64,000 nucleotides of DNA from Bernardetia sp. ABR2-2B (lineage in GTDB: Bacteria; Bacteroidota; Bacteroidia; Cytophagales; Bernardetiaceae): NCBI RefSeq assembly GCF_037126435.1, contig NZ_CP147020.1, positions 4,167,001-4,231,000 on the forward strand, in the 5' to 3' direction. Positions within the stretch are counted from its first letter, which is position 1. Each line of letters starts with the position of its first letter. A program made the position numbers and the translations under genes. Shown in pieces: positions 1 to 64,000 of the stretch. Under the pieces are notes generated by a model. The model ran no database searches. It saw nothing but the letters and a program-made list of their open reading frames with translations, and was not told the origin of the DNA.

Positions 1-3000
1 TTCTCCTTTAGGAATGGTCAGTTTTTCGGGTGAGTTTTTAGGCTTTCCTTCTGATTTTGTAGCTAACGGAAAATTCAAAACTTCCATAGGAAATGCAGTT
101 ACGGATATTCATTTGAATACAACAAATAAAACCTACCAAGGAAAACTAAATCTGACAAACTTTAAGGCTGGTAAGTTGGCAAAGAGTGATTTTTTGGGAC
201 AAATTACAGCAAAAGGAAAAATAGATGGAAAAGGTTTTACCAAAAAAGAAGCTGATTTTGAAGTCAAAGCAACTGTGGATAGCATTACTCTAAAAAATAC
301 ATTTAAGTATTATTCTTACAAAAATATTATAGTAGATGGACGTTTGAAATATCCTTCTTTTAATGGAGAAATGACTGTCAATGATGCAAATTTGGTAGCT
401 GATATGCGAGGTAAAATTGATTTGCAGGATAGCATTATCAATGGAAGGATTCGTATTATAAAATCAGATTTGCAAAACTTAGGGATTTCAAGAGAAATTG
501 CAAATCTACAAGGAAATGGAAATTTTAATCTGCAAGGTCTTACTCTAAATTCCATCACAGGAACTGCCGAAATTCGTCAAGCACAGATTGATTACAACAA
601 AAATAAATTGGCTCTTAGTGTAATTTCTCTAAATTCTACATTAGAAAATGGTTTTCGTGATATTCATTTAGAATCTGATTATGTAGATTTGGATATAACA
701 GGAGAGTTTAGATTACAAGATGCTATTAATGATGCAACAAATACTTTTAAAGAATATCAATTAGAATTTCTGAATGATTCGGCTTCGCAGGTAGCATATT
801 ATCAAAAGAAGAAAGAAAAATTAGAAAAAAATCCAGCTGAAAAAACGCCATATAAAATAGAATATACTATTGATGTCAAAAAAATAAATCCTCTTATTCG
901 TCTTTTCGAACCTAAATTTTTCATTGCTGCTGATTCAAAACTAGAGGGAACATTCGAACGAAATTTAGAAAAAAATCAAGTCAAGTTTACCTTAGATTCT
1001 TACATAGACTCGCTTTCTTATCAAGACTTGGCTCTTTACAAAACGGATTTGAAAATTAATGCCATAAAGCCTTTAGATTCGACAGGCGTTGATGTTCAGA
1101 CCAATATTTTTTCAGAAAGACAGTATTATACTTCTGCCATTGCTGCCGAAAATCTGCGTGTAGATGCACAATGGTTTGGGAGAGAAATTTTGTTTGACAC
1201 TTATATCAAAAGGCAAGAATATGAAGATAACTTAGCTCTAAAAGGCTCTTTAAATATTACAGATTCTATTTATGCACTTAATCTTATCAATCCAGAGTTT
1301 TTGGTTTTGAATAACAAATGGAAAAGTGATTCTTCTGTTAGAATAGGAATACGAAAAGATGAAATTCGTTTTGAAGATAGATTTGTTTTGCAAAGTGATA
1401 GCCAACGAATAGAAATAATGGGTAAAGTTTCGAAAGACCCAAATTCGGTATTAAACGTAGGTTTAGTAAATGTAGATTTAGAACCCTTTGGTATATTTTT
1501 GGGGCAAGATGTAGAAGGCAAAGCAAGTGGAGAAGCTTTCATTAGTGGGGTTTATGATACGTTGAAGCTAGAAAATAACCTTAATCTTCAAAAAGTAGTG
1601 ATGGCAGGAATCCCAATTGGAAACCTACATACAGAATCAGTTTGGAATAATGAGGAGCAAAAATTAAATATTGAAGCCTATTTAGCATACGGACGTAGAG
1701 AAGTGGTAGATATTTCAGGATATTATTCTCCAAAAGATAAAGAAAATCCTTTAAATCTTGATGCCAAAATTATTGGAATGAAGCTAGATATTGTTGAGCC
1801 ATTTTTGAATGTTGTGGCAGATGGCTTTAAAGGTGATGTCTATGGAGCTGTGAAGATAAAAGGAAAACCAAATCAGATTAAATTAATAGGAGAAGCTTTT
1901 GTAAGTGGGGGAAGTTTTAGAGTAGATTATCTAAATACAGTCTATCATTTTGATGATAAAGTAACGTTTACCGAAAATCAAATTGGTGTGGATAGGTTGC
2001 GTCTTTATGATGATGCTGATAATATTGCTTTCCTTGATGGAGGTATTTTTCACGATGGTTTTAAAGATTTTGTGATGCAGCTTAGTGGAGATATGACAAA
2101 AATGAAAGTATTGGATACAAAACCTATTCATAACGACCTTTTTTATGGAACTGCCTTTGCCACAGGAGATTTTGAGCTTTTTGGAGCTCTAGAACAGTTA
2201 GGAATTACGATTAATGCCAAAAGTGAAGCTGGAACACGTATCTATATGCCACTGTCCAATCCTGAAGATGTCTCGACGCAATCTTTCATTCGCTTTGTCA
2301 ATCATACTGATTCTACAAAATTAGATTCACTCAAAACTCGTTTGAGAAAAGAAGATTTATCTAGCCTTAAAATGGAATTTAATTTGGATATTACACCTGA
2401 TGCCTATGTAGAACTTATTTTTGATAAAAAAGTGGGTGATGTTATTCGTGGAAATGCAAAGGGAAGGCTCAAAATGATTATTGATACAAAGGGAGATTTT
2501 AATATGTATGGCGATGTAGAAATCGTAAAAGGAGCGTATAATTTTACCTTTCTTAATGTCATCAATAAGGAATTTAATGTTGATAGAGGAAGCCATATTA
2601 CGTGGAGTGGCGACCCATTTGCAGCCCAAGTAGATTTGACAGCAACTTACGAACAAATGGCTTCTCTTGCACCTTTAATTACTGTTTCTGACAGTAGTAT
2701 TTTGGCTAGTCAGGAAATAAAAAGACGTTATCCTGTTGTAGTGGATTTATTTTTGAAAGGTGATTTGCTTACTCCAGATATTCGTTTTGATATAAATATA
2801 CCTCAATATCCAGCTCTGATAATAGCAGGAGGAACGCCAATTTCGCTAGAGTCCTATGTAGCTGCTTTCAAAACTCGTATTCAGAATGACGACCAAGAGA
2901 TGAACAAACAGGTGTTTAGTTTGATTTTGCTACGGCGTTTGTCAAGTCAAAATACTTTTGAGGGAATTAATCGTTCGGCAGGAAGTAGTGTGAGTGAACT

Positions 3001-3433
3001 TTTGTCCAATCAGCTTAGTAATCTTATTTCGCAAGTAGATGAAAACCTTGAAATTGACCTAAATGTGCAGGGTTTAGATGCTGATGCGCTCAATACATTA
3101 CAACTCCGTTTGTCATATTCGTTTTTTGAAGGAAGAGTACGTGTAACTCGTGAAGGTTCATTTACAAATGTTCAGAATCAAGCTAATTTAGCCAGTATTG
3201 CAGGAGATTGGACAGTAGAATATTTGATTTTGCCAGATGGAAAACTGCGTATGAAAGTCTATCATAAAAACAATATCAATGCCTTCAATACAGCCTTAGA
3301 AAATAACTCCACAGCAGGTGCAGGACTTCTAAAAATCTTTACCTTTGATAGTTTTAAAGAGCTTTTTAAATTTAAAAAGAAGAAAAAGAAAGCTCCTTTT
3401 GTGCAGGATAACGAAATTCGGATTGAGGAGTGA
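1..3433 (+). CDS. tamB: TamB-like translocation/assembly module protein, 3' part
   Basis: The frame is open through the left edge (codons run from base 2), so the ATG at base 14 is probably internal and the true start lies outside the window. About 1,143 residues are visible. They are rich in repeating beta-strand segments of the AsmA/TamB type (for example FNLDITPDAYVELIFDKKVG), and the last ~350 residues fit the conserved TamB C-terminal domain (DUF490). The protein ends in a lysine-rich tail (FKFKKKKKKAPF). TamB-family proteins span the periplasm and help insert outer-membrane proteins or move lipid; in Bacteroidota the partner is a BamA/TamA-like barrel, expected upstream and not visible here. 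The stop codon (3431-3433) directly abuts the stop of the convergent NTPase gene. Confidence 0.85.
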   Translation, partial: SPLGMVSFSGEFLGFPSDFVANGKFKTSIGNAVTDIHLNTTNKTYQGKLNLTNFKAGKLAKSDFLGQITAKGKIDGKGFTKKEADFEVKATVDSITLKNTFKYYSYKNIIVDGRLKYPSFNGEMTVNDANLVADMRGKIDLQDSIINGRIRIIKSDLQNLGISREIANLQGNGNFNLQGLTLNSITGTAEIRQAQIDYNKNKLALSVISLNSTLENGFRDIHLESDYVDLDITGEFRLQDAINDATNTFKEYQLEFLNDSASQVAYYQKKKEKLEKNPAEKTPYKIEYTIDVKKINPLIRLFEPKFFIAADSKLEGTFERNLEKNQVKFTLDSYIDSLSYQDLALYKTDLKINAIKPLDSTGVDVQTNIFSERQYYTSAIAAENLRVDAQWFGREILFDTYIKRQEYEDNLALKGSLNITDSIYALNLINPEFLVLNNKWKSDSSVRIGIRKDEIRFEDRFVLQSDSQRIEIMGKVSKDPNSVLNVGLVNVDLEPFGIFLGQDVEGKASGEAFISGVYDTLKLENNLNLQKVVMAGIPIGNLHTESVWNNEEQKLNIEAYLAYGRREVVDISGYYSPKDKENPLNLDAKIIGMKLDIVEPFLNVVADGFKGDVYGAVKIKGKPNQIKLIGEAFVSGGSFRVDYLNTVYHFDDKVTFTENQIGVDRLRLYDDADNIAFLDGGIFHDGFKDFVMQLSGDMTKMKVLDTKPIHNDLFYGTAFATGDFELFGALEQLGITINAKSEAGTRIYMPLSNPEDVSTQSFIRFVNHTDSTKLDSLKTRLRKEDLSSLKMEFNLDITPDAYVELIFDKKVGDVIRGNAKGRLKMIIDTKGDFNMYGDVEIVKGAYNFTFLNVINKEFNVDRGSHITWSGDPFAAQVDLTATYEQMASLAPLITVSDSSILASQEIKRRYPVVVDLFLKGDLLTPDIRFDINIPQYPALIIAGGTPISLESYVAAFKTRIQNDDQEMNKQVFSLILLRRLSSQNTFEGINRSAGSSVSELLSNQLSNLISQVDENLEIDLNVQGLDADALNTLQLRLSYSFFEGRVRVTREGSFTNVQNQANLASIAGDWTVEYLILPDGKLRMKVYHKNNINAFNTALENNSTAGAGLLKIFTFDSFKELFKFKKKKKKAPFVQDNEIRIEE

Positions 3434-6400
3434 TTACATAAGCTCCAAAACTCTATCTATTTCACTTTGATTGTTAGTTCTTTTAAGTTCTTCATCAAAA
3501 GCATCTAAAGCAAAATTTATAATTTTTTCATTCTTAGAATGATTACGAATAGTGTTGTAGCATTTTATCACTACTTCTACTGATTGTGAGTAAACGTAAT
3601 CATATTCATAATTACGTATGAGGTCGTGTTTTTGTGTATTGATTAGAAGTTGTAAACATTTTAGAGCAGAAGATTCATCACTAATACAAGATTTCAAATA
3701 ATCATAAAAACCCGAATTTCTTTGCATACAAGCAGGAGATAGAGTAAAGTATTCCAACAGATTATAATTATCATCAAATTGTAAAGAATCTAAATAAGTA
3801 AAATGAAACTTGTCTATATCATTCCCTTCATCAATGATTTTTTTCAATAAAAACTCTGACTTTTTTCTATATCTACCCCCATTTTCTCCTATGTTCTTCA
3901 GACATCTGTTTATAACTGTGTGCATTTCATCCTCTTGAGACTTTGATAAAATATAAAATAATATTTTTTCTGCACCTTCATAATTCTCCATCCAAGCACC
4001 TAATAGTTTTGAAGATATGGTTTTACGAATGTCTATTGAAGAACTATATACCTTATCGTTTTCTAAATTATTTATAATCTCAATAGATTTCTCTAAAAAT
4101 GGAATTAGCTTTTTAAAATCTATGTGTATCATATCGTCTAATGATGCAATAGACGTTTCTAGCAAATGATAATTCAAATGTTTTGTTAGTTTTACAAAAA
4201 TATTTAGAGATTCTTCTCTATTATATCTACTCAAATAAGCTATATTTTTAACAATAGCCATTCTTATAAAAGGGGTATTCTGTAAAGCAAGTTCTTGTAT
4301 TAAAGTAAAAACCCTTTCTGAATAATTTTCATTATATCCATATTTCAATAATAATCTAATTCCAACTCCTTTTTTGTTTCCACTAATAGAAAAACTATTT
4401 ATGTCATTTACTTCGCTATTAACAGAAGTATTTATATAGCTTGATAATATTTGAAATAAAGATTCATTATAATATTTTTGTCTGAAAAAATATTTATAAA
4501 CATCAGTAATAAAATAAGTGTCATTAAAGTTTTTATCTAAGTTTATAAACTTGAATAAAAGCTCAATAATACTAACATCATATTCTACACTCATTAATGC
4601 TCTTACAGCTTTGATTTTATACTCTAAATGAATATTATTGTCATTTATTATTTCAAGAATTAGAGGAATAAATTTTTTGTGATTCTCTTTTATAGCATTA
4701 TGAAACTGATCTGAATTACCTTCTAAATTTACTTCATTTCTAGAAATAATAGATGTTCTTGATTCGTATTCATTGTATTTTTTGAAAGAATATTTCCATT
4801 GTTTCAAGTTCATTTTTTCATAGGCAATTTTTGGTAAAGCAACATTTCCGTTTCTAACATTTACCATATACTCAGAGGGTTTTTTATCTATGAATTTTCC
4901 ATGTAATCTTTCTAATTCTTGAAAGTATCTTTTTAATTGAGGATAATTATTTAATTCATTAAGAGGAATTGAAGAGATTAAACTCTGTTTATAAAAGCCT
5001 GTATAATTTGCAACTTCCCTTTTTCCATCTTTATCCTTTTCAATAACTGCTTTTCCATACTTATTTTTGATTTGTTCGATTTTCTTGATAATAATATTTT
5101 TTTGCTCTTTACTATACGAATGAAAAGTTTTTTCTAATAGTTGTCTTATTTGCCAACCTAAATAATCTCCTCCTCCTTGCGCTTCTTCTAAAAGTTTTTT
5201 ATCAGACAAAATAGTGAATGTTTCATCAAAAAATACTGTCGGTTTTGATAATATCACTTCTAAAATAATGATAAAGTAGGCTTTCAATTTTTTATTTACT
5301 AAATCTTCAATTTCAGACTTTACAAAAATCAAATCTTCATTTGTTTTTTTACTCAGATACTTTAGCATTGTATTGAATAAACAGTCGTTATAATTTTCAT
5401 CTGTTCTGTTTGGATAATAACGATAGATATCGTAGTAATTTATTGTGCTATCATTTTCAAAATATTGCATTTTATCACTAGAAATAAAATTTTCTATGTT
5501 TTTATTCACTACTTTTTTGCAACAGTAGTAAGACATCTCTAAATCAATCTCACTCATATCTTTGACTAGCTTATTGAAATGATAATCTCTATATTCCTTT
5601 TCTTCTGTCTTATTTAAAGAGTAATCATACAGCCTTTCAAATGCCCATCTTTTGTTATGTTCACTTGCCTTTTCAATTAATTTTGGATATAAATATTTAT
5701 CTTTTTGTAAATCTAATAGATGTTTATCTAAAAATGAAAATACAGAAGGAGTAGAGAAATCTTTAATATTATTGGCTACTCTAAAGATAAGGTTATAGTT
5801 AGGTTGTTCATATTTGGTTTCTACAAAATAAATTGCTTTCTCTGCATCTATTTGAGCCAAACGAGCAAGTAAAAGTTCAGAGCTATCGTCCTTCAATACC
5901 AGTTCAGTATGATTTTCAAATAAAAATTCTATCCAAGTTGTACTCACTACTTTACTCAAAAACTTATCACACAAAACAGAGTTTTTAGCTATTATATCAT
6001 TAAATATTCTTTTCTCTTCTACCAAAACATCTTCATAGAAAGAAAACAACTCTATGATTATGAGTTTAATATGAAATCGAATTTTATCATTAGATAAAAT
6101 TTTGCACACTTCCTCTTCATACAAATCTTCATCATAGTATTTTAGATAATTGATAACTTGTTTTACTCTTGAACGAGTAAACAAACCTTGTACTCTACTT
6201 TCCAAGTCATCACTCAAGCTTTTTCCTGATTCTACAAAAAAACGAGCAAAAACATAATCAAAGAAAGTTTGATGAAAAAATTGAATATTTCCGTTTTCTA
6301 CTTCTACTAATAGATTTTCGGTAATCAAAAACTTTAGGCTTTTAGCAGCATTTTTATACTTTCTACTTTTTAATGTAAGTGTTTGTTTTTCATACATCTT

Positions 6401-7627
6401 GGTAGAAATACCCTTTAGTAATTGAGTTACTTCCTCCTTTGGTAACTTAACATTAGTCAGCTTATCATCTATTTTATCTTCCCATAATTTATCATAAAGC
6501 TCCTGTAAAGTAACAGTTGGTTTAAGTAAATTATGAACTGGCTTATAGACTTTACAAAAAACATCCAAATGTAAAGGTGTAGAAAGAAAATCTATTAATT
6601 TATTACTCAGATTAGAGGGTTTTATATTAAGCAACGACAAAACTTTGATTACTTGCTCTTTCTTTAATTTTTTGACTTCAAATTGAGCATACTGTTGTCT
6701 GTTTTGATATTTATTTAATTGTGTATCATAAGACAAATCATATTTTCTACACGAAACAATAATTTTGATATTAGGAATGTCATGTAGAGAGTCTATTAGA
6801 CTTGTATAAGTTTCAAGAGGCTCACGGTTATTAGACAAGGTTTGGGAAAGTGCATCTATTTGGTCTATAATCAAGACGATGTTATTGTAGCTAGATAAAT
6901 TCTTAAACATTTTAGTAAAGCTATATTTTAAATCTAAACTTTTTTTTAAGTCTTCTATATTAAGTGCAGGTCTTCTATCAGCTTTTATAGCTAAACAGGG
7001 AATCTTTTGCTGTGTTAGAGAATGATATAAATCTCTAGTAATTACTGTTTTTCCCATTCCAGCTTCGCCTACTAAAAAAGCTACATTCTTATTTGTTTGA
7101 CCTTGTGCAATGAAATCTAATAACTTCTGTGTTTCTTCTCTTACTATATGTGAGTTGGGCAAGTTATGAAATTGATACTGTTCCTTTTTGAGAGTATAAG
7201 ATGCTTGTGCTAAGTTTTTAATAACTGTTTCTGTATCTAGTTTTTTGTTTTCTTTAGAGGAATTATAAATATCTCCAATGTGAACATTACCTTGATTATT
7301 AAAATTATTGTGCGAAGCAACATTTTTTGAATTTTCTATGTGAGCCACTTGATTTATGAAATTTTTAGTAACCTTATCTAAATTATTATAGTCAAAGTCT
7401 GCATCAAATAACAAAGACAGTTCTTCTAAATAAGAAGAATCAAAATTTTCATTTGGAAACTCCTTTAGAAATTCTCGTAGTTGATATATCTTATTTTCTG
7501 TTTCTTCAATCCTCTTATCTAAATTAAATTTTAGAGATGATTCTACGACAATAGCTCTCTCTTTCCTGAAAAAAGCTATTTTTTCTAATAATTCATCAAG
7601 ATATTTATTTACTTCGCTTCTATTCAT
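3434..7627 (-). CDS. Large STAND/NACHT-like P-loop NTPase with alpha-helical repeat C-terminus
   Basis: 1397 residues if started at the ATG at 7627. A longer start at 7663 is possible, but a TAATTTTG -7-like box at 7668-7675 would put transcription start near 7661, favouring 7627. N-terminal ~100 residues are helical and charged, followed by an asparagine-rich linker with GNVHIGDIYN (~114-123), a pattern often seen before NTPase modules in bacterial STAND proteins. The NTPase has Walker A VGEAGMGKT (~186-194) and Walker B IVLIIDQID (~250-258), then an IIVSCRKYD strand. The remaining ~900 residues are helical and look like degenerate HEAT/ARM-type repeats. Such proteins usually act as ligand-triggered oligomerising switches, many of them anti-phage. 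No TIR, protease or nuclease effector domain is recognisable, so the effector output is unknown. The gene is monocistronic and convergent with tamB. Confidence 0.75.
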   Translation of the reverse strand: MNRSEVNKYLDELLEKIAFFRKERAIVVESSLKFNLDKRIEETENKIYQLREFLKEFPNENFDSSYLEELSLLFDADFDYNNLDKVTKNFINQVAHIENSKNVASHNNFNNQGNVHIGDIYNSSKENKKLDTETVIKNLAQASYTLKKEQYQFHNLPNSHIVREETQKLLDFIAQGQTNKNVAFLVGEAGMGKTVITRDLYHSLTQQKIPCLAIKADRRPALNIEDLKKSLDLKYSFTKMFKNLSSYNNIVLIIDQIDALSQTLSNNREPLETYTSLIDSLHDIPNIKIIVSCRKYDLSYDTQLNKYQNRQQYAQFEVKKLKKEQVIKVLSLLNIKPSNLSNKLIDFLSTPLHLDVFCKVYKPVHNLLKPTVTLQELYDKLWEDKIDDKLTNVKLPKEEVTQLLKGISTKMYEKQTLTLKSRKYKNAAKSLKFLITENLLVEVENGNIQFFHQTFFDYVFARFFVESGKSLSDDLESRVQGLFTRSRVKQVINYLKYYDEDLYEEEVCKILSNDKIRFHIKLIIIELFSFYEDVLVEEKRIFNDIIAKNSVLCDKFLSKVVSTTWIEFLFENHTELVLKDDSSELLLARLAQIDAEKAIYFVETKYEQPNYNLIFRVANNIKDFSTPSVFSFLDKHLLDLQKDKYLYPKLIEKASEHNKRWAFERLYDYSLNKTEEKEYRDYHFNKLVKDMSEIDLEMSYYCCKKVVNKNIENFISSDKMQYFENDSTINYYDIYRYYPNRTDENYNDCLFNTMLKYLSKKTNEDLIFVKSEIEDLVNKKLKAYFIIILEVILSKPTVFFDETFTILSDKKLLEEAQGGGDYLGWQIRQLLEKTFHSYSKEQKNIIIKKIEQIKNKYGKAVIEKDKDGKREVANYTGFYKQSLISSIPLNELNNYPQLKRYFQELERLHGKFIDKKPSEYMVNVRNGNVALPKIAYEKMNLKQWKYSFKKYNEYESRTSIISRNEVNLEGNSDQFHNAIKENHKKFIPLILEIINDNNIHLEYKIKAVRALMSVEYDVSIIELLFKFINLDKNFNDTYFITDVYKYFFRQKYYNESLFQILSSYINTSVNSEVNDINSFSISGNKKGVGIRLLLKYGYNENYSERVFTLIQELALQNTPFIRMAIVKNIAYLSRYNREESLNIFVKLTKHLNYHLLETSIASLDDMIHIDFKKLIPFLEKSIEIINNLENDKVYSSSIDIRKTISSKLLGAWMENYEGAEKILFYILSKSQEDEMHTVINRCLKNIGENGGRYRKKSEFLLKKIIDEGNDIDKFHFTYLDSLQFDDNYNLLEYFTLSPACMQRNSGFYDYLKSCISDESSALKCLQLLINTQKHDLIRNYEYDYVYSQSVEVVIKCYNTIRNHSKNEKIINFALDAFDEELKRTNNQSEIDRVLELM

Positions 7628-7706
7628 TTTTATAATCTGTATAATTTTTTTATCTAAAAACAATATACAAAATTATGCTAATAAAATAACCAAGTTGCTA
7701 AAAATA

Positions 7707-7749
7707 AAAATCACGCATTAAAATCTAAAAGGTTTTAATACGTGATTTT
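7707..7749 (-). terminator. Rho-independent terminator of the pirin gene
   Basis: Inverted arms at 7707-7723 and 7733-7749 form a 17-bp stem with one mismatch. On the minus strand the stem is followed by a U-rich tract (TTTTTATTTTTA). It sits 25 bp past the pirin stop codon and separates that gene from the NTPase promoter. Confidence 0.7.
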
Positions 7750-7773
7750 AATATTTAATTCTACCACATAATC

Positions 7774-8685
7774 TTACCCCATCGGCACTTCCATCAACAA
7801 GACTTCTGCATCTTGTGATGCTTCTAATTCAAAATCTTCGGTGTTCCAAATTCCAAAACCATCTTTTGTGTCTAGTTCTTGCGTTTCATTGTTATTTTTC
7901 AAAATAACTTGACCTTTTAAGACAAAAACATAAACACCATTTTTTGTAGCATCTTTTAAGTCATAATCTACTTTTGTTCCTGTTTCTAAAGTTCCTAAAT
8001 GAAACCAAGCATTTTGATGAATCCAAACACCTGCATCATCTGCATTAGGCGATAAAATCTGTTGTAATTTATTTTTTCTGTCTGCTGGATTGAGCTTAAT
8101 TTGGTCGTAACGAGGAGTTACATTTCGTTTATTCGGAATAACCCAAATTTGAAGAAATTTAGTAGTCTCTTGCGTGTCGTTTACCTCGCTATGCTGCACA
8201 CCAGTTCCTGCACTCATTACTTGTATCTCATCTTTTCCTATAAATGAAGTATTGCCCATACTATCTTTATGACGCAATCCATTCTCTATCGGAATACTGA
8301 TAATTTCCATATTGTCGTGAGGATGTGTTCCAAAGCCACTTCCACCTGCTATAATATCATCGTTCATTACACGCAAAACACCAAAATTCATACGTTCTGG
8401 ATTGTAATACGATGCAAAACTAAAACTGTGTGCGCTTTTGAGCCAACCGTGGTCAGCCATTCCTCGTGTGTTTGCTTTATGAAGAACTGTGTTTGCCATA
8501 ATAGATTGTGTTGAAGAGTTTGGTAAATGATTAAATCCTAAAATAGTATCAGAATCTGTAACAGAATTTACTGTTTTGTCTTTATTTTGTTTGCTGAAAA
8601 TATTTCCCAAAACAGGTGTAGAAACTAAAAAACTTGTTCCGAGTGTCGTCTTTAAAGCTCGTTTTAAAAAATCTTTTCTATTCAT
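7774..8685 (-). CDS. Pirin family (bicupin) protein with N-terminal export-like sequence
   Basis: 303 residues. Pirins are two-cupin, metal-binding proteins; some (E. coli YhhW) show quercetin 2,3-dioxygenase activity. The first cupin carries the typical metal-ligand region THPHDNMEI (~123-131) and GTGVQHSE (~160-167). The segment GMADHGWLKSAHSFSFASY (~75-93) is characteristic of the family. Unlike most cytosolic pirins, this one starts with MNRKDFLKRALKTTLGTSF and a hydrophobic stretch, which looks like a twin-arginine-like or Sec signal without a perfect RR motif, so export is possible. The ~70 residues before the cupin are extra relative to a ~230-residue pirin. Assignment to the family is firm; the substrate is unknown. 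Confidence 0.88.
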   Translation of the reverse strand: MNRKDFLKRALKTTLGTSFLVSTPVLGNIFSKQNKDKTVNSVTDSDTILGFNHLPNSSTQSIMANTVLHKANTRGMADHGWLKSAHSFSFASYYNPERMNFGVLRVMNDDIIAGGSGFGTHPHDNMEIISIPIENGLRHKDSMGNTSFIGKDEIQVMSAGTGVQHSEVNDTQETTKFLQIWVIPNKRNVTPRYDQIKLNPADRKNKLQQILSPNADDAGVWIHQNAWFHLGTLETGTKVDYDLKDATKNGVYVFVLKGQVILKNNNETQELDTKDGFGIWNTEDFELEASQDAEVLLMEVPMG

Positions 8686-8813
8686 TACTGATGAGAATTA
8701 TAATTTTATTAATTGTATATACAATATTTGTATGTACAATTAAATTAACGTAGATATTGAAAAAAAGTTTCAAAATTGTTTCCAGTAACGTGAAAATGAC
8801 CTTGTTAGTAAAT

Positions 8814-9401
8814 TTAGCTACTCAAATTCTTAATACATTGTTCTCTCAAACTCCAAACAGATTCAAAAGTAATTACACTCTCAAGTATATTGTTTTGCTT
8901 TTCAATCCATTTTCTCAAAAAATCTTGATGATAATTAACTTTAAACTCATTTACTTGATAAGGCTCAATTTCAATTTCCTCCAAAATATCATTTCGTAGA
9001 TTTTCAAAATCAGAAGTATTGTTTGTAAAATCCTTTTCTATTCCGTTTATTTTAAGATAACAATGAGCCTCTGGAATATAATCTAGTTTATAAGCAAATT
9101 CATTTTCTGATAAAATATTTCCAATCTTGAGTGTGTTAGAACTATTCATTTTATAAATACCAATGTAGAGTTTTATATTTCTTAGCTCATTCAAATCAGC
9201 TATTTTTTTGAGAAAAGCGTGTTTAGAACTACATGTTCCTTTTTGTTCTGTCAAAACCAAACTCAAATCATGCCGATTAGTATTTCTTCCATAGGGTAGG
9301 TTTTGAATATATTTTATAAGCTCATTCCAATCTCTTATTCCTAGAGAAGTTGTAAGTGAAGTTAGTTTATCTTTTGATTTGAGTAAAATAAGATTAGAAA
9401 A
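8814..9401 (-). CDS. Transglutaminase-like small protein; start codon unresolved
   Basis: The frame stays open from a stop at 9402-9404 to the TAA at 8814-8816, about 195 codons, with no ATG, GTG or TTG in its first ~40 codons. The first TTG is at 9266, but residues encoded upstream of it (for example IRDWNELIKYIQNLPYGRN) look like genuine protein and run into the conserved KGTCSSKHAFLKKIADLN, a transglutaminase/papain-like catalytic Cys motif. A possible initiation codon is ATT at 9387-9389, 22 bases after the stop of the upstream gene, so translation could be coupled. Alternatively the start codon has been lost and this is an early pseudogene. Later PEAHCYLKING may hold the His region. Coordinates give the whole open frame. 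Confidence 0.55.
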   Translation of the reverse strand, partial: FSNLILLKSKDKLTSLTTSLGIRDWNELIKYIQNLPYGRNTNRHDLSLVLTEQKGTCSSKHAFLKKIADLNELRNIKLYIGIYKMNSSNTLKIGNILSENEFAYKLDYIPEAHCYLKINGIEKDFTNNTSDFENLRNDILEEIEIEPYQVNEFKVNYHQDFLRKWIEKQNNILESVITFESVWSLREQCIKNLSS

Positions 9402-9411
9402 TTAGAGGATT

Positions 9412-9711
9412 TTATACAGTTATGACATAAGTCAGAAAAATAATTAGGAAGATAACTACAATTAAATTTGTATATAAAATTGCTTTGGGTAGATTTGCTT
9501 TTCCCAAAAATGAAAGCGCACTTCCTACTATAATACTGACTACCAAAGAAGTACAAGCAGTAAGAACTAGTGTTATTATCCAATTTGGTATTGGAACATG
9601 AGGATGAGGAGGCTTCATTATATCCCAAGCAATTCCTCCCAAAATTCCACAAATGGAACAAGTAAAAAGAGAAACTCCTGCTGTTTTTAGTACAAATAAA
9701 AAGTGATTCAT
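9412..9711 (-). CDS. Small membrane protein of unknown function
   Basis: 99 residues with about three hydrophobic helices (roughly 5-27, 45-68 and 76-98) and a proline-rich loop (MKPPHPHVPIPNW, ~32-44) between the first two. No family recognised. It lies 8 bp downstream of the next gene on the same strand (stop 9720) and 10 bp before the transglutaminase-like frame, so the three are probably co-transcribed. A 127-codon frame on the same strand in another phase is a shadow; the hydrophobic periodicity and ATG of this one make it the likelier gene. Confidence 0.6.
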   Translation of the reverse strand: MNHFLFVLKTAGVSLFTCSICGILGGIAWDIMKPPHPHVPIPNWIITLVLTACTSLVVSIIVGSALSFLGKANLPKAILYTNLIVVIFLIIFLTYVITV

Positions 9712-9719
9712 AGCTATAT

Positions 9720-10058
9720 TTATTTTGGTTCACAGTAGATTTCACAACTAACGTTTGTATAAATGATTGGATAACTCATGAAAAATTCTAGTTCAGAATT
9801 AAGCCAACTTTCAATGGCTTTTTGTGTAGCTTCATCCTCATTTCCTTCAAAAAAAAGATTTATTTCATCTTCTACCCAAACTTCATATCCATCAAAGAAA
9901 TAGCTTACTGGTTTGTATAAGTTTTCTTTAACTTTCCTTATTACCAAACCAATTTCTACATCAGAAGTAAAATGTTGTTTTTCTTCATCAAAAACATAAA
10001 CTCCTAGTGTCTTTGTTTTGCTTATAAACTCCTCTAGTTCTTGTTTAGAATGTTTCAT
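9720..10058 (-). CDS. Hypothetical acidic protein
   Basis: About 112 residues if started at the ATG at 10058 (MKHSKQELEEF). An upstream in-frame ATG at 10097 lies inside the preceding DUF819 gene and is less likely, while GGGGGATAG just before 10058 can serve as a ribosome-binding region. The protein is acidic, soluble and of mixed alpha/beta type, with aromatic segments FFDGYEVWVEDEINLFFEG. No recognised domain. The start is 5 bp from the DUF819 stop codon, so it is probably co-transcribed with that gene. Confidence 0.6.
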   Translation of the reverse strand: MKHSKQELEEFISKTKTLGVYVFDEEKQHFTSDVEIGLVIRKVKENLYKPVSYFFDGYEVWVEDEINLFFEGNEDEATQKAIESWLNSELEFFMSYPIIYTNVSCEIYCEPK

Positions 10059-10063
10059 TTTTT

Positions 10064-11461
10064 CTATCCCCCAGCATACACATATTCCATCAACCAAGCT
10101 GCTGCAATCGCTCCATACGTACCGAGCGCATAGCCCAAAACAGCCAATAAAACACCCACAGGCGCAAGTGCTGTACTAAAAGCAGAAGCCACCACAGGAG
10201 CAGAAGCTGCACCCCCAATATTTGCTTGACTTCCAACAGCCACAAAAAAGAAAGGAGCTTTTATAGAATACGCCATTAAAAGTAAAATGCTAACGTGAAC
10301 GAGCATCCAAATAATTCCTAAGAAAAACAGACCCAAATATTGTCCAATTTCAGCTAGATTCATGTGCATTCCAATTGTGGCAACAAGAATATAAATACAA
10401 ACACTACCAATTTTTGATGCACCTGCACCTTCCATCTTACGAAGAGGAGTAAAGGAAAGCAAAACACCTATCGTAGTAGCGAAAACAACTAACCAAAAGA
10501 AACCACTTGTAAGTGAATTAAGTCCAATATCTTTGAGTTGAGTTTCATATTCTTGCATAAAAGGAGTAATATTATCAGCTAAAAAATGCGCTCCTGCTGT
10601 TGCACCAAATCCAATTGCCAAAATTATAAACAAGTCAGTTGTGGAAGGAATACGTGCGTGTTTGGCTTGAAAATCCTCCATTTTTTTCTTTAAAGCTGTA
10701 ATAGAAGAATTATCAGCTCTCAATATTTTATCAATTTTATCACTCATATTTGCACCATACAACAAAAATCCCATCCAAATATTAGCTACCACAACATCAA
10801 TAACTATCATTGCACCAAACAAACTTCCACTTGGTTGATAAATTTCTTTCATCGCTGCCTGATTTGCTCCTCCTCCAATCCAACTTCCTGCAATCGTAGA
10901 AAGACCTCTCCAAATCGCATTATTTCCTGTTCCCGCTACCGTTTCTGGACTTATTGCATGTACAATAAAAAGAGCCACAGCACCCCCAACTACAATTCCG
11001 ACCGTAGCTGTCAAGAACATCACAATCGCACGCCAACCCAAATTCAAAACTCCCTTTAGGTCAATGCTCAAACAAAGTAAAACTAGCGCAACAGGCAGTA
11101 AATAACGAGAGGCCACAAAATAAAGATGAGATTCTTTTATAAATCCTTTATATTCACTTTTCTCAATTCCGTTATCTGAAAAAATCTTTTTTACATCATT
11201 AAAACTAGCACCTTCTGGAATAGAAATATTCATCGAAGTTGCAAAATCCACTACTTTTACATCAAACCATTCGGCTGCAATTAGATGAAAAGGGTAATTT
11301 AATAAGGCAGGAATAAAATAACATAAAAGTAATGCAGGGCAGTAGGTATAAAACTTTTGCCAACCTTTATTTTTACTGTTAGAAGTAGCAAAAATAAAAG
11401 CTAAAACAATAAGCAAAATACCCAAAACGACAGCATCGTTTGTAAAGAGAGGAGCGTTCAT
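10064..11461 (-). CDS. DUF819 family membrane protein
   Basis: 465 residues with around eleven hydrophobic helices and a glycine/alanine-rich pattern. Diagnostic DUF819 (YjcL-like) segments include GSWIGGGANQAAMKEIY (~193-209) and SQANIGGAASAPVVASAF (~413-430), which mirror each other and suggest an inverted-repeat transporter fold. The family is found in inner membranes and its substrate is not established. A cytosolic loop of ~50 charged residues (MSDKIDKILRADNS...) separates the two halves. Probably the first gene of a minus-strand operon with the three small genes downstream. Confidence 0.85.
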   Translation of the reverse strand: MNAPLFTNDAVVLGILLIVLAFIFATSNSKNKGWQKFYTYCPALLLCYFIPALLNYPFHLIAAEWFDVKVVDFATSMNISIPEGASFNDVKKIFSDNGIEKSEYKGFIKESHLYFVASRYLLPVALVLLCLSIDLKGVLNLGWRAIVMFLTATVGIVVGGAVALFIVHAISPETVAGTGNNAIWRGLSTIAGSWIGGGANQAAMKEIYQPSGSLFGAMIVIDVVVANIWMGFLLYGANMSDKIDKILRADNSSITALKKKMEDFQAKHARIPSTTDLFIILAIGFGATAGAHFLADNITPFMQEYETQLKDIGLNSLTSGFFWLVVFATTIGVLLSFTPLRKMEGAGASKIGSVCIYILVATIGMHMNLAEIGQYLGLFFLGIIWMLVHVSILLLMAYSIKAPFFFVAVGSQANIGGAASAPVVASAFSTALAPVGVLLAVLGYALGTYGAIAAAWLMEYVYAGG

Positions 11462-11704
11462 ATATCAGTTATCAGTAAACAGTTATCAGTTACCAGTCGA
11501 ATTACAAATGCGTAATTCTTTTGAAGTAAGATTAAAACCGAATGGATTAGGATTAAATTTAAAACTATTCACAATATAGAATCTGTTTTTTGGGTTTACA
11601 ACTCTTTATCAAAATTTTCATGAAAAAATACTCAAAACAAGTCGTATTGATAAATGTTGTTATGTATAGAATCTCATTTTTTTACAGATAAACAACAAAA
11701 ATTT

Positions 11705-12481
11705 ATGAAAGCAGCATTAATTACTGGCGCATCTAGTGGAATTGGTCTTGAACTAGCTCATGTGATGGCAAAAGAAAAACACAATTTGGTTTTGGTAGCT
11801 CGTAGTATTGACAAACTCAACGAACTTGCTGATGAACTGACACAAAAACATGGAATAAAAGTACAGACTTACAAGGCAGATTTGAGCAATGCTAAGGAAA
11901 TAGAAAATCTTTATCAACAAACTCAAGATGATGATATTGAAATTAGTTATTTGATAAACAATGCAGGTTTTGGAGAATATGGAAATTTTATAGAAAACGA
12001 TTGGGAAAAACTCAATAATATGATGCAACTCAATATGGTTTCGCTTGTTCATCTAACAAGTTTGTTTTCAAAAGACATGGTTAGTTCAAGTTTTGGTAAA
12101 ATTATGAATGTTGCTTCGACGGCTTCTTTTCAGCCTTTACCTTATTTTGCTGTTTATGCTGCTACAAAATCATTTGTACTTTCTTTTTCAGAAGCGATTG
12201 CGAGTGAACTAAAAGACCAAGGAATCACAGTAACAGCACTCTGCCCTGGACTCACAGGAACTGGTTTTGTAGAAGCTGCAAATATGGAAGACACAAAGTT
12301 TTTGGATAAAGCAAAATCTGGAATGGCAACACCTGAAGAAGTGGCTGAATATGGTTATGAAGCTATGATGAAAGGAAAAACGGTAGCTGTACACGGAACA
12401 ATTAATTCTATAATGGCAAATTCTTCACGATTTTTGCCTAGAGATTTAGTTACTACAATAGCTAAAAAAGTCCAAGAGTAA
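11705..12481 (+). CDS. SDR family NAD(P)-dependent oxidoreductase
   Basis: 258 residues from the ATG at 11705. An upstream in-frame ATG at 11654 would add 17 residues (MLLCIESHFFTDKQQKF) ahead of the Rossmann strand and is unlikely. Classical short-chain dehydrogenase: cofactor motif TGASSGIG (~7-14), NNAG (~87-90), catalytic Ser in the VASTASF segment (~140) and YAATK giving Tyr/Lys (~153-157). The sequence resembles DltE/YqjQ-type acyl or keto reductases; the substrate cannot be read from sequence. The next gene starts 14 bp downstream on the same strand. Confidence 0.88.
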   Translation: MKAALITGASSGIGLELAHVMAKEKHNLVLVARSIDKLNELADELTQKHGIKVQTYKADLSNAKEIENLYQQTQDDDIEISYLINNAGFGEYGNFIENDWEKLNNMMQLNMVSLVHLTSLFSKDMVSSSFGKIMNVASTASFQPLPYFAVYAATKSFVLSFSEAIASELKDQGITVTALCPGLTGTGFVEAANMEDTKFLDKAKSGMATPEEVAEYGYEAMMKGKTVAVHGTINSIMANSSRFLPRDLVTTIAKKVQE

Positions 12482-12495
12482 ATAAATTTGGAAGT

Positions 12496-14124
12496 ATGAA
12501 TTTAGATTTTAGAAATAAAATACAAATTAAATTATACAGAATAGGAGTAATTTTGATTTTTTCAGTTGCTCCTTTTTTTTGTATAGAAAGTTTGGCTCAT
12601 AAACTGCCGTTGAGGTATGAACCGTCAACGAGGTTAAATGATTATATTTCCTTAGAAGAAACTCAAAAACTTTATAATAATATTTTTGATTTAGAATTTA
12701 ATGATAATAAAATAAGTAATGATAAAATCAAAACACCTCTACATTTGGTAGTTGAAGATTTTAGAGATATGCTTTTTATTCTTTTGACGGAAGACAAAGA
12801 AACCTATCATCAATTAGAACAGAATGAAGAAGTAAGACTTGAAGAGTTAGAGAAATTTAAAGACAAAAAAAATAATTATTATAAAGAGTACAAATGGGCA
12901 AAAGCTGAAATAAAATTACACCATGCAATAATAAAACTTTCTTTTGATGAAAAATGGTCTTCTGCGTGGCGAGTTCGTCAAGCATATAAACTACTTTTAG
13001 AAAATGAAGAAGAATTTCCGAATTTTATAAAGCAAAAGAAATCATTGGCACTTCTTCAAATCGTTTTGGCAAGTGTTCCTCAAAAGTACCAATGGGCATT
13101 GGACTTGATTGGAATGGACGCAGACTTAGAAAATGGAATTAAGAATCTTCAAAAAGCTACTACTCAAACTCATTTTTTTCAAAAAGAAGCATTGTTGTGG
13201 CAGTCTTTACTTCAAACCTATTTGAATGAACATATAATTGAAAATACTGAATCTTCAAAAGAAATAGTTCAGAGTTTAATCAAAAAATATCCTTCACAAA
13301 AATTAGTTTTATTAGTTTCTACTTTAGTTTTGATGAAAAATGAATCGCACAAAACAGCACTTTTAGCGTGGCAAGATTATGCTAAAACATATCAAAATAA
13401 TAAGCTAGTTTTTGAGAAAAAAGAACATGTTAGCTTAGAATATCTTTTGGCAGAACTCTATTTTTATTCAGAGCAACCTAAAAAAGCAAAATTTCATTTC
13501 CTTAATTTTATAAATAAAAATAAATTAAATCAAAGCCGAAATTTTATAAAGAATAGTTATTTCAAGTTATTTTTGATAGAATGGTTTGAAAGTTCAGATA
13601 TAAACATAAAAAATAAGTATTTCGATTCTACTTTGAATAATGGAATTTCGAAAACGGTAGTAGATAAAAATGCTAGAACGTTTGTCGAATCTGTAAGAGA
13701 ATCAAATCAATTGCCTAACAAAATACTATATCAAGCAAGGGTTTTGACAGATGGAGGGAATTATAGAAAAGCTTTAGAAATTTTTTATCAAATTACAGAC
13801 TCAGAACTTCAAGAGTGGGAAAAAGAAAAGCAGTTTGAATCTATTTTAGAATATAAATACAGAAGAGCAAGAATTTTACAAAAAATGCTTCAAACAAATG
13901 AAGCTGTTTCTCTTTTTAAAGAAGTAATTGAATATTCGACACTTCATAACCAAAATGAGATTCATTATTTTGCAGCCAATTCAGCCTTAAAACTTGGCTT
14001 CATTTATAAAAAATCAAATAAAAAATTAGCTAAAAAATATTTTGAAATGGCAATTAGTTTTGAAGATCATCAATATGAAGAAAGCATTACCCAAAAAGCA
14101 AAACTGGCTTTAAAAAAGTTATGA
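12496..14124 (+). CDS. Secreted or periplasmic TPR-like protein of unknown function
   Basis: 542 residues. A hydrophobic segment after a basic start (RIGVILIFSVAPFFCIESLAH, within residues 15-36) reads as a signal peptide. The rest is all-alpha, with helical pairs typical of degenerate tetratricopeptide repeats: YLLAELYFYSEQPKKAKFHF (~314-333), GGNYRKALEIFYQI and AANSALKLGFIYKKSNKKLA near the C-terminus. Such proteins are common and unnamed in Cytophagales. It is probably co-transcribed with the SDR gene just upstream. Confidence 0.7.
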   Translation: MNLDFRNKIQIKLYRIGVILIFSVAPFFCIESLAHKLPLRYEPSTRLNDYISLEETQKLYNNIFDLEFNDNKISNDKIKTPLHLVVEDFRDMLFILLTEDKETYHQLEQNEEVRLEELEKFKDKKNNYYKEYKWAKAEIKLHHAIIKLSFDEKWSSAWRVRQAYKLLLENEEEFPNFIKQKKSLALLQIVLASVPQKYQWALDLIGMDADLENGIKNLQKATTQTHFFQKEALLWQSLLQTYLNEHIIENTESSKEIVQSLIKKYPSQKLVLLVSTLVLMKNESHKTALLAWQDYAKTYQNNKLVFEKKEHVSLEYLLAELYFYSEQPKKAKFHFLNFINKNKLNQSRNFIKNSYFKLFLIEWFESSDINIKNKYFDSTLNNGISKTVVDKNARTFVESVRESNQLPNKILYQARVLTDGGNYRKALEIFYQITDSELQEWEKEKQFESILEYKYRRARILQKMLQTNEAVSLFKEVIEYSTLHNQNEIHYFAANSALKLGFIYKKSNKKLAKKYFEMAISFEDHQYEESITQKAKLALKKL

Positions 14125-14163
14125 GTTAATTGATATTACACAGTAACAAATTTTTTACATAAA

Positions 14164-14240
14164 AATGAAACCCACGATTTTAATCGTGGAAAAACAGTCA
14201 TAATGTTTTGTTTCCCATAACTTCAGTTACGAGTTTCATT
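14164..14240. repeat. Palindromic intergenic repeat with AATGAAAC/GTTTCATT ends
   Basis: A 77-bp element bounded by 8-bp inverted ends (14164-14171 and 14233-14240). It contains the hairpin CACGATT-TT-AATCGTG. The ends and inner motif recur in the 48555-48657 repeat, and the inner hairpin recurs near 43524, so this is a dispersed family. Confidence 0.6.
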
Positions 14241-14316
14241 CTTGATACTTTAATCAATTTCTATCCCTAACTTACAACTTGAGGTCAATTAATACAGAAA
14301 AAAATCAACCTTTATT

Positions 14317-14814
14317 ATGAAATCATTTTATCTATTTGTTGTTTCACTTCTATTTTCTTTTGTTGGTTTTTCTACTGTTGTAGAAGCTTCTCGTCCTGCT
14401 TCAAATAAAGTTCATTATTCGAAAAGCAAAGATTCAATTATAGCAGAAGCTGAAATAGAGAGCGAAATTAAGAAAAAGGTAGTTTTGATGGATTCAGTTG
14501 CTCTAAAAACAGAAACTCTTCCTCAAAAACCTAAAAAAAGAGGATTAGGAATGATAATCGGAGGTTCTTTTCTACTGCTTTTAGGAATCGTTTTTGGCAT
14601 AGGATTGTTACTCATTTTTTTATTAGGTTTTTCTATTGGTTCAGGATTTTATTTTCGAGATATTTATGCCATCGCTGGAATAATGCTAGGAGGACTTATC
14701 AATTTTGGAGTAGGTATTTATATGATTTCAAGAGGTAGAGCAAGATGGAGAGCTTATAAAAAATACAGAAAAGCAGTTAGAAAAATGAAAAAGAATAATC
14801 ATAATTTGAAATAG
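14317..14814 (+). CDS. Small membrane protein of unknown function
   Basis: 165 residues. The N-terminal hydrophobic stretch (residues 1-24, ending near VVEAS) looks like a signal peptide. Residues ~75-104 and ~112-140 are strongly hydrophobic and glycine-rich (GLGMIIGGSFLLLLGIVFGI), giving two membrane helices. The C-terminus is highly basic (RARWRAYKKYRKAVRKMKK) and probably cytosolic. No family is recognised. It stands alone between repeat elements. Confidence 0.6.
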   Translation: MKSFYLFVVSLLFSFVGFSTVVEASRPASNKVHYSKSKDSIIAEAEIESEIKKKVVLMDSVALKTETLPQKPKKRGLGMIIGGSFLLLLGIVFGIGLLLIFLLGFSIGSGFYFRDIYAIAGIMLGGLINFGVGIYMISRGRARWRAYKKYRKAVRKMKKNNHNLK

Positions 14815-14922
14815 TAATAATATTTAAAATCCTAAGTGTTTTCAAGAGCCTTATGGTAGGGTGTTTAGAATTTCAAAATTCCTTCGTTCAATTTTCTAAA
14901 AAACTTATAAGAATAAATTGTA

Positions 14923-15047
14923 TTTTAGCTGCGTAATATGACTGTTTTTGTCCAAAATGGGTTAAATTTCAATATTACGCAGCTACGCAGCTTTTTATAT
15001 ATTTACCCTTATTTTTTCTAAAAATAGAACGCTGTGATGCAGCTAAA
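14923..15047. mobile_element. MITE-like element, AGCTGC family, copy A
   Basis: 125 bp, ending in inverted TTTAGCTGC (from 14924) and GCAGCTAAA (15039-15047). It shares a 24-bp identical core (14972-14995, containing TTACGCAGCTACGCAGC) and an ATTTTTTCTAA block with the element at 50178-50294. No coding sequence. The rest of the 14815-15194 gap holds only A/T-rich sequence and the terminator below. Confidence 0.6.
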
Positions 15048-15123
15048 TTTTATTACAAAAGTTAGTTAAAAAAGAAGCAAATTCTAAATACCCTACCTTT
15101 AAAGTTTCTAGAACTACTAAAAA

Positions 15124-15155
15124 AATCCATTCTTTACAATTGTAGAGAATGGATT
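15124..15155. terminator. Bidirectional terminator downstream of hppA
   Basis: Stem AATCCATTCT (15124-15133) / AGAATGGATT (15146-15155), flanked by an A-run on the left and a T-run on the right, so it can work on both strands. It lies 40 bp past the hppA stop. Confidence 0.7.
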
Positions 15156-15194
15156 TTTTGCTTTTATTTGACTGTAAAAGATGAGGATTTTGTC

Positions 15195-17447
15195 CTACTT
15201 TTTAAAATCAGAAATAAAAATTTCAGTAGTAGTATTTATAGCTAAATCAGAACTATGATTTTTTTCTACTTGAATAATTTTTGGAGTAGGAATTTCATTA
15301 TTCAATTCTACATGGCTTCCTTCATTTACACTTATATGAGGCGCAATAATCAAAGAAACAATAGACATAAGTTTAATCAAAATATTCATTGAAGGACCCG
15401 AAGTATCTTTAAAAGGATCGCCTACTGTATCTCCAGTAACGGCAGCTTTATGAGCATCTGAGCCCTTGTACTGCATCTTTCCATCAATTTCTACTCCTTT
15501 TTCAAAAGATTTTTTAGCATTATCCCATGCACCACCTGCATTAGATTGAAACATTGCCATCAAAACTCCTGACGAAGTAACACCTGCTAAAAGTCCACCC
15601 AAAATCTCGGCAGAACTCACATTTGCAAAAACTCCTTTAAACCCAAAACCTACCAAAATAGGAACAATAATAGCAATTGCACCAGGAAGCATCATCTCAC
15701 GAATGGCAGCCTTTGTAGAAATCTGAACACAACGGTCATAATCAGGCGTTCCTGTTCCATCCATAATCCCTTTAATTTCTTTGAATTGACGACGAACTTC
15801 TTTTACCATTTCCATCGCTGCACGACCTACGGCAGAAATTGCCAAAGCCGAAAATACAAAAGGAATCATTGCGCCCACTAAAAGTCCAGCCAAAACAGGA
15901 GCTTTATAAAGGTCAATGGCACTAATCCCTGAAATACCGACAAAGGCAGCAAAAAGAGCAAGTGAAGTAAGGGCTGCCGAAGCAATGGCAAATCCTTTTC
16001 CAACAGCAGCCGTAGTATTTCCTGCTGCATCTAAAATATCTGTACGCTCACGAACTTCAGGAGGTAAATGGCTCATTTCGGCAATACCACCAGCATTATC
16101 AGCTACGGGGCCAAAAGCATCAACGGCAAGTTGCATTCCTGTTGTTGCCATCATACCAGCTGCAGCCATCGCTACACCATAAAAACCAGCAACTGCATAA
16201 GCACCAACAATTCCAGCTGCCAAAACAAGTGTTGGAAGAGTTGTAGAGTGCATTCCGACAGCCAAACCTGCAATAATATTTGTTGCTCCACCTGTTGCAG
16301 ATTGTTTAATGATTGAGTTTACAGGTCGTTTGCCCATCGAACAAAAATATTCTGTAATATAAGACATGGCTGCACCTACGGCAAGACCAATTGCAATTGC
16401 CCAAAAGACACCCATTGAAGAAAATGAAAACCCTCTAAAACTCATTGTTTCGGGGAGCATCCAAGTTACTAAGAAATAAGAAGCAATTACGGTAAGAAGA
16501 ATTGCAGCCCAGTTTCCAATATTTAGAGCTGTCTGTACGTTTCCACCTTCTTTTACACGAACAAAAGCAGCACCAATAATAGAAAAAATAGCCCCCAAAC
16601 CTGCAATCATCATCGGCAATAAAATTGGAGAAAGTCCATTAAACTCATCAAAAACTTTTATTTCTCTACCCAAAATCATGGCAGCTAAAATAGTGGCTAC
16701 ATACGAACCAAAAAGATCTGCCCCCATTCCTGCTACATCACCTACGTTATCACCTACATTATCTGCAATCGTTGCAGGGTTACGAGGGTCATCTTCTGGG
16801 ATTCCTGCTTCTACTTTTCCTACAAGGTCAGCTCCTACATCGGCAGCTTTTGTGTAAATTCCTCCTCCCACACGAGCAAAAAGAGCAATACTTTCAGCTC
16901 CCAAAGAAAAGCCTGTCAAAACTTCAAGAGCCATTTCCATTTCTAAGCCATTTACTCCTGCACCTACACGCTGCACAAAATACCAGTAAAAAGCAATGAA
17001 AAGAGAACCCACTCCCAAAATAGCCAAACCTGCAACGCCCATTCCCATGACTGCGCCACCTGTGAAAGAAACGTCTAAGGCTTTAGAAAGACTTGTCTTT
17101 GCAGCTTCTGCCGTCCTTACATTTGCTTTTGTAGCGATACGCATTCCAACAAAACCAGCTAAAGCAGAAAAAACAGCACCAATAATAAATGAACCCACAA
17201 TAGCAGGGTGAGAGTTTGCACTTGTCATTCCTAAGAAAAATAAACCCAAACAAGCAATGACTACAAAACCAGCCATTACTTTATATTCAGCTTTTAAGAA
17301 TGACATTGCACCTTCGGCAATATAACGAGCAATTGTGGTCATACGCTCGTCTCCTGCTGGTTGTTTGGAGACCCAAGCCGAACGAATAGCTGTATAAATA
17401 AGTGCAAGAACTCCAAAAAGAGGCACTAAATAAATGATATTTTCCAT
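15195..17447 (-). CDS. hppA: K+-dependent membrane-bound proton-pumping pyrophosphatase
   Basis: 750 residues, ~16 membrane helices. Couples pyrophosphate hydrolysis to cation export across the inner membrane. The substrate-binding block [18 protein letters not shown] (~203-220) and [12 protein letters not shown] (~229-240) are intact. The [10 protein letters not shown] motif has Ala where K+-independent enzymes have Lys, which marks the K+-dependent class. The gate glutamate usual in helix 6 is Gly here (ADLFGSY, G247), while helix 5 carries a Glu (GAESIALF, E185). This matches what I recall of the Flavobacterium-type H+-pumping subgroup, so proton rather than sodium transport is inferred. 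The C-terminal ~40 residues past IIAPHISV are a polar extension. Single gene with its own terminator. Confidence 0.93.
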
Positions 17448-17592
17448 TAAAGAGGGATAAAATTAAGTTGTAAATTGAATTTGTGTATTAGAATAACAAA
17501 AATTCTTATTTTTTATGAGAAATCAAATAAAAATTTTGTCTTTTTTGTAAATTAAAGAAAATTATATGGATTTATAAAGAGAACTGTATAAA

Positions 17593-17628
17593 AAAAGGCT
17601 TTGTGTCATTTTTGAAACAAAGCCTTTT
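17593..17628 (-). terminator. Perfect 12-bp hairpin with U-run, upstream of hppA
   Basis: Arms AAAAGGCTTTGT (17593-17604) and ACAAAGCCTTTT (17617-17628) form a perfect stem. On the minus strand it is followed by a run of T, so it has intrinsic-terminator form, yet no minus-strand gene lies within 500 bp upstream of it. It could be a leader attenuator of hppA (146 bp before its ATG) or the end of an unannotated RNA. Confidence 0.5.
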
Positions 17629-17651
17629 CTGTGAAATTGATTTCTCTAATA

Positions 17652-17850
17652 GTTAGGAGTTACGCACTCTAAACTCACGTAATATCATAATTCACTAATA
17701 ATCAGTAGTTTGTATTGATTTTTGATAATTTCGTTTAACATAAAAAACTCAAATTTATCAAAAATAGAATTGCAACTATCTGAAAGTCAATGTTTTTAAA
17801 TCTCATATGTTTTTAAATCTCATATGATGTTAAAGTGCGTAATTCCTAAG
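17652..17850. mobile_element. MITE-like element with 16-bp terminal inverted repeats
   Basis: Left end TTAGGAGTTACGCACT (17653-17668) and right end AGTGCGTAATTCCTAA (17834-17849) are inverted repeats matching 15/16. AATA occurs at both flanks (17648-17651 and 17851-17854), a possible 4-bp target duplication. The inside is non-coding and includes a perfect tandem pair of the 17-mer GTTTTTAAATCTCATAT (17792-17825). Confidence 0.6.
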
Positions 17851-17996
17851 AATAATTAGTAATACAATGAAGGCATTACTTTTGCGTTTTAGTGATAAAA
17901 TGTACAATAGGTTTTCTAATCTGTCTAATAAAAATATACTATTTCATCAAAGATGAGGAAGGTCTATTTTACCATACTATTAGACAAAAAAAATGC

Positions 17997-18072
17997 GACC
18001 TCCCTAAATCCCTCCGAGGGAGGGACTTTGAATGGTACTTTCTCCCCTCCTTTGGAGGGGCTGGAGGAGGTC
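17997..18072. repeat. GC-rich palindromic repeat (GACCTCC family)
   Basis: Outer inverted ends GACCTCC (17997-18003) and GGAGGTC (18066-18072) enclose two hairpins, one around CCCTCCGAGGGAGGG and one CCCCTCC-TTT-GGAGGGG (18044-18060). GC content is far above the surrounding DNA. Similar GACCTCC-type palindromes are common in Bacteroidota intergenic regions. Confidence 0.5.
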
Positions 18073-18134
18073 AAAAGGAAAATGTCTAGTAATATGCTAT
18101 TTTACTTATAAATTCTATCTTCATCTTTATCATT

Positions 18135-19565
18135 ATGAAAATTTTAGCTTATAAATATAGTTCAAAATATGTTTTTCTAAGCCTATTTTTGCTTTGTTTT
18201 TCTATCGCCTTTTCAACTTTTGCTCAACAAAACAACAATAACCGTGGAAGAGGATTGTTATTAGAAGCAGAAGAAAAAGCAAGTGAAAAAATTGCTTTAA
18301 AATCTCAACAGACAGAAGAAAGTTATAGAGGATTGCCTTCTGCTGTTTCTCTCAAACAATACTGCCCAACACCAGGTGACCAAGGAACGTATGGAACATG
18401 TGTTGGTTGGACAACTGCCTACGCTGCTAGAACGATTTTAGAAGCTCGTCAATTAGATTTACGCTCACAAGCTGAAATAGATGCACTTATTTTTTCACCA
18501 GGTTTTATTTACAAATTAGTAAAAGAAGATGAAGACCAAAATTGTACGTATGGTGCAATAATGACTGATGCACTCAAAAAAATGCAAGTTCATGGCGTAG
18601 CGACAAGAAAAAACTTTCCAGAACAATGTGTTGATTATGTTCCTGAAAAAATTTATAAGGAAGCCGAAGAGTACAAGCTAAAAGATTACGTTCGTTTGTG
18701 GAACATTGGTTTCACAAATGAAGAGCGTATTTTGGCACTCAAAAAAAGTCTTACAGAAGGAAATCCTGTCGTAATTGGAATGGAAGCTCCTCCCTCAATT
18801 TATGATGCAAAAGAGTTTTGGAAGCCTACCGAAAAAGCAGGACAAGGTTGGGGAGGACACGCTATTTGTGTCGTTGGTTTTGACGATAAAAAAGGAGAAA
18901 AGGGTTCTTTCGAAATAATGAATAGCTGGGGGACAGGTTGGGCAAATGGAGGTTTTACTTGGATAGAATACGATACTTTTACGGAATTTGTTCGCTTTGC
19001 TTACGAACTTGTACCCTATTATAAGCCTAAAAAAGAACGCCCATTATTAGCTGGTAGTTTGCGTTTCGAACTTGCCAATGGAAACAAAATTGAGGTAAAA
19101 AAGAATGGAGTTGCTACTTACAAAACACCTCAACCATTTACTGGAGGAACAAATTTCCGTCTTTATCTTTCTAGTTTCGAACCTGCCTATGTCTATGCTT
19201 TTGCTACTGACAAGACTAAAAATATACAAGTTGTTTTTCCTCACAAAGCCTATATTAGTCCTTATTTGCCATATCATAACGGAGAAATTGCATTCCCAGA
19301 TGAAAAGCATTATTTAACTATGGATAATGTGGCAGGAACGGATGAGTTTTGTGTGATTTATTCTCGTTATCCACTAAATATTAATGAAGTTTATCAAAAG
19401 CTAGGACAGCGAAAAGGAAAGCTCAAAGAAAACTTGGAAGAAGTTCTTGGAGATAAATTAGTCGCTACTAGCGAGATAAGATATTTTCCTAATGAAGTAA
19501 AGTTTTCTACTAGCTCATTGAAAGGGACAGTTGCTTTTTTTGTGGTAGAATTAGAACATAAATAA
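18135..19565 (+). CDS. Secreted C1 (papain-like) cysteine peptidase with C-terminal DUF4384-like domain
   Basis: 476 residues. Signal peptide at residues ~1-31 (hydrophobic LSLFLLCFSIAFSTFA, cleavage near AQQ). Papain domain ~65-290: oxyanion Gln83 in PGDQGTYGTC, nucleophile Cys89, His242 (GWGGHAICVVGFDD) and Asn263 (MNSWGTGWA). The C-terminal ~170 residues are beta-rich (LYLSSFEPAYVYAFATDKT...) and resemble the DUF4384 module that follows caspase-like or papain-like domains in Bacteroidota. No T9SS sorting tail is present, so the protein is probably periplasmic. The propeptide is short. Substrate unknown. Confidence 0.85.
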   Translation: MKILAYKYSSKYVFLSLFLLCFSIAFSTFAQQNNNNRGRGLLLEAEEKASEKIALKSQQTEESYRGLPSAVSLKQYCPTPGDQGTYGTCVGWTTAYAARTILEARQLDLRSQAEIDALIFSPGFIYKLVKEDEDQNCTYGAIMTDALKKMQVHGVATRKNFPEQCVDYVPEKIYKEAEEYKLKDYVRLWNIGFTNEERILALKKSLTEGNPVVIGMEAPPSIYDAKEFWKPTEKAGQGWGGHAICVVGFDDKKGEKGSFEIMNSWGTGWANGGFTWIEYDTFTEFVRFAYELVPYYKPKKERPLLAGSLRFELANGNKIEVKKNGVATYKTPQPFTGGTNFRLYLSSFEPAYVYAFATDKTKNIQVVFPHKAYISPYLPYHNGEIAFPDEKHYLTMDNVAGTDEFCVIYSRYPLNINEVYQKLGQRKGKLKENLEEVLGDKLVATSEIRYFPNEVKFSTSSLKGTVAFFVVELEHK

Positions 19566-19664
19566 AATGTTTTTAGGTAAAAAGTTAAACAAATTTTATA
19601 TTGTCTCTGTTAAGAAAGCAGAATTTAATTCTATTTTTTAACCTACACATTTTTTTAACTTTTT

Positions 19665-20126
19665 ATGAAACTCATCTACGAAAATATCGAACAAGAAGGC
19701 GATGCTTCTTACCAAATTTATATAAACCACAAAGAAAAATCTTTTTATATAAAAGCAAGTGGAAATATCAGCGAGTCATTTCATACTATTACAAATCTTC
19801 AACTTTTAGAAGAAATAGGAAAACATAAATACTCTCGTTTTATTTTCGATTTGAGTGAGCAAACTTCTACTGAATTAAAGAGCAGAGTTTGGTTTGTGTC
19901 TCATGTAACTCAAAAAGCTTATTCTATTTTGAGAGGAAAGAAAATCTATGCAGCTGCTATCAGTTCAGCTAATCCAATGGAAACTGCTTTTACTCATATT
20001 ATCGTGCGTTCGATTACTCATTTTAATCAAAAAATAAATATTCAGTTATTTAACTCCGATGCCATGGAAAGTGCCAAAAAATGGATTTTGAAAGACCAAG
20101 TAGAAGATATTCGTTTGGCTAGTTAA
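19665..20126 (+). CDS. Hypothetical STAS/SpoIIAA-like protein
   Basis: 153 residues, soluble, alternating beta/alpha pattern (SFYIKASGNI strand, helix, SRFIFDLSEQTS strand, helix, KKIYAAAISS strand), which fits a STAS/SpoIIAA-like fold seen in many Bacteroidota proteins of unknown role. No catalytic residues stand out. It lies 99 bp after the peptidase gene on the same strand and converges with the MBL-fold gene 4 bp away. A confident family name would need a profile search. Confidence 0.6.
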   Translation: MKLIYENIEQEGDASYQIYINHKEKSFYIKASGNISESFHTITNLQLLEEIGKHKYSRFIFDLSEQTSTELKSRVWFVSHVTQKAYSILRGKKIYAAAISSANPMETAFTHIIVRSITHFNQKINIQLFNSDAMESAKKWILKDQVEDIRLAS

Positions 20127-20130
20127 AATC

Positions 20131-21288
20131 TTATTCTAATCTTTCCCACCAATTTTCAAAGGGTTGGTTTAGATTCTGAATTTCTACTTTCTCCCCGATG
20201 ATTGGAGTTACCAAAGAAAGTGGCTGTTCTAAATTCTGATTGAGTTTTGAAACTTTTGTAAGAGGTTCGTCCCAAGCGTGATTGGCTAAAGCAAACTTAG
20301 AAGAATGAACAGGAAATAATCTTTTGGCATTCAAATCTTTTGCAGCTTTCAAAACCTCGTTTGGCATCATGTGAATGTATTTCCAGCTTCTGTCGTATTG
20401 TCCATTTTCTAAGATTACTAAATCAAACACACCAAATTTATCTCCTATTTCTTTGAAATGTGTGTCATAACCACTATCGCCACCAATATAGATTTGCATA
20501 GTAGGAGTTTTCAAGACATACGAAGCCCAAAGAGCTTGATTTCGTTTAAAACCACGTCCCGAAAAATGACGAGTTGGAGTTATATGAACTTCAAAACCTT
20601 TATTATCATCTCCCTCTAATTTTACCTCTGTGTTCCAATCTCCTTCATGAATTTTATCTAAATCAAATCCCCAATGTTCAAAATGCGCTCCTACACCTAG
20701 TCCACAAAAAATAGTTGATATTTTTGACTTGAGCTTTAAAAGTGTTTCATAATCTACATGATCCCAATGGTCGTGCGAAATAAAAAGATAATCTATTTCT
20801 GGAATATCGTCTGTTGTATAAGCATCTGTCCCCTCAAAAGCTTTCACAGAGAATGAAAAAGGAGAGGCATATCCACTGAAAACAGGATCGACAAGAATAG
20901 TTTTTCCATCAAGCTGCATAAAGTAAGACGAATGTCCAAACCAAACTAAGATATTTTCATTTTTATCTAAAGAGCGTAAATCAATTTTGGTAGAAGGAAT
21001 TTTGTCAGCAGGTGAAACACGACTTTTATCTCCAAAAGCAAAATCTTTCATTACACTAAAATAACTAGCATCTTCGCTAAGATCTGGTGTATGATTGATA
21101 TTTTTAAACTCTCCATCTTTATAATTAGGCGATTTTTTAATACGTTCCAAACGCTCTCCTGTTGGAAGTTTTCCAAATTTATCTTGTCTCAGAATGATAT
21201 TTGTAGCAATTGTAAGCATAATAATTAGAACTAAAAGAGTATAGAAAGTTCGTTTGAGAATTGTTTTTATTTTCTGTTTAGGTTTCAT
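20131..21288 (-). CDS. MBL-fold metallohydrolase (UlaG / NAPE-PLD-like)
   Basis: 385 residues. An N-terminal membrane anchor (LLVLIIMLTIATNIIL, ~17-33) precedes the hydrolase. The metal-binding signature ISHDHWDH (~170-177) is complete; later ligands are TPTRHFSGRG and GGDSGYDTHF. The WFGHSSYFMQLDG region (~115-127) is typical of the UlaG/NAPE-PLD branch, which hydrolyses phosphodiester or lactone bonds. In Bacteroidota these anchored forms are common and their substrates unknown. Confidence 0.85.
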   Translation of the reverse strand: MKPKQKIKTILKRTFYTLLVLIIMLTIATNIILRQDKFGKLPTGERLERIKKSPNYKDGEFKNINHTPDLSEDASYFSVMKDFAFGDKSRVSPADKIPSTKIDLRSLDKNENILVWFGHSSYFMQLDGKTILVDPVFSGYASPFSFSVKAFEGTDAYTTDDIPEIDYLFISHDHWDHVDYETLLKLKSKISTIFCGLGVGAHFEHWGFDLDKIHEGDWNTEVKLEGDDNKGFEVHITPTRHFSGRGFKRNQALWASYVLKTPTMQIYIGGDSGYDTHFKEIGDKFGVFDLVILENGQYDRSWKYIHMMPNEVLKAAKDLNAKRLFPVHSSKFALANHAWDEPLTKVSKLNQNLEQPLSLVTPIIGEKVEIQNLNQPFENWWERLE

Positions 21289-21362
21289 AAAAGTAGTAAC
21301 TGTATTATCCTGTAATTATCATAGTAGCCAGACGAATCACTCGCCAATCATTTATAGTAATT

Positions 21363-23276
21363 TTATTTACAAGGCGCAGGACATTTCTCTATCATTTTTT
21401 TTGCTGCTAACGTATCTCCTTTTAGAAGGTTATTATTATAAATTTGTTGATAGGTTTCTGGTAGGTGTGGAATGATTTTTTGCATTCTGTCATAATAAAA
21501 AATGGCACTATCGTATTTTTTTTCATTCTGATAAAGAACTGCAATTTGTTTTAGAAGTGCAATGCTGTATGGCATTTGCTGCAATCCCTTTAAGTAATTT
21601 TCTTTTGCTACTTTCGTATTTTTTAAGTTGAGTTGTGCATAACCTTTGTGCATAAAGACCGAATTGATAAAATAGTCTGAAGGCACGAAATAGTCATTTA
21701 TCTTTTCTGCTAACGGCAAAACAGCATTAAAATTTCCACTTTGGTTATAAGAAAGCAATTCAAGCGTTTTGGTTTTATCTCGGTTCTGAACAAAGGAAAT
21801 ATAAACACAAATTCCCAATACAAACAAACTTAAATAAGCTAAATAATTTGGAATTGTCTTGAAAGTAGGAAGAATAACTTTAGGTTTTTCAGTCTGTTTT
21901 TGAACTGATTTTGAGCCTGTTTTTTTCTTTTTAGATTTAGTTTTTTTCTTATTTTTTGAAATTGGTTTTTCTTCAATTTTAGTTTCTTCTACTTTATCAA
22001 TTTCTTTCTTTATATCCTCTTCTGAAAAAGATTTTTTACTAAACAGTTTTTTATCATCTTTCAAAATAACACCGATACTGGTCGCTAAAATCAGCGTATG
22101 CACAATTCTCTCTTTTGGAAAAGAAAATACAGAATCCATCAAGAAAGCAAAGACCACAAGTACCAAAATAGATTTGTGTTTTATTCCTACATAAATCAAA
22201 TATCCCATCAAAAAAAGATACAAGAAAAGCGTAATAAGTCCACTTTCGGCAGCTATCCAAATATAATCATTGTGAGGACGCTGTACATTGACTTCATTTT
22301 TTTCACTTCGTAATCCTTCCAAACTGTATTTTGGAATTTGATATTTCCAATTCTGAAAACCGACTCCCAAAATAGGATTTTCTTTTATCATAGAAAGCGT
22401 TTTTTCCCACATCAAAAGGCGTTCGGCTTGGCTGTCTGTTTGTGTTAAGTCTCTCCAGTTTTTATCTTTTGAGTTTTGGTCAAAATTTTCAATATTCAGA
22501 ATAGAATTTTTATAAAAAACAAATCCTCCCACACTTCCTAAAACCAAAACAACAAGAGCAACATACAAAAAACGAAGGTTTAAGAGAAAATAGAGTATAT
22601 AGAAAACTCCCACAAAAGCTGTCGCAAAATATGCACTACGAGTTTGAGAAAGATAAATTCCTACCAAAATAGTTATTATTCCTACTAAATTGAATAGTAC
22701 ATTAATGAAATTATTTTTCTCTTTATTTTTTATGGAATATTGAAAACTCAAAAGAGCAAAAGGAAGCCCCAAGACCAAATAAGAACCAAAAAGATTACGG
22801 TTAACCAAAAAACCACAAGGCGCAAGTTGATTAGCACAGTTTTCTATCACTCCCATAACCTGTAAAATTCCTAGTCCTGCTAAAATAACAGCTTGAATAG
22901 AAATTATTTTGGCAAGTAAAGGCAGTATCTTTTCTTCTTTTTTTATAAAATGAATAGAGAAAATAATAGAAAAAAAACAGTTTATAAGACGAATAATTTC
23001 CGAAACTCCTTCAAGCTGAAAAGGAGCATATAAAAAATGAACAAGTAGATAACCCAAAATTCCTATTCCTGCATAACCTAAAAAGGCAAAAACTCCTCTT
23101 TTTTGGAAGATAGAAAAAGGAATATCTTTAAAGCTAAAAACCAAAATCAAGAAATTAGTAGCACTCCAAATCATACTTCTGAAGAGTACAGAATCAATTT
23201 GAGTTTGTCCATTTTTAGCAAACAAAAAAGGAAGAAGAGCAAGGCTAGAAAGCCAAAGCCATTTAGAAGGGTTCAT
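21363..23276 (-). CDS. O-antigen ligase-like (Wzy_C) membrane protein with C-terminal TPR
   Basis: 637 residues. About 10-12 membrane helices in residues 1-410, with the Wzy_C segment around LPFALLSFQYSIKNK through NPILGVGFQNWKYQ and RPHNDYIWIAAESGLI (the HND motif conserved in the O-antigen ligase/polymerase family). A very basic linker (KKKTKSKKKKTGSK, ~445-460) leads to another helix (~485-505) and a TPR-like tail (~540-630, NAVLPLAEKINDYFV... YDSAIFYYDRMQK). The family joins or polymerises surface glycan on the periplasmic face. Tail TPRs are seen in many Bacteroidota members. No other glycan genes are adjacent. Confidence 0.82.
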   Translation of the reverse strand: MNPSKWLWLSSLALLPFLFAKNGQTQIDSVLFRSMIWSATNFLILVFSFKDIPFSIFQKRGVFAFLGYAGIGILGYLLVHFLYAPFQLEGVSEIIRLINCFFSIIFSIHFIKKEEKILPLLAKIISIQAVILAGLGILQVMGVIENCANQLAPCGFLVNRNLFGSYLVLGLPFALLSFQYSIKNKEKNNFINVLFNLVGIITILVGIYLSQTRSAYFATAFVGVFYILYFLLNLRFLYVALVVLVLGSVGGFVFYKNSILNIENFDQNSKDKNWRDLTQTDSQAERLLMWEKTLSMIKENPILGVGFQNWKYQIPKYSLEGLRSEKNEVNVQRPHNDYIWIAAESGLITLFLYLFLMGYLIYVGIKHKSILVLVVFAFLMDSVFSFPKERIVHTLILATSIGVILKDDKKLFSKKSFSEEDIKKEIDKVEETKIEEKPISKNKKKTKSKKKKTGSKSVQKQTEKPKVILPTFKTIPNYLAYLSLFVLGICVYISFVQNRDKTKTLELLSYNQSGNFNAVLPLAEKINDYFVPSDYFINSVFMHKGYAQLNLKNTKVAKENYLKGLQQMPYSIALLKQIAVLYQNEKKYDSAIFYYDRMQKIIPHLPETYQQIYNNNLLKGDTLAAKKMIEKCPAPCK

Positions 23277-23435
23277 GTAATAAGAATTACGGATTAAAAA
23301 TTACGGATTACGGATTATGAATATCAATCACTAGATACGAGAAAACTACATTTAAAATTATTCAGCTTGATAAATTCCTTTTCCTTGTTATTATTTATCT
23401 TTCAAATGTATTGATTTTTTGAGAGATTTTTAAAT

Positions 23436-23572
23436 GAAGTTATCCAAGAATAATCATTTTTCCTTAGAACTGGGTTTGCAAATTCAGTTCTAAGGAAAAA
23501 TAACCCTGCCTTTGTTGGTGTTTTAGCGTAGCGACACCAACAAACATAACAAATCCATTCTTAAACAACTTC
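23436..23572. mobile_element. MITE-like element with two strong hairpins
   Basis: 137 bp with imperfect inverted ends (left GAAGTTATCCAAGAAT; right end, reverse complement, GAAGTTGTTTAAGAAT). Inside are a perfect 16-bp hairpin (23457-23472 / 23485-23500) and a perfect 11-bp hairpin TTTGTTGGTGT / ACACCAACAAA (23511-23521 / 23534-23544). A related copy in the opposite orientation lies at 42634-42712. It occupies most of the 23277-23632 gap; the rest is low-complexity ATTACGGATT repetition. Confidence 0.6.
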
Positions 23573-23632
23573 AATAAAAAAAGCATTTACTTTCTAAAAA
23601 ATAAATGCCTTTTTTTTATTTATTATATATTT

Positions 23633-24454
23633 TTATTCTGCGTCTGCTGGTTTTTCTATACGAGTTGTAAAAACATTAGATACATCTCCATTTGAAAGAA
23701 TAAGCATTGTTTCTATGTCTATAAACGTGCTGCTATTAAATTGAACGGGAATACTGTAAGTCAGGCGTTTTTTGTCCTCACTAAGTGTAATTTCGCTCGG
23801 ACTTCTTGTTATAGATGCTGGTCTGTCTCCGTTGCTAAAAATAGGTGTTAGCTTGACACTCAATCCTGATGGAGTTATTCTATCGTAAGGGTCTTCAATA
23901 TTGATTTCGATAGTAAAACGAGTGGCATTTCCCAAATCTTCTCCCAAATCATTTGTTCCTAAATCTACTGTATTGAGTTCTTCAAATTGAGGAGAACTAC
24001 TTCCTACAATTTCAGGAGGTGCAACTCCTTCGCCTTTTACACCAAAACTAAAAACAGGAAAAGCAGGGTCATTTGTAGAAAAGCTAATCTTTCCTATTGT
24101 TTCTCCTCCTAATTTTGGAGCAAAAGTAACAGAAAATTTTAGATTTTGCTTAGGAAATAAAGCAACTGTATCTTCCTCTATTTCTACAAAAAAATCAGGA
24201 CTATCACTAGTAATCTGACTAAAATAAAGCACTTCTTCGCCTACATTTGTAAGCGTATAATTTTTCGTTACAGAATCTTTAAAAACTCTCAAAATGCCGT
24301 ATTCTATTTGTGTCGATTGGTCTTGTACAAGCGTTGTCCCTTGTTTTACTTGAACAGCATTTGGGCGTATAGATTCTAACTCTGGCTGTACTATACATGA
24401 TGCAAATATTGAAATACAAAAGAGTAGATATATTATTTTTCTTGTTATTTTCAT
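23633..24454 (-). CDS. Lipoprotein with choice-of-anchor/HYDIN-like Ig domain
   Basis: 273 residues. Lipobox IFASC (~16-20) after a short hydrophobic signal. Residues ~55-135 (LTNVGEEVLYF ... SFSTNDPAFPVFSFGVKGEG) fit a DUF1573 or choice-of-anchor D (ASPM/SPD-2/HYDIN) Ig-like module, common in surface proteins of Bacteroidota. The C-terminal ~110 residues are beta-rich without a recognised domain. Probably an outer-membrane or surface lipoprotein. Role unknown. Confidence 0.72.
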   Translation of the reverse strand: MKITRKIIYLLFCISIFASCIVQPELESIRPNAVQVKQGTTLVQDQSTQIEYGILRVFKDSVTKNYTLTNVGEEVLYFSQITSDSPDFFVEIEEDTVALFPKQNLKFSVTFAPKLGGETIGKISFSTNDPAFPVFSFGVKGEGVAPPEIVGSSSPQFEELNTVDLGTNDLGEDLGNATRFTIEINIEDPYDRITPSGLSVKLTPIFSNGDRPASITRSPSEITLSEDKKRLTYSIPVQFNSSTFIDIETMLILSNGDVSNVFTTRIEKPADAE

Positions 24455-24875
24455 GAAAGCATTTTTATATTTAGGGAATATGTCTAAACCACATAAAACA
24501 AACTGTGATAGGTTTTAATTTACAAAGTTCTGTTATTCTTCTGATAAGACAAAATTAATAAGACAAAATAAAATGCAAAAAATAAGCCTATAAAATCATA
24601 TCTGTCATTTTTGTTGGAATAACTTTATTAGAAAAATATTATTTTGATTGAAAAACTAACAAATGTTATTTGTGGCTTGTTAAATCAAAAATAAATCAAA
24701 TTAAAGCCTTTGAATCACTTATTTTGAAAAATAGTATGTATTTTGGCTTAATTTTTTAGACTAATTTAATTGAAGTCAGACCACTACAAAAATAAGAGTA
24801 GTGAAAAATTATAACATAGATTTATCATTTTTATTCGCTTTCACTTCAAAGTTATCCAACCTTATTAATTTATAC

Positions 24876-27179
24876 ATGAAAACATATCTCAAAAATATAT
24901 ATCCGACAACTGAAAGTGGCACTACACTTTTTCAGAAAACAAAGCAATCTATTCATTCCAAAATTAAATCTACATTTAAGTTTGGCTACCTAAGTGCATT
25001 TGCTCTTCTTGTTTTATCTTCTTGCAATCAAAACCAAACTAACCTTGAAGCACAAGAGTTAGATTCTAATCAAGTTCCGATGGAAATGGTGGCTCAAAAT
25101 GTTGCTTTGCAATATCCAAGTTTGGCTACTTTGGATAATCCAGATGAAGATAATGAAGAAAAAAATCGCTTTTTGCTTACTCTTTTGGTACAAGCTCTGA
25201 CACAACAACATTATCAACCTTTAGCCTTAGATGATGATTTTGCTGGTAAAACGTTTGATTTGTTCTTGAAGAGAATGGATAATAACAAACGCTATTTTAC
25301 AGTAGAAGACTTTGAAAAAATAGAAGCTCAAAAAAATCTGATTGATGACCAAGCTCTTCAAGGAGATTATACTTTTTTTAATACAGCCTATGAGATTTTC
25401 GAACAAAGACTAAAAGAATCGGAAGAAATAAGTACAGAAATTCTTCAAAAACCTTTTGATTTTACTAAAAACGAAACCATTGAGTTAGATGGCGATAAAG
25501 CAACGTATGCAAAAGACAAAAAAGAACAGAAAGAAGTTTGGAGAAAGCTTTTGAAATATCAAGTAATGGTTCGTTTAGATGACTTGTTACAAGCCCAAGA
25601 AAAAGAACAGGAAAAGAAACCAGAAGACAGAAAAGAAGGTTTTGAAGTAAAATCAATGGAAGAATTAGAAGCTGATGCTCGTGAGCGTGTACAAAAAAAT
25701 CAAAATGAATTTTTCAAACGTATGTATCGCTTAAAGAAAAAAGACTGGAGAAACCTTTATCTAAACAGCATTACAAGTGCCTACGACCCACACACAGAAT
25801 ATTACCCACCAAAAGACAAAGAGAATTTTGATATTCAGTTTTCTGGTCAGTTTGAAGGAATTGGAGCTACTCTGCAAGAACGTGAAGGCGAAATAAAAGT
25901 AATGAACATCGTACCGGGGAGTGCTTCTTGGAAACAAGGCGAACTAAAAGAAGGCGATATTATTCAGAAAGTAGCACAAGGAGATGAAGAACCTGTTTCT
26001 ATTATTGATATGCCTTTAGACGATGCTGTTCAGCTTATTCGTGGCAAAAAAGGTTCAGAAGTTCGCCTAACAGTCAAGAAAGTAGATGGGATAATAAAAG
26101 TAATTCCAATTATTCGTGATGTTGTTGTGTTGGCAGAAACGTATGCAAAATCTGTTGTGTTAGAACCTCAAAAGGGAAAGAAAATAGGTTATATAAAACT
26201 CCCTTCTTTTTATTCTAATTTTCAAGATAAAAACGGACGTACTTCTTCAAGAGATATGAAAGAAGAACTCATCAAACTCAATGAATCAAATGTAGAAAGT
26301 TTGATTTTAGATTTGAGAAATAATGGAGGTGGTTCTTTAGGTGATGTGATTGATATTGTTGGTTTGTTTATCGAAACAGGTCCTGTCGTTCAAGTAAAAT
26401 CTCGTGGTGCTATGCCAAAGGTATATTCTGATAACGACAAAGAAGTTGTTTTTGATAAGCCTTTGATTGTTTTGGTAAATGAATTTAGTGCTTCGGCATC
26501 TGAAATTTTTGCTGCTGCCGTACAAGATTACAATCGTGGTATCGTGGTTGGAAGCCCTACTTTTGGAAAAGGTTCTGTTCAGAATTTCTTAGATTTGGAT
26601 AGAGTTTTGGGCGAAGAATACGCAAGTATTAAGCCTTTAGGAGCTTTAAAGCTTACTATTCAGAAATATTATCGCATTAATGGAGGAGCTACGCAGCTCA
26701 AAGGTGTTGTTCCAGATATTACACTTCCAGATATGTATTCGTACATAGATTTTGGCGAAGAACAAGAACCTTATGCTTTGAAGTGGGACGAAATCCGAAA
26801 AGCAAAATATAAAGAATGGTCTCCTAATTACAAATTGGATAAAGTTCAGAAAGCTACTGACAAACGAGTAATGAAAAATAGTATTTTCTCTTCTATTGAT
26901 GAAAATGCACAACGTTTGAATAAGCGTAGAAACGAAACACTTTATTCACTCAATTTGCAAGAATACCGAGATTTGCAACGTACTTTAGAAAAAGAATCTA
27001 AAAAATACGAAAACTTAGTAGAGGCAGATGAAACACTCAAGATTTCAGCTTTAAAGAAAGATTTGGAGGAAAACAAAGCTGATACAGTAAAACAAGCTAG
27101 TTTTGAGAAATTTGAGAAGGAACTCAAAAAAGATATTCATTTGCAGGAAGCTATCCGAATTATGAATCAAGTACAATAA
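24876..27179 (+). CDS. prc: Carboxy-terminal processing (tail-specific) protease, Prc/CtpA type
   Basis: 767 residues from the ATG at 24876; an in-frame ATG at 24801 would add 25 residues before the export signal. The hydrophobic segment and LSSCNQ suggest a lipoprotein (Cys ~49). PDZ domain ~318-400, S41 serine-protease core with Ser (FSASASEIFAA, ~538) and Lys (TFGKGSVQ, ~563), the 25-residue Ser-Lys spacing seen in E. coli Prc. The long region before the PDZ and the C-terminal helical part (~640-767, DUF3340-like) complete the Prc architecture. It cleaves periplasmic proteins at their C-termini and usually affects envelope maintenance. The 24455-24800 region upstream shows nothing beyond AT-rich DNA. 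Confidence 0.9.
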   Translation: MKTYLKNIYPTTESGTTLFQKTKQSIHSKIKSTFKFGYLSAFALLVLSSCNQNQTNLEAQELDSNQVPMEMVAQNVALQYPSLATLDNPDEDNEEKNRFLLTLLVQALTQQHYQPLALDDDFAGKTFDLFLKRMDNNKRYFTVEDFEKIEAQKNLIDDQALQGDYTFFNTAYEIFEQRLKESEEISTEILQKPFDFTKNETIELDGDKATYAKDKKEQKEVWRKLLKYQVMVRLDDLLQAQEKEQEKKPEDRKEGFEVKSMEELEADARERVQKNQNEFFKRMYRLKKKDWRNLYLNSITSAYDPHTEYYPPKDKENFDIQFSGQFEGIGATLQEREGEIKVMNIVPGSASWKQGELKEGDIIQKVAQGDEEPVSIIDMPLDDAVQLIRGKKGSEVRLTVKKVDGIIKVIPIIRDVVVLAETYAKSVVLEPQKGKKIGYIKLPSFYSNFQDKNGRTSSRDMKEELIKLNESNVESLILDLRNNGGGSLGDVIDIVGLFIETGPVVQVKSRGAMPKVYSDNDKEVVFDKPLIVLVNEFSASASEIFAAAVQDYNRGIVVGSPTFGKGSVQNFLDLDRVLGEEYASIKPLGALKLTIQKYYRINGGATQLKGVVPDITLPDMYSYIDFGEEQEPYALKWDEIRKAKYKEWSPNYKLDKVQKATDKRVMKNSIFSSIDENAQRLNKRRNETLYSLNLQEYRDLQRTLEKESKKYENLVEADETLKISALKKDLEENKADTVKQASFEKFEKELKKDIHLQEAIRIMNQVQ

Positions 27180-27228
27180 ATTAATACTCGTTGAGGTTCA
27201 AATAGAAACTGTCAATGTATGTAAACAA

Positions 27229-27263
27229 AAAAGAGTTTGAAGTTATCTTCAAGCTCTTTTTTT
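27229..27263. terminator. Bidirectional terminator between prc and the LuxE-like gene
   Basis: Stem AAAAGAGTTTGAA (27229-27241) / TTCAAGCTCTTTT (27248-27260) with one mismatch, followed by more T on the plus strand and preceded by A on the left. It lies directly before the stop of the convergent gene. Confidence 0.7.
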
Positions 27264-27264
27264 G

Positions 27265-28386
27265 CTATAAAACCAACAAATTACACCCTCTAACATCAGA
27301 ATAATCAAAACGCCCCAAGACTTGAAACTCTTCTTTTGAATTGATTTTACCTAAATCCTGTGTTTCTATAAAAGCACAACTTTCTACATTAGCTAAGTCA
27401 ATTACATTGATTGCGCCACTTTGAATGGTATTGCCTTCTATATTTTTTAAATCAAAAGGGTCATTTGTATCACGAACGATGATTTTGAGATAAGAAGGAG
27501 TTTGAAACCAAATTTCATTTTTATCTACATCTAAATTACTCTTTTCTGTATTTTTAATCGCATAACCCTGTGATAAAAGTTCCGTCATTCCGTACTCTGA
27601 ATCAATTGCAGAAACACCAAAAGCAGTTTTTAAGATTTGATGAACTTCCTCTCGTACCATTTCTTTTTTTCGTCCTTTCATTCCTCCTGTTTCCATCACA
27701 ATTATTTCATTCCTTACTGAATTTTTTCCTTCAAACTGTTTTGTTTTAGGTAAACTATAATTCGGATAATTTTCTTTCAAAAAATCGGCAAAATCTAAAA
27801 GCGCAAACGTTACTCCTAAGAGCAAAATTGGCTGTTTAGGATTCTTTGAGGTAGCTTTCTCTAGTTCATTTTTTAGTTTTTCATAATCATAAAGAAAATA
27901 ATTTGAGTTTGGTTGTGCATTTTTTAAGAAATAATCTACCATATAAATCAGCGAAGAGCCATCACGTTCTAAATAAGAAGGCAGTAGCGCAAAAATCTGA
28001 AAATCGCTTAATTTCCCATATTCCTTATATAACTCCTCAAAAATAAATTGGCTTGATTTTTCATAAAAACCCAAATCTGAAATAGCGTGTCGGCTTCTCT
28101 GTGTAATGTCAGTTGTTCCACTACTCGTAAACACTTGATTTGTCTTTACGTCTTCCACTTGTATAGTATGTGATTTGAAAAAACGAATAGGCAAAAAAGG
28201 AATTTTGTAAATAGAATCTACTTCTAAGACATCAATGTTCAATTTTTCTATATACTTTTTATAAACAGAATTATATTTTGATTGAAATCTAAATAACTCC
28301 AATGCTTTTTGTTCGAATGCTTTAGAATTACTTTTTGGAATGGAGAAAATACTCTCTTTATAATTTTTGATAAAATTTTCGTGCAT
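27265..28386 (-). CDS. LuxE/PaaK-like acyl-protein synthetase
   Basis: 373 residues from the ATG at 28386 (MHENFIKNYKESIF). A longer start at 28452 would translate through a palindromic intergenic repeat (residues NCLCPHERPP), so the inner start is preferred. The LuxE domain spans nearly the whole protein: SSGTTDITQRSRH (phosphate-binding Ser/Thr motif) and SEYGMTELLSQGY (adenylate-forming motif). LuxE enzymes activate fatty acids with ATP; in Bacteroidota such single genes are usually unlinked to luminescence and may act in surface glycolipid or flexirubin-like metabolism, which is unproven here. Convergent with prc. Confidence 0.82.
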   Translation of the reverse strand: MHENFIKNYKESIFSIPKSNSKAFEQKALELFRFQSKYNSVYKKYIEKLNIDVLEVDSIYKIPFLPIRFFKSHTIQVEDVKTNQVFTSSGTTDITQRSRHAISDLGFYEKSSQFIFEELYKEYGKLSDFQIFALLPSYLERDGSSLIYMVDYFLKNAQPNSNYFLYDYEKLKNELEKATSKNPKQPILLLGVTFALLDFADFLKENYPNYSLPKTKQFEGKNSVRNEIIVMETGGMKGRKKEMVREEVHQILKTAFGVSAIDSEYGMTELLSQGYAIKNTEKSNLDVDKNEIWFQTPSYLKIIVRDTNDPFDLKNIEGNTIQSGAINVIDLANVESCAFIETQDLGKINSKEEFQVLGRFDYSDVRGCNLLVL

Positions 28387-28759
28387 GGTATTTTTTGGAG
28401 GTCGCTCGTGGGGACACAAACAATTGTATATTTTATTCATTAACTCTGCCATTGCTCGTGTCCCTACAAGTGATAAAGACTAGACAAAACTAAAAGCATT
28501 CTTTTTCGTTAAAGAGGAATACTATTTTTGATAAACGTTTAGTAAAAACTAGAAACTAGTTTAAAAGTAGCTAAAACGAGTATAAAAATGAAATAACAAT
28601 TTTTATTCTCACAAAAAATTACGATACTTGTTAGATTAAGATTTAACTGATAAATTCAAAATCTGATAAATGAAATTCATTCAGAATTTATTTAAAATTT
28701 AGAAAAATAAACTTGCCGTTGTTGGTATTTCCACTAATAACAAAATTGAAAAAATTTAT

Positions 28760-30157
28760 ATGATTGACAATAATATCTATTATACGCCCAAACAAATTGT
28801 TGAGGAGCTTGACAAATATATCATCGGACAACACGAAGCCAAAAGAAATGTAGCTATTGCGCTACGTAATCGTTGGAGACGTATGCACGTAAAATCAGAT
28901 ATGCAGCGTGAAATCATGCCAAATAATATTTTGATGATTGGCTCAACAGGTGTAGGAAAAACAGAGATTGCTCGTCGTCTGGCAAAGGTAGCCAATGCTC
29001 CTTTTGTAAAAGTAGAGGCTTCTAAGTTTACAGAGGTAGGTTATGTAGGACGTGATGTAGAGAGTATGGTGCGTGATTTGGTAGAACAAGCTGTCAAACT
29101 TATCCAAACTGAAAAGCGTGATGCTGTAAAACAAAAAGCCGAACAAGCCGTAGAGGACATTATTTTGGATGCTCTTATTCCACCTTTAAAAAATAGAAAG
29201 CCTTCTACAACGCCTTCTGCTGTTGGTTTTTCGAATGATGAAATGCCTACTTCTGATGCAGAATTGAATGAAAGAACAAGAGAACGTTTTAGAGAAAAAT
29301 TACGTGCAGGAGAATTGGAAGAGCGAAAAATAGAAATTACATTAGAATCTAGCAATAACCCCGGTGTTGGTGTTGTTGGTGGCGCAATTGATGAGGTTTC
29401 GATGATGAATCTTCAAGAAATGCTAAGTGGAATGTTGCCTTCTCGTTCCAAAAAACGTAAAGTTACGATAGAAGAAGCTCGTAATCTTTTGTTGGAGGAA
29501 GAAGCCTTCAAACTTATTGATATGGACGAAGTGAAAATAGAAGCCATCAAAAAAGCTGAAAACTCAGGAATTATTTTTATTGATGAAATTGATAAAGTAG
29601 CCTCTTCGGGAAATAAAGGGGGAGGAGCAGATGTAAGTCGTGAAGGTGTTCAGCGTGATTTATTACCAATTGTAGAGGGAAGTGCCGTAACGACAAAACA
29701 CGGAATCGTAAACACAGACCATATTTTGTTTATTGCAGCAGGAGCTTTTCACGTTTCTAAACCTTCGGATTTGATTCCAGAATTACAAGGACGTTTCCCA
29801 ATTCGTGTAGAACTTAATTCGCTTACAAAAGAAGATTTTCATAAAATCTTGAAAGACCCAAAGAATGCTCTTAGTAAACAATATGTTGCACTTTTGGATT
29901 CGGAAGGCGTAAAACTGACGTATCAAGAAGATGCTTTAGAAGAAATTGCAGATATTGCTTTTCATATAAATAGCGAACTCGAAAACATTGGAGCAAGACG
30001 TTTGCATACAGTTATGAGTCATCTATTAAATGAAATTTTATTCGATATTCCTGATACTATTCCTCCAAATGCTCATGTAGCAATTACGAAAGAAATGGTA
30101 CAGGAAAAACTAAAAGCTCTTGTCAAAAATAGAGATTTGAGCCAATATATTTTGTAA
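28760..30157 (+). CDS. hslU: HslUV protease ATPase subunit HslU
   Basis: 465 residues. AAA+ unfoldase that feeds the HslV peptidase in the cytosol. Starts with the family hallmark YTPKQIVEELDKYIIGQ, Walker A GSTGVGKT (61-68), Walker B IIFIDEIDKV (~268-277), and the inserted I-domain between (~110-240, longer and more charged than in E. coli). C-terminal sensor-2 arginine region ENIGARRLHTVMSHLL and a hydrophobic tail QYIL needed to bind HslV. hslV is not in this window. A degenerate GTTGTTGG repeat sits just upstream (28724-28747). Confidence 0.95.
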   Translation: MIDNNIYYTPKQIVEELDKYIIGQHEAKRNVAIALRNRWRRMHVKSDMQREIMPNNILMIGSTGVGKTEIARRLAKVANAPFVKVEASKFTEVGYVGRDVESMVRDLVEQAVKLIQTEKRDAVKQKAEQAVEDIILDALIPPLKNRKPSTTPSAVGFSNDEMPTSDAELNERTRERFREKLRAGELEERKIEITLESSNNPGVGVVGGAIDEVSMMNLQEMLSGMLPSRSKKRKVTIEEARNLLLEEEAFKLIDMDEVKIEAIKKAENSGIIFIDEIDKVASSGNKGGGADVSREGVQRDLLPIVEGSAVTTKHGIVNTDHILFIAAGAFHVSKPSDLIPELQGRFPIRVELNSLTKEDFHKILKDPKNALSKQYVALLDSEGVKLTYQEDALEEIADIAFHINSELENIGARRLHTVMSHLLNEILFDIPDTIPPNAHVAITKEMVQEKLKALVKNRDLSQYIL

Positions 30158-30180
30158 TATTTATTGCATTTTGTATTTAG

Positions 30181-30215
30181 CCCTAAGGTTCTTCGAAGCC
30201 CCTTAGGGTTTTTTT
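30181..30215 (+). terminator. hslU terminator
   Basis: CCCTAAGG (30181-30188) and CCTTAGGG (30201-30208) form the stem, followed by seven T (30209-30215), 23 bp after the stop codon. Confidence 0.85.
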
Positions 30216-30294
30216 GTATATTTTTAAAAAAATAAACTTATTTCACAACAATTTATTAAATTGCTACTTCATCTAACTATTATAAAAAAACACT

Positions 30295-31323
30295 ATGTCG
30301 ACAGAACAGATTATTCTATTTAGTATTCTTGGTGTAATCGTATTAGGACTTGCATACGTTATCCGAACTTATATTCCAGTCAATTTATGGATTACAGCCG
30401 TTTTTTCAGGAGTACGTTTGGGTTTACTAGAACTAGTAGCTATGCGAATCCGAAATGTTCGTCCACGTAAAATTGTTTTGCCACTCATTAATGCAAGTAA
30501 GGCAGGGTTAAAAGAAATTACGGCATCAGATTTGGAAACTCACTTTTTGGCAGGAGGAAGCGTTGAAGAGGTCGTTAAAGCCTTGATTGCAGCCGATAAA
30601 GCAAATATTGATTTGAGTTTTAAACAAGCTGCTGCCATTGATTTGGCAGGTAGAGATGTTTCAGAAGCCGTTCAGATTTCTGTTAATCCAAAAGTGATTA
30701 CAACAAACGCCGTAACTTCGGTAGCACAAGATGGTATTCAGCTTATCACAAAGGCTCGTGTTACGCTTCGTGCAAATATTGCTCAATTAGTTGGTGGTGC
30801 AGGAGAGGAAACTATTTTGGCTCGTGTTGGTGAGGGTATCGTAACGGCAGTAGGTTCTTCTCACTCTCATAAAGATGTATTAGAAAATCCTGACAGAATT
30901 TCAAAACTTGTTTTGGAAAAAGGACTTGATGCAGGAACAGCCTTTGAAATCTTATCTATTGATATTGCAGATATTGATGTAGGAGAAAATATTGGTGCAA
31001 AACTTCAAATCGAACAAGCAAATGCAGACCTTAGAGTTGCAGAAGCGAAAGCCGAAGAAAGAAGAGCGATGGCAATTGCAGTAGAGCAAGAAATGAAAGC
31101 AAAAGCACAAGCATCAAGAGCAAAAGTAATAGAAGCAGAAGCAGAAGTTCCAAAAGCACTTTCAGAAGCATTACGCCACGGTAATTTTGGAATAATGGAT
31201 TATCAACGACTTCGTAATATGCAAGCAGACACACAAATGCGTGAATCAATTGCTAATCCAGAAGAAAGAACTCAAAAACGTAGAGATGATGATGGAGGAG
31301 GTTACAATCCTCCTAGGATATAG
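30295..31323 (+). CDS. floA: Flotillin-like protein FloA
   Basis: 342 residues, close to the usual ~330. One N-terminal membrane hairpin/helix ([17 protein letters not shown], ~7-24), then the conserved UPF0365/FloA block ([20 protein letters not shown]) and an SPFH-like domain, then an Ala/Glu-rich coiled-coil ([19 protein letters not shown]). FloA scaffolds functional membrane microdomains and membrane-fluidity control. The C-terminus is a charged tail with RRDDDGGG. Monocistronic with its own terminator. Confidence 0.92.
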
Positions 31324-31374
31324 TTAGATAAAACCTTATAGTTGTTGCTACACTAAAACGCCAACAACAGCTTA

Positions 31375-31437
31375 ACAAAAAAAAGATAAATCAGATAGCT
31401 AGTAAACTATTTGATTTATCTTTTTTTATACACCTTT
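31375..31437 (+). terminator. floA terminator
   Basis: Long stem AAAAGATAAATCA (31381-31393) / TGATTTATC plus T-run (31422-31437), with extra inner pairing ATAG/CTAT. It lies ~55 bp past floA and ahead of the convergent gene, and can serve both. Confidence 0.7.
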
Positions 31438-31458
31438 TTGTTTTACAAATGTGCCTTT

Positions 31459-32175
31459 CTAATTCCCTCCACTACTTCCACCTGTTGTAGTTCGTAGTGG
31501 TTTTTTATAATCTTTATTTCTAATTGATTCAATAAACTTAGACCAAGCAAACGGATTTAGAAGTGGAACAGTAGGTGCAAAGAATTTATTATTTCTTGCA
31601 TTTAAGTTTTGTTGCATCAAATATCTATAATTCGAATTGGCGTTCATAGGCATATTTGCAGCCATTTGATTAAGCCTTTCGCTATCCAAATTTTCTTGCA
31701 TTTGTTCTATAAGTGGGTCTGAAGTATCCATTGCCAAAACCATATCTTTAAATTCAGAAGCATTGGAATAAGGCAAAATCACTACTTCATTTAGCATTTT
31801 CACATCTTCTTTCAAATCTATAAATACAGAATATAAAGGCTCTCCACGCTTAGGGATGATAATTTGAGAACTTTTATAACCTACTGCACTAACCATAACA
31901 GTATCGCCTTCCATGGCTGGCATTGAAAAGTAACCTAACGCATTTGTTACGCTTCCTCGCCCTGCTCTAGGAATATAAATATGAACTCCTGAAACACCAT
32001 AAGAACTATCGCCTTCCACTACAATCCCTGAAAAACGAACCATTTGATTTTCTCCCTGTCCGAAAGAAAAAGAAGAAAAATAGGTAGTAGAAATAAATAT
32101 AATCAGAAAAGCAATTCCGTGTTTTAGAATAGAGTTTCCAGTTGATGTTTTTGTAAGATTTGTAATTTGGCTCAT
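31459..32175 (-). CDS. Exported carboxypeptidase-regulatory-like domain protein
   Basis: 238 residues. Signal peptide within residues 1-40 (IAFLIIFISTTYFSSFSFG, cleavage before QGENQ). Residues ~47-125 form a CarboxypepD_reg-like beta-sandwich: FSGIVVEGDSSYGVSGVHIY, then ALGYFSMPAMEGDTVMVSAVGYKS. This module normally caps TonB-dependent receptors or other outer-membrane proteins; here it stands alone and is followed by a ~110-residue Met/Asn-rich tail. Likely periplasmic or surface-associated; function unknown. Confidence 0.75.
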   Translation of the reverse strand: MSQITNLTKTSTGNSILKHGIAFLIIFISTTYFSSFSFGQGENQMVRFSGIVVEGDSSYGVSGVHIYIPRAGRGSVTNALGYFSMPAMEGDTVMVSAVGYKSSQIIIPKRGEPLYSVFIDLKEDVKMLNEVVILPYSNASEFKDMVLAMDTSDPLIEQMQENLDSERLNQMAANMPMNANSNYRYLMQQNLNARNNKFFAPTVPLLNPFAWSKFIESIRNKDYKKPLRTTTGGSSGGN

Positions 32176-32353
32176 AGCTTATTTAGTTAGTGTTTCTTTT
32201 TATTTGACCGAAAATTTTATTCTAAATAAAAAAAATGATTGAAATCAATAATTATGTTGAAAGTATTTTTTAGTCAATTTATTCTACTAAGATAATAGAT
32301 TTTTATATCCTTTTGTTAGGTTCGTCAAGAATTTATATTAGATTTTTATATTT

Positions 32354-33094
32354 TTAATTCAAATGATATAAAATTGTTTGTGCAAAGGGCGCAAAACGAG
32401 CAGTTTTCTGATTTGCTTTCTGTAAGCCTTCATTTGTCCAACCATTGCAAGTATAAAACAAATGATAATTGCCTTTTGCTTGAAAGAAATAATCAGAACT
32501 AGAATATCCTTTTTGTGGCAAACGAATAAATTTTGTTTGATTAGATTCATTCTGATTTTTGCTTTCAGAATCTTCTCTTACAGTTCGGAAACTACTGGTA
32601 ATATGCTGCAATAAATTCTGATATTCTTCTTTTTTTAACTTTATTTTTTTGCAGTTTTCATTTTCTATTAAATTATTTCTATAAAAATCTACGTGCATAA
32701 GTGTTTCAGAGGGTAATAAGGCAGCATTCAGACAAGTAGAAACAGAAGGAAAACCCCCATCATAAGATTCATTGTAAAACCCTTTATCTCCCCAACCAAC
32801 AGAAAGCCATTTATACGGACGAGCTTTATCTAAATAAGAATTTAAAACAGAATCTTTACTCAACGTTTTAAAAAAGGAAGTTTCAGTTTCAATAGGAATA
32901 ACAATGTCAGAATGAAACCCATTTGAAGTAATGTAAATTTCTATTTCTTCTATATCAGAATTTAGTTTCTTTGGATTTGAAGTCCAAAGATAGCCTCCAA
33001 CAAGTACGAAAATTAGATAAAAAGAAATACTAAAAAGAATAATTTTGAAGCTTAAACGTATAAAACGCAATAGGTAGTTTTTTTTATGGCTCAT
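32354..33094 (-). CDS. DUF2459 / TIGR02117 family membrane-anchored protein
   Basis: 246 residues. N-terminal membrane helix (ILFSISFYLIFVLVGGYLW, ~18-36). The family core is recognisable from NGFHSDIVIPI (~52-62), VGWGDKGFYN (~97-106) and the C-terminal CNGWTNEGLQKA (~214-225), which together look like a papain/NlpC-type Cys-His arrangement (conserved H and C). Function is not established; linked in some bacteria to surface polymers. A short gap with the ftsH terminator separates it from ftsH. Confidence 0.78.
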   Translation of the reverse strand: MSHKKNYLLRFIRLSFKIILFSISFYLIFVLVGGYLWTSNPKKLNSDIEEIEIYITSNGFHSDIVIPIETETSFFKTLSKDSVLNSYLDKARPYKWLSVGWGDKGFYNESYDGGFPSVSTCLNAALLPSETLMHVDFYRNNLIENENCKKIKLKKEEYQNLLQHITSSFRTVREDSESKNQNESNQTKFIRLPQKGYSSSDYFFQAKGNYHLFYTCNGWTNEGLQKANQKTARFAPFAQTILYHLN

Positions 33095-33175
33095 TTTTGT
33101 TAAGATTTGAGTTGTGAATAAATTTAAACACGTTTTTTCTGATTAGATGCCATTATTTCAAAAAGTCCATAAAAT

Positions 33176-33216
33176 AAAAAAGCCTTTACTAGAATAACTC
33201 CAGTAAAGGCTTTTTG
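33176..33216 (-). terminator. ftsH terminator
   Basis: Stem AGCCTTTACT (33181-33190) / AGTAAAGGCT (33202-33211), extended by A/T pairs on both sides. On the minus strand it is followed by a U-rich tract, 23 bp beyond the ftsH stop. Confidence 0.8.
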
Positions 33217-33238
33217 AAAAAAAAACAATTTTTTTGAT

Positions 33239-35284
33239 TTATGATAAAGGGTCTAAGTTTCCATCCAAAACATCTTCATAGCCATTGTTTGTATGCTTTT
33301 CATAATTGGTAGGCTTATCAAACGGACGCTTACCAATTAGTTTTTCCAAATCACTTTGAAACAATACCTCTTTCTCTAAAAGCTCTTTTGCTATAATTTC
33401 TAGTGCTTCTTTATGTTCAGTTAATAAGTCTTTAGTAAATATATAGGCTCTTTCTACCATATCTTTTACTTCTTCATCAATGATTTGAGCAGTAGCATCG
33501 GAATAAGGTTTTCCTGCAAAATCTGAACGCTGTGCATCATAAAAAGAAATATTTCCTACTTTTGGATTCATTCCGTACATAGAAACCATACTATATGCCA
33601 TTTTAGTAATTCTTTCAAGGTCAGATAATGCTCCTGTTGAGATTTTACCAAAAATAATATCTTCGGCAGCACGTCCACCTAAAGCCATACACATTTCGTC
33701 TGTAAGCTGTTCAGTTGTATAAAGGAACTGTTCTTTTGGCAAATATTGAGCATACCCTAAAGCTGCAATTCCACGAGGAACAATCGAAACTTTTACCAAT
33801 GGGTCGGCGTGTTCTAAGAACCAACCTGCAACAGCATGTCCTGCTTCATGATAAGCAACAATTTTCTTTTCTTCTGGAGAAATAATTTTATTCTTCTTCT
33901 CAAGACCACCAATAACTCTATCGATAGCACTCTCAAAATCAACCATTTCAATTTCTTTCTTATTCATACGAGCAGCAATTAGAGCAGCTTCATTACAAAC
34001 ATTTGCAATTTCTGCACCTGCAAACCCTGGGGTTTGGGCAGCTAGTTTTTTTGCATCTATTTCAGGCGCAGTCTTCAAAGGCTCTAAATGAACACTAAAA
34101 ATAGCTTCTCTTCCTTTAATATCTGGCTTATCAATACTGATTTGTCTATCAAAACGACCAGGGCGCATCAAGGCACTATCCAAAACATCTGGACGGTTGG
34201 TAGCTCCCAAAATAATCACACCTGCATCGGTAGAAAATCCATCCATTTCTACTAAAAGTGAGTTCAATGTATTTTCACGCTCATCGTTCGAACCAGGTTG
34301 TTTTCCACCACCACGAGAACGACCAATCGCATCAATTTCATCAATAAAGATAATACAAGGAGCTTTTTCTTTTGCTTGTTTGAACAAATCACGTACACGA
34401 GCAGCACCAACACCAACAAACATTTCTACAAAATCAGACCCTGAAAGTGAGAAAAATGGAACACCAGCTTCTCCAGCGACAGCTTTTGCAAGTAATGTCT
34501 TACCAGTACCGGGAGGGCCTACAAGCAGAACACCTTTAGGAATTTTTCCACCTAATTCTGTATATTTTGTTGGCTGACGAAGAAAATCTACTACTTCTTC
34601 TACTTCTTGTTTTGCTTCATCTAACCCAGCGACATCTTCAAAAGTAATTTTTACTTTATTTTCTGTATCAAACAAAGAAACTTTGGCTTTTCCGATATTG
34701 AATATCTGTCCACCAGCTCCTCCACCTGTCATACGACGCATCAAAAACCAAAAAGCTACCAAAATAAGAATTAAGAATCCCCAAGTGAAAATTAATCCAC
34801 TAAAATCAGCATCTTGTCCTACATCATATTTTATACGCTTATTAGCAGGTAAATCAGCTTGAAGTTTATCAAAATCTTCCTTAAAACTCTCACCACTCGT
34901 AATATTTAAAAAATAATGAGGAGGTTTGTCGACAATTGCCCCAAATGGATTTTTTTTCTTTAACTCATTAGCATATTTATCTTTTTTGAGAGCTTCTTCA
35001 GTAAGGGTAAGTTCTACAATATTTTTATTTGTAATCAACTTTACGCTTTCAATATCCCCAGCACGAGCCATTTTATCAAAATCTTGTTCATAAGTTTTGA
35101 CAACGGTGCTTTGGTTGAGATACCACGCTCCTAATATTAATGCAATCAAAAGTCCAGACAACCAAATTTGATAGTTTCCTCCTGTTCCCTTTGGGATATT
35201 ATTACGGATTGGATTCTTTGTGTTTTTGGTATCTTTCGTTTCCTTAGTATTTTTTTCTGTTTTAGTATCTTTTTCTGTCGCCAT
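33239..35284 (-). CDS. ftsH: ATP-dependent zinc metalloprotease FtsH
   Basis: 681 residues. Two N-terminal membrane helices (LSGLLIALILGAWYL ~32-47 and GLIFTWGFLILILVAFWFLM ~163-182) flank a periplasmic domain. AAA+ domain with Walker A GPPGTGKT (~253-260), Walker B CIIFIDEIDAIGRSRGGG, and the arginine-finger region LMRPGRFDRQ. Protease domain with zinc motif HEAGH (~478-482). It degrades misfolded membrane proteins and unstable regulators. The first ~25 residues are a Lys/Thr-rich tail (KDTKTEKNTKETKDTKN). It lies downstream of rsfS on the same strand with a 260-bp gap that shows only AT-rich DNA. Confidence 0.96.
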   Translation of the reverse strand: MATEKDTKTEKNTKETKDTKNTKNPIRNNIPKGTGGNYQIWLSGLLIALILGAWYLNQSTVVKTYEQDFDKMARAGDIESVKLITNKNIVELTLTEEALKKDKYANELKKKNPFGAIVDKPPHYFLNITSGESFKEDFDKLQADLPANKRIKYDVGQDADFSGLIFTWGFLILILVAFWFLMRRMTGGGAGGQIFNIGKAKVSLFDTENKVKITFEDVAGLDEAKQEVEEVVDFLRQPTKYTELGGKIPKGVLLVGPPGTGKTLLAKAVAGEAGVPFFSLSGSDFVEMFVGVGAARVRDLFKQAKEKAPCIIFIDEIDAIGRSRGGGKQPGSNDERENTLNSLLVEMDGFSTDAGVIILGATNRPDVLDSALMRPGRFDRQISIDKPDIKGREAIFSVHLEPLKTAPEIDAKKLAAQTPGFAGAEIANVCNEAALIAARMNKKEIEMVDFESAIDRVIGGLEKKNKIISPEEKKIVAYHEAGHAVAGWFLEHADPLVKVSIVPRGIAALGYAQYLPKEQFLYTTEQLTDEMCMALGGRAAEDIIFGKISTGALSDLERITKMAYSMVSMYGMNPKVGNISFYDAQRSDFAGKPYSDATAQIIDEEVKDMVERAYIFTKDLLTEHKEALEIIAKELLEKEVLFQSDLEKLIGKRPFDKPTNYEKHTNNGYEDVLDGNLDPLS

Positions 35285-35544
35285 TTATAAAAAAGTATAT
35301 AAGTAGTATAATTATAAGATTTTTTTATTTTTTTATAAAAATGAAAAAATCTATTTTATATTTCAGTTTCTAGTATCAATCTAAATTATGGGTTATTAAA
35401 CCAAAAGCTAGTTCTATTGTTTGTAATTATTTTATCAAAAATCTCATTATTTCTAACTATTACGAAGGTTTTTGAATAAAAAACGTTAAATCAAATAAAA
35501 GCAAAATAGAATCTCAATTATTCTACTTTACGTTTAAGGAGTTT

Positions 35545-35919
35545 CTAATCCATATCTGGAATTTGAGTAACTTTTGCATCTCCCCAAAGCTCTTCTAATC
35601 CAAAACGGTCTCTTTTTTCAGCTTGAAAAATATGAACCACAACATCTACATAGTCTAGCAAAATCCACTGACGGTTTTCTCTACCCTCTACATGCCAAGG
35701 GTCTTGTTTGTATGTTTTGTATGTTTCGGCTTCTACGGATTGTTTGAGCGCATCTACGTGCGTATCAGAAGTACCTGTACAGATAATAAAATAATCTGCA
35801 ATAGAGTTTTTTACATCACGAAGGTCAAGAAGTGTAATTGATTTTCCTTTTCGGTCTTGAAGACCAGCCACAACAGCTTGAGAAAGCATCTGTGAAGTAA
35901 CTGACTGTTTTTGAGTCAT
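35545..35919 (-). CDS. rsfS: Ribosomal silencing factor RsfS
   Basis: 124 residues, normal length. RsfS binds ribosomal protein uL14 and blocks subunit joining when nutrients are low. Characteristic core: ADYFIICTGTSDTHVDAL (~38-55), DPWHVEGRENRQWILLDY (~77-94) and VDVVVHIF (~95-102). A TATCTTTG -7-type box on the minus strand (36099-36106) is a possible promoter ~180 bp upstream. Divergent from birA. Confidence 0.93.
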   Translation of the reverse strand: MTQKQSVTSQMLSQAVVAGLQDRKGKSITLLDLRDVKNSIADYFIICTGTSDTHVDALKQSVEAETYKTYKQDPWHVEGRENRQWILLDYVDVVVHIFQAEKRDRFGLEELWGDAKVTQIPDMD

Positions 35920-36147
35920 AGTATAGATTTGGTATTTTTATTATTATTTTTCAAAAATTAGAGGAAAGTAAATATTTTTTGTCTCACTTTCATAACTTTG
36001 ATTTTGGTATAACGAATTAAAAAAATCTTTCTTTTTATTTACAAATTGGATAACTGTTTTGTTCCAAACTTGAAGTAAATAATCCAAACATTTAACTACA
36101 AAGATACAGTATTAATAGACAAATTATAGTCAAACTATTCATTTACA

Positions 36148-37002
36148 ATGAGCAATTACAAAATTCATACAAAGGGACTTTTTATAGGGAAAAATCAAAT
36201 TTATCTGCCAAGCTGTCAGTCCACCAACGAAAGTTTAGCTTCTCATAGTACAGAACAGAAAAACAAAACATCAAAAGTTTTTGAAGGAACGCTTCTTTGG
36301 ACAAATAATCAAAGACAAGGAAAAGGACAACGAGGGAATAGTTGGCAATCACAAGAAAATAAAAATCTTACGTTTTCTGTTTTGCTTAATCCTACTTTTT
36401 TATCCCCAAAAGAATCTTTTTGGATTACGATTGCTATCTCTTTGGGAGTTCGTGATGCGCTAGAGGAAGTTTTGAAGACTGATTATTCAGAAATTGCTAG
36501 TGAGTTGAAGATAAAATGGACAAATGATATTTTTATTAATCATAAAATGAATGATGAATATAAAGACCAAAAAATAGGAGGCATTTTGATAGAAAATCAA
36601 ATTTCTTCTCAAAAAATAAATCAAAGTATTATAGGAATCGGAATCAATATCAATCAAATTTTTGAACGAAATAATTCAGAAAACAATATAAATCATAGAG
36701 CAATTTCATTAAAAGAACTCACAGGTAAAAATTGGGAAAAAGAAGAAGTTCTGACCGAAATTCTTTTTTTTATAGAAAAACGTTATTTACAACTTCGTGC
36801 AGGAAAAAAAGATAGTTTGAGAGCTGATTATCTTTCCTATCTTTTTCGTTATCAAGAATGGCATTATTATCAAGACAAGCTCAAAAATAAAAAAATTACA
36901 GGACAGATTTTGGGAATCAATCCAGAAGGAAAATTGGCTTTAGAAGTAGCAGGTGGAAAAATTAGCTATTTTGAAAATAAAGAAATTGAATTTTTGTACT
37001 AA
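36148..37002 (+). CDS. birA: Biotin--[acetyl-CoA-carboxylase] ligase
   Basis: 284 residues, single-domain (class I) BirA without the N-terminal DNA-binding domain. It joins biotin to carboxylase carrier proteins. The biotin/adenylate loop GQRGNSW (~60-66) corresponds to GRGRxGR in E. coli. The catalytic KIKWTNDIF (~118-126) and IGGILIEN (~147-154) strands are present. The C-terminal SH3-like domain is at ~235-284 (KITGQILGINPEGKLALEV). Divergent from rsfS, an arrangement I know from related genomes. Confidence 0.93.
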   Translation: MSNYKIHTKGLFIGKNQIYLPSCQSTNESLASHSTEQKNKTSKVFEGTLLWTNNQRQGKGQRGNSWQSQENKNLTFSVLLNPTFLSPKESFWITIAISLGVRDALEEVLKTDYSEIASELKIKWTNDIFINHKMNDEYKDQKIGGILIENQISSQKINQSIIGIGININQIFERNNSENNINHRAISLKELTGKNWEKEEVLTEILFFIEKRYLQLRAGKKDSLRADYLSYLFRYQEWHYYQDKLKNKKITGQILGINPEGKLALEVAGGKISYFENKEIEFLY

Positions 37003-37011
37003 TTTCAGAAA

Positions 37012-37060
37012 AAAACCTTAACTAAATATTCTTATAGATAGAATGCATAGTTAAGGTTTT
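37012..37060 (+). terminator. birA terminator
   Basis: Stem AAAACCTTAACTA (37012-37024) / TAGTTAAGGTTTT (37048-37060) with a long loop, followed by CGTTTTG. It lies 10 bp past birA. Confidence 0.6.
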
Positions 37061-37089
37061 CGTTTTGATGAATTTGATAATCTTATATA

Positions 37090-37539
37090 TTAAAAACCAT
37101 CATCTTCCATATCTGTTCCTTGCCCTCTTTTTCTATTTCCTCTATTTTCTTTCCTCTTGGCTTTTTTCTCTTCTTTCATTTTCTCATAAGCTACATATTG
37201 TTCTGCTGTAAAGAATCCTTTTACATCAGCATCAAACTCTGTCTTGATGGCTTTCATTTTTGTTCTTTTTTCTTTCCCTTTTTCTTCTGCTTTTAAGGCA
37301 TCAGTTGCTGTAATTCTTTTTACAAGTGCTGTTTTGAGTTGAGCAGTTTGAGTATCATTCAAGCTAAATTCTGTTTTCCATTTTTGAGAACGTTTTTCTG
37401 CTTTTTCTGTTGGTGTAGCGTTATTATTACGCTTTCCTCTTTTTTGAGCGAAAGTAGTTGTCATTCCTACAAAGATAAAAATTAGTGATAGAAGTGCGAC
37501 TTTGCTAATGATATTCGAAGTGATTTTTTGAGTTTTCAT
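37090..37539 (-). CDS. Exported small Lys-rich protein, Spy/CpxP-like
   Basis: 149 residues. Signal peptide ~1-31 (LLSLIFIFVGMTTTFA, cleavage before QKRG). The rest is helical and very charged: FSLNDTQTAQLKTALVKRI (~58-76) and FTAEQYVAYEKMKEE (~112-126) resemble the two-helix LTxxQ pattern of Spy/CpxP-type periplasmic proteins. The C-terminus is basic, then acidic (RKRGQGTDMEDDGF). Function unproven. Confidence 0.65.
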   Translation of the reverse strand: MKTQKITSNIISKVALLSLIFIFVGMTTTFAQKRGKRNNNATPTEKAEKRSQKWKTEFSLNDTQTAQLKTALVKRITATDALKAEEKGKEKRTKMKAIKTEFDADVKGFFTAEQYVAYEKMKEEKKAKRKENRGNRKRGQGTDMEDDGF

Positions 37540-37664
37540 AATTTTAAAATAAATAAAGTTTAGTGAAATTTAATGTAAATTACTCAATCAAGAAGTTTGA
37601 TTAAGTCGTTTTCGTAAGGTTAGATACAAAGGAAAAGCGAAGGTTTAATCTAACTCAAAAAAAA

Positions 37665-37694
37665 TCCCTATTTACTTCAAAAAGCAAATAGGGA
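37665..37694 (-). terminator. lolA terminator
   Basis: TCCCTATTT (37665-37673) / AAATAGGGA (37686-37694) stem; on the minus strand it runs into eight T. 35 bp past the lolA stop. Confidence 0.75.
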
Positions 37695-37728
37695 AACTTA
37701 TGTTTTCTTCTAAATATAGAATTGATGA

Positions 37729-38376
37729 TTATCTTAAATCTACTTCTTCTACATTTGCGTGTTTGACTTTACTAAACTGAAAATCTGAATCAGTTACTGA
37801 AACATTAGGCTGAAAATCAGAAATTTTATAAGAATGAACACGTCCATTTTTTTCAAAAATATTCCAACTTGCCAAGCTATAATTTGCTTTATCAATCGTC
37901 AGACGAACTTTAAAAAATTGTAAGTTTTTGTCTTCTGGAACTAAATCAATAACTTGGTGCGCTCTTCCTCCTACTTTTACTTCTTCTACAACTACATATT
38001 TGTATCCTTTTTTATAAATATCAAAAATATCAGTTGGATTGAGTCCATCAGCTTCATCATAACTCGTAATGGTTACTTCATTGGCATCATCTAAAAATGT
38101 CCAAACGGTTTTGTGGTCATTATAAATCTCTTGACCTTTTGTTTTTAAGTGATATTTATTTCCTTTTACGGTAATTGTTCCTGTAAGCGATTCATTAATA
38201 CTTTCAGATTCACTGGCTAGAGTAGAAGTAAAAGTAGCTCTGAACGACTTATATTTTTTATACTTATTACTCATTGCATCTAAAAGCGTACGAGCTTTGG
38301 CATCTTGAGCATAAGTAAAATTAGTTGCAACATTTGCAAAAAATAAAGCAATAAAAATTATAAAAATCTTTCTCAT
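37729..38376 (-). CDS. lolA: Outer-membrane lipoprotein carrier protein LolA
   Basis: 215 residues. Signal peptide ~1-23 (FIIFIALFFANVATNFTYA). The LolA beta-barrel follows: LDAMSNKYKKYKSFRATFTS (~32-51), SLTGTITVKGNKYHLKT, and VTITSYDEADGLNPTDIFDIY. It ferries lipoproteins across the periplasm to the outer membrane. LolB is usually absent in Bacteroidota. The 38377-38710 gap upstream holds nothing recognised except the scpB promoter on the other strand. Confidence 0.85.
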   Translation of the reverse strand: MRKIFIIFIALFFANVATNFTYAQDAKARTLLDAMSNKYKKYKSFRATFTSTLASESESINESLTGTITVKGNKYHLKTKGQEIYNDHKTVWTFLDDANEVTITSYDEADGLNPTDIFDIYKKGYKYVVVEEVKVGGRAHQVIDLVPEDKNLQFFKVRLTIDKANYSLASWNIFEKNGRVHSYKISDFQPNVSVTDSDFQFSKVKHANVEEVDLR

Positions 38377-38667
38377 TATGATAGTATTATTAGGTTTTTG
38401 TTGAATACTCCGATTGGTTTTATCTTTTACTTAAAGAGTTGCTAAAAGCGTACCGAAGTATCAAGATAGGATTTTATTTAAGTGTTACTAACTCCAGTTT
38501 CAATAACCGTTCCAAATGAAAAGTGAAAATACTGTTGTGTTTTTTCAAGAATAAAAAAAAAGAAAACAATGCACAGACGGTGTTAAATTTTACTTCAAAA
38601 TTATTTTTCTGATTAAAATAAATAAAATTCTACACTTCTATTTTTCAGAAAGTTGTGGAAAAAATCG

Positions 38668-38675
38668 TACCTTTG
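38668..38675 (+). promoter_or_regulatory. -7 box (TACCTTTG) of scpB
   Basis: Matches the Bacteroidota sigma-A -7 consensus TAnnTTTG, 35 bp before the scpB GTG. A clear -33 TTG at the ideal distance was not found. Confidence 0.5.
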
Positions 38676-38710
38676 CTCACTTGATTTATACACAGCAAAA
38701 ATAATTTATT

Positions 38711-39376
38711 GTGCAATATTTACTCAATCATATAGAATCACTAATATTTTGTTCTCCCTCACCTATTTCTGTAAAGGAAATTCAGAAGGTTTTGGAGGAG
38801 CTTTTTGGTACAGAAGTTCCGAAAGAAGATATAGATGATGCTATTGAAGTCTTACAAAAACGCTATGAACAAGCTGATTTTGCGATTGAAATAAAAGCTA
38901 TTGCAGGAGGTTTTCAATTTCTTACAAAGGCTGAGTTTCAGAGTAGTGTAAGCCTTTTACTTACCCAACGAGCAAAACGTAAACTCTCTAAGTCTGCTAT
39001 CGAAACACTTGCTCTAATTGCATACAAACAACCTATTACAAAATCAAAACTAGAGGCAATACGTGGTGTGAGTTGTGATTATGCCGTAACTAAATTATTA
39101 GAAAAAGAGCTTTTGGTAATCAAAGGAAAAGAAAAAACTCCCGGTCGTCCTATTTTATATGGCACTTCTGATAAATTTATGCACTATTTTGGAATAAATT
39201 CTTTAGATGACTTGCCAATGCCAGAAGATTTGTCTGCCGAAGATGTAGAATCAGCACAAAAACAAGCAAAACTACAATCTAATTTAGAAGATGAAGAAGG
39301 AGATGAATTTTCACTCTTCAAATTCCAACGAGGGACTAAAGCTATTCAAGATAAAAAAGATGAAAGTAGTGATTAG
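38711..39376 (+). CDS. scpB: Segregation and condensation protein B (ScpB)
   Basis: 221 residues starting with GTG (38711-38713). ScpB is the kleisin-associated winged-helix partner of SMC-ScpA in chromosome condensation. Typical features: IESLIFCSPSPISVKEI at the start, and KSAIETLALIAYKQPITKSKLEAIRGV (residues ~95-121), the family hallmark, followed by GRPILYGTSDKFMHYFGI. The C-terminal ~40 residues are an acidic tail. scpA is not in the window. Confidence 0.93.
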   Translation: MQYLLNHIESLIFCSPSPISVKEIQKVLEELFGTEVPKEDIDDAIEVLQKRYEQADFAIEIKAIAGGFQFLTKAEFQSSVSLLLTQRAKRKLSKSAIETLALIAYKQPITKSKLEAIRGVSCDYAVTKLLEKELLVIKGKEKTPGRPILYGTSDKFMHYFGINSLDDLPMPEDLSAEDVESAQKQAKLQSNLEDEEGDEFSLFKFQRGTKAIQDKKDESSD

Positions 39377-39528
39377 TTTTAACTATTGATGATTAGTGTA
39401 AATATAATTTCATAATTAAGATAAGTTCAAATGAAGTAAGTATTCATTAATCACTAAAAACTAATCATTAATCATTACAAATTGCGAGATGCGCTCGTAA
39501 TTTTATTTACAAACTGAAAAGATATTCA

Positions 39529-40677
39529 ATGAAAAATAACGATAAAAAGCCAACTAAAAATTCGGCTTTCAAACCCAAACTCAAATCAACTGAAAAAGGA
39601 AATTTGAAAAGTAATCGTTTTGCAAAAGCGAAAAACAAACCAAACCCTCACTTTGAGAAAAAGAAACAAGACGAAAAAATAAGAAGAGAAAAAAGACAAC
39701 AAGAAAACAAAACTACTAACTCTTCCAAAAGTCAAGAACCTAAATCAAGACAAGAAAGTACAAAGAGAACAGAAAAAAAAGAATCTTATAAAAATAGTAA
39801 GAACGAAAAAACGTCTGAAGATAGATTTGAGAGAAGAGGAAAAAAAACAGTTTTCAAAAAAGCTGATAAGAAATTTGAACGTCCTGTTCGTGTTGCTGCT
39901 AAAAATACAAGTGCTGATAAAGCTAAAGAAAAGTCTTCTTATTCAAGTGGAGCTAATGAAATTTGGAGATTAAACCGATACATTTCAAATTCAGGTGTTT
40001 GTTCACGTAGAGAAGCTGATAATCTTATTGCAAAAGGCGAAATTAGTGTAAATGGAAAAGTAGTAAAAGAATTAGGCTTTAAAGTACGACCAACTGATGA
40101 AGTAAAATATAAAGGAAAAGTTCTTCGCAAGGAGAAACCTGTTTATGTTTTATTAAATAAACCAAAAGATTTTATTACAACGACAAGCGACCCAAAAGGA
40201 CGTAAGACAGTAATGGATTTGGTCAGAAAAGCAACCACAGAACGCATTTATCCAGTTGGAAGGCTAGATAGAAATACAACAGGGCTTTTACTTTTTACAA
40301 ATGATGGAGAAGTTGCCAAAAAGCTTTCACATCCTTCTTATGAAGTACAAAAAATATATAGAGTTACTTTAGACAAGCCTTTTTCTGAGGAAGAAATAGA
40401 ACAGTTAAAAGCAGGTTTGGAGCTTGAAGATGGTTTGGCAAAAGCAGATGGAGCAGCTATTTTAGACCCTGATGGTCTTTCAGTAGGAATAGAATTACAT
40501 ATGGGAAAAAACCGAATTGTAAGACGTATGTTTGCTCATTTGGGGTATGAAGTAATTCGTCTTGACCGAACTGTTTATGCAGGTCTTACTAAAGAAACAA
40601 TCGGACGTGGACAGTATCGACTTTTGAATGAACGTGAAATTATTCGTCTTCGTTTCTTTAATAAAAGAGGGCAGTAA
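39529..40677 (+). CDS. 23S/16S rRNA pseudouridine synthase (RluB/RsuA family) with long basic N-terminus
   Basis: 382 residues. The first ~135 residues are Lys/Asn/Glu-rich and disordered, a common extension in Bacteroidota members. S4 RNA-binding domain ~143-190 (RLNRYISNSGVCSRREADNL). Catalytic motif VGRLDRNTTGLLLFTNDG (~242-259) with the conserved Asp. GKNRIVRRMFAHLGYEV (~325-341) is the C-terminal family motif. It converts a uridine in rRNA to pseudouridine; RluB (23S U2605) is the usual Bacteroidota function. Confidence 0.92.
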   Translation: MKNNDKKPTKNSAFKPKLKSTEKGNLKSNRFAKAKNKPNPHFEKKKQDEKIRREKRQQENKTTNSSKSQEPKSRQESTKRTEKKESYKNSKNEKTSEDRFERRGKKTVFKKADKKFERPVRVAAKNTSADKAKEKSSYSSGANEIWRLNRYISNSGVCSRREADNLIAKGEISVNGKVVKELGFKVRPTDEVKYKGKVLRKEKPVYVLLNKPKDFITTTSDPKGRKTVMDLVRKATTERIYPVGRLDRNTTGLLLFTNDGEVAKKLSHPSYEVQKIYRVTLDKPFSEEEIEQLKAGLELEDGLAKADGAAILDPDGLSVGIELHMGKNRIVRRMFAHLGYEVIRLDRTVYAGLTKETIGRGQYRLLNEREIIRLRFFNKRGQ

Positions 40678-40689
40678 GAAATGTTTTTG

Positions 40690-40728
40690 CCTCGTTGACG
40701 GCTTCATTTGAGTCTCAACGACGGTTAA
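40690..40728. repeat. CGTTGACGG-type palindromic repeat, left of PcfJ-like gene
   Basis: CCTCGTTGACGG (40690-40701) and CTCAACGACGGTTAA (40714-40728). A very similar pair, in the same order, lies at 42221-42253 on the other side of the PcfJ-like gene. Confidence 0.5.
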
Positions 40729-40747
40729 TTTTATTTTTGAACCAAAT

Positions 40748-40781
40748 AAAAAGGCTGATAAAGTGATTTATCAGCCTTTTT
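40748..40781. terminator. Bidirectional terminator between rRNA pseudouridine synthase and PcfJ-like gene
   Basis: AAAAAGGCTGATAAA (40748-40762) / TTTATCAGCCTTTTT (40767-40781), with an A-run on the left and a T-run on the right. It precedes the stop of the convergent gene by 8 bp. Confidence 0.8.
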
Positions 40782-40788
40782 TTGATGA

Positions 40789-42081
40789 TTAATAATAATT
40801 AGGTACTTTCAAGTCATTTCGTTTTGCCCATTCTTTTATGATTTCTTTTTCAAAAGAAGAAGCCGACTCATTAAAACGACGAGATGCCTGTGTAATTTTT
40901 CGTGTTTTGGGATTTACTTCTATGGTTACCAAAGACTTCCCTCTTGAAAGGATATTTTGCATAGAAAAGATAGCTGATTTGCTATTCTTACAACTACCTA
41001 CATAAGAGCTTACACAGTGATTCATATTTTTGCCTTCATCAAATAATTCTTGTTTGGTAAGAAGTTGCTGAAACATAAAACATTGCCCTGTTTTGGCTTT
41101 TACATAATTGCTTTCTATTACAAAATGCGCCCACTCTTGAGCTGTTTGACGAATAAAACCAACTATTTCGAACCATTCAGAGGCTTTTTTCCAAAGTGAA
41201 TCCCACGTTTTACCTTTCAAGCTAAAATTAGGGTCAGAAGGATTCTTACGAACTACTTGTCCTTTTTCATTTTGTCCCCAAAGACGAGCAAATTTTTGAT
41301 TCCAAATATACTCTACTACAATGTCCAATTGATGCGCTGTTGCAGTAGGATTATTTCGAACTAAAAAAGCAATTACTTCTTTCCAAAACTCTTCTTTTGG
41401 ATACAAATACTTCCCTAAATCGGTCTTGACAAGGTTATTTACAAAACTTGTTGTTGCTCCTACTGTCTTTGCTTGTCCATAACGAATAGCTGCAATAAAA
41501 GTAAATTTTGAAGGTGCTTTTGTAAAATGATGCGCTTCTTTTTTGGTAATCGGAACAGGAAAATGATTGAGTTTTGAAGCATTTTTCCCTTGTCCAACAT
41601 CAATAAACCAACTTCTAGCTAATTTATTTTCATTATCAAACCAAAGCGAAGTCATACAACTAGGAACTTCATATTTGACAAAAAGATGATGTACCAAATC
41701 AGCAAATATTTTTTCAGCACTTCTTCCTTTTGGCTTCCAGTCTTCTATATCTCTAATAAAAAAGGAATGTTCTTTTGCCACACAAGCAAGTGCATCTAAC
41801 ATATAATCTTCTTGCAAAAGAGATTCTGTTTTTCCTTTTTGGGCAATTAGAGCAATAATTTCTGAAAATTCTTTTTTATGACTTCCATAACTCATTAATT
41901 GAATTAATTTATGAGCTTTTTCATTGACATAAACTGGCGAAAAAATATTTTTTGCACGTTTTCTAGCTACTTTTCGCAACGAATTAATGTGTGTTCTTTT
42001 ATTTTTTTTGAGTGTGTTTTGATAATTTTGAAGAATTTGTTCTTCTTTTAGTTTTTGGAGTTTGAGTTTTGATAAAGCCAT
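40789..42081 (-). CDS. PcfJ-like domain protein
   Basis: 430 residues. The C-terminal ~110 residues match PcfJ-like proteins: LFDEGKNMNHCVSSYVGSCK (~345-364) then SLVTIEVNPKTRKITQASRR (~386-405). PcfJ is known from conjugative plasmid pCF10 and from scattered chromosomal copies; its function is not settled. The N-terminal ~320 residues are helical and basic (KKNKRTHINSLRKVARKRAKN). No conjugation genes are nearby. It is flanked on both sides by the same short palindromic repeat, consistent with transfer. Confidence 0.75.
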   Translation of the reverse strand: MALSKLKLQKLKEEQILQNYQNTLKKNKRTHINSLRKVARKRAKNIFSPVYVNEKAHKLIQLMSYGSHKKEFSEIIALIAQKGKTESLLQEDYMLDALACVAKEHSFFIRDIEDWKPKGRSAEKIFADLVHHLFVKYEVPSCMTSLWFDNENKLARSWFIDVGQGKNASKLNHFPVPITKKEAHHFTKAPSKFTFIAAIRYGQAKTVGATTSFVNNLVKTDLGKYLYPKEEFWKEVIAFLVRNNPTATAHQLDIVVEYIWNQKFARLWGQNEKGQVVRKNPSDPNFSLKGKTWDSLWKKASEWFEIVGFIRQTAQEWAHFVIESNYVKAKTGQCFMFQQLLTKQELFDEGKNMNHCVSSYVGSCKNSKSAIFSMQNILSRGKSLVTIEVNPKTRKITQASRRFNESASSFEKEIIKEWAKRNDLKVPNYY

Positions 42082-42220
42082 GATAAATAGTTTTTAGGCT
42101 AATTTTTACTAACAAAAAGGCAATACGAAGGAGGTACAAAAATGATTGTTTTTGCAAACGAAAGCGATAAAAGAGAAGTAGAAATGTAATTAGAAGATAA
42201 ATTAGAATACTGCCTTTTAT

Positions 42221-42253
42221 CCTCAACGACGGCATAGCCTCATTGACGGTTAA
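42221..42253. repeat. CGTTGACGG-type palindromic repeat, right of PcfJ-like gene
   Basis: CCTCAACGACGG (42221-42232) and CCTCATTGACGGTTAA (42238-42253); partner of the copy at 40690-40728. Confidence 0.5.
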
Positions 42254-42633
42254 AGTTTATTCTAAGACTTATTTCTAATCACTCACTCAAAAAAAGAAAG
42301 AGGAAGAAACAAGACAATTTATCTAACAATCAGCTTACTCATCGATAAGAGAGACGATAAAAGTTGATTCCGATATTTCATTGTTTTGTATAAATTTTGC
42401 GTTGAAGAATCTTGAAAAAATAAATCTGAATAGTTTTGAGTAATTCAGATACACAACCAACCGAATAAAAGGTAAAAGAAGTTCCTTATCAGAATAAAAA
42501 AATATAATTGAGACGAAATAAAATCTTGTTTTTGTATAATTTATTCTCACAAAAATCAATAAATCATCTAACAAAGCCTTAAAAACGAAGGTTTCAGAAC
42601 AAGAAAGCATAACTATTGATTACGTTAAATCAT

Positions 42634-42712
42634 GAAGTTATTTAAGAATGGTTTTGCAGGTGTGTTTGTTGGTGTCGCTTCGCTAAAACACCAACAAAGG
42701 CTGGTTTTTGAT
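42634..42712. mobile_element. MITE-like element, reverse copy of the 23436 family
   Basis: Begins GAAGTTATTTAAGAATGG and carries a perfect 11-bp hairpin TTTGTTGGTGT (42665-42675) / ACACCAACAAA (42688-42698). It aligns to the reverse complement of 23500-23572; the other half is missing. The 42254-42633 stretch before it shows no convincing gene. Confidence 0.55.
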
Positions 42713-42779
42713 ATTCAAATCATTACATTCGTAATTCGTAATTGTTCCTAAGACGCTTATAACATAAAAAAATATCTCA

Positions 42780-43496
42780 ATGAAAAATAAAACTACATTT
42801 CCTCTATTCATTTTACTTTTGATGAGTATATCAGCCATTTTTGCGAGTGCGTGTTCGCCAAAACAAAATGCTCATGCAAAAGATTCTATGGATTCAAATA
42901 AAAATACTGCTAAAACTAAAACAGAAAATACTATGACAGATATAAATGCAAAGCTAGAAAAAGCTACTTTTGGAGCAGGTTGTTTTTGGTGTATCGAAGC
43001 TGTTTTTCAGCGTTTAGAAGGTGTTGATACAGTTATTTCGGGTTATACAGGTGGACAAGTGCCAGAGCCAACCTACAAACAAATCTGTACGGGAACAACA
43101 GGACACGCAGAAGTTGCACAGATTACATACAATCCAAAAATTATTTCTTTTGATGAATTATTAGAAGTTTTTTGGGCTACACACGACCCAACAACGCTAA
43201 ACAGACAAGGAAATGATGTAGGAACACAATATCGTTCGGCTGTTTTTTATCATAATGAAGAACAAAAAGAAAAAGCTGAATTTTATCTAAAAAGACTAAC
43301 CGAAGAAAAAGTTTTTGATAAACCAATTGTTACTGAAATTACATCTTTAGGAAAATTCTATGTAGCTGAAAATTATCATCAAAATTATTATAACAACAAC
43401 AAAACTCAAGGTTATTGTTCTTTTATTATTAGTCCGAAAGTAGATAAACTCAAAAAAGTATTTCCAAACAAACTTAAAAAGGAATATGCTAAATAA
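42780..43496 (+). CDS. msrA: Peptide-methionine (S)-S-oxide reductase MsrA, exported
   Basis: 238 residues. A hydrophobic signal plus ASACSPKQ indicates a lipoprotein (Cys ~25), followed by a ~30-residue polar linker. MsrA domain from ~58: catalytic FGAGCFWCIEAVF (Cys ~65), GYTGGQVPEPTYKQICTG, and the THDPTTLNRQGNDVGTQYRS block (~140-160) are complete. Repairs oxidised methionine in exported proteins. No MsrB fusion. It ends in a strong terminator. Confidence 0.94.
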   Translation: MKNKTTFPLFILLLMSISAIFASACSPKQNAHAKDSMDSNKNTAKTKTENTMTDINAKLEKATFGAGCFWCIEAVFQRLEGVDTVISGYTGGQVPEPTYKQICTGTTGHAEVAQITYNPKIISFDELLEVFWATHDPTTLNRQGNDVGTQYRSAVFYHNEEQKEKAEFYLKRLTEEKVFDKPIVTEITSLGKFYVAENYHQNYYNNNKTQGYCSFIISPKVDKLKKVFPNKLKKEYAK

Positions 43497-43564
43497 TTGA
43501 GCAAAATTAAATATAACTAAATTCACGATTTTAATCGTGTGAAAACAACGGATAAAGCATAAAA

Positions 43565-43597
43565 ACCTTGTTTCTATTTCAGAAACAAGGCTTTTTT
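43565..43597 (+). terminator. msrA terminator
   Basis: Stem CCTTGTTTC (43565-43573) / GAAACAAGG (43581-43589), then C and seven T. It is preceded by CACGATTTTAATCGTG (43523-43538), the inner hairpin of a dispersed repeat. Confidence 0.85.
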
Positions 43598-43621
43598 TAT
43601 TGTATTGATTTTCCTGTTTTA

Positions 43622-44033
43622 TTAATTTTCTATTACAATTCTCTCTGTATGAACTTCTTTTTTATTGATTACTTTGAGATAATAAACTCCTTTAGGAAAT
43701 GTTAGTTGTATTGGTATTGAGCAGTTTCAGAACGTTTATTTGAGTTTGCACCGTAAGCATAGCAGGGTTAAACTGAGTACCAATAGCAGACCCATCATGC
43801 AAGATATGTACTACCACAGGAATAATTATTGTTCCATTTGGGTCAATAATTCGTTGATTTTCATTAGATGTATGTTCAGAAATGAATTTCTCCATTTCCA
43901 TAATATGTTTATAACGTTCAGGCTCATTCTTTTTTATTTGATCGATATTCAATTCAGTTCCACAAGTACGTTGTGCGTAAGCAGAAAGATAGAATCCAAA
44001 AATAGATAATGCTAATAAAATAAGTTTTTTCAT
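43622..44033 (-). pseudogene. Remnant of a secreted M43-type metalloprotease with T9SS tail
   Basis: The first frame (44033 to 43692, 113 residues) encodes a signal peptide (LILLALSIFGFYLSAYAQ) and the start of a pappalysin/cytophagalysin-type M43 protease (TIIIPVVVHILHDGSAIG, ~67-84), then stops before any HExxH zinc site. In the next reading frame the DNA continues as LTFPKGVYYLKVINKKEV and ends HTERIVIEN (stop at 43622-43624), the typical end of a T9SS type A sorting domain. The middle of the gene (catalytic domain and most of the sorting domain) is deleted and the two ends are joined out of frame. It is probably no longer functional; a short secreted peptide cannot be excluded. Confidence 0.75.
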
Positions 44034-44062
44034 TTGATTTTTAGAATAAATGGATTTAAAGA

Positions 44063-44476
44063 TTATTTTTTTATTATAGAAACTAACTCTAACTTACTGC
44101 CATAAGCAGGGCGAGTCTCAGGGTCTGTAAGTAACCCAGTACAACTTTTTCTGTAACCAGTAATAATTACCTCTAACCCTTCAACTTTATATTCATTAGT
44201 AAGCTCAGGACAAGGAACTAAAAAAGTATTAGGTGTTACTTCATAATTTCCTTCGCTATCTAGCCTCACTAAGATGTATTTAGTAAATTCTCCTTCTCTA
44301 TCGTATACATGTTTTTGTACTACCATTTCATACTCAAAAAGCGAATCAACAATGGTTTCATTTTCACAAGAAACACAAGTTTCTGGAGTGGGTTGTGGTG
44401 TACTTTCGTCGCAGCTTACTAGTGAGCTTAGAGTTGCTGCTGTAAATAGAGCAAAGATTAAATGTTTGATGTTCAT
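44063..44476 (-). CDS. Small lipoprotein, tandem paralogue 2
   Basis: 137 residues. Lipobox LVSC (~19-22) after the signal MNIKHLIFALFTAATLSS. The N-terminal ~45 residues are almost identical to the neighbouring lipoprotein, and a CVSCENET motif (~34-41) adds two more cysteines. The rest is beta-rich, with C-terminal YRKSCTGLLTDPETR. No family recognised. The 5' region including leader (to about 44547) duplicates the neighbour's, but the copy lacks the -7 box, so it probably depends on read-through from the upstream copy. Confidence 0.72.
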   Translation of the reverse strand: MNIKHLIFALFTAATLSSLVSCDESTPQPTPETCVSCENETIVDSLFEYEMVVQKHVYDREGEFTKYILVRLDSEGNYEVTPNTFLVPCPELTNEYKVEGLEVIITGYRKSCTGLLTDPETRPAYGSKLELVSIIKK

Positions 44477-44617
44477 AATTTTAATGAATTAAATAAATGA
44501 TAAAATTTGATTTTTTTGATAAATAAATAATATTCGGAAAGTTATTTTTGTAGAGTTGTTTTCATATAAAAATTGATTACGTTTTAATAATTTGGCTTGA
44601 ACTGTTTATGTCTATGG

Positions 44618-45043
44618 TTAATACTTTTCAATTTTTACTAAGTCTAGCTTTCTTCCAAAAAGAACTCTGATATTAGGATGGGTGAGTAAACTATCACAGC
44701 TTTTTACATATCCTTTTACTATTACCTTTTTACCATCTAAACTAGAGTCTGTAATTTTTGGACAAGGTATGAAAATACTATCTGAACCATAAGAGGTATA
44801 TTCCTTATCAAAATACTTCTTTTGAAGGTCAATAATATATATACCTGAATAATCTGTCATTTCATCTTCTGGTTTATATAGGCGTACAATCGCTTCAACA
44901 TCAAAAAGCGAATCGACGACAGTTTCATTTTCACAAGAAACACAAGGTTCTGGAGTGGGTTGTGGTGTACTTTCGTCGCAGCTTACTAGTGAGCTTAGAG
45001 TTGCTGCTGTAAATAGAGCAAAGATTAAATGTTTGATGTTCAT
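44618..45043 (-). CDS. Small lipoprotein, tandem paralogue 1
   Basis: 141 residues, lipobox LVSC (~19-22), CVSCENET (~34-41). Its C-terminal half (YVKSCDSLLTHPNIR) is a clear but diverged relative of paralogue 2, while the first ~45 residues are nearly identical. Predicted outer-membrane or surface lipoprotein. Function unknown. First gene of a probable pair with its own promoter at 45127-45134. Confidence 0.72.
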   Translation of the reverse strand: MNIKHLIFALFTAATLSSLVSCDESTPQPTPEPCVSCENETVVDSLFDVEAIVRLYKPEDEMTDYSGIYIIDLQKKYFDKEYTSYGSDSIFIPCPKITDSSLDGKKVIVKGYVKSCDSLLTHPNIRVLFGRKLDLVKIEKY

Positions 45044-45126
45044 AATTTTAATGAATTAAATAAATGATGAGATTTGATTTTTTTGATAAATAAGTAATAT
45101 TCGGAAAGTTATTTTTTTTGAAGGCA

Positions 45127-45134
45127 CAAAGGTA
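45127..45134 (-). promoter_or_regulatory. -7 box (TACCTTTG) of the lipoprotein pair
   Basis: CAAAGGTA on the plus strand reads TACCTTTG on the minus strand, 84 bp before the ATG at 45043. The homologous position upstream of the second copy has diverged and lacks the motif. Confidence 0.5.
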
Positions 45135-45585
45135 GTTTAATAATTTATTTTAAAACAAATAAGCTAATTAACTATGTCTTTTAGATACATTTTAAAAGTA
45201 TTTTTGAGTATGTTTTTACAGGAATAATCCTATAAATAACGGAATAGTGCAATTATTTTAAGCGTTTATTGTTTGTTAAGCTGATTTGCGTTAAAAAAGA
45301 GTACATGAGAGTTTTTAAATGATTGTATTTTATTTATTTTATTTTTTGCACTTTTAAATATATCAACCTAACTATTTTGAATAAGACCCTACTTATACTT
45401 GTTTTGTTTGCATTTTATTTAAAAAATATTGTATAAATCAGAGAAAATAGATGCTTTTTGAAGTTAATTAATCAAAAATTAAAATTGTAATATTCTGATT
45501 TAGTGGTAGTTATATATCAATTAAACTTTAAATAAATAATTTCATTTCTTCTGTATTTCTGAAAACTCTATGTTTAAAAACTCTG

Positions 45586-45619
45586 GTCATTAACTACAAA
45601 AAGTTAATGGCTTTTTTTT
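45586..45619 (+). terminator. Orphan intrinsic terminator
   Basis: Ten-base-pair stem (one G-U) 45586-45595 / 45602-45611, loop ACAAAA, then eight T. It sits in a 766-bp gap (45044-45809) with no plus-strand gene within 2 kb upstream, so it may end an unannotated small RNA. Nothing else is recognisable in the gap. Confidence 0.5.
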
Positions 45620-45809
45620 GCTATTTTTTTTAGTCCTCAAATGGCTTACGTCCTACTAGCTTAAATTTGTAGTATAAATAATTAGTAATTGCTATTTTAT
45701 TTAGCAAATAGTTGCTATATTAGCTTTTGAAAAGAGAGGTAGTTAATAGAAATTCAAAAATTACTAATAAAATTGTCAATTTTTTATACACCAAATTTAT
45801 CTATCAATT

Positions 45810-47204
45810 ATGCAAAACACAGTTTCTATTTCCCCTAATTCTCAATCTATTACCAGATTCAAAACAGCAAAATTAGTGATGGTTACGGCTCATAACAACA
45901 ATAAATATTATGAAATGAAACAGCTTTCTGATGATATTTTTTCGGTTTCGTATGGAAGAGTAGGGCAAAGAGCAGCTATCAATGAATATTCTATGTATCA
46001 ATGGGAAAGCAAATACAGAGAAAAAGTACGGAAAGGATATAAAGATGTAACTCATTTGTTTTTGGAAGAGCTAGACAAAAAGTCTTCAAAGAACAATTCT
46101 ATCAATTCTAACTATCAAAATTCTTTAGCTTCTTGGTCAGCTATCAAAAATGGAGATGTACGTGAGCTTTTTCGCCATCTTACACGCTATGCACAGCAAT
46201 CTATTTCTTATAACTATGAAGTTCCTGCTGCTGATGTTACGATGGCACAAGTAGAAGAAGCTCAAAGTATTTTAGATAATCTGACTAAAAAAGTGAATTT
46301 CAAATCCAATAATATAAATAAAAAAGAAGTAGAGAATTTTGATACAATAGAGTTTAATGCGCTTTTATTAGAACTCTACGGCATTATTCCACGCAAAATG
46401 GAAACTGTTCAGAATTATCTTTTGGAATATACAGCAGGAAAAACAGTTTCTAAACAGATTTTGAAAAGGGCAAGGAAAATATTGACAAACGAACAAGAAA
46501 CGTTAGATGTAATGCGTGGCGAAGTAGAATTGAGATTGCAACAAGCAAAAAAAGCATACTCACGTAAAGACACACAGTCGTCTGTTTCTAATACTACGCT
46601 TTTAGATGCACTAGGAATTGAAGTAGATATTTTAGATGCTAAAAAGGTAAAAGATGCCATTCAAATAAAATCTATCAAAAAAATGATGCAAAATGAAGTA
46701 GGCAAATTTGTAAATGCCTATGCAGTAAAAGACATCGCACAAGAACAGATTTTTAATAAAAATCTAAAAGAAAGCAAGTACAGAACAACAGAATTATTAT
46801 GGCATGGAAGCCGAAATGAAAATTGGCTTTCTATCTTAAAAACAGGGTTGATTTTGCGCCCCACCAATGCACTTATTACTGGAAAAATGTTTGGCTATGG
46901 ACTTTATTTTGCCGACCAATGCCGAAAATCTTTGAATTATACTTCGTTGGCAGGTTCATTTTGGACAGGAGGAAATGACAAAAAAGCATTTTTGGCAATC
47001 TATGAAGTTCATACAGGCAGACAACTCAAAATCGAACATTATGAAGATTGGTGTGCTGGTCTGACTTACCAAAATCTTAAAAAACAAAATTCAGAAGCCG
47101 ATTCTCTCTTTGCAAAAGGAGGCATTGACCTTTTGAATAATGAATTTATAATCTACAAAGAAAATCAATGTACGATTCGATATTTGGTCGAAGTGCATTA
47201 TTGA
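45810..47204 (+). CDS. Bacterial PARP: WGR domain, helical region and PARP catalytic domain
   Basis: 464 residues. WGR domain ~17-88 (KYYEMKQLSDDIFSVSYGRVG, with YGRVG in place of WGRVG, then the Lys-rich KYREKVRKGYKDV helix). Residues ~105-250 are helical and take the place of the PARP regulatory domain (VEEAQSILDNLTKKV; FNALLLELYGIIPRK). PARP catalytic domain ~295-464: LLWHGSR with H332, GKMFGYGLYFAD with Y366, and LLNNEFIIY with E445, so the H-Y-E triad of true poly(ADP-ribose) polymerases is intact. The order matches eukaryotic PARP2/3. It should use NAD+ to modify proteins or DNA ends; the target is unknown. PARPs are sporadic in bacteria, so transfer is likely. The gene may be co-transcribed with the WGR-like gene downstream. 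Confidence 0.92.
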   Translation: MQNTVSISPNSQSITRFKTAKLVMVTAHNNNKYYEMKQLSDDIFSVSYGRVGQRAAINEYSMYQWESKYREKVRKGYKDVTHLFLEELDKKSSKNNSINSNYQNSLASWSAIKNGDVRELFRHLTRYAQQSISYNYEVPAADVTMAQVEEAQSILDNLTKKVNFKSNNINKKEVENFDTIEFNALLLELYGIIPRKMETVQNYLLEYTAGKTVSKQILKRARKILTNEQETLDVMRGEVELRLQQAKKAYSRKDTQSSVSNTTLLDALGIEVDILDAKKVKDAIQIKSIKKMMQNEVGKFVNAYAVKDIAQEQIFNKNLKESKYRTTELLWHGSRNENWLSILKTGLILRPTNALITGKMFGYGLYFADQCRKSLNYTSLAGSFWTGGNDKKAFLAIYEVHTGRQLKIEHYEDWCAGLTYQNLKKQNSEADSLFAKGGIDLLNNEFIIYKENQCTIRYLVEVHY

Positions 47205-47261
47205 TAATTAATTATGGATTAAAGATTACGAATTACGAATGTAATATATTAAATCCTAGCC

Positions 47262-47296
47262 GTTGTTGGTGTTTTAGCGATAGCAACACCAACAAC
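47262..47296. repeat. GTTGTTGGTG palindromic repeat
   Basis: GTTGTTGGTGTT (47262-47273) / AACACCAACAAC (47285-47296), a perfect 12-bp stem with loop TTAGCGATAGC. Relatives at 23511, 28724, 31341, 42665 and 59548. Confidence 0.55.
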
Positions 47297-47337
47297 AAAT
47301 TACTCTAAAAACTTCTCAACCTAAATAATAAATAATT

Positions 47338-48210
47338 ATGAAAACACTCTCTTTGATTGACATCCAACTTGTTGCACACGAGCATTTCAAAAAACGTGGT
47401 TTTACAACTACTTTAGACGTAAAAAATGAACTTCGGAAAAAAGGTTTTCATGCTATTCAGTCAGAGGTTTCTCTTTGGATGGATGAACTCGCAACTGATG
47501 AAGAATGGGATTATGAATCTAATGGAACATTCAGAATGTATTCTTTAGGTGATGATGAGCAATATTCTGCAACTCTTTATATGGTAAAAGGAAATGCTTT
47601 TTGGGAAGGAGAATTACATGGCAAAACGGTCTGGGTAACTCATGGCGCAATTGGAAGTACCATGCAAAGCCGACAAGTTCATGAACATACATTTCCAAAA
47701 AGTAGAATTGCTTGGGCAAATTGGAAACAAATTATTACTAGAAACTATCAACACGGTTTTAAAGCTGTTGATAATCCATTTATTGCTCGTCTGCGTTTGC
47801 GTTCTTTATACCAAAATTATAGATTACAAAATCCTATTTCTTGTCTCATTTCATATAGAAACACAAAAAAATATATGGCAAAAGGTAATCAATGGATAGA
47901 AATGCAAGGAAACTATGTCTTAGGTTGGGAGCTTCCAAAACAACACAAAGAACTCAAAAGAATGCTTCGTAAAAAAGAATGGAATAGTGTACAAGTAGAT
48001 TTCCAGACTGTTCATGTGCATCACGAGGAAACTTCTCATAAAGAACCTTTGCTTGTAGAAGATGTTTCTAAACCGATTATGGAAATTGATAATTCGAATA
48101 TTTACGAAATAGAATTATCGTATGCCAATGGTGAAATACTTTATTTGAGTGCCTACGATTGGCAATGGGAAAAAGAACTTTTGCCTTTAGTTCGTTGGCT
48201 GACTTTATAA
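47338..48210 (+). CDS. Winged-helix plus divergent WGR-like protein
   Basis: 290 residues, no firm family. Residues ~8-72 read as a winged helix (FTTTLDVKNELRKKGFHAIQ then VSLWMDELATDEEWDYES). Residues ~78-143 look like a divergent WGR domain: strand pair, THGAIGSTMQSRQ (HGAIG where WGR has WGRIG), and the terminal KQIITRNYQHGFKAV. The C-terminal ~140 residues are unrecognised and have alternating strands. It follows the PARP gene by 133 bp on the same strand, and a second WGR-like domain there hints at joint action on DNA breaks or other nucleic acid. It ends in a clear terminator. Confidence 0.6.
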   Translation: MKTLSLIDIQLVAHEHFKKRGFTTTLDVKNELRKKGFHAIQSEVSLWMDELATDEEWDYESNGTFRMYSLGDDEQYSATLYMVKGNAFWEGELHGKTVWVTHGAIGSTMQSRQVHEHTFPKSRIAWANWKQIITRNYQHGFKAVDNPFIARLRLRSLYQNYRLQNPISCLISYRNTKKYMAKGNQWIEMQGNYVLGWELPKQHKELKRMLRKKEWNSVQVDFQTVHVHHEETSHKEPLLVEDVSKPIMEIDNSNIYEIELSYANGEILYLSAYDWQWEKELLPLVRWLTL

Positions 48211-48252
48211 CAAATTTAGAAGTTAGATTTTAGAATTGAAATTTAAAAAAGC

Positions 48253-48289
48253 AAAACCGTTTTCAAAATAATTCTGAAAACGGTTTTTT
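48253..48289 (+). terminator. Terminator after the WGR-like gene
   Basis: AAAACCGTTTTCA (48253-48265) / TGAAAACGGTTTT (48275-48287), then T. Perfect 13-bp stem, 43 bp past the stop codon. Confidence 0.85.
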
Positions 48290-48339
48290 GATATAAGTAA
48301 ATGCACTGATTGATGTTAAGCAAATTGTTTTCTTAAATA

Positions 48340-48549
48340 AACGTGAACTCGGTATTATATTTTTCAATTTTTACTCCTTTAGGAGTTATATATTTATTTC
48401 TCCACGTCAAAGATTTATATGTAGTTCCTACGGAACAATTTGATTTTAATCGTCTATTTTCTACCAACATATAGTTCCGATGGAACAAAATACAAAAAAA
48501 TAGTGTGTAAACAGTTGATTTATAGTTTGTTAAAAGCCGAGTTCACGTT
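48340..48549. mobile_element. MITE with perfect 13-bp terminal inverted repeats and 5-bp target duplication
   Basis: 210 bp bounded by AACGTGAACTCGG (48340-48352) and CCGAGTTCACGTT (48537-48549). AAATA flanks both sides (48335-48339, 48550-48554), a likely target-site duplication. Inside are three small palindromes (ACTCCTTTAGGAGT, GTTCCTACGGAAC, GTTCCGATGGAAC) and no coding frame. Confidence 0.75.
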
Positions 48550-48554
48550 AAATA

Positions 48555-48657
48555 AACGAAACCCACAACGGCTTTAGCCCTCAGCGAAGCTAATTTTAAT
48601 CGTAGGAAAAAAAGTAGCACGTTCTGTTTTCCAATAACTAAAGTTATGAGTTTCGTT
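48555..48657. repeat. GAAAC palindromic repeat adjoining the MITE
   Basis: Inverted ends AACGAAAC (48555-48562) and GTTTCGTT (48650-48657). Shares GAAACCCAC at the start, ATTTTAATCGT inside and ATAACTNNAGTTANGAGTTTC at the end with the 14164-14240 repeat, plus an extra ~25-bp insertion. Confidence 0.55.
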
Positions 48658-48676
48658 TTTTGACTTTATAAAAACA

Positions 48677-49957
<1,281 letters not shown>

Positions 49958-50018
49958 TTAAAATATTTTCGAATGAGTATAAAGTAAAGATTAGAAATCT
50001 TTTTTTTAAATGATATGA

Positions 50019-50026
50019 CAAAGGTA
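50019..50026 (-). promoter_or_regulatory. -7 box (TACCTTTG) of eno
   Basis: CAAAGGTA on the plus strand; matches TAnnTTTG and gives a leader of about 60 bases. Confidence 0.55.
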
Positions 50027-50177
50027 GTTTTTTCATTTGAAAAATGACAAATCTAAGCTTAAATCTATTTTAATAGCATTGAAGAAAGTATAGTGATAGT
50101 CAAAATATAAAATTAAATTTACACTTATTTGCTTTGATGGTAGGTTAATCACATATAATTTGGACATTTTTTTGGTT

Positions 50178-50294
50178 TTTAGCTGCTTGATATCGAAATT
50201 TTGATATACGTAGAAACAGCGATATTACGCAGCTACGCAGCTTTTGATGGGAGAAGAACTATTTTTTCTAATACTACGCTACTCTGTAGCTAAA
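50178..50294. mobile_element. MITE-like element, AGCTGC family, copy B
   Basis: 117 bp with inverted ends TTTAGCTGC (50178-50186) and GTAGCTAAA (50286-50294). It shares a 24-bp identical core (50222-50245) and ATTTTTTCTAA with copy A at 14923-15047. No coding content. Confidence 0.6.
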
Positions 50295-50392
50295 CTTCCT
50301 TGAATAAATGTAAAAACCCTCATTTTTTGGTGCAATTAACCTATTTGATGGTGTAATTTTCCGTATTCTTTAAAAAATATTGCTACAACTTT

Positions 50393-51472
50393 ATGATAAA
50401 CCTAGAAACACTAAAAAAAGAAAATCTAATCCTCCTAGAAGCACTTGCAGGAAGCAAAGCCTACGGAACAGATTTACCCACTTCGGACACAGATATAAAA
50501 GGGATTTTTATTCTACCCAAAGAAAAATTTTATGCTTTAGAGTATGTTCCACAAGTGAGCGATGAGAAAAACGATATTGTTTTTTATGAAATAAAGCGTT
50601 TTATAGAACTTTTATCAAAAAATAATCCGTCTGCGATTGAGATTTTTCATACTGCAAAAGAAGATATTTTTCACAAAAATCCGATTCTTGACCTTATAAA
50701 GTCGGAAGATATTTTATCAAAAATGTGTAGAGATACCTTTGCAGGTTATGCCCTTACACAAATCAAAAAAGCAAAAGGATTAAAGAAGAAAATTTTTAAT
50801 CCAATGCCGAAAGAACGAAAAAAGGTATTAGATTTTTGTTATATTTTAGATAATCAAGCAAACGGAAAGGGGAGTATTTCTCTTCAAAAATGGCTCAAAA
50901 CAAACGATTACAAACAAGAGAATTGTGGACTTTCATCAATAAATCATATCAAAAATACATATTTACTTTTTTATCATAATCAAAAAACGGATTTTTATTA
51001 TAAAGGAATTTTGAAAAACATCGATTCGAACGAAGTTAGTTTGAGTAGTATTCCGAAAGGAGAAAAACCGATTGCTTATTTATATTTCAATAAAGAAGGT
51101 TATGCAGCCCATTGCAAAGAATACAAACAATATTGGGAGTGGGTAGAAAAGCGAAACGATACACGCTATGAAAATACACTTGAACACGGAAAAAATTACG
51201 ATGCAAAAAATATGATGCACACCTTTCGTCTTTTAGATATGGCGATTGAGATTTTAGAACAAAAAAAAGTGTTTGTAAAACGCCCTAATAGAGAAGAGTT
51301 ATTAAAAATACGAAGTGGTTTTTTTACGTATGAAGAGTTACTAAAAAAAGCCGATAAAAAAATAGAAATTCTAGAGAAAGCCTATCAAAATTCTACTTTA
51401 CCAGAGTATCCAAATGTCGAAAATTTAGAAAAAACTTTGATTGAAATCAGAAGCAAATTTTATTCAAAGTAA
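50393..51472 (+). CDS. Nucleotidyltransferase-fold protein (COG3541-like)
   Basis: 359 residues. Pol-beta-type nucleotidyltransferase core at the N-terminus: GSKAYGT (20-26) followed by SDTD (31-34), giving the GS...DxD active site. Long helical C-terminus, with residues such as KRNDTRYENTLEHGKNYDAKNMMHTFRLLD (~245-280, shown in part) typical of the COG3541 group. Substrate unknown: it could add a nucleotide to RNA, protein or a small molecule. It precedes the triple-TIR gene by 90 bp on the same strand, so they may be one transcript. The MITE copy B is directly upstream, and the gene is unlike its core-gene neighbours. Confidence 0.8.
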   Translation: MINLETLKKENLILLEALAGSKAYGTDLPTSDTDIKGIFILPKEKFYALEYVPQVSDEKNDIVFYEIKRFIELLSKNNPSAIEIFHTAKEDIFHKNPILDLIKSEDILSKMCRDTFAGYALTQIKKAKGLKKKIFNPMPKERKKVLDFCYILDNQANGKGSISLQKWLKTNDYKQENCGLSSINHIKNTYLLFYHNQKTDFYYKGILKNIDSNEVSLSSIPKGEKPIAYLYFNKEGYAAHCKEYKQYWEWVEKRNDTRYENTLEHGKNYDAKNMMHTFRLLDMAIEILEQKKVFVKRPNREELLKIRSGFFTYEELLKKADKKIEILEKAYQNSTLPEYPNVENLEKTLIEIRSKFYSK

Positions 51473-51562
51473 ATTATTCTTCATTCTCTTTTGTACCCTA
51501 TTTATTTTATCTGTAATTTGTAAAAAACTACCTATTAAACAGATTAACGGTTTATTTCTTCT

Positions 51563-54500
51563 ATGTCCAACTTCAATAACGTTTTTATTTCTTACGGTAG
51601 AGCCGAATCAAAAGCCTTTGCTACAAAATTACATGATGATTTATGTGAACGAGGATATAATGTTTGGTTTGACCAAAATGACATTCCATTAGGTGTAGAT
51701 TTTCAGCATCAAATTGACGAAGGAATAGAAAAAGCAGATACTTTTATTTTTATTATTGCACCTCATGCTGTAAAATCAGTCTATTGTAGAAAGGAAATTG
51801 ATTTGGCTGTAAAGAGAGGAAAACGCATTGTTCCTATTCTTCAAATTGAACCAACAACGAAAGAAGTTTGGGATAAGCTCCACCCAGCTATCGGAAAGAT
51901 AAATTGGGTCTATATGCGCCAAGAGTGGCAAAAAGATATTCCACAAGAAAACTACAAGCAACTTGATGACTATGAACCTGCCTTTGAAGGACTTTGGAGT
52001 CTTTTAGAAAGTCATAAAGAATACGTAAGAACACACACAGAAATTTTAGCTAAAGCTCTCAACTGGGAAAGTCATAATAAAGATTCTCATTTGCTTTTAG
52101 TAGGAAAGGAAAGACAAGAAGCTGAAAAGTGGCTTTTGAAAGAATTTGCAACTGAGCAATCGCCTTGTTTGCCCTCTGATTTGCATACTGATTTTTTATG
52201 TGAATCAAGAAAAAATGCTGAAAATCTTCTCACAGACTGTTTTATTTCCTACTCCTCACAAGATAAAGAAGAGCGAGAAGCTGTTCGTTTGGCTTTAGCA
52301 AGGCATTTAATTACAACTTGGACACACAACCGAGATATTGTAAAAGGAGAGGAATTTGATAAAGCTATAGAAAGAGGAATTGAAGGAGCTGATAATTTTC
52401 TGTTTTTTATTACGAAAGATTCTATTATTTCAGAGTATTGTCTTTTTGAGTTGGAATATGCTAAAAAGCTAAATAAACGAATTATTCCATTGCTGATTGA
52501 AGAAGTTTCTGCAAAAGAATTCCCAACACAAATCAAGAATCTGCAGTATATCAATTTTACAGATAATGTAATTACTGAAGTTACTTCCAAAAACGAAAAG
52601 ACTGATTTTGAGAAAGACATCGATACTTTAGTAGAAGAAATAAACCGAAATAGAGAACATTACAAAAAGCACAAAGTATTTCTTACTAATGCTTTGAAGT
52701 GGGAAAGGCAAAATAATAATGCCTCTGTTTTATTACGTGGACATAAATTAGATGAAGCAAAAGTCTGGCTCAAACGAGGACAAAAATTAAGCAAACATCA
52801 GCCACTGCCTTTGCACGAAAATTTCATTTTAGAAAGTGAAGCTAAAAGTGGAAATTTAGAAACAGAGATTTTTGTTTCCTATTCTCGTACAGATAGTGAT
52901 TTTGCTAGAAAGCTAAATGAAGAATTACAATTCAATGGCAAAACAACGTGGTTTGACCAAGAAAGTATTGCCTCAGGTGCAGATTTTCAACAAGAAATTT
53001 ATAGAGGAATAGAGGGAGCAACAAACTTTCTGTTTGTTATTTCTCCTGATGCTATTGAGTCGCCTTACTGTGCTGATGAAGTAGAATATGCTCAAAAACT
53101 AGGAAAACGCTTTATTACTGTTTTGCATAGAGAAACTGACCCTTCTACATTACCTCCTGCTTTAGCTTCTGTTCAATGGATTGATTTTGTAGGTAAAGAT
53201 TTCAATAAGCAATTTGGAGAAGTAATCCGAACCTTAGATACAGATAGAGAGTATGTCAGAATGCATAATGTTTGGCAGAAAGAGGCTCTACAATGGCAAC
53301 AGAGTAACAAAAACAAAGATTATTTACTTAGAGGAAGTAGTTTTGCATTGGCAAATGAATGGCTAGAGTCTGCTGATAAAGAAAAAAAACAACCTCAACC
53401 GACAGATTTACAAAGAGAATATTTAGATGAAAGTCAAGCTGCTATTTTTGCTTTGGAGCGTAAAGAAAAAAATACAATCAAACGCCTTAGGGGACTTTTG
53501 GCTGTGGCTGTTGTAGCACTTATTGCATTTCTTGGTATAAGTTTTTATGTCTATTACCTCTATAATACTTCTAATCGCCTTCGTGTGTATGCTGAAAAAT
53601 TGAATGATAGAGCTAACCTAAATCGAATAAAAGCAGAAGAAGAAGCTGAAAGAGCAAAAGAAGCCTTAAAAGTTGCTGATGCAGCAAAACAAGAAACAAG
53701 CAAAGCATTAGTTCAATTACAAGAAAAAGAAAAAAATCTTCAAAAAGCATTATCAGATGCAATCAATTCTAAAAAATTTGCAGAAGCAAAACGGATTGAA
53801 GCTAAACTGGCTCAAAACCAAGCTGAACAAGAAAAAGAAAAAGCTGTCATTTCTCAACAATTAGCTGATACAGAATCCAAATCAAATGAAAAAATATCAA
53901 CAGCATTACAACTTACTGAAAAAGACCCAACGTACGCCTTATTTTTAGCAAAAGAAGCGTACCAAGAAAATCCAAAACCAATTACCAAAGATGTAGTATT
54001 TTCTATCCATCGGAATCATTCCTTTTACGAAACAAAATACAAAGGGCATACTGCCTCAATCAATGAGATAGCTATTTCTCCTAATGGAACAATACTGACA
54101 GGAAGTTCGGATAGAACAGCACATCTAATAAATAGTAGTGGCAAACGTATTAGTATAGCAGGAGGGGCAGATAGAGTTGGCTCAGCAGATTCAGGTTTTT
54201 CAAGCGATGGAGAACTTACTCGCAGCATAGCAGGGCATAAGGGATATATTGGTACAGTAGCTTTTTCAAGTGATGGAGAACTTATTGCTTTGGGAGGGGA
54301 AAATAAGATAACAGTCTGGACAAAGGAAGGAGAATTTGTAACAACATTACAAAACGATGACGAGACTTCGATGAGTAAAGTTGTATTTATGCCAGATAAT
54401 AAACACCTTATTACAGGTGATTATAACTCGTATATAAGAAAATGGAATATCGAAACACAAGAAGTTGTTGCAGAAAATGACTTATCAGAAGAAGAAATTA

Positions 54501-56431
54501 CAGACATACAAATTACTTCTGATGGAAAAAAGATAATTGTTTCGACGATAGAAAGTGCTAATATTCTTGATACTAATTTAGAGATACAAGATTATTTCTT
54601 TTCAGATATGGAACATGTAGAAGCAATTGATATTTCTCCAAATGATAGCTTATTAGTAACAGGAAGTTGGGGAAAGAGAAGAATAATATTATGGAAATTA
54701 TCAAATACAAGTGAACCTATTTTTATAGCTCCTACTGATTATGTCAAGAGTATTAGCTTTTCCCCTGATGGAAATTATATTTTAGCTGGATTATTAAATG
54801 GAAATGTTCAAAAATGGAATCTAACAGGCAATCTAGTTCATACTTTTAAAGGACATCAAGACCGTGTGAGTGGAATTGGTTTCATAGATGATAAGATGGT
54901 TACTTCTTCTCACGATGCTACTGTCTTGGTATGGCAAAATGAAGGGAGTTTACTTCAAGAAAAGAAAATCCATGAAAAAATAATTACTGCTATTTCTCAA
55001 AATAAAATAAGTAATAATTTACTTACTTCCTCTTATGACAAATATTGGAAGCTGCACAATGAAAATGGAGAATTAATCAGAGAGAAACAGTACGATTCGG
55101 AAGTCATGTCATCAATATTTTCTAAAGATGGGACAAAAGCTGTTATAGGTTTATGGAAAAAGGAAGTAGAGCTTTGGAATGGAGATTTAACACAAAAAGA
55201 AGCAACTATAACTTTATCTCACTACGTGAAAAGAGTAGCCATTTCTGATGATAATAAATATATCGCTATTGGAATAAATAATGATAGAGGACGCTATAAA
55301 GGAGAGGTTTTGATTTATGATATAAGTGATATGGCTACACCTATTTTAAAAATAAGTACACCAGCAGAAGTATCTGCAATTACTTTCTATCCAGAGTTAT
55401 CAGATTATGTAGGGGTAGCAGATGAAAAAGGAACGTTACAAATATGGCAGTTATCAAATAAAAGCATGTATAGTAATTTTAGTTCTTTATATCCTCATCA
55501 TATATATCTTCTAAAGTTTTCGAAGGAGAATGAACGAATTCTTGTAGGAGGACGAAATGATAATGCTATTTTGAGTGATTGGAGTGGAAAAGTAAAAGCT
55601 AACTTACAAGGACACACTTCATTTGTATTAGGAGGAGGTTTTTCGACTAATCAAAATCAGATAATTACATCTAGTACCGATCGTTCTATCAAAATTTGGG
55701 ATTTGGAAGGTAATCTCATCAAAACTCTTACAGGACATCAAGATAACGTAAGAGGAGCTATATTTTCAAATGATAACAATAAAATATATTCTGTTGATGA
55801 AAGTGGAAATATGAAAATTTGGAATGCTGTAATTTCTCCTCTTGAGAACAATGATTTATACTCTCCCGATACACCTGATTTGCTCAGTGTTGGAGTAGAA
55901 CCAAGTAAAGAAGACTTAGAACAAGCAACTCTGAATGAAATATTAGGTTTAATAGACCAATACAATGAGAAGCTAGATGAAGCTGGGTATGAAGTAGAGA
56001 AATATCCAATTACGTTAAAAATAATTGAGTTATTTGAGGTCGCTGTTACTAAAAATGGCTTTTCTGAGGATGACCAATTTGACTACGAAGTAGCTTACTC
56101 AGAAGCAATCAACAATGGTTTGTATATAGATAAGAAAGGCGAAATACTACAGATTGCAAAAACAGGAATAGAAAAAGGATTTACAGAAGAGCTATTTACA
56201 CAAGGTGCTTTTGCTGCTTTCCTTGTCAATAATCAGTTTGAAGAAGCCGAAAAAATCTATCAAAAATACTACAAAACTTCAGATTGGTTAGATATGCTAG
56301 AAATGGATATAGGTATTCTTTCTATAAGTGAAGTAATAACCGAAGAGCAGGAAGCGTTTTTTGAGAAACTAATGAAGGAGAGTGGAAAGAAAGTAGAGAA
56401 GAAAAGAAAAAGTAGAAAGCCAAAGCAGTAA
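51563..56431 (+). CDS. Triple TIR domain, transmembrane and WD40 repeat protein
   Basis: 1622 residues. Three TIR domains at ~5-118 (VFISYGRAESKAFA; SVYCRKEIDLA), ~225-335 (CFISYSSQDKEERE; SEYCLFELEYA) and ~434-545 (IFVSYSRTDSDFAR; SPYCADEVEYA). Each keeps the Cys-xx-Glu position (E78, E296, E506) used as the catalytic Glu in TIR NADases. Each is followed by a related ~60-residue helical linker (ALxW...LLxG...A..WL; ~153-215, 365-427, 562-624), so a ~210-residue unit has been triplicated. Then one membrane helix (LLAVAVVALIAFLGISFYVY, ~645-664), a coiled coil (~675-770), a run of WD40 repeats (~825-1405) and a helical C-terminus ending KKRKSRKPKQ. Probably a sensor coupled to NAD+ cleavage; the trigger is unknown. 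Between a nucleotidyltransferase and a WYL regulator on the same strand. Confidence 0.9.
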   Translation: MSNFNNVFISYGRAESKAFATKLHDDLCERGYNVWFDQNDIPLGVDFQHQIDEGIEKADTFIFIIAPHAVKSVYCRKEIDLAVKRGKRIVPILQIEPTTKEVWDKLHPAIGKINWVYMRQEWQKDIPQENYKQLDDYEPAFEGLWSLLESHKEYVRTHTEILAKALNWESHNKDSHLLLVGKERQEAEKWLLKEFATEQSPCLPSDLHTDFLCESRKNAENLLTDCFISYSSQDKEEREAVRLALARHLITTWTHNRDIVKGEEFDKAIERGIEGADNFLFFITKDSIISEYCLFELEYAKKLNKRIIPLLIEEVSAKEFPTQIKNLQYINFTDNVITEVTSKNEKTDFEKDIDTLVEEINRNREHYKKHKVFLTNALKWERQNNNASVLLRGHKLDEAKVWLKRGQKLSKHQPLPLHENFILESEAKSGNLETEIFVSYSRTDSDFARKLNEELQFNGKTTWFDQESIASGADFQQEIYRGIEGATNFLFVISPDAIESPYCADEVEYAQKLGKRFITVLHRETDPSTLPPALASVQWIDFVGKDFNKQFGEVIRTLDTDREYVRMHNVWQKEALQWQQSNKNKDYLLRGSSFALANEWLESADKEKKQPQPTDLQREYLDESQAAIFALERKEKNTIKRLRGLLAVAVVALIAFLGISFYVYYLYNTSNRLRVYAEKLNDRANLNRIKAEEEAERAKEALKVADAAKQETSKALVQLQEKEKNLQKALSDAINSKKFAEAKRIEAKLAQNQAEQEKEKAVISQQLADTESKSNEKISTALQLTEKDPTYALFLAKEAYQENPKPITKDVVFSIHRNHSFYETKYKGHTASINEIAISPNGTILTGSSDRTAHLINSSGKRISIAGGADRVGSADSGFSSDGELTRSIAGHKGYIGTVAFSSDGELIALGGENKITVWTKEGEFVTTLQNDDETSMSKVVFMPDNKHLITGDYNSYIRKWNIETQEVVAENDLSEEEITDIQITSDGKKIIVSTIESANILDTNLEIQDYFFSDMEHVEAIDISPNDSLLVTGSWGKRRIILWKLSNTSEPIFIAPTDYVKSISFSPDGNYILAGLLNGNVQKWNLTGNLVHTFKGHQDRVSGIGFIDDKMVTSSHDATVLVWQNEGSLLQEKKIHEKIITAISQNKISNNLLTSSYDKYWKLHNENGELIREKQYDSEVMSSIFSKDGTKAVIGLWKKEVELWNGDLTQKEATITLSHYVKRVAISDDNKYIAIGINNDRGRYKGEVLIYDISDMATPILKISTPAEVSAITFYPELSDYVGVADEKGTLQIWQLSNKSMYSNFSSLYPHHIYLLKFSKENERILVGGRNDNAILSDWSGKVKANLQGHTSFVLGGGFSTNQNQIITSSTDRSIKIWDLEGNLIKTLTGHQDNVRGAIFSNDNNKIYSVDESGNMKIWNAVISPLENNDLYSPDTPDLLSVGVEPSKEDLEQATLNEILGLIDQYNEKLDEAGYEVEKYPITLKIIELFEVAVTKNGFSEDDQFDYEVAYSEAINNGLYIDKKGEILQIAKTGIEKGFTEELFTQGAFAAFLVNNQFEEAEKIYQKYYKTSDWLDMLEMDIGILSISEVITEEQEAFFEKLMKESGKKVEKKRKSRKPKQ

Positions 56432-56615
56432 CATACTTTAAAGTAAAAAGACGATATTTTTTTGGCAAAATCCATTTAAAATGCGTTTTTTGTTAGAATT
56501 ATGATTTAATACAAAAGTTACTTCATTTTTCATGAATCGTCAGATTAAAATTGTAATTAGCGACACTGATTATTTCATAATTCGTAATCCATAATGTTTA
56601 ATTCGTAATTGATAT

Positions 56616-57620
56616 ATGGCAGCTACCAAACTCGCTTTTTTTCGCTATTTGCTTATTGACCAAATGTTACGCAGCAAATTCAAACCTTTTCCTACCAAAG
56701 ATGAATTATTGGAAGCCTGTAGAGAGCGTTTTGGGGTTTCTTCGGCTTCAACTATCGAAAAAGATTTAGCTGCTATGCGTGATGAGTTTGATGCGCCAAT
56801 TCAGTACAGCAAAAAAATGAGAGGATATTCTTACTCTGATACAAAATACAAATTCCTTTCTGTTAATCTTTCTGATGATGAACAACTTGCAATGGCTTTT
56901 GTAGAGTCTCTTTTGGGAGAGTTTAGAGAGCTTCCTATTTTTAATGAGTTTTCAGGTGCAGTAGATAAAGTCTTGGACGGAATGGAAATTGCCAAAACTT
57001 CTGAAATCCAAAAAAATGTTCAGCGAATTATTCAAGTCGAACAATCGATTTATAAAGGAAAAGGAACACACCAACTCAAAGATTTAATCTATCATATTTC
57101 AGAACAAAATGTAATCAAAATATTCTATCAAAAACACAACGAGCTACACACGAAACCTTATAATATCCACCCTTATTTATTAAAAGAATACCGAAATATG
57201 TGGTATTTGATTGGTTGGGTAAGAAAATATAACGAAGTCAGAACCTTCGGACTAGATAGAATAATGGATATAGAACCTTCTGATGAGAGCCTTTTCATTA
57301 CTCCAGACCAAGCCAAATTTAATCCAGAAGAATTTTATCATTACTGCATTGGCGTTTCGGCATTAAATCAAAAGCCAGAAGATATAGTTTTGAGTTTTGA
57401 TCCCTTTCAAGGAAAATATATCAAATCACAACCCTTGCATCACACACAAGAAGTTTTGGTAGAAGATGATAATGAATACAGAATCCGTTTGCATTTGATT
57501 GTAAATTACGAACTCAAAATGTTGATTTTGGGTTATGGTTCGTCTGTTCGTGTGATTAGCCCTTCGCCTCTTGAAAAACAAATTCGTGCAGAGCTTCAAA
57601 ATACATTACAGCAGTATTGA
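56616..57620 (+). CDS. WYL-domain transcriptional regulator
   Basis: 334 residues. N-terminal winged HTH (~12-75: KDELLEACRERFGVSSASTI), a helical linker, then a WYL domain ~165-235 (IKIFYQKHNELHTKPYNIHP; MWYLIGWVRKYNEVRTFGLD) and a C-terminal cap. WYL regulators bind nucleic acids or nucleotides and often control defence genes. It lies 184 bp after the TIR-WD40 gene on the same strand; whether it regulates that gene is inference. Confidence 0.9.
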   Translation: MAATKLAFFRYLLIDQMLRSKFKPFPTKDELLEACRERFGVSSASTIEKDLAAMRDEFDAPIQYSKKMRGYSYSDTKYKFLSVNLSDDEQLAMAFVESLLGEFRELPIFNEFSGAVDKVLDGMEIAKTSEIQKNVQRIIQVEQSIYKGKGTHQLKDLIYHISEQNVIKIFYQKHNELHTKPYNIHPYLLKEYRNMWYLIGWVRKYNEVRTFGLDRIMDIEPSDESLFITPDQAKFNPEEFYHYCIGVSALNQKPEDIVLSFDPFQGKYIKSQPLHHTQEVLVEDDNEYRIRLHLIVNYELKMLILGYGSSVRVISPSPLEKQIRAELQNTLQQY

Positions 57621-57782
57621 TTTTTGTAAAACTTTGTCAGTAGTTTTTTAGTAATCCAAAACAACTCTGACAATAGTTATAATACAACTATTAAGAGATT
57701 TAGACTAAGCTTTTCTTTTAAAAAGCAATTTGCATTTATCTGTATTTTCAATCCTCTAAATCCTAAAAATCCTTTACCAATC

Positions 57783-58415
57783 CTACATCATATTCTCCTC
57801 AAACTCCTCAAAAATAATCCTTCCTTTTTCAGAAAGGTAAGGAAAAATCAAGCGATTGACATAATTTATATATTCATTTTTTAAGCTCAGTTTTTCAAAC
57901 TCTTCATTTCGTAATTGCATAAAAAAGAAAGTTCGCATTGCACCACTAAGTTCCATCAAATAAAATATATCCTTTTCTTCAAACTCATTCCGAAAAATAT
58001 CATTTTCTATAAGCTGCACAAAGATAGATTTCAAAATAGCTTTTCGCTGCTCATTTTCTTGATTGATTTTTTTAGCTAATTCTTCGTATTCCCTAATTAA
58101 AAAAACATAGTCTTTAAAGAAAAATAAATAGGAAAGTGAAATATCAAACGTATAAAAAGGAGCTTTCAAAATAGACAAAAATAGATTTTCTTCTCCAAAA
58201 AAAGCCTGTGAAACCTGCTGCATTTCAGTTTTATATTCTTGATATAATTCTTCAATCAGTTTTTCTTTTGTCGGAAAATGATAAGTAATATTTCCATAAC
58301 TCTTATTCATTTCTTTGGCTACTTCACGAAGCGTAACGGAAGGAATACCTTTTTGATTGAATAAATCTTTTGCAACTCTCTTAATTTCTTGGCTGGTATT
58401 GGGTTTGTTTTTCAT
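57783..58415 (-). CDS. TetR family transcriptional regulator
   Basis: 210 residues. HTH at ~8-55 (FNQKGIPSVTLREVAKEMN, SYGNITYHFPTKEKL), followed by a helical ligand domain with no recognised ligand. Divergent from an alpha/beta hydrolase, with a palindromic operator between them, so it probably represses itself and the hydrolase. A TACATTTG -7 box at 58420-58427 would start transcription about at the ATG, giving a leaderless or very short leader. Confidence 0.9.
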   Translation of the reverse strand: MKNKPNTSQEIKRVAKDLFNQKGIPSVTLREVAKEMNKSYGNITYHFPTKEKLIEELYQEYKTEMQQVSQAFFGEENLFLSILKAPFYTFDISLSYLFFFKDYVFLIREYEELAKKINQENEQRKAILKSIFVQLIENDIFRNEFEEKDIFYLMELSGAMRTFFFMQLRNEEFEKLSLKNEYINYVNRLIFPYLSEKGRIIFEEFEENMM

Positions 58416-58440
58416 AGAACAAATGTAGTGAAAAATATTT

Positions 58441-58458
58441 TTAGTCCAAATGGACTAA
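58441..58458. promoter_or_regulatory. TetR operator overlapping promoter
   Basis: Arms TTAGTCCA (58441-58448) and TGGACTAA (58451-58458) form an 8+8 palindrome with centre AA, between divergent tetR and hydrolase genes. On the minus strand TTTG (58447-58450) is 19 bases from the tetR -7 box (58420-58427), so the operator covers the tetR -33 element. On the plus strand, TATCTTTG (58475-58482) is a possible hydrolase -7 box. Confidence 0.7.
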
Positions 58459-58508
58459 TTTTAAAATTATTGATTATCTTTGTTTCAAATTATAGGTTAA
58501 TGAGGTAC

Positions 58509-58528
58509 TTCAGACTTCCTAGTCTGAA
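58509..58528. repeat. TTCAGACT hairpin in the hydrolase leader
   Basis: TTCAGACT (58509-58516) / AGTCTGAA (58521-58528), loop TCCT. Same form as common Bacteroidota intergenic hairpins; it lies within the hydrolase 5' leader. Confidence 0.45.
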
Positions 58529-58586
58529 TAAAAAACTCTAAATAAAACTTTTACACAGACAGAGAACACATTATAATCTAACTACA

Positions 58587-59507
58587 ATGAAAACAGGAAC
58601 AATCTATAAAAAGCCAACTTACAAACAGAATTTAATGCGTTTGTATGATGCTAAATTAAACTCTTTTGCAAAAGATAGTTATGAAGAATTGAATATCGAA
58701 ACCTTTGCAGGAAATACACACATTATTGTAAGAGGAGAAGAGAGTTTACCTCCTTTGGTTGTTTTTCATGGTATTCATGCAGGTGCGCCTGTGGCATTGG
58801 AAGCAATGAAAAATTTACACGAAAAATATCGTATTTATGCTATTGATACCATCGGACAAGCTACAAAAAGCGATGAAACAACACTTGATTTCAAAAATAA
58901 TGAATATGGAAAATGGGCTGCCGAAGTTTTAGAAAAACTGCATCTTCAAAATGTTCCTGTGATTGCTATTTCGTATGGAGCGTTTATTTTGAATGAACTT
59001 ATAAGAGTCAGTCCGAAAAGTATCAAAAAGGCAATTTATATTGTTCCTTCTGGCTTTGCAAATGGCGATTTTTTGCCTTCTTTTTCTCGTTTGAGTATTC
59101 CACTTTTTAAGTTTCATTTTACCAAAAAAGAAAAGGATTTAATAAAATTTATGGACGCATTTTTCACTACCAAAGACAAACATTGGATAGAACTTCAAAA
59201 AAATATTCTATTAGGTGTAAAAATGGATTATCGTCGTCCTCCTTTAATGACTGAAAAAGATACTCAAAATTTTGATGCGCCTGTTTTTGCTATAATTGCA
59301 GAAAATGATGTTTTTTTTCCAAAAGAAAAAGCAATTGTACGTATGAAAAAAGTCTTTGCTGATTTGAGAGAAATTTATATCTTGAAAGATGCCAAACATA
59401 TTCCTGATGAAAGTCGCTATGATGAAATCACAAATAAAATTGAAGAATGGTTATCTTTTTCTGATAAAAACAAAGAATCAAAAACAAGCATTGAAAGAGT
59501 TAGATAA
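58587..59507 (+). CDS. Alpha/beta hydrolase
   Basis: 306 residues. Alpha/beta-hydrolase fold: oxyanion region VVFHGIHAG (~58-66), nucleophile elbow AISYGA (~128-133, Ser in I-S-Y-G; the first Gly of GxSxG is Ala), acid IIAENDVFFP (~233-242) and catalytic His in DAKHIPDESR (~270). Substrate unknown. Controlled with the divergent tetR through the shared operator. C-terminal ~15 residues are polar. Confidence 0.86.
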   Translation: MKTGTIYKKPTYKQNLMRLYDAKLNSFAKDSYEELNIETFAGNTHIIVRGEESLPPLVVFHGIHAGAPVALEAMKNLHEKYRIYAIDTIGQATKSDETTLDFKNNEYGKWAAEVLEKLHLQNVPVIAISYGAFILNELIRVSPKSIKKAIYIVPSGFANGDFLPSFSRLSIPLFKFHFTKKEKDLIKFMDAFFTTKDKHWIELQKNILLGVKMDYRRPPLMTEKDTQNFDAPVFAIIAENDVFFPKEKAIVRMKKVFADLREIYILKDAKHIPDESRYDEITNKIEEWLSFSDKNKESKTSIERVR

Positions 59508-59547
59508 AAATACTATTTTTGTATAAAATTCAGATACTTCTCTCGCC

Positions 59548-59571
59548 GTTGTTGATGTTTCCACCAACAAC
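59548..59571. repeat. GTTGTTG palindromic repeat upstream of pyrF
   Basis: GTTGTTG (59548-59554) / CAACAAC (59565-59571), a short member of the family also at 47262 and 42665. Confidence 0.45.
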
Positions 59572-59586
59572 ACAATACGTATAAAA

Positions 59587-60402
59587 GTGAACCGTAAAGA
59601 ACTCGTAGCCCAAATAAAAGCCAAAAAATCTTATCTCTGTGTAGGTTTGGATAGTGATATTAAAAAAATTCCGTCTCATTTATTGAATGCAAAAGACCCT
59701 ATTTTTGAATTTAATAAAAGAATTATTGATGCGACAGAAAAGTATGCTGTTTCTTACAAAATCAATACTGCTTTTTATGAAGCTCTAGGAACAAAAGGCT
59801 GGGAAAGTCTGCAAAGAACGATTGAATATTTACCAAAAGATGTCTTTATTATCGCAGATGCCAAGCGTGGCGATATTGGAAATACATCTTCACAGTATGC
59901 GAAAGCATTTTTTGAAAATCTAAATTGTGATGCTGTTACGGTTGCGCCGTATATGGGAGAGGATTCGGTAAAGCCTTTTTTAGAAATAAAAGATAAATGG
60001 ACAATTTTGTTGGCTCTTACTTCCAATTCTGGAGCGCAAGATTTTGAAATGTTAGAACTCAAAAATGGTAAAAAGGTCTATGAAGAGGTGTTAGAAAAAA
60101 GCCAAAACTGGGGAACAGACGAAAATCTTATGTACGTAGTAGGCGCAACAAAGGCAGAATATATCGAAAACATTCGTAAAATTATCCCTAATCATTTTTT
60201 ATTAGTTCCGGGGGTGGGAGCGCAAGGAGGAAACTTGCAAGAAGTTTCGAAGGCAGGACTGACAAAAGACTGTGGACTTTTGATAAACTCTTCTCGTCAG
60301 ATTATTTATGCCAGTAAAGACCGAGATTTTGCAGAAATGGCAGGTAAAGCAGCACAGGAAATTCAACAAGAAATGGCTTTACAGTTATCAGTAACCAGTT
60401 AA
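59587..60402 (+). CDS. pyrF: Orotidine 5'-phosphate decarboxylase
   Basis: 271 residues with a GTG start (59587-59589). Last step of de novo UMP synthesis. The longer, type-2 OMP decarboxylase form: [10 protein letters not shown] near the N-terminus, catalytic [15 protein letters not shown] (~92-106, Asp-Lys-Asp), and phosphate-binding [10 protein letters not shown] (~210-219). The sequence is complete. Other pyr genes are not in the window. Confidence 0.95.
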
Positions 60403-60528
60403 TTTCATTGTATTTGAAAATGTATTTTTATTTACTCCGTATTTTCATTCTCTGTGTTCTTTGTAACTCTGTGTTAAAAAATGTATTTGCATTTCCCTAA
60501 TTCCTAATTTCCAATCCCCAATTCCTAT

Positions 60529-61602
60529 TTGAAATATTTCAAACATCATCAAATCAATAAAAAAAAATGGGATAAGTGTATTTCTTCATCAAAAGAAAAT
60601 ATTATTTATGTTTTTTCGTGGTATTTGGATATTGTTTCCCCTTCTTGGGAAGGATTTATTTTAGAAGATAATGAACAAAATTATTTGGCTGTCATGCCAC
60701 TTCCTGTTAAGAAAAAATATGGAATTTCATTTCTACAAGTTCCTCTATTTGCACAACAATTAGGTGTTTTTTCTACTCAACAATTATCTACTTTAGAATT
60801 TAAAGCCTTTTTGATTTTACTTCAAAAGCAGTTTAAATTGGTTTCAAATTATCCATTTAATACGACAAATTACGAAGACTTTAAAAGTGAGTTTGAAGAA
60901 GTGTTTAATAATCAAAATGATAATAAATTTGAAGAAAATTTAAAAAAATACAAAAATCATCATCTTTCTTTGCAGCACAATTACTCTAAGATTCGTCAGA
61001 GTTATAAGAGAGATACAAAATATAGAATTAATCAAGCTCAAAAACAGAATTTTGAAGCCATAAAAAAAATAGAAAATGATGATATAGATTTACTGTATGA
61101 TTTTTTTGAAGAAAGCGTTTTTTTAGAAAATGGAATTTCAAATCAAGCAAAAACAACATTAAAAAAAGTTTTCAAAATTCTGAAAGAAAAGACTTTGGCT
61201 GAATTATATTATATTCAAAATAATAAAAATGAAGTTTTGAGTGGAGTTTTACTCGCCAAGAGTGAATCATTTTACCAAAGTCATTTTACTACAAAATGGA
61301 TTTATTTATTCAACGCAGCCAATCCGAATAATAACAGAGACGAGAGTAGAAGATGGTTTTTAGATAAATTCATTCAAGAAAAAAGTAATAAAGTAAATTA
61401 TTTTGAAAGACAAAGTAAAGAACCAATTTATGAAACAATTTTAGATTTTGAATCAGCACAAGAAAAAGAAGTTGCTCGTTTTTATGCTAGTTTTGGCAGT
61501 AAAGAAATGCTATTTTTTGTACTAGATTATAATGAGTTGCCATTTTATATTCAATTTGCTCAAAAAACAATCCGTTTAATAAAACAATTTTTTCACAAAT
61601 AA
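60529..61602 (+). CDS. FemAB/GNAT-like acyltransferase-fold protein
   Basis: 357 residues, TTG start (60529-60531). Contains N-terminal KKWDKCISSS..., YVFSWYLDIVSPSWEGFI and MPLPVKKKYGISFLQVPLF, then SYKRDTKYRINQAQKQNF (~165-182), a pattern seen in Bacteroidota FemAB-like proteins with two GNAT-type halves. Function uncertain; possibly peptidoglycan or lipid modification. Ends in TIRLIKQFFHK. Confidence 0.65.
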   Translation: MKYFKHHQINKKKWDKCISSSKENIIYVFSWYLDIVSPSWEGFILEDNEQNYLAVMPLPVKKKYGISFLQVPLFAQQLGVFSTQQLSTLEFKAFLILLQKQFKLVSNYPFNTTNYEDFKSEFEEVFNNQNDNKFEENLKKYKNHHLSLQHNYSKIRQSYKRDTKYRINQAQKQNFEAIKKIENDDIDLLYDFFEESVFLENGISNQAKTTLKKVFKILKEKTLAELYYIQNNKNEVLSGVLLAKSESFYQSHFTTKWIYLFNAANPNNNRDESRRWFLDKFIQEKSNKVNYFERQSKEPIYETILDFESAQEKEVARFYASFGSKEMLFFVLDYNELPFYIQFAQKTIRLIKQFFHK

Positions 61603-61974
61603 ATACTATAATTGAATTTTTAAATAAAGTAATCTCAAATTTTATCTGAATCGTTTCAAAGTTTTTTATAGATTTGATTGTCTTTATTCTCATTTAAGTG
61701 TTTTTTTTTATATTTTTGTAAACGTTCGTTAAATATCCACTTTTGCCAAATCTTTTGGTATTTCCCTTAGTTTATGTGCTGATTAGCCTATGAATAAAAA
61801 TTTTACTTGTCTTTTATTTTGTCGCAACTAGTTTATTCAAAGAATACAGTTTTATCTAATTTTATTAGAATAGAAATAGTATTCTAACAAAAAAAAGATT
61901 TAATGAGGCTTAATCCCTTCAGCTTTTAACTAAATTATATTCGAAATTTTATCTTATAAAAATTAAATAATTGT

Positions 61975-63162
61975 ATGCAAATACGTAAAGTTCTTGCAGC
62001 CGTTTTGGGTTGCTTACTAGTGAGTTTTTCTTACTCAAATTTTAATACAGCTTCAGCTCAAATTGGTGTCGATTCTACTGGACGTAGAGTAATCACTACT
62101 GCTATTCCTATTTTGTTAGTAGGTCCTGATTCTCGTGCTGCTGGTATGGGAGATTTGGGCGCAGCTACTTCTCCTGATGCAAATTCAGTACATTGGAACC
62201 CTTCAAAATTAGCTTTTATCGAAAATGATTGGTCGTTTGGAGTATCTTATTCTCCTTGGTTACAAAGGTTAGTTAATGATATGTGGTTGGGTTATGTAAG
62301 TGGTTCGAAACGTATTTCTAAAACACAAACTGTAGGTGTTACTTTCCGTTATTTTGATATGGGAAGTCTTCAATTCACAGATGCTAGAGGCGAACCTCTA
62401 AGAGATTTTAATCCTCGTGAGGCTGCCATTGATGCAACGTTTGCCCAACAACTTTCCAAAAAGTTAAGTATTGCAGGTACATTTCGTTTTATTCATTCCA
62501 ATTTAGCAGGAAATGTAACTAATAACGGTCCTGTTGAGAATGTCAAACCAGCTAACACAGGTGCAGTAGATGTATCGATGTTTTATAAGAGCAAACTCAA
62601 TTTCAAAAGTTTTGAAGGAGATTGGGCATTGGGATTAAATATTTCAAATATTGGTGCGCCAGTAACTTATAATGATGCTGCACAACAAGATTATTTACCT
62701 GCTAATTTGCGTCTAGGAACAGCTTTCAATGCAGAATTTGATGAGTTTAATAAACTGACTCTTGCTTTTGATGTTAGTAAATTACTTGTTCCTACTCCTG
62801 AAAACACGGCTTCTAATGGTGCAAACGACCCAGTTTTGTCTTCTATCTTTAAGTCATTTGGAGATGCTCCTGATGGTTTTGGCGAAGAAATAAAAGAAAC
62901 AATTTTTGCCGTAGGTGCAGAATATTGGTATGCCGATTTGATTGCGCTTCGTGGGGGGTATTTTCACGAAAATCAAGAAAAAGGAAATCGTCGTTATTTT
63001 ACATTAGGTTTGGGTTTGCGTTATCAAGTTTTTGGTTTTGATTTCGCTTATCTTATTCCAAATCAACAACAACATCCACTTGCTGATACTATTCGTTTTT
63101 CTCTTTTATTTAATATCAATAAAGGTGAAAAAATAGATGAGCCAGAGGAAGGAAATAACTAA
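61975..63162 (+). CDS. porV: Type IX secretion outer-membrane protein PorV
   Basis: 395 residues. Signal peptide ~1-28 (VLAAVLGCLLVSFSYSN). A FadL-like beta-barrel with the PorV/PorQ hallmark DSRAAGMGDLGAATSPDANSVHWNPSKLA (residues ~53-81, shown in pieces: SRAAGMGDLGAATS). PorV escorts T9SS cargo from the translocon to the PorU-containing attachment complex. Usually porU is next to porV; here it is absent and a second PorV-like gene follows. The 61603-61974 gap upstream shows only AT-rich DNA. Confidence 0.9.
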   Translation: MQIRKVLAAVLGCLLVSFSYSNFNTASAQIGVDSTGRRVITTAIPILLVGPDSRAAGMGDLGAATSPDANSVHWNPSKLAFIENDWSFGVSYSPWLQRLVNDMWLGYVSGSKRISKTQTVGVTFRYFDMGSLQFTDARGEPLRDFNPREAAIDATFAQQLSKKLSIAGTFRFIHSNLAGNVTNNGPVENVKPANTGAVDVSMFYKSKLNFKSFEGDWALGLNISNIGAPVTYNDAAQQDYLPANLRLGTAFNAEFDEFNKLTLAFDVSKLLVPTPENTASNGANDPVLSSIFKSFGDAPDGFGEEIKETIFAVGAEYWYADLIALRGGYFHENQEKGNRRYFTLGLGLRYQVFGFDFAYLIPNQQQHPLADTIRFSLLFNINKGEKIDEPEEGNN

Positions 63163-63171
63163 TTGAGAGTA

Positions 63172-63206
63172 CAAACCTATAAGGTTTTTAAAACCTTATA
63201 GGTTTG
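63172..63206 (+). terminator. 35-bp palindrome after porV
   Basis: CAAACCTATAAGGTTTT (63172-63188) and AAAACCTTATAGGTTTG (63190-63206) are perfect inverted arms around a single T. It may terminate porV, although no T-run follows; it also looks like a dispersed repeat, since half of it (AAAACCTTATAG) recurs at 31330. Confidence 0.45.
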
Positions 63207-63364
63207 AAATGAAAATAAATAAGCTTTTATTTAAAAAAAAAGAGATTGAATGACTAAAAATTTACTTGCCTTTCGTTAGAACAAACTTCCGAAATCACTT
63301 TGAATATTCTAAGTAAATCCCTTTCGTCTAATTATTTATATCTTTTATTTTTTTTTGAATAAAT

Positions 63365-64000
63365 ATGCAAATAGTAAAAAGCAGTTTGTCAATTCTTTTG
63401 ACGCTAATTTTAAGTAGTTTTTCTAATTTTTGTTTTGCTCAAGTAACAGCCAATGCTCAGTCTAGAGCAATTCGAACAGCCGTTCCTATCTTACGTTTTT
63501 CGCCTGATGCTCGTGGTAGTTCCATGGGAAATGCAGGAGTAGCACTTTCTCCAAATGTAAATGCTACATTTTGGAATCCTTCAAAACTATCTTTCCTCAA
63601 AAATGAATGGAATTTTGGAGCTTCTTATTCTCCTGTTTTCCATAGAGTGGCTGACAATATGTGGTTTGGCTATTTTTCAGCAGCTAAAAAGCTAAATGAA
63701 GAACAAGCAATAGCACTTTCTTCTCGGTATTTTGAAAAAGGAAAAGCTGGTAATATCACAATGCCAAACTCATCACAAGAATTAGATTTAGGTTACGATT
63801 TTACCCTAGATGCTAGTTTTGCCCAAAAGGTCTCTGAGAAGTTGAGCCTTGCAGCTACGTTTAGATATATTCGTTCGAATCAATTATTTATCAATTCTTC
63901 TAATACTTATTTTAACTCTGTTCAAAATGTAGGTGCGATGGATGTATCTCTGTTTTACAAAACAGACTTCGTAATTAATGAAAAACAAGTAGATTGGAAT
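63365..64000 (+). CDS. Second PorV-like protein, truncated by the window edge
   Basis: 212 codons visible from the ATG at 63365, open to the right edge. Signal peptide ~1-25 (LSILLTLILSSFSNFCFA). PorV-family motif SPDARGSSMGNAGVALSP (~48-65) and FWNPSKLSF follow, with the same layout as the upstream porV and roughly half the residues shared in the visible part. Tandem paralogue of PorV; whether it serves T9SS is unknown. Confidence 0.82.
   Translation, partial: MQIVKSSLSILLTLILSSFSNFCFAQVTANAQSRAIRTAVPILRFSPDARGSSMGNAGVALSPNVNATFWNPSKLSFLKNEWNFGASYSPVFHRVADNMWFGYFSAAKKLNEEQAIALSSRYFEKGKAGNITMPNSSQELDLGYDFTLDASFAQKVSEKLSLAATFRYIRSNQLFINSSNTYFNSVQNVGAMDVSLFYKTDFVINEKQVDWN

What the first reader, a model, noticed from the sequence alone, without database searches (positions are those of the whole stretch)
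51563..56431. One protein with three TIR domains, a membrane helix and a WD40 sensor
The TIR plus helical-linker unit (~210 residues) is present three times in a row, each with a Glu at the NADase catalytic position, followed by one membrane helix, a coiled coil and a WD40 propeller region. TIR proteins usually carry one TIR. Triplication could raise local TIR concentration for filament assembly, or allow divided roles. Known: TIR NADases act in anti-phage and cell-death systems. Inferred: this is a membrane-anchored sensor.
Basis: partly seen in the sequence, partly recalled or inferred. Interest (0 to 1): 0.8.

Follow-up and report, generated by a model that had tools for sequence, protein, structure and literature searches.

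The report
Three-TIR membrane receptor in bacteria
The gene encodes a membrane protein with three non-equivalent TIR domains inside the cell and, most likely, an exchangeable sensor outside it, and it belongs to a conserved but apparently unnamed family found in some Bacteroidota and in filamentous cyanobacteria.

Summary
In detail: one 1,622-aa ORF holds three TIR+helical-linker units, one membrane helix, a coiled coil and a WD40 region. It is not a one-off. The same genome has four such proteins with different C-termini, and relatives occur in Bacteroidota and cyanobacteria (57 of 79 loci kept). Of 105 distinct multi-unit proteins found with a three-unit query, 104 have exactly three units. 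The positions are old, separate lineages: first, second and third TIRs group by position (104/104 each). They are not equal. TIR1 keeps the Arg, Asp and Glu of known active sites in all of 109 distinct proteins, TIR3 in 92. TIR2 keeps the Glu (104/109) but all three in only 1/109. So 'three equal NADases for avidity' is unlikely; divided roles are likely. Charge bias (94 of 101) places the TIRs inside and the C-terminal part outside. The window copy is a single-gene insertion between two core genes. Best reading: a transmembrane receptor whose pre-linked TIRs form composite NAD+-cleaving sites on activation. Activity, topology and trigger are unproven. No library profile scanned names the architecture, nor did the paper searches made. 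New variant of a known kind.

The parts
51563..56431 (+). whole ORF, 1,622 aa: TIR-linker x3, membrane helix, coiled coil, WD40, C-terminal helices
51575..51946 (+). TIR1 (about residues 5-128); keeps S10, Y11, R13, D37, S72, E78
   Evidence: Pfam; AF2; best solved relative SARM1; these residues in 54 of 54 relatives below 80% identity
51794..51796 (+). codon of Glu78, aligned with SARM1 E642
   Evidence: 109 of 109 distinct proteins
51971..52222 (+). helical linker 1 (residues 137-220)
   Evidence: AF2 helices; present after each TIR
52229..52600 (+). TIR2 (about residues 223-346); keeps Glu296 but not the active-site Arg and Asp (here S232, H255)
52448..52450 (+). codon of Glu296
   Evidence: Glu in 104 of 109 distinct proteins
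52604..52855 (+). helical linker 2 (residues 348-431)
52859..53230 (+). TIR3 (about residues 433-556); keeps S439, Y440, R442, D465, S500, E506
53078..53080 (+). codon of Glu506
   Evidence: Glu in 103 of 109 distinct proteins
53201..53452 (+). helical linker 3 (residues 547-630), whose last helix runs on into the membrane helix
   Evidence: AF2 helix 615-699 unbroken
53492..53575 (+). membrane helix (about residues 644-671), basic on its N-terminal side
53576..53920 (+). coiled-coil region (residues 672-786)
   Evidence: AF2 helices, (the second of low confidence)
54059..55825 (+). WD40 beta-propeller region (residues 833-1421)
   Evidence: Pfam; WD-40 protein 2ymu phmmer E 1.2e-85; AF2 strands, low confidence
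55907..56383 (+). C-terminal helical region (residues 1449-1607), no Pfam name among the matches shown
   Evidence: AF2 (block means mostly 70-87, lower at its ends)
50393..51472 (+). flank, not part of the system: RlaP-type nucleotidyltransferase gene, in 7 of 7 genomes of the genus
56616..57620 (+). flank, not part of the system: WYL/WCX regulator gene, in 7 of 7 genomes of the genus

Best explanation
The protein is a single-gene transmembrane receptor. The N-terminal TIR1-TIR2-TIR3 array lies in the cytoplasm. One membrane helix, continuous with the last linker helix, crosses the inner membrane, and the coiled coil, WD40 propellers and C-terminal helices lie outside as the sensor. When the outer part binds or clusters, the already linked TIRs stack into the two-TIR composite sites that known TIR enzymes need. 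TIR1, and in most members TIR3, supplies the cis catalytic set. TIR2 has lost its own site and acts as a spacer or half-site donor, since it keeps the aromatic that in Cat1 comes from the neighbouring TIR. The output is NAD+ cleavage, either depletion or a signalling product. Shown here by computation: domains, folds, residue conservation, ancient position-specific TIRs, charge bias, single-gene insertion. Inferred: topology, composite sites, NADase output, the trigger.
For: Fold: three TIRs, pLDDT 92, best Z 18.1-18.8. Catalysis: SARM1 F565-R570, D594 and E642 map to F8-R13, D37 and E78. SARM1 R569C, D594E and E642A are NADase-dead (PMC9381744, passages). Cat1 S7, H8, N9, N10, D33, S68, E74 line one half of its site and K121, Y122 from the stacked TIR the other half (PMC12162218, section 7); the alignment puts these on the matching TIR2 columns. 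Arg+Asp+Glu all present in TIR1 109/109, TIR2 1/109, TIR3 92/109 distinct proteins and 11/12 single-TIR relatives. Aromatic at the Cat1 Y122 column, carried to TIR1 and TIR3 by the unit alignment: 53, 50 and 49 of 54. Position-specific lineages: 104/104 each, and 112 of 112 rows each (109 distinct) with added proteins. Topology: membrane helix after TIR3 in 101 of 103; more Lys/Arg on the TIR side in 94 of 101 (mean 5.5 against 3.0 per 15 residues; composition predicts 1.8). CHASE2 in the C-terminus of one cyanobacterial triple and of one five-unit protein, the two tested. Exchangeable sensors: the three other paralogues are 45-61% identical to this one over the N-terminal part and have unlike C-termini; WD40 in 53 of 82 C-termini scanned. 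Stand-alone: empty-site comparison.
Against: No activity, topology or phenotype was measured. The Cys argument is weak: 0 of 935 C-terminal residues here, but the window average is only 0.53% (P about 0.007); the cyanobacterial L067 is little depleted and L104 not at all. WD40 repeats outside the cytoplasm are unusual (recalled). TIR2 keeps its Glu in 104 of 109, and D33A in Cat1 left partial activity in vitro, so TIR2 may not be dead. In Cat1 the Arg position is Asn, so that residue is not universal. TIR3 has Gln or Ala for Glu in 6 of 109. The monomer model says nothing about how TIRs from different chains stack. Three of the four paralogues are in 6 or 7 of 7 genomes of the genus, less patchy than usual for a phage-defence gene.
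Confidence: 0.55

Rival explanations
1. Avidity model of the first reader: all three TIRs are equal NADases, and triplication only raises local concentration for filament assembly.
For: All three have TIR folds and a Glu at the catalytic column.
Against: The three positions are separate lineages without exchange in 104 and 109 distinct proteins. TIR2 lost Arg and Asp (both kept with Glu in 1 of 109) and is less conserved (mean column identity 49% against 66% and 65% over 19 sequences each). In the one five-unit protein examined the order is T1-T2-T1-T2-T3, so T1-T2 was added and T3 was not.
Confidence: 0.12
2. Scaffold model: none of the TIRs is an enzyme in the cell; the array nucleates assembly with other TIR proteins, as TLR and MyD88 TIRs do.
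For: TIR2's best structural matches are receptor and adaptor TIRs (Hydra TRR-2 Z 18.6, MyD88 16.9), though its best sequence match is the enzyme Cat1. The genome has three further TIR proteins.
Against: TIR1 keeps the tested SARM1/Cat1 active-site columns (S10, Y11, R13, D37, S72, E78) in 54 of 54 proteins below 80% identity, which a pure scaffold would not need.
Confidence: 0.13
3. Signal-maker model: the array makes an ADP-ribose-type messenger read by a separate SLOG protein that opens a SLATT channel, as a Thoeris-like relay.
For: In cyanobacteria, LSDAT (SLOG) genes sit near these genes: 10 of 12 LSDAT genes found in 16 genomes lie within 10 kb of a multi-TIR gene and 11 of 12 within 20 kb (places compared by hand). 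DUF4231/SLATT and patatin genes are close in some loci.
Against: The four Bacteroidota genomes checked, the window's own included, and three of the twelve cyanobacterial ones (G420, G422, G423) hold triples but no LSDAT_prok; in G424 the LSDAT gene is on another contig than its triple. The window genome's two DUF4231 genes lie far from its triples, and the window gene has no evident partner. Many of the cyanobacterial loci are orthologous, so the counts are not independent, and the genomes were chosen because they hold a triple.
Confidence: 0.2

Closest known systems
SARM1 TIR (animal NAD+ hydrolase)
   Same: closest solved relative of TIR1 by profile (E 6e-12) and by structure (Z 18.1); active-site columns shared
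   Different: one TIR per chain, ARM/SAM regulation, octamer, no triple array or outer sensor (recalled)
Cat1 (CRISPR-associated TIR, filament-forming NADase; PMC12162218, section 7 and passages)
   Same: closest solved relative by profile of TIR2 (2.2e-15) and TIR3 (1.8e-11); active site shared between two stacked TIRs
   Different: one TIR plus CARF, activated by cA4; no membrane helix (recalled)
SPARTA TIR-APAZ
   Same: best structural match of TIR3 (8i87, Z 18.8)
   Different: one TIR, works with a short Argonaute; no membrane helix (recalled)
Single-TIR-linker-TM proteins of the same bacteria (unnamed; in loci L143-L153)
   Same: same linker and, by eye in the printed sequences, a membrane helix and often WD40-like repeats
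   Different: one TIR only; all 12 lie outside the three lineages in the FastTree; one of them joined TIR1 in an unfinished IQ-TREE run
Thoeris ThsB/ThcB
   Same: TIR profile similarity
   Different: far below the NCBIfam cut-off for ThcB4 (99 against 220 bits); no ThsA-type partner next to the gene
DUF4062/TEP1 TIR-like NADases (PMC13174449, passages)
   Same: TIR-like NADase and WD40 repeats in one chain (TEP1)
   Different: NACHT ATPase between them and one TIR-like domain; no membrane helix (recalled)
Tandem-TIR Toll-2 receptors of molluscs (PMC4929906, abstract and outline)
   Same: membrane receptor with more than one intracellular TIR
   Different: two TIRs at the C-terminus, animal Toll; here three at the N-terminus with the sensor at the C-terminus

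Membership tests
TIR domain superfamily (Pfam TIR_2) | profile match above curated cut-off in each copy | tested here: met
   one search lists all three window copies over the cut-off
TIR domain superfamily (Pfam TIR_2) | TIR fold | tested here: met
   AF2; best Z 18.1, 18.6, 18.8
TIR NADases (SARM1/Cat1 type) | catalytic Glu at the SARM1 E642 / Cat1 E74 column | tested here: met
   but a receptor TIR also has it (TLR6)
TIR NADases (SARM1/Cat1 type) | active-site Asp (SARM1 D594, Cat1 D33) in TIR1 and TIR3 | tested here: met
   109/109 and 109/109 distinct proteins
TIR NADases (SARM1/Cat1 type) | active-site Asp in TIR2 | tested here: not met
   His255 here; Asp in 10 of 109
TIR NADases (SARM1/Cat1 type) | cleavage of NAD+ | not testable with these tools
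   needs an assay
Thoeris (ThsB/ThcB) | NCBIfam ThcB4 model above cut-off | tested here: not met
   99.1 against 220 bits
Thoeris (ThsB/ThcB) | SLOG partner (ThsA) in the same locus | tested here: not met
   the adjacent genes are RlaP and WYL, present in all 7 genomes of the genus; ORFs further off were read by eye only, apart from 45810-47204 (PARP)
Toll/IL-1 receptors | outer LRR or Ig ectodomain, one TM, C-terminal TIR (recalled) | tested here: not met
   three N-terminal TIRs and a C-terminal WD40 part; works like one perhaps, not a member
TIR-CARF, TIR-SAVED, TIR-STING effectors | cyclic-nucleotide sensor domain fused to TIR | tested here: not met
   no such domain among the 25 of 42 Pfam matches shown; the PADLOC SAVED_TIR model matches in its TIR part
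vWA-MoxR ternary conflict systems (Kaur et al. 2020, PMC7159879, passages) | linked vWA and MoxR genes | tested here: inconclusive
   neither adjacent gene is one; other neighbours were not profiled for it

The most novel reading that the evidence does not exclude
An inverted bacterial counterpart of a Toll receptor: a single-gene receptor family with exchangeable outer sensors and an obligatory, ordered heterotypic TIR array. TIR1 and TIR3 catalyse, and TIR2 is a conserved catalytically dead half-site donor, so that the minimal NAD+-cleaving TIR assembly is built into one chain and needs no filament from separate proteins.
Probability: 0.33. Interest if true: 0.86.

Novelty: new variant of a known kind. 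Interest (0 to 1): 0.7.

Why it matters
Known TIR enzymes become active when TIRs from separate chains stack, so it is hard to assign a residue to one place in the assembly. A natural chain with three ordered, individually mutable TIRs lets one ask which TIR gives the catalytic half and which the neighbour's half. It also points to a bacterial receptor family, with several copies in some genomes, that may sense something outside the cell and respond by spending NAD+.

Tried and rejected
WYL regulator and RlaP as partners: rejected. Both are in 7 of 7 genomes of the genus. Five of the seven lack the window-type gene (judged by frame length); in four of these (G001, G002, G003, G005) the two genes lie next to each other, about 160-220 bp apart, and in the fifth (G004) they are on different contigs.

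Mobile-element cargo: none of the 68 pattern matches in viral contigs encoded a relative; three plasmid records, two with 80% or more of the query covered; no transposase noticed beside the window gene (ORF list read by eye). No evidence of a carrier.

Ranking artefact as the reason for 'exactly three': the list (best 80 of 210) favours full-length matches. In 13 genomes searched whole with a single-unit model (counted by hand; chosen because they hold a triple) I count, by full-length unit matches, 31 frames with three units, 2 with five, 2 with two, 13 with one, none with four; TIR-only matches were not counted and the list was cut at its weak end. In the 79 genomes (own included), 11 hold near-full-length matches, and the other matches over 500 bases all lie in the 2,656-aa protein of G073.

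Common in the phylum: rejected. 1 of 345 Bacteroidota genomes, the window's own, at E<=1e-40 (at most three candidates per genome were scored).

Weak or failed: AF2 of the C-terminal part (two sequences, pLDDT 63) was not searched further. The IQ-TREE bootstrap run was cut by time and gave no support values; in that unfinished tree one single-TIR protein joined TIR1. A fast IQ-TREE run on the same 119 units gave SH-aLRT 83 (TIR1), 36 (TIR2), 98 (TIR3), with the two T2-like units of the five-unit protein outside the TIR2 group and ten of the 12 single-TIR units together at 100. FastTree supports were 0.59, 0.99, 0.89 and 0.78, 0.995, 0.40. pdb_via used only chains that Foldseek ranked; the helical linkers were not tested apart.

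Rows dropped and repeats: exact duplicates over 400 residues (106 to 105 proteins). Three of the eight triples added repeat proteins already present, so its 112 rows are 109 distinct proteins; at 95% identity there are 105, with Arg+Asp+Glu in 105, 1 and 89 (TIR1, TIR2, TIR3). Near relatives remain in all these counts; the 54-protein set below 80% identity was the check. L124 was left out of the per-position counts. The third unit of one protein (second ORF of L066) is cut by the contig end.

Full report
What is there. The ORF at 51563-56431 (+) encodes 1,622 aa. Pfam gives three TIR_2 domains and a WD40 region, with one membrane helix at about 644-671. AF2 of residues 1-700 is confident (pLDDT 92.2, pTM 0.82) and shows TIR, about 85 residues of helices, TIR, helices, TIR, helices, then one unbroken helix 615-699 that includes the membrane segment. 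Residues 833-1421 are a run of strands as in WD40 propellers and 1449-1607 are helical, but that model is poor.

A family in the same genome. The genome has 15 TIR_2 matches: twelve lie in four proteins with three TIRs each, three in single-TIR proteins. The other three triples are 61, 57 and 45% identical to this one over the N-terminal part and then differ: WD40 (this one), a 226-aa tail without a Pfam match (P0002), a long tail with about ten hydrophobic segments, the anchor included (P0003), a tail that looks coiled-coil (P0004). Judged by frame length, the P0002 type is in 7 of 7 genomes of the genus, P0003 and P0004 types in 6 of 7, the window type in 2 of 7. The genus is probably Bernardetia: a contig of G006 has the same length (112,350) as a record titled Bernardetia sp. 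MAG-102.

Distribution. In Bacteroidota at large it is rare: 1 of 345 genomes. A scan of one genome per species found 210 coding matches, of which the best 80 (79 distinct loci) were kept. By record title I count among the 79: 57 cyanobacterial, 16 Bacteroidota and 6 with alphaproteobacterial names; these six are metagenome bins that may be misassigned. Many hosts are filamentous (Symploca, Moorena, Anabaena, Calothrix; recalled). None was found in viral contigs, and three plasmid records hold a match.

Exactly three, in fixed order. With a TIR+linker profile from the four paralogues I found 105 distinct multi-unit proteins in the fetched loci; 104 have three units. The exception is a 2,656-aa protein (L124) with nine TIR-bearing units, the first very divergent, and one linker fragment. 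In a tree of all units the first, second and third units form three clean groups, 104 of 104 each, and 112 of 112 rows each (109 distinct proteins) after adding more triples, 12 single-TIR relatives, a two-unit and a five-unit protein. In that tree the single-TIR relatives lie outside the three groups. The five-unit protein reads T1-T2-T1-T2-T3, and L124 has one full T3, at the end next to the membrane. Window TIR3 is 57% identical to a cyanobacterial TIR3 but 37% to its own TIR1 and TIR2. So the triple is older than its spread over the two phyla, and the positions are not interchangeable. Support values differ between tree runs, some are low, and they are given under Tried and rejected.

Are they NADases? 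Profiles of TIR1, TIR2 and TIR3 find SARM1, Cat1 and Cat1 first among solved structures. The TIR1 alignment puts F8-I-S-Y-G-R13, D37 and E78 on SARM1 F565-R570, D594 and E642. In SARM1, R569C, D594E and E642A abolish NADase activity, while R570Q loses basal activity in vitro but keeps some in the presence of NMN (PMC9381744, passages). In Cat1, S7-N10, D33, S68 and E74 of one TIR and K121, Y122 of the stacked TIR line the site; all six alanine mutants tested (N10, D33, S68, E74, K121, Y122) failed to arrest growth, D33A only partly lost activity in vitro, and Y122A was inactive (PMC12162218, section 7). Arg, Asp and Glu are all present in TIR1 109/109, TIR2 1/109, TIR3 92/109 distinct proteins; Glu alone in 109, 104 and 103; all three in 11 of 12 single-TIR relatives. 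In 54 proteins below 80% identity TIR1 is invariant at S10, Y11, R13, D37, S72 and E78; TIR2 has the Asp in 6 of 54. The aromatic at the Cat1 Y122 column (carried to TIR1 and TIR3 by the unit alignment) is kept in 53, 50 and 49 of 54. TIR2 is also the least conserved (49% mean column identity against 66 and 65, 19 sequences each), and its best structural matches are receptor and adaptor TIRs. The Glu by itself proves little, because TLR6 has it too.

Topology. A membrane helix follows TIR3 in 101 of 103 proteins. Lys+Arg in the 15 residues before it exceed those after it in 94 of 101, equal in 5, fewer in 2 (means 5.5 and 3.0); the N-terminal composition predicts 1.8. By the positive-inside rule the TIRs are inside and the C-terminal part outside. 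This agrees with CHASE2 (an extracellular sensor, recalled) in a ~1,050-aa cyanobacterial member and in the five-unit protein. Cys depletion (0 of 935 here; lower than the N-terminal part in 89 of 101) agrees weakly. WD40 is the domain found most often in the C-termini scanned (53 of 82, each cut at 700 residues).

Neighbourhood. The window gene is a clean single-gene insertion between RlaP and WYL genes that are in all seven genomes of the genus. Four genomes have the two genes about 160-220 bp apart, and a conserved AT-rich element stays on the WYL side. In cyanobacteria the gene often lies near LSDAT (SLOG) genes, DUF4231/SLATT genes (one of the two profiled fused to a lysozyme-like domain), patatin, or CHAT-TPR, ShlB and DUF928 genes. 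Matches to one seed protein each within the fetched flanks, many of them cut by contig ends: LSDAT in 9 of 79 loci, SLATT in 9, patatin in 2, CHAT-TPR and ShlB in 10 each; DUF928 in 18 of 79. In 16 genomes, 10 of 12 LSDAT genes are within 10 kb of a multi-TIR gene (compared by hand). That suggests a messenger relay there. Seven of the 16 genomes, the window's included, have no LSDAT_prok.

Known or new. Pfam, PADLOC and NCBIfam give TIR and WD40 matches but no model for the architecture; the NCBIfam TIR models score far below their cut-offs. Searches of the open PMC library for three, tandem, multiple or triple TIR domains, for TIR with WD40 in cyanobacteria, and for TIR with SLOG/SLATT found no description of it in the listings, nor did the passages seen in four papers (PMC7159879, PMC8195603, PMC13142454, PMC13174449). 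Most listed papers were not opened, and subscription papers were not searched. I file it as a new variant of the TIR effector/receptor kind.

Verdict. Confirmed observation, partly supported interpretation. Most likely a transmembrane receptor with a built-in TIR assembly and unequal TIRs (confidence 0.55). The evidence against, above all the lack of any activity or topology measurement and the kept Glu in TIR2, is stated with the best explanation.

Noticed in passing
45810-47204 (+): A PARP-type ORF (PARP catalytic domain E 4.8e-24, WGR domain), another probable NAD+ consumer, lies about 4 kb upstream of the TIR gene.
   Followed up: partly
L124:3859-11826 (+): A 2,656-aa protein of a same-order genome (G073) with nine TIR-bearing units and one linker fragment; only the last unit is of the TIR3 type.
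   Followed up: partly
L154:986-5533 (-): A five-TIR protein (T1-T2-T1-T2-T3) with a CHASE2 C-terminus in the genome behind L107 (record title Adonisia turfae); it lies near SLATT and LSDAT genes.
   Followed up: partly
L014:5505-8092 (+): Elsewhere in the window's genome a single-TIR gene sits beside a nucleotidyltransferase (weak SMODS match) and a Cap15 cyclic-dinucleotide receptor gene, which looks like a CBASS operon.
   Followed up: partly
L012:6308-9055 (-): A Roc-COR protein with leucine-rich repeats and a C-terminal TIR in the same genome.
   Followed up: no
L116:2509-3921, L066:10453-12057: DUF4231/SLATT membrane proteins near triple-TIR genes; one has a phage-lysozyme-like C-terminal domain (E 3.5e-21), the other a sub-threshold chitinase match.
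   Followed up: no
L076:126-4329 and similar loci: ShlB-type secretion, CHAT-TPR and DUF928 genes recur beside triple-TIR genes in cyanobacteria, often beside members of about 1,050 aa.
   Followed up: partly
56432-56615: A conserved intergenic element, TTTTTTTGGCAAA followed by AAAATGCGTTTTTTGTTAGAA with small variations, lies upstream of the WYL gene in the six genomes of the genus compared; perhaps its promoter.
   Followed up: no
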